A DNA stretch of 11,512 nt from Treponema sp. Lineage in GTDB: Bacteria > Spirochaetota > Spirochaetia > Treponematales > Breznakiellaceae. Where the stretch lies: NCBI GenBank assembly GCA_031257695.1, contig JAIROB010000155.1, positions 1 through 11,512 on the forward strand, read 5' to 3'. The notes beneath the pieces were generated by a model. That model was not told the origin of the DNA, made no database searches, and saw nothing but the letters and a program-made list of their open reading frames with translations. Positions 1 to 11,512 of this stretch are shown here, piece by piece. The translations under genes were made by a program, and so were the position numbers. Position 1 is the stretch's first letter. Every line of letters starts with the position of its first letter.

Positions 1-17
1 AAGGGGGGTGTCGGTGG

Positions 18-58
18 AAAAAATACGGGAGGGGCCGCCGGAGGGCCCCGTATTTTTT
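18..58 (-). terminator. Intrinsic terminator of left candidate RNA
   Basis: A perfect 12-bp inverted repeat, AAAAAATACGGG at 18-29 and CCCGTATTTTTT at 47-58, encloses a GC-rich loop that can pair a little further. With A6 on one side and T6 on the other it could stop transcription in either direction. The adjoining GNRA hairpin suggests that its main role is on the minus strand, ending the outward transcript. Confidence 0.75.
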
Positions 59-172
59 CATGAAGCCGCTTTCGCGGCAATCCGAAAGACAGGACCCCCG
101 GACAAAGTCTTAGTGCGTCCCCGCTAACCCAACTTGGGTCCATAGGGGGATCCGCAGGTCTTTTCGGTTTTG
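18..172 (-). ncRNA. Candidate structured small RNA, left copy
   Basis: Read on the minus strand this is the same sequence as the right-hand candidate RNA. A helix pairs 158-167 with 82-90 (nine pairs, one bulge). The GGA(U)CCCCC/GGGGGUCC helix stacks on it, followed by inner GGAC/GUCC and UUAG/CUAA helices. Next comes a GCCGC-GAAA-GCGGC hairpin at 65-78 and a terminator stem at 18-58. The minus direction is chosen because it gives a GNRA tetraloop and puts the U-tract stem at the 3' end. The 5' end is not fixed and I see no convincing promoter. I do not recognise the family. It diverges from the penicillin-binding protein gene at its right. The structure was drawn by eye, without a folding program. 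Confidence 0.5.
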
Positions 173-243
173 GGATTTTGAATTCGGAATTGCTGTCCAT
201 ACGAAACCCGCGATTCAAAACCCCCATAGCTCGCCGCTTAGCC

Positions 244-272
244 TTGACAAACAAGTTCCCAAACCTTAGTCT
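244..272 (+). promoter_or_regulatory. Possible sigma-70 promoter for the PBP gene
   Basis: A perfect TTGACA sits at 244-249, followed by a 17-base spacer and TAGTCT at 267-272. The -10 keeps the first, second and last consensus bases (T, A, T). Transcription would begin near 279, only a few bases before the ATG at 283, giving an almost leaderless message. That is unusual, so this call is tentative. Confidence 0.3.
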
Positions 273-282
273 ACAGAGAGCA

Positions 283-3129
283 ATGAGGGGCTCTGTTTTA
301 TTACGAATCTTCGCGGCTCTTACCATCCTGGGGGCGGTTGCTATCGGCGTGGGACTGGGTTTGTCCCTGGCGGAAACCAGCAATATCAAAAATCAGGAAA
401 ATTTCGTCGAATTCGCCCCGGCCCTGCCCACTAAGATCCTGGACAGTAACGGCGCGCTGATCACCGAATTTTCCGCGGACGAAAAGCGGGAGATGGTTTC
501 CCTGAGCGAATTGCCCCGGCACCTCATCTACGCGGCGCTGGCCCGGGAGGACCCGGACTTCTATAACCACAAGGGGTTCAGCGTCCGGGGTATCGCCCGG
601 GCCGCCTTCGGGAAGATCATCGGCAGGAATCTGGGGGGGGGATCCACCATCACCCAGCAGGTGGCAGGGACCCTCTATACGGACCGGACCGAATACACCC
701 TCTCCCGAAAGATCCGGGAGCTGTGGTGGGCCCTCCAGATAGAACGGCGGTACACCAAAAACGAGATCCTCGAAATCTACCTTAACTACATGTATATGGG
801 GCCGGGCACCTACGGGGTGGAGGCGGCAAGCAAATACTTCTTTGGGCATAGCGCCCGGGACATTACCCTGGCGGAGTCGGCTATTCTGGTGATCCAGCTT
901 TCCAGCCCCTCCCGCTACAACCCCCTGGACAACCCCAACGTGGCGCGGGACCGGCAGCGTTCGGTGTTGGAGCGGATGATCGAGTTTGGCTACGCCACCA
1001 GGGAAGAGGCGGAGGCGTCCTTCAACAGTTACTGGGACAATTACGATTACACCAGGGCCTCAACCTCGGCGTACTACAGCCGGGAGGACGCCGCGCCCTG
1101 GTTCAGCGAGTATGTCCGCCGGGAACTGGACACCATGATGTACGGCGCCATGGACTATTACCGGGACGGCTACACGGTGCGTACCACGCTGGACCTGCGG
1201 CACCAGGCCGCGGCGGCAAAGTTTATGGAACAGGGGCTGGCCAGGGCCAATGCCGAGTACGCCCGGTCCAGCTCGAACCGTTTCACCGAGGCGGAACGGA
1301 CCTACATTCCGGTGGTCGATATGCTCTCCCTGATCTTCGACCTCGGAGATATCCGCGCCTCCGCCGAGGCGGTGAATAAACAAAAGGCATTCTCCCGGTA
1401 CACCAAGACACTGAACCCCGTGGCGGACATGGCCGCGCTGTTCTTCGACATTCCCGACCTCAAGATGATAAGCTCCGCGGGGTTCGCGGAGCTCAGGACC
1501 GCCACGGAAAAAAACGTGGTGGAGGGCGCCCTGATCGCCATCGAAAACGAGACCGGCTATATCACCGCGCTGATCGGGGGCTCCAAGTACGACGAATCCA
1601 ACCAGCTTATCCGGGCAACCCAGGGGAATATCCAGCCGGGCAGCTCCTTTAAGCCCCTGTACTACTCCGCGGCCATCGATTCGCGGAGCTTTACCTCCGC
1701 CAGCCTCATCTACGATCTGCCCATCGTGTTTCATAACGAGGACGGCACCCCCTATATCCCCCTGAATTTCCGGGGGGAATGGCGGGGCTCGGCGCTGGTC
1801 TACGAGGCCCTGGCCCATTCCATGAACGTCCCCTCCCTCAAGATCCTGGACGCCATAGGCTTTGACGCCGCGATAGATCGCGCCGCGACCCTGCTGGGAA
1901 TTACGGATCCCGCGGTCATCCGGCGGACCTTCCCCCGGGTCTATCCCCTGGGGCTGGGGATCATCTCCGTGGCCCCCATTCAGATGGCCCGCGCCTTCGC
2001 GGTCTTCGGCAGCCAGGGCCGGGATGTTTCGCCCATCGCCATCCGGTCGGTGGAGGACCGGAACGGCCGGGTGGTTCTGGACATAGAGCGGGAACTGCGG
2101 CTCAAACAGCGGCGCATGGGCGCGGATATTCAGGTTGTCAGTCCCCAGAACGCGTACATTATGACCAGTATGCTGAAAAAAACCGTGGAAATGGGCAGCC
2201 TTTACGCCCCCTCGGAATGGGGCGCCAAGTTCACCTACAGAGACGAGGAGGGAAAGCGCTACCGTATGCCCATGGCGGGAAAAACCGGCACCACCCAGAA
2301 CTGGTCCGACGCCTGGGCGGTGGGCTACTCCCCCTACTATACCGCGGCCATCTGGTTCGGCTTCGACAAGCCCGGCAACTCCCTGGGGGTCAACCTGACA
2401 GGATCCACCCTGGCCGGCCCGGTCTGGGCGGACTTCATGCGGGAGGCCCACCAGGGCCTGCCCTATAAGGATTTTGTAAAGCCCTCCACGGGGATAGTCG
2501 AAGTGACGGTCTGCGCCAAGTCGGGGCTGCTAAAAACCGCCGCCTGCCCCTCGGAAGTCACCATGCCCTTCCTGGAAGGGACCGCGCCCACCCGGTACTG
2601 CGAGGAACACGGGGGCTCCGGGATAAGGTCCCCGGCGAGCATTGAGGGGATGCGGCAGGACACCCTGTTTATGAACAACAACGCCCTGTTGGGGGAACTC
2701 AAGCTGCCGGAACTGCATATGCCGGAATGGCAGCGGGATCAGGGCGCCCAAACAAGGCAGGCAGCGCCGGCGCCCAGGACGGCCGCTTCCCGCTCAACCA
2801 GAACCCGCGCCCGGCCCTCCCAGACAGGCGGCAGGACGGGGAACGCCCCCGCCCCAAGCGTAGCGGCGAGTCAGCCGGTCCTGGATTTCCGGGGATCGGA
2901 TTACGAGGGAGCCCTTCCCCCTCCGCCGGAGGCGCTTGAGGAGGACCCGCCCGTAACGGAAGCGCCCTCCCCCGCGGCGGCGGAAGCTCCGGCGCCGGAG
3001 GAAACCGCCGCGCCGGAGCTTCCCGCGCCGGGCCCCGCGCCGGCCTCCCGGAATACCCGGAACAACCCCGTCGTTTCGGATGAAGAATTCCTGCTGGAGC
3101 TGCCGGATTACAATCCCCTGCTCGAATAA
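283..3129 (+). CDS. mrcA: Class A penicillin-binding protein (PBP1A type)
   Basis: This bifunctional peptidoglycan synthase polymerises glycan strands and cross-links stem peptides on the outer face of the inner membrane. The protein is 948 residues counted from the ATG at 283. A membrane anchor spans about residues 4-31. The GT51 glycosyltransferase domain carries AREDPDFYNHKGF (catalytic Glu near 89), GGGSTITQQ (118-126) and KNEILEIYLN (159-168). The transpeptidase domain carries SSFK (454-457, nucleophile Ser454), SMN (513-515) and KTGT (667-670), so both activities look intact. After about residue 770 come three cysteines and then a Pro/Ala/Glu-rich, probably disordered tail. The frame stays open upstream to a TTG at 178, but that codon lies inside the terminal repeat and would add 35 residues ahead of the anchor, so 283 is preferred. 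The ribosome site (AGAGAG) is weak. The symbol is by family; ponA is equally usable. Confidence 0.95.
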   Translation: MRGSVLLRIFAALTILGAVAIGVGLGLSLAETSNIKNQENFVEFAPALPTKILDSNGALITEFSADEKREMVSLSELPRHLIYAALAREDPDFYNHKGFSVRGIARAAFGKIIGRNLGGGSTITQQVAGTLYTDRTEYTLSRKIRELWWALQIERRYTKNEILEIYLNYMYMGPGTYGVEAASKYFFGHSARDITLAESAILVIQLSSPSRYNPLDNPNVARDRQRSVLERMIEFGYATREEAEASFNSYWDNYDYTRASTSAYYSREDAAPWFSEYVRRELDTMMYGAMDYYRDGYTVRTTLDLRHQAAAAKFMEQGLARANAEYARSSSNRFTEAERTYIPVVDMLSLIFDLGDIRASAEAVNKQKAFSRYTKTLNPVADMAALFFDIPDLKMISSAGFAELRTATEKNVVEGALIAIENETGYITALIGGSKYDESNQLIRATQGNIQPGSSFKPLYYSAAIDSRSFTSASLIYDLPIVFHNEDGTPYIPLNFRGEWRGSALVYEALAHSMNVPSLKILDAIGFDAAIDRAATLLGITDPAVIRRTFPRVYPLGLGIISVAPIQMARAFAVFGSQGRDVSPIAIRSVEDRNGRVVLDIERELRLKQRRMGADIQVVSPQNAYIMTSMLKKTVEMGSLYAPSEWGAKFTYRDEEGKRYRMPMAGKTGTTQNWSDAWAVGYSPYYTAAIWFGFDKPGNSLGVNLTGSTLAGPVWADFMREAHQGLPYKDFVKPSTGIVEVTVCAKSGLLKTAACPSEVTMPFLEGTAPTRYCEEHGGSGIRSPASIEGMRQDTLFMNNNALLGELKLPELHMPEWQRDQGAQTRQAAPAPRTAASRSTRTRARPSQTGGRTGNAPAPSVAASQPVLDFRGSDYEGALPPPPEALEEDPPVTEAPSPAAAEAPAPEETAAPELPAPGPAPASRNTRNNPVVSDEEFLLELPDYNPLLE

Positions 3130-3150
3130 GAAAACATATCGCGCTATACT
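3122..3150 (+). promoter_or_regulatory. Possible promoter for the ParB-like gene
   Basis: TATACT at 3145-3150 is a good -10 (five of six). A 17-base spacer separates it from TCGAAT at 3122-3127, which is only a three-of-six -35. It overlaps the end of the penicillin-binding protein gene and would give a leader of about 13 bases. The ParB-like gene may equally be read through from the gene upstream. Confidence 0.35.
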
Positions 3151-3169
3151 GGTTGTGTGAGGTATTGCG

Positions 3170-3559
3170 GTGCAGGTTCCTTTGAATAACATAATCGTAA
3201 AAAAACGGGTCCGCAAAGAGATGGGGGACATCGCAGCCCTGGCGGACAGCATGAAACGCCACGGCCAAATGAGCCCCATCCTGCTGAACAACCGCAACCA
3301 GCTTATCGCCGGGGGCAGAAGGCTTGAAGCGGCCCGCTATCTTGGCTGGCGGACCATCAACGCTATTATCCTGGACATCAACGACAACCTCTCCCTGCTG
3401 GAATACGAGGTGGAGGAGAATATGCAGCGCCAAAACTTCACCGCCGAAGAGCTTGCCCAGGCCGCCCTGAGGCTGAACAAACTCCGGAATCCCGGCTTCT
3501 TCCGCCGTATCTGGAACGCTTTCCTGCGCTTTTTTAAGAAACTGCGGGGAGAAGGATAA
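3170..3559 (+). CDS. Short ParB N-terminal-domain protein
   Basis: This 129-residue protein is essentially one ParB/Noc N-terminal (CTP-binding) domain. The domain shows AGGRRLEAARYLGW (47-60), which fits the GxRR box, and EENMQRQNFTAEELAQA (82-98), which fits the ENxxR box that completes the nucleotide pocket in ParB proteins. The helix-turn-helix and C-terminal dimerisation domains of true ParB are absent. In their place is a short tail, FFRRIWNAFLRFFKKLRG (110-127), with alternating aromatic and basic residues like an amphipathic membrane-binding helix. No parA or parS is visible, so a chromosome-partition role is not supported here. The start is GTG at 3170 with GAGG seven bases upstream. 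It lies 40 bases after the penicillin-binding protein gene, which hints at an envelope-linked role, but the function is unknown. Confidence 0.85.
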   Translation: MQVPLNNIIVKKRVRKEMGDIAALADSMKRHGQMSPILLNNRNQLIAGGRRLEAARYLGWRTINAIILDINDNLSLLEYEVEENMQRQNFTAEELAQAALRLNKLRNPGFFRRIWNAFLRFFKKLRGEG

Positions 3560-3568
3560 ACAGTTTTT

Positions 3569-3594
3569 CAACCCGAATGGGCATTGTTAGTTTT
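3569..3594 (+). terminator. Weak terminator-like hairpin between convergent genes
   Basis: CAACCC and GGG-CA-TTG can form a short interrupted stem at 3569-3586, followed by TTAGTTTT. It lies just after the ParB-like stop codon and runs into the last codons of convergent citrate synthase. The stem is short and the T-run broken, so the call is weak. Confidence 0.3.
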
Positions 3595-4978
3595 CCCTGA
3601 CCCCAATGGGAACATAGCTGCGGCGGGGTTGGACGCACTTATAGGCGGGGCGTATAATCTTGCCCCCCGACACAATCTCCTCCATGCGGTGGGCGGCCCA
3701 GCCCGCCACCCGGCTTACCGCGAATATGGGGGTATAGAGCTCCTCCGGGATGCCCAACATTCCGTATACAAACCCGGAATAGAAATCCACATTAACGCAG
3801 ATATCCTTGTCCAGGCCCTTTACCTTCCGCATGAGCTCCGGCGAAATTTTTTCGATCAGGCGGTAGAGGTTGAATTCCTCCATCCTGCCCTTTTCTTCCG
3901 CCAGAGCCGCGGCCTTGTTCCGCAGAAGCACCGCCCGGGGGTCGGAAATGGTGTACACCGCATGGCCCAAACCGTAGATCAGCCCCGAACGGTCATAGGC
4001 TTCCCCCCGGAGTATATCCGCCAGGTAATCCGCCACTTCCCCCACATTGTCCCAATGCTTAACGTGTTTTTTCAGATCCTCCATCATGCCTATAACCTTG
4101 ATGTTGGCGCCCCCGTGCTTAAAGCCCTTGAGGGAGTTGATCCCCGTGGTGAGCGCCGCATAGGTGTCGGTGTCCGCGGAGCTGACCAGGTGCACCGCGA
4201 AGGTGGAGTTGTTGCCCCCCCCGTGTTCCGCATGGAGGACCAGCGCCAGGTCAAGCAACTCCGCCTCCAGCCTGGTAAAATACTGATCCGGGCGTATGAG
4301 GGAAAGGATGCTCTCCGCGGTTGAGCTTGTGGAAGCCGGCAGGTGGAGCACCAGGCTTTCGTGGTCGTAGTAGTGCTTTTTGGCCATATAGGAATACGCG
4401 ACGATGGTGGGAAACCGCGCTATGAGTTCTATGCACTGGCGGAGCACGTTTTCCGGGCTTAGATTTTCAGGATCATCGTCCCAGGAGTAGAGGGTCAGCA
4501 CCGAGCGGCCGAGCTTGTTCATAATATCCCGGGAGGGCGCCTTCATGATGCTGTCCTCCGCAAAGTTTGCCGGCAGGATCCGCTTTTCCCCCAGGAAGGC
4601 GCAAAACTGCGCCAGTTGCCCCTCGTCCGGCAGGGTCCCGAACATAAGCAGATAGACCGTTTCCTCAAAACCAAAACGGCCCTCCTCCCCGGCGTGGGCG
4701 ACAATTTCCTCCACGTCAATGCCCCGGTAAAAGAGCTTGCCCGCCACGGAGGTCTTCTCGCCCTCGTCCATGATATAGCCGTGGACATCCCCTACCCGGG
4801 TAAGCCCCACCAGCACCCCGGTGCCGTCGGGGTTGCGGAGCCCCCGTTTAACATTGAACTTATGGTAGAGTTCTCCGTCTATATAGTCGTTCCCGGAAAT
4901 CTCAGCCAAATAATCCTTGATGCTCGGCATTTGCGCCTCCCCGGTAATTTCCGTAAAATAATCCCTGATGCTTGTCAT
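3587..4978 (-). CDS. gltA: Citrate synthase (Si type, mitochondrial-like)
   Basis: Condenses acetyl-CoA with oxaloacetate to citrate, the entry to the oxidative TCA arm and, in fermenters, the route to glutamate. The product is 463 residues from the ATG at 4978. LHAEHGGGNNSTF carries the first catalytic His (residue 252). GLGHAVYTISDPRA carries the second (residue 339) and resembles the GHAVLRKTDPR form of mitochondrial-type enzymes rather than the GHRVYK form. VNVDFYSGFVYG carries the catalytic Asp (residue 398). All three are present, so the enzyme should be active. Three in-frame ATGs lie at 4990, 4978 and 4930. The latter two each have GGAGG five bases upstream because the start region is duplicated, and 4990 has no such site. 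It is transcribed from its own promoter at 5047-5075. Methylcitrate synthase activity cannot be excluded from sequence alone. Confidence 0.93.
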   Translation of the reverse strand: MTSIRDYFTEITGEAQMPSIKDYLAEISGNDYIDGELYHKFNVKRGLRNPDGTGVLVGLTRVGDVHGYIMDEGEKTSVAGKLFYRGIDVEEIVAHAGEEGRFGFEETVYLLMFGTLPDEGQLAQFCAFLGEKRILPANFAEDSIMKAPSRDIMNKLGRSVLTLYSWDDDPENLSPENVLRQCIELIARFPTIVAYSYMAKKHYYDHESLVLHLPASTSSTAESILSLIRPDQYFTRLEAELLDLALVLHAEHGGGNNSTFAVHLVSSADTDTYAALTTGINSLKGFKHGGANIKVIGMMEDLKKHVKHWDNVGEVADYLADILRGEAYDRSGLIYGLGHAVYTISDPRAVLLRNKAAALAEEKGRMEEFNLYRLIEKISPELMRKVKGLDKDICVNVDFYSGFVYGMLGIPEELYTPIFAVSRVAGWAAHRMEEIVSGGKIIRPAYKCVQPRRSYVPIGVREN

Positions 4979-4988
4979 CCGTGCCTCC
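4893..4988 (-). repeat. Tandem 48-bp duplication of the gltA start region
   Basis: On the minus strand two adjacent 48-base units (4988-4941 and 4940-4893) match at 37 of 48 positions by hand count. Each unit carries GGAGGC, a five-base spacer, an ATG and codons for a similar peptide: MTSIRDYFTEITG in the first and MPSIKDYLAEISG in the second. The result is two in-frame start sites with equally good ribosome sites and a repeated N-terminal segment. Confidence 0.85.
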
Positions 4989-5003
4989 ATAGATCAATGC
5001 AAC

Positions 5004-5015
5004 GCATAATTATGC
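5004..5015. promoter_or_regulatory. Possible operator palindrome upstream of gltA
   Basis: GCATAATTATGC is a perfect 12-bp palindrome in the gltA leader, about 26 bases before the chosen ATG. A third copy of the half-site, TTATGC at 5041-5046, lies directly beside the -10 box at 5047-5052. Repeated half-sites around a promoter are typical of a repressor or activator binding region. No regulator is identified. Confidence 0.4.
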
Positions 5016-5046
5016 AAAAATAACGCTATGCCTTGAAACTTTATGC

Positions 5047-5075
5047 ATTATATTGAACTGTGGATATTGTATCAA
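5047..5075 (-). promoter_or_regulatory. Sigma-70 promoter of citrate synthase
   Basis: On the minus strand TTGATA (5075-5070), a 17-base spacer and a perfect TATAAT (5052-5047) form a near-consensus promoter. Transcription would start near 5040, leaving a leader of about 60 bases before the ATG at 4978. It begins just past the stop codon of the kinase gene, so citrate synthase is expressed separately from the genes upstream. Confidence 0.75.
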
Positions 5076-5080
5076 GCCTT

Positions 5081-7888
5081 TTACACGGCCTTTCTCAGAT
5101 ACAAGCGCAGTTTCTCCAAAACTTCGTCAAAATCCAGGGGCTTTCCCACATGGTCGTTCATGCCCGATTCCAGGCACTTTTCAATGTCCTCCCGGAACAC
5201 GTTGGCGGTCATGGCCACTATGGGGACGCTTTCCGCCCGGGGCGCCCCTGAGGCGCGGATTCGCCTGGTGGCCTCGTACCCGTCCATTTCCGGCATCTGA
5301 ACGTCCATAAAAATAATGTCGTACTTTTCAGGATCGCCGGTAAAAAGCCGCACCGCGTCCGCTCCGTTCCCCGCGCAGTCTATCAAAATGGAGGTGGGCT
5401 CCAGCAGGGCGATCACAATTTCCTGGTTTATCTCCACATCCTCCGCCAAAAGAATATGGCAGCCGGAAAAATCATCCGCCGGCTCTGAGGGTTCCTCCGG
5501 GAATTCAGGGGTCTGGCCCCCCAAACACTGATTAATGCAATCGACCAGCGCGGAGGAGAACAGGGGCTTGGGAATGAACTTGTCAACCCCGGCCTGCTTT
5601 GCCTCGGCCTCAATGGTGTTCCACTCCGTGGCGGATATCATTATCACCACGGACTTTTGAACAACCCGGGGATTAGAGCCCTTGCCCGCGGCGTCCTTTT
5701 CCTTAATCCACCGTGAAAGCTCAATCCCGTTCATGCCGGGCATTTTCCAGTCCACAAAGTAAATGTCATAGGGGCCGTCCGCGGTAATGCGGCTAACCGC
5801 CTCTTCCCCGCTGGCGGCTGTCGCGCAGTAAAAGCCCGTCCGTTCCCCGAATTCGGAAAAGAAATCCCGGGTCTCCGCCGCGTCGTCCACCGCCAGGACC
5901 CGCAGGTTTTGCCAGTTGATGCCGGGGTTGAGCAGGCCCTCCTGGTTATCCGGCCCCAGCTCCATCTCCACGGTAAAAACGAAGGTGGAGCCCTTCCCCA
6001 GTTCCGACTCGACCCATATCGTGCCGTTCATCATCTCCACGATCTGTTTTGATATGGCCAGGCCCAGGCCGGTGCCGCCGAACTTGCGGGAGGTGCCGGT
6101 ATCCGCCTGTTCAAAGGAGGAAAAGAGCCGTTTCTGCTGCTCCTCGCTGATGCCGATTCCGGTGTCGGAGACGCTGATACGCAGGGTATAGAGGATCCCC
6201 TCCCGTTTTTCCAGCCGGGCGGCCAGCCTGACGGTTCCCGATTCGGGGGTAAACTTTACCGCGTTGGAAAGCAGGTTGGTTATCACCTGGGCAAGCCGCT
6301 GATCGTCCCCGCGGAAGGAGCGGGGGATGTTTTTGTCAATATGCACCGTCAGGGTCTGGTTTTTTTCCTCCACCCGGAAGTTGATTACATTTACCACCTT
6401 CTGAGCCATCTTCTCAAAGTCAAAGTCAACCATGGAAAGCTCAAACTTGTTCGCTTCAATTTTTGACATATCCAGTATGTCGTTTATTACCCCCAGCAAA
6501 TGATTGGACGCTTCGTTGATCTTGGTAAGACAGTATTCCTTTTTTTCCGAGTCCGCCGAAGATTGGGCTATGGCGGTCATGCCGATGATCGCGTTCATGG
6601 GGGTGCGGATCTCGTGGCTCATGTTTGCCAGGAAATCGGTCTTGGCCTTGCTCGCCCGTTCCGCCTGTTCCAGCGCGGTGTTCCGTTCCCGCTCCCGGCG
6701 ATCCCGGCCCACCGCTCCCGCAATAACGCTGCTCACGGTGCTTGCCAGCTGCTTGTCGCTTTCGCTCCAGGCCCGGTTTTTCATACATTCTTCCACGCTC
6801 AGCGCCGCCCATCTCTGCCCGTTTACGTAGAGGGGAACCATGATAAAGGACCTTACCCGCAGGGTTTCCATGATTCTGTAACGGGGATCGGCTCCGGTGT
6901 TGTCGCAGGAGATCATGGGAACCGATCCGTCCAGGGGCTGCTGCGGAGGAAAACTGTTGATAATATCGTTGAGCCCCTCGGCTTCGGTGGAGGCGGCGAG
7001 ATCCTCCGCGGAGCTCCAGACATAGATGGCGTGGCTCAGATCGGAATCCTCCTCCGGCAGGGTGACCAGCATCCTAGTGGCGTTTAAAAATTCGCCGGTG
7101 GCCTTCAAAGCCTCGTTAATAAGCTCATAGGTGTCCCTGTTGGCGGCCACAAAGTTCTGGGACAGCGCGGCCATCAGCGCCTGCTGTTCAAACCGGTTGG
7201 CAAAGATCTCCTCTTTCTTTTTGTAGGCAAAAAAACTGATAAACCCGGCGACAATGACGAAGGTCATGGAAATGAAGAGCAGGACCGAAAGCACAATGCT
7301 GTGATTCCTGGTCGTTAAAAGCCGCGAATCCGGAATGTCCACCCCGGCAATGCCGATTATATCCCCGTTTCTGCCCCAAATGGGGGCAAACGCCGAAAGG
7401 ATCCCCCCGTAGCCGGTGGAATAATCCCCCAGGGGCGTAGTAACCGTAACGCCCTGCCCGTAGGCCAATTGCACCATGGGCTCCATCTCCAGGAGCTCGG
7501 TCTCCAGGGAATAGGCGTCTTCGGTTTCATCGTTGTCCACAATCGCCTGTATCAGGTTGCCTTCAATCACCCGGTAGAAATACACAAAGAGTATATTGGA
7601 TTCCTCTCCGTACCGGATAAGCCGCTGTTTAATCTCGGCGTAGAGGGGTTTCTCCATATCCGCGGGAACAAGCAGCTCCGCCAGCTCCTCCTCTTTGACG
7701 AGGGTAGCCGCCTCCCGCCCCGTGGCTTTAAGCCGTTCTTCAATCGACTCCCGCAGATATGCCGAAAGCGAGTTGATCAGCAGGCTTATGTAGATGGTAA
7801 TTATCAAAACCAAAAGAGCCGCGATGGAAAAGAAAGCCACCGCGGTGTTTCCGTAGAGTATCCCTCTAAGACCCTTTAACTTAGCCAT
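5081..7888 (-). CDS. Hybrid sensor histidine kinase with two receiver domains
   Basis: This 935-residue inner-membrane signalling protein has, in order: a membrane helix (about 14-40); an extracytoplasmic sensor of Cache-like character (about 41-196, ending [19 protein letters not shown]); a second helix (about 198-222); a probable GAF domain (about 235-395); a HisKA domain with phosphorylated His425 in SHEIRTPMN; and a HATPase domain with the N box near 538-546, DTGIG at 575-579 and GGTGLGL at 604-610. Receiver 1 (about 661-790) has Asp713 and Lys774. Receiver 2 (about 809-933) has Asp862, Thr894 and Lys916. Both receivers look functional. There is no HPt or output domain, so phosphate must pass to proteins encoded elsewhere. 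The gene starts 31 bases after the tpiA stop, with no clear ribosome site or promoter, suggesting shared transcription. The ligand is unknown. Confidence 0.93.
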
Positions 7889-7919
7889 GGCGTATTTGTT
7901 CTGACGGGCACAATCCGGC

Positions 7920-8672
7920 CTAGCTGAACAGCGCTATGGGCACGAAGCTGTCCGCTTTAAGAGCCGCCCCGCCCACCAGCGCGCCGTCTATGTTTTCCAT
8001 GGCCATCAGCGCCGCGGCGTTTTCCGGCTTAACCGATCCCCCGTACTGGATGACGAGCCGCTCCGCCGCCGCCGCCCCGTAGAGCCTTCCCACAACCTTA
8101 CGGATAAAGCCGTGGATCGCGTCGGCGTCCTCCGGCGTGGCAGTCTTGCCGGTCCCAATAGCCCAGACAGGCTCATAGGCAATGACTATCCGGGAAAGAT
8201 CCTCCACGGCCACCCCTTCCAGCCCCTTGAGGATCTGGGCCTCGCACACCGCTTCCGCTTTGCCCGCTTCCCGTTCCTCAAGCAGTTCCCCCACGCAGAG
8301 GATCGCCTCAAAGCCGTGCCGCAGCGCCAGCTTTACTTTTTTGTTGATCAGCGCGTCGTCCTCATGGTAGCTGTGCCGCCGCTCGCTGTGACCCAGTATC
8401 ACGGTCTCCACCCCCAGGTCCTTGAGCTGCAGCGCCGAAACTTCCCCGGTATGGGCGCCCTGTTCTTCGGCGGCCATGTTCTGGGCCCCCAAACGGATAT
8501 TGCTGCCCCTGACAATAGCCCCCACCGTTTCCAGGCTGGTAAAGCTGGGCGCCGCCAGGTACTTGTGCTTCCCGTTCCTGAGCCCCTCCACCAGGGCTTT
8601 GGCAAGCTCCGCCGCCTCCGCCCGGGTCTTGTGCATCTTCCAGTTCCCCGCAATGTAATAGCCTCTACTCAT
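7920..8672 (-). CDS. tpiA: Triose-phosphate isomerase
   Basis: Interconverts dihydroxyacetone phosphate and glyceraldehyde 3-phosphate in the cytoplasm. At 250 residues it has normal family length. Catalytic residues are all visible: Lys12 in GNWKMHK, His95 in LGHSERR and Glu167 in [16 protein letters not shown], the last running into the mobile loop 6. The phosphate-binding segments YGGSVKPEN (210-218) and GALVGGAAL (230-238) are also present. The ATG at 8672 is preceded by AGGAG with a seven-base spacer, which fixes the start. It follows pgk across a 166-base spacer full of hairpins and is followed closely by the sensor kinase. Confidence 0.97.
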
Positions 8673-8712
8673 GTTGTGTCTCCTTCGTGCTCTAGTAAAC
8701 GCTCAAGTTAAA

Positions 8713-8788
8713 GAGGGGGAAGCCTCCCCCTCGCTCCAGCCCCGCAAGCGGGTCTTACGCTACCCCCTCTGCGGGGGATACCCCCGCA
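8713..8788. repeat. GC-rich multi-hairpin block between pgk and tpiA
   Basis: Three compact inverted repeats lie in series. GAGGGGGA/TCCCCCTC (8713-8732) has eight pairs and a four-base loop. CCCGC/GCGGG (8741-8752) has five nominal pairs and a tight loop. TGCGGGGG/CCCCCGCA (8770-8788) has eight pairs and a three-base loop. None is followed by a T-run in either direction, so this is not a standard terminator. It looks like a REP-type palindromic repeat unit that could slow RNA decay or polymerase between the two genes. Confidence 0.6.
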
Positions 8789-8838
8789 ACGCCCCCGCCT
8801 GTTGTGCCGGGCATGGTTGGCGGATCGGCGACGCGCTC

Positions 8839-10101
8839 TTAACCCCTGCATACCTCGATGCCGGGAAGTTTCTTGCCCTCCAGCAGTTCCAGGGAGGCGC
8901 CGCCACCGGTGGAGACGTGGCTCATCTTGTCCGCCAGGCCGAACTTGTTCACCGCGGCCACGGAATCGCCGCCCCCCACCACGGTGATGGCGCCCTTGCC
9001 GGTGGCCTCCGCCACGAGCTTTGCCACCTCCTCCGTGCCCCCGGCAAAGGCGTCAAATTCAAACACCCCCACCGGCCCGTTCCAGACTATGGTTTTGGCT
9101 GAGGCAAGAATCTCCCGGTACCCGGCAAGGGTTTTCGGGCCCACGTCCATGCCCATGAGCCCGTCGGGAATGTCCAGGCCGTTCACGGGAACGGGTTTCG
9201 CGGCAGCGTCAAAGGCTTCCGCGGCGAGATGATCCACCGGAAGCGCTATGTTCACCCCCGCCTTTCGGGCGGCCTCCAGGATGTTTTTCGCGGCGCCGAT
9301 CTTGTCGTCCTCCACCAGGGATTTCCCCACTTTATGGCCCTGGGCTTTCAGGAAGGTATAGGCCATGCCCCCGCCAATGATCAGGGCAGCGGCGTTCTTC
9401 AACAGGCTTTCCAGCACCGCTATTTTGGAGGAAACCTTGGCTCCCCCTATGATGGCCACCAGCGGCTTTACGGGTTTGGTGACGATGGGCTCCAGGTAGT
9501 TTATTTCCTTTTCCATGAGGAAGCCCGCCACGGAAACCGGGGCAAATTTGGCGATGGACGCGGTGGAGGCATGATCCCGGTGGGCCGTGCCGAAGGCGTC
9601 GTTCACAAAGACATCCCCGTAGCTTGCCAGCTCCTTCGCCAGCTTGTCCCGGTCCGCCGGGTCCTTGGCGGTCTCCTCCTTGTGGAACCGGGTGTTTTCC
9701 AGCATGACCACGGTCCCGTCGGCCTGCCCCTCAATAAAGGCCTTTTTGCCAAAATCCCCGTCCTCCCCGGCAAAGACCACGGGCTTCCCCAGCTTCTTCG
9801 CCAGGAACTCCGCCACGGGCGCCATCCGGTGCTTTCCCTTAATGTAGGCCGCCTCGTCGAAGGGCTTGCCCCCCTTATCCGCCTTCTCCTTCGCCGATTT
9901 GGCGTCCTTGGCCGGGTCCCCCAGATGGCTCATCAGGGTCAGGGTCTTAACCCCCTGCTCCAGGATATACTTAATGGTAGGAATCGCCGCGATAATGCGG
10001 GTGTCGTCCTGCACCGCGCCGTCCTTCATGGGCACGTTAAAGTCCACCCGCATAATCACCCGCTTGCCCTTGAGATCCACGTCTTTTACGGTTTTTATCA
10101 T
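8839..10101 (-). CDS. pgk: Phosphoglycerate kinase
   Basis: Transfers phosphate between 1,3-bisphosphoglycerate and ADP, the first ATP-yielding step of glycolysis. At 420 residues it is slightly longer than most bacterial forms. Recognisable motifs are RVDFNVP (18-24), DTRI (33-36), LENTRFH (134-140), NDAFGTAHRDHAS (167-179), GGAKVSSK (219-226), NGPVGVFE (341-348), GGGDS (377-381) and STGGGASLE (397-405). The usual SHLGRP loop reads SHLGDP (58-63), and about 18 extra Lys/Ala/Asp-rich residues follow before MAPVAEFL. The ATG at 10101 has AGGAG five bases upstream. It lies 78 bases downstream of gap, behind an intrinsic terminator, so it probably depends on read-through. Confidence 0.97.
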   Translation of the reverse strand: MIKTVKDVDLKGKRVIMRVDFNVPMKDGAVQDDTRIIAAIPTIKYILEQGVKTLTLMSHLGDPAKDAKSAKEKADKGGKPFDEAAYIKGKHRMAPVAEFLAKKLGKPVVFAGEDGDFGKKAFIEGQADGTVVMLENTRFHKEETAKDPADRDKLAKELASYGDVFVNDAFGTAHRDHASTASIAKFAPVSVAGFLMEKEINYLEPIVTKPVKPLVAIIGGAKVSSKIAVLESLLKNAAALIIGGGMAYTFLKAQGHKVGKSLVEDDKIGAAKNILEAARKAGVNIALPVDHLAAEAFDAAAKPVPVNGLDIPDGLMGMDVGPKTLAGYREILASAKTIVWNGPVGVFEFDAFAGGTEEVAKLVAEATGKGAITVVGGGDSVAAVNKFGLADKMSHVSTGGGASLELLEGKKLPGIEVCRG

Positions 10102-10123
10102 TTTTTTCTCCTTGAATCTTCGT

Positions 10124-10157
10124 AAAAAAGGCCCCGCCCGTAGCGGGTCGGAGCCTT
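10124..10157 (-). terminator. Intrinsic terminator/attenuator between gap and pgk
   Basis: On the minus strand AAGGCTCCG (10157-10149) pairs with CGGGGCCTT (10136-10128), with one G-U pair. An inner CCCG-CTA-CGGG stem extends it, and the T-run spans 10129-10124. It begins about 23 bases after the gap stop codon. Only about 22 bases separate the T-run from the pgk ATG, too little for a new promoter, so it most likely lowers pgk relative to gap rather than ending the operon completely. Confidence 0.85.
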
Positions 10158-10179
10158 CATGCTAATTAAGGAACAGACC

Positions 10180-11259
<1,080 letters not shown>

Positions 11260-11270
11260 CTAATGGTTAA

Positions 11271-11299
11271 AGAGTAGTGGAAGGCGGAAAAAAAAACAA
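11271..11299 (-). promoter_or_regulatory. Weak candidate promoter for gap
   Basis: On the minus strand TTGTTT (11299-11294), a 17-base spacer and TACTCT (11276-11271) give two three-of-six boxes. A run of nine Ts crosses the -35 and spacer. It is the only spaced pair I can find between the right repeat and gap, but its match is poor. An alternative start inside the repeat cannot be excluded. Confidence 0.25.
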
Positions 11300-11340
11300 G
11301 GGGACGCCCCCCTATGGCAGTAATTCCGAATTCAAAATCC

Positions 11341-11495
11341 CAAAACCGAAAAGACCTGCGGATCCCCCCATGGACCCAAGTTGGGTTAGCAGAGACGCAC
11401 TAAGACTTTGTCCGGGGGTCCTGTCTTTCGGATTGCCGCGAAAGCGGCTTCATGAAAAAATACGGGGCCCTCCGGCGGCCCCTCCCGTATTTTTT
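11341..11495 (+). ncRNA. Candidate structured small RNA, right copy
   Basis: Read rightward the sequence forms stacked helices. P1 pairs 11346-11355 with 11423-11431 (nine pairs, one bulged A). P2 pairs 11360-11368 with 11414-11421 (eight pairs, one bulged U). P3 pairs 11372-11380 with 11406-11413 around a small internal loop. P4 is UUAG/CUAA at 11386-11389 and 11400-11403, closing a ten-base loop. A GCCGC-GAAA-GCGGC hairpin (11435-11448) and the terminator stem follow. The GNRA tetraloop and terminal U-tract set the strand. It lacks the conserved loop of SRP RNA, a tRNA-like end as in tmRNA, and the large central bubble of 6S RNA. The family is unrecognised, and the 5' end and promoter are not resolved. 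Confidence 0.5.
11455..11495 (+). terminator. Intrinsic terminator of right candidate RNA
   Basis: AAAAAATACGGG (11455-11466) pairs perfectly with CCCGTATTTTTT (11484-11495) around a GC-rich loop. The stem ends in six Ts on the plus strand, six bases beyond the GAAA-capped hairpin. A-tract symmetry makes it usable from both sides. Confidence 0.75.
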
Positions 11496-11512
11496 CCACC
11501 GACACCCCCCTT

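Follow-up and report, generated by a model that had tools for sequence, protein, structure and literature searches.

Ends of a Treponema contig as probable halves of a mobile palindromic repeat with a conserved kinked hairpin

Here we report that both ends of the window, an 11,512-nt contig of Treponema sp. (JAIROB010000155.1; the whole stretch of DNA that was analysed), carry inverted copies of a palindromic repeat that is dispersed in related genomes. Our preferred reading, to which we give a probability of roughly 0.7, is that these contig ends are halves of a MITE of termite-gut treponemes whose core hairpin works as a folded single strand. The mobile nature of the class that contains the window copies is well supported. 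We judge the outer part of the element to be of an ordinary kind, a MITE, and the conserved hairpin inside it to be unusual and well supported. An RNA role of this core, as read from its sequence, is plausible but unproven. In the mechanism that we propose, a resident transposase of the type found in genome G072 would move the element in trans via its CAGCAATTC ends, and the core hairpin would act as a folded single strand, in all likelihood as RNA from the inward strand; such an RNA might be a leader or read-through hairpin to which a protein binds or which an RNase cuts.

The two copies (1-195, minus strand in outward reading, and 11318-11512, plus strand) are 98% complementary, with three differing positions and unrelated flanks, which bears out the duplication claimed in an earlier, sequence-only reading of this DNA. 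Each consists of the left arm and the apex of a palindromic element, copy 1 being cut by the contig start and copy 2 by the contig end, so that a single element end is present per copy and the right arms and target duplications lie beyond the contig. The window copies are probably two dispersed insertions and, since they are repeats, the contig probably broke inside both. Repeats of this class also reach contig ends in several relatives (e.g. loci L118, L123, L132 and L162), and the mobile repeat may account for contig breaks in assemblies of termite-gut treponemes. Read outward, copy 2 begins with a terminal inverted repeat (CAGTAATTCCGAATTCAAAA, 11318-11337, plus strand) that contains the end 15-mer CAGYAATTCCGAATT; its counterpart in copy 1 (176-195, minus strand) was located by the inverted repeat and the 15-mer search. 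It is followed by an outer-arm module (CCGAAAAGACCT, 11346-11357, plus strand) recognised by its likeness to L128, L132 and L133, in whose complete copies it pairs with a right arm of the GGTCTCTTTTCGG type that is absent in the window. The B-arm module (CCCCCCATGGACCC..., 11364-11413, plus strand) also occurs in other genomes, as an independent palindrome. The core hairpin, given here on the inward strand that we infer to be functional, occupies 5-98 on the plus strand in copy 1 (GGGGTGTC ... GACA[GGA]CCCC) and 11415-11508 on the minus strand in copy 2. The plus-strand TCC at 11419-11421 is the complement of a GGA bulge that is conserved in alignment A2 (see below) between GGGG/CCCC and the upper stem. 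A lateral hairpin insert (11426-11453, plus strand; mirrored in copy 1 at 60-87, minus strand) has the loop GAAA outward and UUUC inward and resembles modules in other loci: it recurs in L118/L084/L185 (one site) and in L120/L087 (one site), with looser copies elsewhere. In copies of G094, G097, G174 and G186 small hairpins are present at the opposite side of this junction. The apex of the palindrome is an A/T-flanked G+C hairpin (11454-11496, and 17-59 in copy 1), which self-comparison of the 195-nt copy shows to be self-inverted at its positions 137-179.

A BLAST search with the window end against the genomes of the G001 family gave matches in 32 of 195 at an E value of 0.01, mainly to the apex and to single modules. 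In the 20 regions that were read, complete elements have CAGYAATTCCGAATTCAA and its complement as ends, then outer arms such as CCGAAAAGAGACC/GGTCTCTTTTCGG, and then the core palindrome. These relatives are about 170-400 bp long and built as imperfect palindromes nested in one another; by self-comparison the palindrome spans 129 nt in L128, and in L115 it spans 179 nt. Folded as a single long hairpin, complete copies reach z values of -7.2 (L128), -8.8 (L115) and, in another copy, -11.4, and both strands of one complete copy fold about equally (z -11.4 and -12.4). Ends of the window class surround unrelated interiors in L129, L130 and L131. Two loci deserve separate mention. L114 (G107, contig C144, 292-410) has the outer arm and the junction as in the window, the first 60 nt being identical, and its B module is reversed, as if the inner palindrome had flipped. 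In L118 (G178, contig C143), from about position 680, an insertion that looks by eye to be of the IS3 type lies in the apex of the core hairpin.

Complete copies bear terminal inverted repeats, as expected of a MITE, with CAGYAATTCCGAATT and its complement at both ends. This 15-mer occurs in 38 of the 195 family genomes (59 matches in G108), and the reversed pattern has three matches in all. Direct repeats of 9 bp with at most one mismatch were found at 14 of 76 candidate end pairs, a set made up of all pairings in the loci, spurious ones included; the null expectation is about 0.2%. Several of these 14 contain the core (L188, L195, L204, L207 and L275). Repeats of 5, 6, 7, 8, 10, 11 and 12 bp numbered 4, 1, 0, 2, 1, 0 and 0 in the same 76 pairs, and many of the 59 pairs without a convincing 9-bp duplication are spurious pairings. 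The class with CAGYAATTC ends therefore has a target duplication of fixed length, again as in MITEs; at elements with other ends no target duplication was seen by eye. Another property of MITEs, ends in common with an autonomous element, was found as well: in G072 (L162) these ends enclose an element of 1370 bp with an intact 435-aa transposase ORF. This ORF weakly matches PF13808 (DDE_Tnp_1_assoc) and NF033591 (IS4), both below cut-off, and has 6105 relatives among 8000 scored candidates, the name ISNCY standing on one of 120 listed. Any target duplication of the L162 element would lie beyond the contig, because its right end is the contig end. In G119 there is a second copy, which is split into several ORFs and shows no duplication. 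A conserved insertion at gapA was rejected: of 28 oriented loci, one (G080) has the exact end in the 500 nt upstream of gapA, look-alikes were seen by eye in a few, and G104 and G105 (GAPDH 91% and 90% identical) have no end or core within that distance. A search for the repeat on plasmids found none, and a 19-mer search of viral contigs gave 0 matches.

The foot of the core hairpin is invariant, 5'-GGGGTGxC...GxCA[GGA]CCCC-3', and the stem varies between genomes and stays complementary. Summed over a per-genome table, the pattern GGGGTCCTGNC-N35-65-GNCACCCC has 385 exact matches, in 48 of the 195 family genomes, compared with 11 for a reversed control; copies within a genome can be near-identical. 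The core was found in 7 of 221 new genomes of an order sample, two of which (G207 and G216) share one stemless site that we attribute to chance. A phylum sample with 259 new genomes yielded it in 1. On viral contigs the gapped pattern gave 53 matches with stem scores of at most 9.0; the list of 56 made up of these and of three spirochaete loci at 14.5-18.8 has a median of 5.5. For 44 representatives of the core (less than 85% identity) the median is 13.0, with 39 scores above 9. These representatives were not selected for stems, and their stem positions 2-13 are 75-95% paired compared with shuffled means of 26-71%, each position beating the best of 500 shuffles. Alignment A2 holds 37 of the 44 (stem score of at least 10, length of at most 72, without the window copies), a choice of good stems that favours its pairing and covariation results: 90.1% of its cells are paired, double-change cells number 92 against 26.7 ± 5.3 in shuffled and at most 35 in slid alignments, and the covariation score is 0.361 against 0.117 ± 0.014 shuffled and at most 0.152 with a slid partner. 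Double changes are seen in 10 pairs against 7.8, a level that 37 of 500 shuffles attain. In 37 of 37 rows, which were chosen by a pattern containing them, GGA and the CCCC beside it are invariant. Hence the core shows the helix covariation expected of a structured RNA, a behaviour that DNA palindromes can display too, and the earlier claim of a structured element holds in that the hairpin inside truly covaries.

A covariance model (R1) built without the window matches it at 5-98 on the plus strand and at 11508-11415 on the minus strand with 30.4 bits each (E 1e-4), the next match being near 10 bits; both matched strands point into the locus. We ascribe the low score of the window copies (30 bits) to the lateral insert. 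Among relatives of G104, R1 matched in at least 17 of 58 genomes (90 candidates scored per genome). An RNAalifold run on a mixed alignment of 74 copies (three of 77 were dropped as incomplete) fell out of register. In Rfam searches of the window and of sets of 11 and 17 loci the element matched no family above cut-off, in agreement with the sequence-only reading, which could not assign it to a known RNA. The matches that did pass in the locus sets (tRNA, SRP RNA and tRNA) all lie outside the element, and none passed in the window. A MIR5070 match (E 0.87, below cut-off) was taken as chance, and microRNA-type matches on the long hairpins were discarded as below their cut-offs.

On the GGGGTGxC...GxCAGGACCCC strand the mismatches of the inner stem are G.U in 42 cells and A.C in 8 among the 44 representatives, and a vote by genome gives 26 for G.U and 3 against, with 13 ties. 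Counts of 50 to 5 in 60 hand-picked cores and of 42 to 13 in 63 cores from loci come from sets that overlap with each other and with the 44. There are fewer events than cells in the G.U count, because 25 of the 42 cells fall at stem positions 12-15 and are partly common by descent. The outer arms are palindromic as well (score 16.6 versus 6.9 shuffled), and their G.U to A.C counts are mixed: 85 to 60 in 59 of 63 copies and 37 to 37 in 43 representatives. In 31 copies of Breznakiella homolactica the outer arms have 34 G.U to 65 A.C and the inner stems 8 to 2. An RNA comprising the whole element would not predict such mixed counts, which argue against it. An early strand test over long arms gave 406 GT and 466 AC on the outward strand, with flanks mixed in, and a tightened version 131 versus 182; later tests were restricted to the core. 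As a signal in sequence data, the G.U bias of the inner hairpin suggests that the inward strand may be used single-stranded, as RNA or ssDNA. From this bias and the mixed outer-arm counts we infer that the core is used as a single strand and the ends around it as double-stranded DNA. In the window the G.U-favoured strand points inward at both contig ends, to pbp and to gapA.

The sequence-only reading had taken the repeat for a discrete small-RNA gene that is read outward and has its own terminator, which we now consider highly improbable. An outward structure does exist: the 195 nt fold with z -3.13 (1 of 200 shuffles as good) and 11341-11453 with z -2.98 (3 of 200), compared with z -1.16 for the complement of the 195 nt (29 of 200). 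The 17-pair P1/P2 rod folds as claimed, with 6+3+8 pairs, and after it come GGAC/GUCC, then GCCGC-GAAA-GCGGC and finally an A/U-flanked G+C stem, as a terminated RNA might have at its end. Strand, extent and type, however, had been assigned wrongly. Both exact P1 strands occur together only in the two window copies among the loci compared at that stage, which makes the outward rod specific to the window. Several other B-arm copies have the TTAG/CTAA helix disrupted with no compensating change. GGAC/GUCC fares less badly; it is broken in L185 and in the four G001 copies, but L183 shows one compensation (GAAC/GUUC), and in L116 and L202 a G.U on the outward strand preserves the helix. Uncompensated breaks in other copies, named beforehand as a finding that would speak against an outward RNA, thus affect most of its helices. 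The GAAA loop is on the outward strand as described, but it lies within the lateral insert, and the strand preferred by the covariance model reads UUUC. What had been seen as a U6 tail belongs to the stem, as its 3' strand (AAAAAATACGGG/CCCGTATTTTTT, 11455-11466/11485-11496), its T6 pairing with A6; the apical hairpin thus has its U tract inside the stem, where an intrinsic terminator would have it after the G+C stem. Nor does the feature end at 11495, since complete relatives continue with a right arm, to which the left arm pairs; in the family fold GGGGTCC pairs with CCCC of the other arm (11505-11508) and not with GGATCCCCC. The core strand test favours the opposite strand, and target duplications flank the complete relatives, which speaks for a dispersed mobile repeat in place of a gene.

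For gene context, 24 copies were used that had an ORF call at most 700 nt away on either side, the ORF calls being crude. Of these sites 10 are divergent and 1 is convergent; among the tandem ones, 8 run along the core strand and 5 against it. Breznakiella homolactica RmG30 (G009, a member of the family of G001), which is fully sequenced (NZ_CP067089.2) and which we take to be a cultured isolate, has at least 30 R1 matches. Twenty of its copies fulfilled the pattern and flank limits; three lie inside a long ORF, and the 19 that could be classified are divergent in 6 cases, tandem along in 8, tandem against in 2 and convergent in 3, one site being common to both context sets. The tandem orientation bias is not significant in either set (8 vs 5; 8 vs 2 in B. 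homolactica). Because divergent sites outnumber convergent ones, the repeat is not typically a 3'-end element. A count of 23 of 43 copies inside ORFs was discarded, as antisense ORFs had been called. The 31 B. homolactica copies mentioned above were picked from 68 pattern matches, a number that counts both strands of some sites. Most of them have a third nested stem (CAGGG...CCCTG), linkers recur before the foot (GGTAACRC) and after it (CGGACC), and several variants of 86-103 nt carry a second apical block, GAGCGACTTTCGAGGCC. This strain could serve as a test organism for whether MITEs carry an RNA function. At the apex of its long variants the second recurring block (GAGCGACTTTCGAGGCCG.AGGCCG; L456, L459, L463, L465, L467, L472 and L473) is parted from the foot by a variable helix.

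A different explanation would be a conserved cis-regulatory RNA of 5' leaders that spread mostly by duplication with genes, its transposon-like ends being incidental. The bulged foot with its covarying stem, the G.U bias of the core and the low share of convergent sites would all fit, yet we regard it as unlikely: near-identical copies occur within a genome, 9-bp duplications are present, informative tandem contexts lack a significant orientation bias, the exact end is rare upstream of gapA, and a core lies within 600 nt upstream of pbp in 2 of 41 loci examined (80 fetched). Still less probable is a REP- or attC-like repeat whose folded single DNA strand is recognised by a tyrosine or HuH recombinase. 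Such recognition would also give a conserved foot, a variable stem and strand asymmetry, and REPs do bear conserved tags on hairpins; according to the part of PMC3733652 used here, however, they are 20-40 bp long with GTAG or CGTC tags, neither of which is seen at this foot. Of 25 core-bearing genomes tested, 12 gave no match to the dedicated Y1 transposase (PF01797) of a REP/RAYT system, including G108 with its 69 core matches, whereas 23 of 25 core-free genomes have it. As the core-bearing genomes tested are mostly drafts this absence is no proof, and a RAYT as mobiliser is unsupported. Core-bearing exceptions are G051, G094 and G199 with 35, 12 and 6 Y1 matches, most others having none to three. 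Separately, G015, G016, G017 and G018, of the same family and without the core pattern, have 33 to 69 PF01797 matches per genome. The Y1-linked and core repeat systems may replace each other.

That the copies bound an 11-kb composite transposon, or result from an assembly foldback, would account for their exact inverted placement at both contig ends. We find this scarcely credible, since the arms differ at three positions, the flanks differ, the interior holds housekeeping genes (pbp1a, citrate synthase, tpiA, pgk, gapA) and class repeats also reach contig ends in the relatives named above.

Among known repeats, RUP, Correia/NEMIS, ERIC and the Rickettsia palindromic elements are short, mostly intergenic, palindromic and multicopy according to the part of PMC2229807 consulted, and our repeat resembles them in its many short, mostly intergenic palindromic copies. 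In the same source RUP has its ends in common with IS630-Spn1, as ours has with a resident IS, but the RUP target is TA, whereas the CAGYAATTC class has a 9-bp duplication. Hairpin RNA has there been proposed or shown to affect neighbouring transcripts, by RNase III for NEMIS and in an orientation-dependent manner for ERIC. With GTAG- and CGTC-tagged REPs, of which the CGTC type is reported also in Spirochaetes (PMC3733652, in the part cited), our repeat has in common a conserved tag at one hairpin end and a high copy number; the different foot and the Y1 counts given above set it apart. The 1370-bp element links it by its ends to ISNCY/IS4-like DDE insertion sequences, which differ from our repeats in that the latter lack a transposase ORF. 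Unlike in known MITEs, with sequences compared through Rfam only, the bulged foot is kept across genomes and the stem replaced, and several outer-arm classes surround one core. The literature searched, which mostly left out subscription journals, gave us no account of repeats of this kind for Breznakiella or termite treponemes, and a mobile repeat with a conserved kinked hairpin in termite-gut and related spirochaetes is apparently undescribed.

A wider hypothesis, which we put forward tentatively and at clearly less than even odds, is that the cores form an undescribed family of structured, strand-specific RNA elements with a GGGG/CCCC foot, an invariant GGA bulge and a fully covarying stem, and that this family has spread through spirochaete genomes as cargo carried by several unrelated sets of transposon ends, which would act as double-stranded DNA and the core as a single strand. 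If this were true, selfish DNA would place an RNA module that can be reused in front of genes. It is usual to treat palindromic intergenic repeats as sequence families that belong to a single species or genus. In the present case a single bulged foot persists in dozens of genomes amid an exchange of stems, loops and transposon ends, and this separates the needs of mobile DNA from those of a folded single strand.

Between the two copies the window has pbp1a, genes for a ParB_N protein, for citrate synthase and for a hybrid histidine kinase, and tpiA, pgk and gapA. The identity of its PBP to the listed relatives is 57-76% (best segment; 80 loci listed), and nearly all of these are MAGs labelled Treponema sp. 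or Spirochaetaceae. Judging by these relatives, the window probably comes from a termite-gut treponeme. The ParB_N protein (3170-3559) has 129 aa and consists of the ParB N-terminal domain only. At the start of the citrate synthase gene (4892-4987) an imperfect (77%) tandem duplication of 48 nt leads to two like N-terminal peptides (SIRDYFTEITGEAQMPSIKDYLAEISG) and two possible starts. A further palindrome-like stretch (CGCAAGCGGGTCTTACGCTACCCCC) lies between tpiA and pgk at about 8720-8790, and a similar string, GGGGGTAGCGTAAGACTTG, is found upstream of the pbp of Breznakiella homolactica (L013).
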